Source: Eubacterium sp.
GTDB taxonomy: Bacteria; Bacillota_A; Clostridia; Lachnospirales; Lachnospiraceae
Assembly: GCA_023663915.1 (NCBI GenBank)
Contig: JAMPGN010000251.1
Location: forward strand, 1 to 5,657
Reading direction: 5' to 3'
Length of the DNA: 5,657 bases
Within the stretch, counting starts at the first letter, position 1. Every line of letters starts with the position of its first letter. The position numbers and the translations under genes were made by a program. The notes below the pieces were generated by a model. The model saw only the letters and a list, made by a program, of their open reading frames with translations. It had not been told where the DNA came from and did not search any database. This document shows, piece after piece, positions 1-5,657 of the stretch.

Positions 1-317
1 GCAAACTGTCTGGCAACGATAAAAGCATATTCCGCTATCCTGATCGCCATAGAGCCATCATCATAGCTCTGACACTCCAAAAGATATATCTCGTTTTCAA
101 TCTTAATCAGGAAATCTGAAACCTGCTCCTTTATTTCCTTGCTGCCGTCTAACGTTTCATTTTCAGTCAAATATCCTTCTGACGGCAATATCTCCACTTT
201 TGCGTCTATCGGATAGTTCTTTTCAAAAACATCGTTGATGACGGAAACAAACAATCTCTTATGCTTCATCTTCATTGTTTTAAACACGTTATCATAATCA
301 GGTGTCTTTTTCTGCAT
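1..317 (-). CDS. PD-(D/E)XK nuclease of the Rpn/transposase-like family, N-terminal part (runs off left edge)
   Basis: The ORF opens with ATG at 317-315 and stays open for 105 codons to the window edge, so the C-terminus is missing. The protein starts MQKKTPDYDNVFKTMKMKHK. It carries SDFLIKI (D68) followed by YLLECQSYDDGSMAIRIAEY (E81, Q83). This D...E-x-Q arrangement is the PD-(D/E)XK core of the Rpn 'recombination-promoting nuclease/putative transposase' group (PDDEXK_2-like), recognised from memory of the family. Members are DNA endonucleases implicated in RecA-independent recombination and are abundant, often multicopy, in Lachnospiraceae-type genomes. An AGGGAG ribosome binding site (333-328) lies 10 nt before the ATG and a promoter lies just upstream, so it is probably transcribed on its own rather than read only from the mod operon. 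It sits where a type III Res gene might be expected. Whether it is full length and active cannot be judged here. Family call fairly sure; role in this locus unknown. Confidence 0.85.
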   Translation of the reverse strand, partial: MQKKTPDYDNVFKTMKMKHKRLFVSVINDVFEKNYPIDAKVEILPSEGYLTENETLDGSKEIKEQVSDFLIKIENEIYLLECQSYDDGSMAIRIAEYAFIVARQF

Positions 318-416
318 ATAAATGAATCTCCCTTTTTCTAATTTATATTATATCCATTAGGCATTAAAAAGGCAATCAGAACCACCATTCATTTTGCTTC
401 CATCCTGCTTCTCCAC
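318..416 (-). other. Intergenic region between mod and the nuclease gene
   Basis: These 99 nt separate the mod stop (TAA, 419-417) from the nuclease ATG. They hold the promoter described separately. Ahead of it, a short GGTGG...TTGCC pairing (two G-C and three G-U pairs) precedes a run of five T on the minus strand. It is too weak to call a terminator, so read-through from mod into the nuclease gene is possible. Confidence 0.6.
347..375 (-). promoter_or_regulatory. Sigma-70/SigA-type promoter for the Rpn-family nuclease gene
   Basis: On the minus strand a perfect TATAAT (-10) at 352-347 is preceded, with a 17-nt spacer, by TTGCCT (-35) at 375-370, which matches TTGACA at 4 of 6 positions. 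The expected transcript start near 340 gives a leader of about 23 nt that contains the AGGGAG ribosome binding site of the gene starting at 317. Box match and spacing are seen directly; promoter activity is inferred. Confidence 0.75.
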
Positions 417-2297
417 TTACAATACTTTCACTCTGGTATCCGGTGCAAGCATTTTAAAAATTTCACCTACATTGATTTTAGCCGGACTGCTGTTAAAACT
501 GCTGTCACGGAAAACAGCGCGCAGCGGCTGACGCTTGGCAATCTCTTTTACAACGGAATCAGGAACATTTTCATCAAAGCAGGCAATCAAATCGCCCTTA
601 TTATAAGTATGTACAGTGCAGCCTTCCATCTTCTCTGATGTGTACGGCATCGAAAGCGGAAGTCCCCATTCAAGCAAGCAGCCAAACAGTAAGTCAAGGT
701 CAGTGCGGTCAGGCTTGATGTTGGACTCCAACATAGAGAGCATATTCTGATTATATTCCTCCGCAGAATAGTAAACATCGGTCATGTTGGTGTCGTCTAG
801 TTTGAATACTCGAAAGCCGCCGTCAAATGGCTTGTCCGGATTTTCAGTAGCAATTTTCTTGGCGGCACGGCGGATGCGTTCTTTGCCGATTTCACAGATA
901 TTTTTGTATCCTGCTTTATATGCTTCCGATTTTTCATCACATAATTCTGGAAGCTGCACCATAATAAACTTACGATGTCCGCCATCTTCGGCGTTAAGCT
1001 GCATAACGGCGTGGGCGGTGGTGGCGGAGCCAGAGAAGAAGTCAAGTACAACGGAATCTTTATCGGTAGCTTGTAAAATAAGAGCTTTAATAAGTGATTC
1101 TGGTTTTGTATAAGTAAAAAATGCTTTCCCAAATAAGTCATACATTTGCTTTGTTCCTTCGGTGTTCATTCCAATTCCATCCATCCATGTAGATTGCGGA
1201 TTAGTGCCAGAATCTAACTCAGAAGCAAAACGTTTTTTCATTGGTCTTTTTGATGTATCATCAGGAAATACTATCCTGTTCTCTGCGATAAGTTGAGCCA
1301 TAGATTCAGGTATATATGACCATACTCGATTATAATTTGGTTTATATACTTTTCCGGTTTTAGGATCAATAAGATCATAGTATTGATTAGGTCGCATATC
1401 GCCTGTCATCCCAACCGTTAAATCACCAGTAGTCCATGGACCACGTGGATCATTATCAGGATTTGAATATCCTTTATAATCTTTATCAATACCTCGAAAT
1501 GATCGAAAATGGCTTCCCCTATACGCCAATACATATTCATGGTCAGTTGAACATTTACTTTTGTCAAGTTGTGAAGATGCTCGCCTTTTCCATACAAATG
1601 TAGCCAAAAATGATTGTATGCCAAACACCTCATCGCATATTCCTTTTAGGTTAGATACTTCATTATCATCAATACTAATGAAAATAACCCCATCATCTCT
1701 TAGCAGATTTCTCGCAAGCATAAGACGCGAGTAAATCATACTACACCAGTCAGAATGAAACCGACCATTACTATCTGTATTCTTGAAAAGTCGATTCCCG
1801 GTTTCCTCATCCACCTGCCCGGATTCCTCGCTGTATTCTTCTTGACTCTGCGTGAAATCATCCCGATAAATAAAATCGTTACCTGTATTATAAGGCGGAT
1901 CAATGTAAATCATCTTTACTTTGCCAAGATAGCTTTCTTGTAAAAGTTTCAACACCTCAAGGTTATCACCTTCAATATAAAGATTTTCAGTTGTATCCCA
2001 ATCCACGCTTTCTTCCGGGCAAGGGCGCAGCGTTTTACGAATAGGTTTGTTTGCTTCTACAATAGCAGCTTTCTTTCCTACCCACGTAAATTCGTAAGCT
2101 TCCGCCCCCCCCCCTAAAATTTCACCAGACAGCATCTGGCGCAGCATCTCGAAATTAACTACTTTCTTATAAACTTTGTGTTCAGGAGTGCTATGTTCCT
2201 CATCCAACGCCTCGGTGATACAGTTTGGAAACAGTTCTGCAATTCTGTTAATATTTTGTGCCGTCATATCCACCGACTCCATTCTCATTTTTTCCAT
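417..2297 (-). CDS. Type III Mod-like site-specific DNA (adenine-N6) methyltransferase with a poly-G tract
   Basis: This 626-aa protein transfers a methyl group from S-adenosylmethionine to DNA, most likely adenine N6. The catalytic motif IV is IYIDPPYNTG (D133-P-P-Y136). The SAM-binding motif I, LDFFSGSATTAHA, comes later (419-430). The order IV, target-recognition region, I is the beta class used by type III Mod subunits, and 626 aa is a normal Mod length. The N-terminus (RIAELFPNC) and C-terminus (RDSS..., then LAPDTRVKVL) also match Mod proteins from memory, so it appears complete. ATG at 2297 is chosen because GGAGG (2311-2307) lies 9 nt upstream, inside the end of the DUF4391 gene. M11 is an alternative start with a poorer site. 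The gene begins 1 nt after the DUF4391 stop, implying translational coupling. A ten-G tract at codons 62-65 makes it a candidate phase-variable gene. Codons about 170-406 are clearly AT-richer than the rest. The gene itself is intact; its recognition site cannot be read from sequence. Confidence 0.96.
   Translation of the reverse strand: MEKMRMESVDMTAQNINRIAELFPNCITEALDEEHSTPEHKVYKKVVNFEMLRQMLSGEILGGGAEAYEFTWVGKKAAIVEANKPIRKTLRPCPEESVDWDTTENLYIEGDNLEVLKLLQESYLGKVKMIYIDPPYNTGNDFIYRDDFTQSQEEYSEESGQVDEETGNRLFKNTDSNGRFHSDWCSMIYSRLMLARNLLRDDGVIFISIDDNEVSNLKGICDEVFGIQSFLATFVWKRRASSQLDKSKCSTDHEYVLAYRGSHFRSFRGIDKDYKGYSNPDNDPRGPWTTGDLTVGMTGDMRPNQYYDLIDPKTGKVYKPNYNRVWSYIPESMAQLIAENRIVFPDDTSKRPMKKRFASELDSGTNPQSTWMDGIGMNTEGTKQMYDLFGKAFFTYTKPESLIKALILQATDKDSVVLDFFSGSATTAHAVMQLNAEDGGHRKFIMVQLPELCDEKSEAYKAGYKNICEIGKERIRRAAKKIATENPDKPFDGGFRVFKLDDTNMTDVYYSAEEYNQNMLSMLESNIKPDRTDLDLLFGCLLEWGLPLSMPYTSEKMEGCTVHTYNKGDLIACFDENVPDSVVKEIAKRQPLRAVFRDSSFNSSPAKINVGEIFKMLAPDTRVKVL
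2105..2114 (-). repeat. Poly-G homopolymer tract (10 G on the coding strand) within mod
   Basis: Ten consecutive C on the plus strand read as ten G in the mod coding strand, encoding G62-G63-G64 and the first base of A65. Ten keeps mod in frame. Nine would stop at TAG 2080-2078 (72-aa product); eleven would stop at TAA 2037-2035 (87-aa product). Both end before catalytic D133. Homopolymers this long are prone to slipped-strand mispairing. The variable linker between N-terminal domain and core tolerates glycine, so changes of three G would probably be harmless. Confidence 0.97.
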
Positions 2298-2298
2298 T

Positions 2299-2955
2299 TC
2301 AGAGTTCCTCCAGCTCCTTTTTCAATTTCTTCAACTCCGCATTCATCTGTACCTGTTTATTTAGCTGTTTTTCCTTACGCACTTTTGCCTGCAATGCCAT
2401 AATCTGCTTTTCAAGTTCCCGCCGACGGTTATCCCGTTCCACAGACTCTTTCAGCGACTCGTTCCTGCTTTCCGCAGAACACAGCGCATCACCCGCAATC
2501 TGGCGCACAAAGTTTTCATACACCTTATCGACACTCAGACCACCAACCTTCAATGGCAGTTCGGACTCCGTCATCCAATCAGTATGGTAATAGGTTCCCA
2601 CCTTAAAAGCATTACTGCCAGCGTCCGTCGCTTCTTTATAAGCTGTCCACGCCTGATATTTACCTTCATATTCCAAAAGGAACAGAATATGATAAGGTAT
2701 CTCTTTATCAATCTGCCGAAGCGCTGACTCATCAAACTGCTGTCCATTCAGCCGGATTTCAAAGACTTCAACTTCGGTTACAGTATCTCCATTGGCAAGA
2801 TTCATGGTCGCAGCCGCCACCTTGTTACGCCAGTATATTACTTTTATCTGGTCTATAAACACACGCTTTAATGTGGGCGATACGGAAAGATTCTCATAGA
2901 ACTTCTGTTTTGGTATGCGCCGGTTAAACTCTGTGCTTTGCGGTAATCCAATCAC
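2299..2955 (-). CDS. DUF4391 domain protein with C-terminal coiled coil
   Basis: This 218-aa protein opens (M/V)IGLPQSTEFNRRIPKQKF, the characteristic start of DUF4391 proteins. The core follows with TLKRVFIDQIKVIYWRNK, IPYHILFLLEYEGKYQAW and YYHTDW. The last roughly 55 residues (from about RNESLKESVERDNRRR to the Leu-Glu-Glu-Leu end) are rich in Lys/Glu with Leu/Ile/Val spacing, a predicted coiled coil suited to dimerisation or binding a partner. The molecular function of DUF4391 is not established as far as I know. From memory, members recur beside type III-like Mod and SNF2-like helicases, as here, so a role as a subunit of that complex is inference. The start is GTG at 2955: GGAGGT (2968-2963) lies 7 nt upstream. 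An upstream in-frame GTG at 2964 overlaps that site and is unlikely. It follows the helicase stop by 59 nt, a stretch containing an inverted repeat, and runs 1 nt from mod. Confidence 0.88.
   Translation of the reverse strand: MIGLPQSTEFNRRIPKQKFYENLSVSPTLKRVFIDQIKVIYWRNKVAAATMNLANGDTVTEVEVFEIRLNGQQFDESALRQIDKEIPYHILFLLEYEGKYQAWTAYKEATDAGSNAFKVGTYYHTDWMTESELPLKVGGLSVDKVYENFVRQIAGDALCSAESRNESLKESVERDNRRRELEKQIMALQAKVRKEKQLNKQVQMNAELKKLKKELEEL
2307..2311 (-). promoter_or_regulatory. Ribosome binding site of mod, inside the DUF4391 coding end
   Basis: GGAGG lies 9 nt before ATG 2297 and overlaps the last codons (Leu-Glu-Glu-Leu) of the upstream gene. It decides the start in favour of 2297 over the in-frame ATG for M11, whose upstream GGAGTCGGTGG is weaker. 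With a 1-nt gap between stop and start, ribosomes finishing DUF4391 can reinitiate on mod. Confidence 0.8.
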
Positions 2956-2962
2956 CGGATAC

Positions 2963-2968
2963 ACCTCC
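2963..2968 (-). promoter_or_regulatory. Ribosome binding site deciding the DUF4391 GTG start
   Basis: GGAGGT with a 7-nt spacer to GTG 2955-2953. The longer open frame would start at GTG 2964-2962, but that codon overlaps this site itself, leaving no room for initiation. Starting at 2955 also gives the family-like (M)IGLPQSTE N-terminus. Confidence 0.8.
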
Positions 2969-2995
2969 TCGCTTTAATCCCTCATTCTTACTCAG

Positions 2996-3021
2996 TGTGT
3001 GAAAAATTTATTTTTCACACA
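2996..3021. repeat. Perfect 12-bp inverted repeat overlapping the helicase stop codon
   Basis: TGTGTGAAAAAT (2996-3007) and ATTTTTCACACA (3010-3021) are exact reverse complements around a 2-nt centre. The helicase stop (TGA, 3017-3015) lies inside the right arm. In the minus-strand transcript it can form a hairpin between the helicase and DUF4391 cistrons. There is no T run after it in the direction of transcription and the stem is AT-rich, so it is not a standard intrinsic terminator. It could be a processing or stability element, an attenuator, or a protein-binding palindrome. Confidence 0.9.
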
Positions 3022-5657
3022 ACTACCAGGAAACAAATCAGTTCAAAATCATCCAGCCCGCTAATCTCCGAGAGTAAAGCAGAAGTTCCTCCCGCCGAAA
3101 ACAGGCTGTCAATATCGCTTTCTTCTTTTACATCTATAATAGAGTTGATTGCATCGGAAAGAAGTTGTGACACTTCTGCCATATTTCTGCCATCGTCTGT
3201 TTTCCTATTAAATTTCTCACAAAGCAATACAATCAGTTCTGACTTGCCTCGGCACAGCAGCCGCACCGTATCCAGTAATTTCTTCGGGTTCAGGTAATCG
3301 CAGACAATTTCCCCATCCACACCTATATACACCATATAGAACGGATGAATACGATTCTGGTTATCAATGTTTATACTGTTATTGATATTCCGCAGAACAA
3401 AAATCACACCCTCCGGATTTTCTTCCGCAGCCTTAACCACAGCATGTAATCCCTTCGGCTTCTTATCAAGATCGCCATGTGTCTTTGTGTACTCCAAAAG
3501 GTCAAGCCGAAACTCATTGAGTCCCAAATCCATAATGGAAATACCCGTAGACATATCTTCGATATCCACAACCTCATCCTGTAAGCGTTTCAGCTGCTGC
3601 TTTCTGTATTCGAGGTCGCCTTTTTCTTCCGGATTAATCAGATCGTCATCCCCTGTGGAAGTCATGATGGAAATTTTCATTCTGGTTTCCACGCGGGATT
3701 TCAAATTGATGTAATCGTCCAAAGTCATATCCGGCCAGAAATTTACCAGCTGGATATACTGGTTTCTGCTGCCGATACGGTCAATACGACCGAAACGCTG
3801 GATAATCCGCACCGGATTCCAATGTATATCATAATTCACCAAATAGTCACAGTCCTGCAAGTTCTGACCTTCTGAAATACAGTCAGTAGCAATCAGGATG
3901 TCGATTTCCTTTGTGCTGCCCGGCATCAGAACATCGCGGCTCTTAGAAATAGGTGAAAAACAGGTCAGCATATTATTGAGTGTTGCTTTCAGGTCTTTGA
4001 TCGTCGTGCGTCCGTCTATACTTCCGGTAATAACCGCAGTATCCAACCCGTACTTCTCTTTCGCATAACCTGACACCTGATCGTAGAGATATTCTGCCGT
4101 ATCGGAAAAGGCGGAGAAAATCAGCACTTTCTTGTTGCCTTCATTGATCGGCTGGCAGATTTTGTCATCCAACAGCTGCAAAAGCGTCTGTAATTTCAAA
4201 TCATGCTCCGGTGTAACTTCCGCAATCATAAGCATCAGCAGTTCAAGCGTATCGGCATCCCTACGCAGTTCCTCCCGCCATGTTTTATAATCCATATCAG
4301 CAAGGTCGATTTTCACTTTCCTGCCGACCGTGAAAAAGTCATTATTTTCATCATCCATATCAAAATCGCTTCCGGATGCCTCATACATATCCAGATCAGC
4401 CGTACCGCTTTTCTCAAAATCATCAATCGACTGGATGGTATTCTTTATCAGCTTCAGAATCCTGCCGAGCGTCAGTTGCATCAACTGCTCGTATATCTGA
4501 TTATAGTTTATCGCGCTTGAAAGGTCAGTCATGCTCGGACGCCTTGATATGGGTTTCAAACGCTGTGGAAACTTACCAATTTTTTCTGTATTGTAATATT
4601 TTTCGATATGGCGTCTGGAGCGGGCAATCGTCACACTGTCGAGAACTTCAAAAAAATCAAAATCCAGTGTGCGAAGCAGCGCATCCGTAGTTCTCTCTTC
4701 CGGTTCAAGTTTGCTCCAGGCATTGAAAGCCTTCTGCGCCTGGCAGAAAATTTCATCAATCGGCTTCTTGGTATCAAGTTTCTCATTGATAAATCCCGAA
4801 TCTCCTTCATATGCAATGGCTAACTGGTTCTTTAGGTCAGTAAACCGGTCAAGGTCAAGCCCATTGGAAACCCCTCCGGAACGCGACAAATCCGTATGGA
4901 AAAGGACATCATAATTGAAACGGTCAGAAGCAATCGGATTATTGATATAATTATCCTTGTATGTATTCCAGTTCTCGGACAGCTTTTTCGGACAGAGTAC
5001 GAGAACTGATTTATTCCTGTTTTCATAATATTTTATGACTGCCAAAGCAGTGAAAGTCTTACCAAGACCAACGCTGTCAGCAAGGATACAGCCATTGTAC
5101 TTTTCCAGTTTATTGATGATGGCAAGCACTGCATCGCGCTGGAAATCATACAGCATACTCCAGATTTTACTCTGCTTAAATCCCGTAGCTTCATTTGGAA
5201 GGACATCTTCAGAAATATCATCAAGAAACTCACTGAACACATTGTAGAGCGTCATAAAGTAAATGAACTCCGGCGAGTTCTCATTATAGGCTGTACTGAT
5301 ATTGGAAATAATGACATCTGTTACATCCTGCATCTTGTCCCTGTCATGCCAAAGAGACTCAAATAACTGCATATACTGCGTGGAGAAAGGGGCTTCCATA
5401 CGGTTTACCATATTATAGCTGTTATTGCCGCGCTCACATCCGATATCCACAGTCGTAAATCCATTCATCGGCAGATACGCGACTTTTTCTGCAGGCGCAT
5501 CGACAGTCATAAAGCCGCCCATGTTCTCGCCGGTAACATTTGATTTGAAAGTTGCCTTACGCCTGATCCAGTCCGCACACTCCTTTGCAATGGCTTTCTG
5601 TGTCATTTCATTGCGCAGCTTGACTTCAAACTCCGTACCATACAGACTGTTTTCACG
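3015..5657 (-). CDS. SNF2-like (superfamily 2) helicase/ATPase, 5' end beyond the window; Walker B and SAT motifs appear deleted
   Basis: The frame is open to the right edge: 17 codons (RENSLYGTEFEVKLRNE) precede the internal ATG at 5606, so that ATG is not the real start and 880 residues are visible. From memory this family has a further N-terminal region, possibly phospholipase-D-like, outside the window. Numbering from the 5606 Met: Walker A ILADSVGLGKT (174-184), motif Ia VLVLCPKKL (201-209), motif IV VLIFSAFSDTAEYL (494-507), motif V IATDCISEGQNLQ (572-584), motif VI IIQRFGRIDRIGS (601-613). The C-terminus, SLFSAGGTSALLSEISGLDD then FELICFLVVV, is the family's normal end. Family members normally carry a VVIDESHNFRN block and an LMLSATPVNNR block between Ia and FTDL(K/R)NQLA; neither exists here, and R254 is joined directly to F255. 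A second block expected between QLTL and GRI (after 380), including LLKRLESS, is also absent. It heads the operon with DUF4391 and mod. ATP hydrolysis is predicted to be lost; protein function is uncertain. Confidence 0.93.
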   Translation of the reverse strand, partial: RENSLYGTEFEVKLRNEMTQKAIAKECADWIRRKATFKSNVTGENMGGFMTVDAPAEKVAYLPMNGFTTVDIGCERGNNSYNMVNRMEAPFSTQYMQLFESLWHDRDKMQDVTDVIISNISTAYNENSPEFIYFMTLYNVFSEFLDDISEDVLPNEATGFKQSKIWSMLYDFQRDAVLAIINKLEKYNGCILADSVGLGKTFTALAVIKYYENRNKSVLVLCPKKLSENWNTYKDNYINNPIASDRFNYDVLFHTDLSRSGGVSNGLDLDRFTDLKNQLAIAYEGDSGFINEKLDTKKPIDEIFCQAQKAFNAWSKLEPEERTTDALLRTLDFDFFEVLDSVTIARSRRHIEKYYNTEKIGKFPQRLKPISRRPSMTDLSSAINYNQIYEQLMQLTLGRILKLIKNTIQSIDDFEKSGTADLDMYEASGSDFDMDDENNDFFTVGRKVKIDLADMDYKTWREELRRDADTLELLMLMIAEVTPEHDLKLQTLLQLLDDKICQPINEGNKKVLIFSAFSDTAEYLYDQVSGYAKEKYGLDTAVITGSIDGRTTIKDLKATLNNMLTCFSPISKSRDVLMPGSTKEIDILIATDCISEGQNLQDCDYLVNYDIHWNPVRIIQRFGRIDRIGSRNQYIQLVNFWPDMTLDDYINLKSRVETRMKISIMTSTGDDDLINPEEKGDLEYRKQQLKRLQDEVVDIEDMSTGISIMDLGLNEFRLDLLEYTKTHGDLDKKPKGLHAVVKAAEENPEGVIFVLRNINNSINIDNQNRIHPFYMVYIGVDGEIVCDYLNPKKLLDTVRLLCRGKSELIVLLCEKFNRKTDDGRNMAEVSQLLSDAINSIIDVKEESDIDSLFSAGGTSALLSEISGLDDFELICFLVVV
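4467..4475 (-). other. Probable in-frame deletion junction 2 in the helicase gene (LTL codons 378-380)
   Basis: The sequence reads YEQLMQLTL then GRILKLIKNTI. In relatives recalled from memory the first segment continues toward a block ending NLLKRLESSVYSFRLTL, which then runs into R-I-x-x-L-I. Because Leu-Thr-Leu ends both flanks, recombination between short repeats such as CTGACGCTC would produce exactly this join, removing an estimated 70-80 residues without shifting frame. The join is seen; the missing block rests on family memory. Confidence 0.65.
4845..4849 (-). other. Probable in-frame deletion junction 1 in the helicase gene (between R254 and F255)
   Basis: SNGLDLDR is followed at once by FTDLKNQLAIAYEGD. 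In relatives, LDR is followed by LNWGNYDLVVIDESHNFRN and, after a variable stretch, TKVLMLSATPVNNR, then FTDL(R/K)NQLA. Both flanks end in Arg, and the ACCGG here (Asp/Asn-Arg codons) is a plausible short direct repeat that recombined. The loss, about 60-70 residues by estimate, removes motif II (DExH) and motif III (SAT). No DExH or SAT motif occurs elsewhere in the 880 visible residues. Confidence 0.72.

Follow-up and report, generated by a model that had tools for sequence, protein, structure and literature searches.

This locus raises the question of whether a run of ten guanines inside a DNA methyltransferase gene acts as a switch that turns the gene on and off, or is simply a glycine linker that became long by chance. 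We analysed the whole stretch of 5,657 nucleotides, hereafter called the window and probably the entire contig, the contig recorded for this Mod being 5,657 bases long. It carries on its minus strand, in this order, a SNF2-type helicase gene, a DUF4391 gene and the methyltransferase gene mod. The features of the window are the following:

3015..5657, minus strand: SNF2-type helicase gene, truncated at its 5' end by the contig edge and missing two in-frame blocks, each of about 59 codons.
2299..2964, minus strand: DUF4391 gene, 221 aa (PF14335, 7.9e-60), one base upstream of mod.
417..2297, minus strand: type III mod, 626 aa, a beta-class N6-adenine methyltransferase by motif order (PF01555, 2.1e-33; PADLOC MTase_III PDLC03634, 1.9e-235; structures 4zcf and 6k0w).
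2105..2114, minus strand: G10 homopolymer (C10 on the plus strand) in codons 62-65 of mod, the proposed slippage switch, ON at this length.
3..317, minus strand: ORF after mod, running off the end of the contig, with weak, sub-threshold Transposase_31/YhgA-like similarity (E 0.0066, below the gathering score).

Looking at the protein, its sequence identifies a type III modification methyltransferase with predicted adenine activity. A preliminary description of this DNA had called the gene type III-like, and this was borne out by the PADLOC MTase_III model, which spans residues 1-625 (1.9e-235), and by the EcoP15I Mod structure 4zcf, matched in sequence at 1.7e-69; a sequence match to another solved Mod structure, 6k0w, was also found. 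The motifs come in the order DPPY, variable region, FFSGS, and both D133-P134-P135-Y136 and F420-F421-x-G423-S424 were invariant across 45 aligned relatives. In the predicted structure (mean pLDDT 74), the linker encoded by the tract comes after a small N-terminal part and before the methyltransferase domain; residues 61-74 form neither helix nor strand, and residues 62-71 have a pLDDT below 50. Since this low-confidence linker lacks helix and strand, and since similarity to the solved Mod structures starts only at residue 62-63, one glycine more or less should be tolerated.

The tract itself consists of codons 62-64 (GGG GGG GGG) together with the initial G of codon 65 (GCG). Direct reading of the sequence thus agreed with the preliminary description, which had reported ten uninterrupted in-frame G at codons 62-65, and the frame outcomes it had given also held, with matching stop positions: a version with nine G ends after 72 aa (stop triplet 2080-2078) and a version with eleven G after 87 aa (stop triplet 2037-2035), both before DPPY. 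In other words, mod contains an in-frame simple sequence repeat whose change in length by one unit breaks the frame, one of the features by which a phase-variable mod gene is recognised. No other G or C run of at least 6 exists across all 5,657 bases of the window, and a G10 run appeared in none of 200 dinucleotide-preserving shuffles (0/200). The run is more than the product of a glycine-rich protein, because GGG accounts for 11 of the 88 remaining Gly codons in the three window genes and because the G-run at this site does not exceed 5 in the relatives that were read in frame.

That last value comes from a comparison of genome loci, the best 80 of 584 confirmed relatives; the nearest of these loci belong mostly to Lachnospiraceae and other Clostridia, and some to other phyla. 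The tract site, located before an FTW motif, could be read in frame in 51 of the 80, the script having set aside the other 29 (including Peptoniphilus senegalensis JC140, see below), and in these 51 relatives the longest G-run was 5. The residues found there were often E/D-G-D-E (26 rows inspected). Among the best 120 of 7998 proteins matching the window Mod, the window was alone in having three glycines (Gly3) at the site, and its closest matches there, P0002-P0009, are 85-88% identical and have no tract. Within the same best 120, the window allele occurs as a single copy, from one contig. A second search with residues 38-85 (best 120 of 7956 proteins) added one Gly3 protein, P0137 (IVGGGSERYEFTW), available as protein sequence. 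Because relatives mostly lack Gly3 or a G-run at the site, the tract appears to have expanded locally, in the lineage of the window.

A local expansion could have arisen by chance and been fixed as a glycine linker, a reading in which the run mutates somewhat faster than average and ON/OFF variation is not kept by selection. The single listed sequence of the window allele, the nearest listed relatives without tract and a linker that the model shows as disordered and that might accept changes all fit this reading. We nevertheless consider it unlikely, as three GGG codons follow one another here although GGG makes up only 11 of the 88 other Gly codons, and as a distant relative has G10 at the same site out of frame while its allele also exists in frame.

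This distant relative is JC140 (NZ_HE610717.1; locus L075), the only one of the 80 genome loci with ten G at the homologous site. Its mod frame is broken at the G10, the upstream part lying in one frame and the part from FTW to DPPY in another. Around the broken mod the helicase (1082 aa), DUF4391 and Res genes are open, with the families SNF2-rel_dom and Helicase_C, DUF4391, and REase_III (1.8e-285), respectively. The same gene occurs whole: P0241 is full-length and matches JC140 at 100% identity both before and after the tract, P0239 and P0240 are 100% identical to JC140 after the tract, and P0242 is a truncated entry of JC140's allele. More generally, the relatives of JC140 (best 120 of 7998 proteins) include 11 full-length proteins with VVGGG and 9 that start at MIYIDPPY, after the tract. 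Counts of these forms were taken over complete sets of 358 and 120 proteins. Four recognition-domain alleles were found in both full-length and truncated form, with 99.8-100% identity between the forms:

JC140 allele: full-length P0239-P0241, truncated P0242, 99.8%.
Second allele: full-length P0251, truncated P0266, 100%.
Third allele: full-length P0275, truncated P0305 (source name Peptoniphilus tyrrelliae), 100%; the non-Gly3 protein P0293 is also near, at 98.3%.
Fourth allele: full-length P0304, truncated P0322, 100%.

The truncated proteins P0243 and P0261 are 92% and 96% identical to a Gly3 protein, and P0269, P0274 and P0347, whose best partners are 69-74% identical, carry little information. 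In all, 8 of the 9 truncated proteins pair best with a Gly3 allele, though Gly3 proteins make up 11 of the 111 other rows, a count favoured by the ordering of the list by similarity to JC140 and including, among the 8, two pairs in which a non-Gly3 protein trails by 0.4% or less. That these proteins were merely cut by contig ends is disfavoured, as the Met at which they start is always the same residue and the longest contigs measure about 10-57 kb. The truncated proteins thus argue for a frame break, as a sign and not a proof. The tract was read as DNA in the window and in JC140, so that for Peptoniphilus it is the frame-broken form whose DNA is known, and in the full-length form and the other Gly3 proteins a G-run is deduced from the residues.

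Could the run lengths themselves be wrong? Runs of ten are error-prone on some sequencing platforms, and the contig of the window also has two odd in-frame deletions in its helicase gene; the true length of the tract might then differ from ten, and homopolymer errors in assemblies could account for JC140's broken frame and for the truncated entries. We regard such an artefact as improbable, since the window mod is open at exactly 10 G and the truncated proteins pair preferentially with Gly3 alleles (8/9, with the reservation on list order and margins given above).

Taken together, these results lead us to propose that the window mod is a poly-G phase-variable type III methyltransferase gene, switched by slipped-strand mispairing and ON in this assembly. 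We give this reading a probability of roughly 0.7, because a relative has a run at the same site and its gene occurs both whole and cut off. The preliminary description had proposed that a repeat-tract switch operates here, and this is strengthened by the Peptoniphilus allele, full-length in some entries and frame-broken at the same site in others; on the window's own side the claim still meets a tract present in one copy. During replication, slipped-strand mispairing would alter the run by one G; slippage programmed into transcription or translation is a conceivable alternative mechanism. With 10 G, or after a change by three, Mod would be made, with one Gly more or fewer in a flexible linker in the latter case; at other lengths translation would end after some 72-87 residues, short of the catalytic DPPY. 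In the OFF state modification would be lost, together with restriction if Res is present, because cleavage by a type III Res requires Mod (excerpted text of PMC12003011). In JC140 mod adjoins res, and polar effects of a premature stop in mod could reduce Res as well. The window tract would be hypermutable, a clone would become a mixture of methylating and non-methylating cells, and a downstream regulon (phasevarion) might follow the switch.

We then considered how the tract and the recognition domains are distributed among alleles. In blocks of 25 columns, similarity among the 11 Gly3 proteins of the Peptoniphilus group is 91-100% outside the recognition domain, falls to 84-85% where this domain begins and ends, and is 25-45% inside it; several recognition-domain alleles on conserved ends are therefore clear in this group. 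On a tree of 45 chosen Mod proteins, built without the recognition domain and the tract and read without support values, Gly3 fell in three separate regions (the window, P0137 and the Peptoniphilus group) and required five Fitch changes in all. This is a sign, not proof, that Gly3 was gained repeatedly at the site, and recombination between alleles may be behind the gains inside the Peptoniphilus group. A broader proposal, to which we give an even chance, is that of a multi-allelic poly-G phasevarion in Gram-positive anaerobes, in which a helicase-DUF4391-Mod-Res operon would have acquired the tract more than once at the Mod linker (window, P0137-type, Peptoniphilus) and at least four Peptoniphilus recognition-domain alleles would switch ON and OFF.

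Tracts at this Mod site are rare in species-representative genomes. When the tract pattern was searched in 130, 397 and 391 genomes (overlapping sets), JC140's mod was the only mod with such a run, and the other pattern hits, in genomes G457 and G749, had no Mod match in the hit regions (searches of 7, 130, 397 and 391 genomes). In viral contigs, the 36 loci found by Mod protein search contained no G or C run of at least 8 anywhere, and none of the 53 stretches found by the tract pattern had a Mod match. Within the genome loci, G or C runs of at least 8 numbered 3 in 179 kb of mod and 3 in 893 kb of the remainder, an enrichment that is not significant (p 0.063). Two of the other loci deserve mention. 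The mod of an Erysipelotrichaceae MAG (L016, 4097-4105) has an in-frame C9 near codon 34, a possible switch elsewhere in the gene. In a second MAG (L034, 7494-7502), a G9 lies, as judged by eye, at the apparent 3' end of the DUF4391 gene, and one frame continues into a further ORF; the DUF4391 frame of this MAG seems broken further upstream too.

The JC140 genome (G001) has only five G or C runs of at least 9 in 1.9 Mb (L191-L195), one of them in mod. The other four precede ORFs with N-termini that resemble, by eye, signal peptides, at a distance of 39-257 bases from the first ATG, and one of these ORFs has a Big_8 Ig domain. Promoter-type phase variation of surface proteins is possible at these four runs, and the five together hint at a wider poly-G switching programme.

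We also looked at the genes around the window mod, whose state bears on a further alternative. The window helicase has 880 residues, compared with 996-1000 over the same stretch in ten relatives. It shows two in-frame gaps, each some 59 codons long, at 4446-4493 and 4824-4868 (minus strand), with junctions at stretches that look, by eye, repeated in the relatives, and one of the two gaps has removed the DESH and SAT motifs. The helicase thus appears broken, either by a real deletion or by an artefact. The preliminary description expected an OFF switch to leave the helicase expressed; the helicase of this window would not be a normal one. The statement that mod is last in the operon is not supported, as it rests on the end of the contig. 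The window stops 416 bases past mod and contains no Res, whereas 64 relatives have 3 kb or more of sequence beyond mod (from the best 80 of 584; the other 16 loci had less than 3 kb or no mod end), and in 63 of them a Res match lies there, the query being the L075 Res (REase_III, 1.8e-285). The Res of the window's organism is thus probably beyond the contig end. The spacing between mod and Res was within 60 bases in 22 of the 63 relatives and about 67-3770 bases in the other 41, which leaves room there for varied extra genes. The ORF at 3-317 had no counterpart in the 80 relatives (E 1e-5, same strand, within 7 kb) and may be a gene intervening between mod and Res.

Because the window helicase looks broken, the locus might be decaying, with the helicase already inactive and the tract serving as a neutral hot spot for frameshifts while mod is being lost. 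The missing DESH and SAT motifs and a window without Res would agree with decay, but mod has an open frame and has kept DPPY and FFSGS, and Res probably lies past the contig end, as in 63 of 64 relatives; we hold this explanation to be highly improbable.

If the phase-variable reading is true, DNA methylation can be under a heritable random switch within a defence operon that is common among Clostridia-type anaerobes. Cells of one clone would then differ in whether they admit phages and plasmids, and perhaps also in gene expression. The kind of switch is known, and the bacterial group is one in which few are described; the more interesting part is the multi-allelic Peptoniphilus set. Repeat-driven ON/OFF mod genes are indeed a familiar kind, since about 20% of the mod genes in REBASE are already reported to carry repeats, and the named phasevarions belong to host-adapted pathogens, namely Haemophilus, Neisseria, Helicobacter, Streptococcus suis and Actinobacillus (both from the excerpted text of PMC11475388). 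Among the papers listed by a literature search limited to open-licence papers, none was on such a system in Peptoniphilus or Lachnospiraceae.

Among known systems, Helicobacter pylori modH (M.Hpy300X-type) shares with the window mod the type III N6-adenine Mod and the in-frame G-run switch, and in both genes a change of one base decides between a truncated and a full product (PMC12003011 and PMC5700931, in the portions available). This likeness is one of description and not of sequence comparison, and the window operon differs in having the SNF2 helicase and DUF4391 genes upstream. The repeats of modA genes are longer units. In modS of Streptococcus suis the unit is GAGCA, versus a single G in the window (PMC8125046, in its available portion). 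The excerpts of PMC8125046 and PMC11475388 place the repeat of modS and of Haemophilus and Neisseria modA near the start of the gene, as in the window, and describe conserved ends with a variable recognition domain, an architecture that the Peptoniphilus relatives share; regulons were measured for these phasevarions, whereas for the window mod a regulon would be a prediction. EcoP15I Mod (4zcf) belongs by sequence to the same Mod family, and its match begins at query residue 62, right at the tract. A further parallel is JC140 mod, with G10 at the homologous site and the same helicase-DUF4391-mod order; it differs from the window gene in being out of frame at 10 G, in having Res directly after it and in encoding a Mod 55% identical to the window's.
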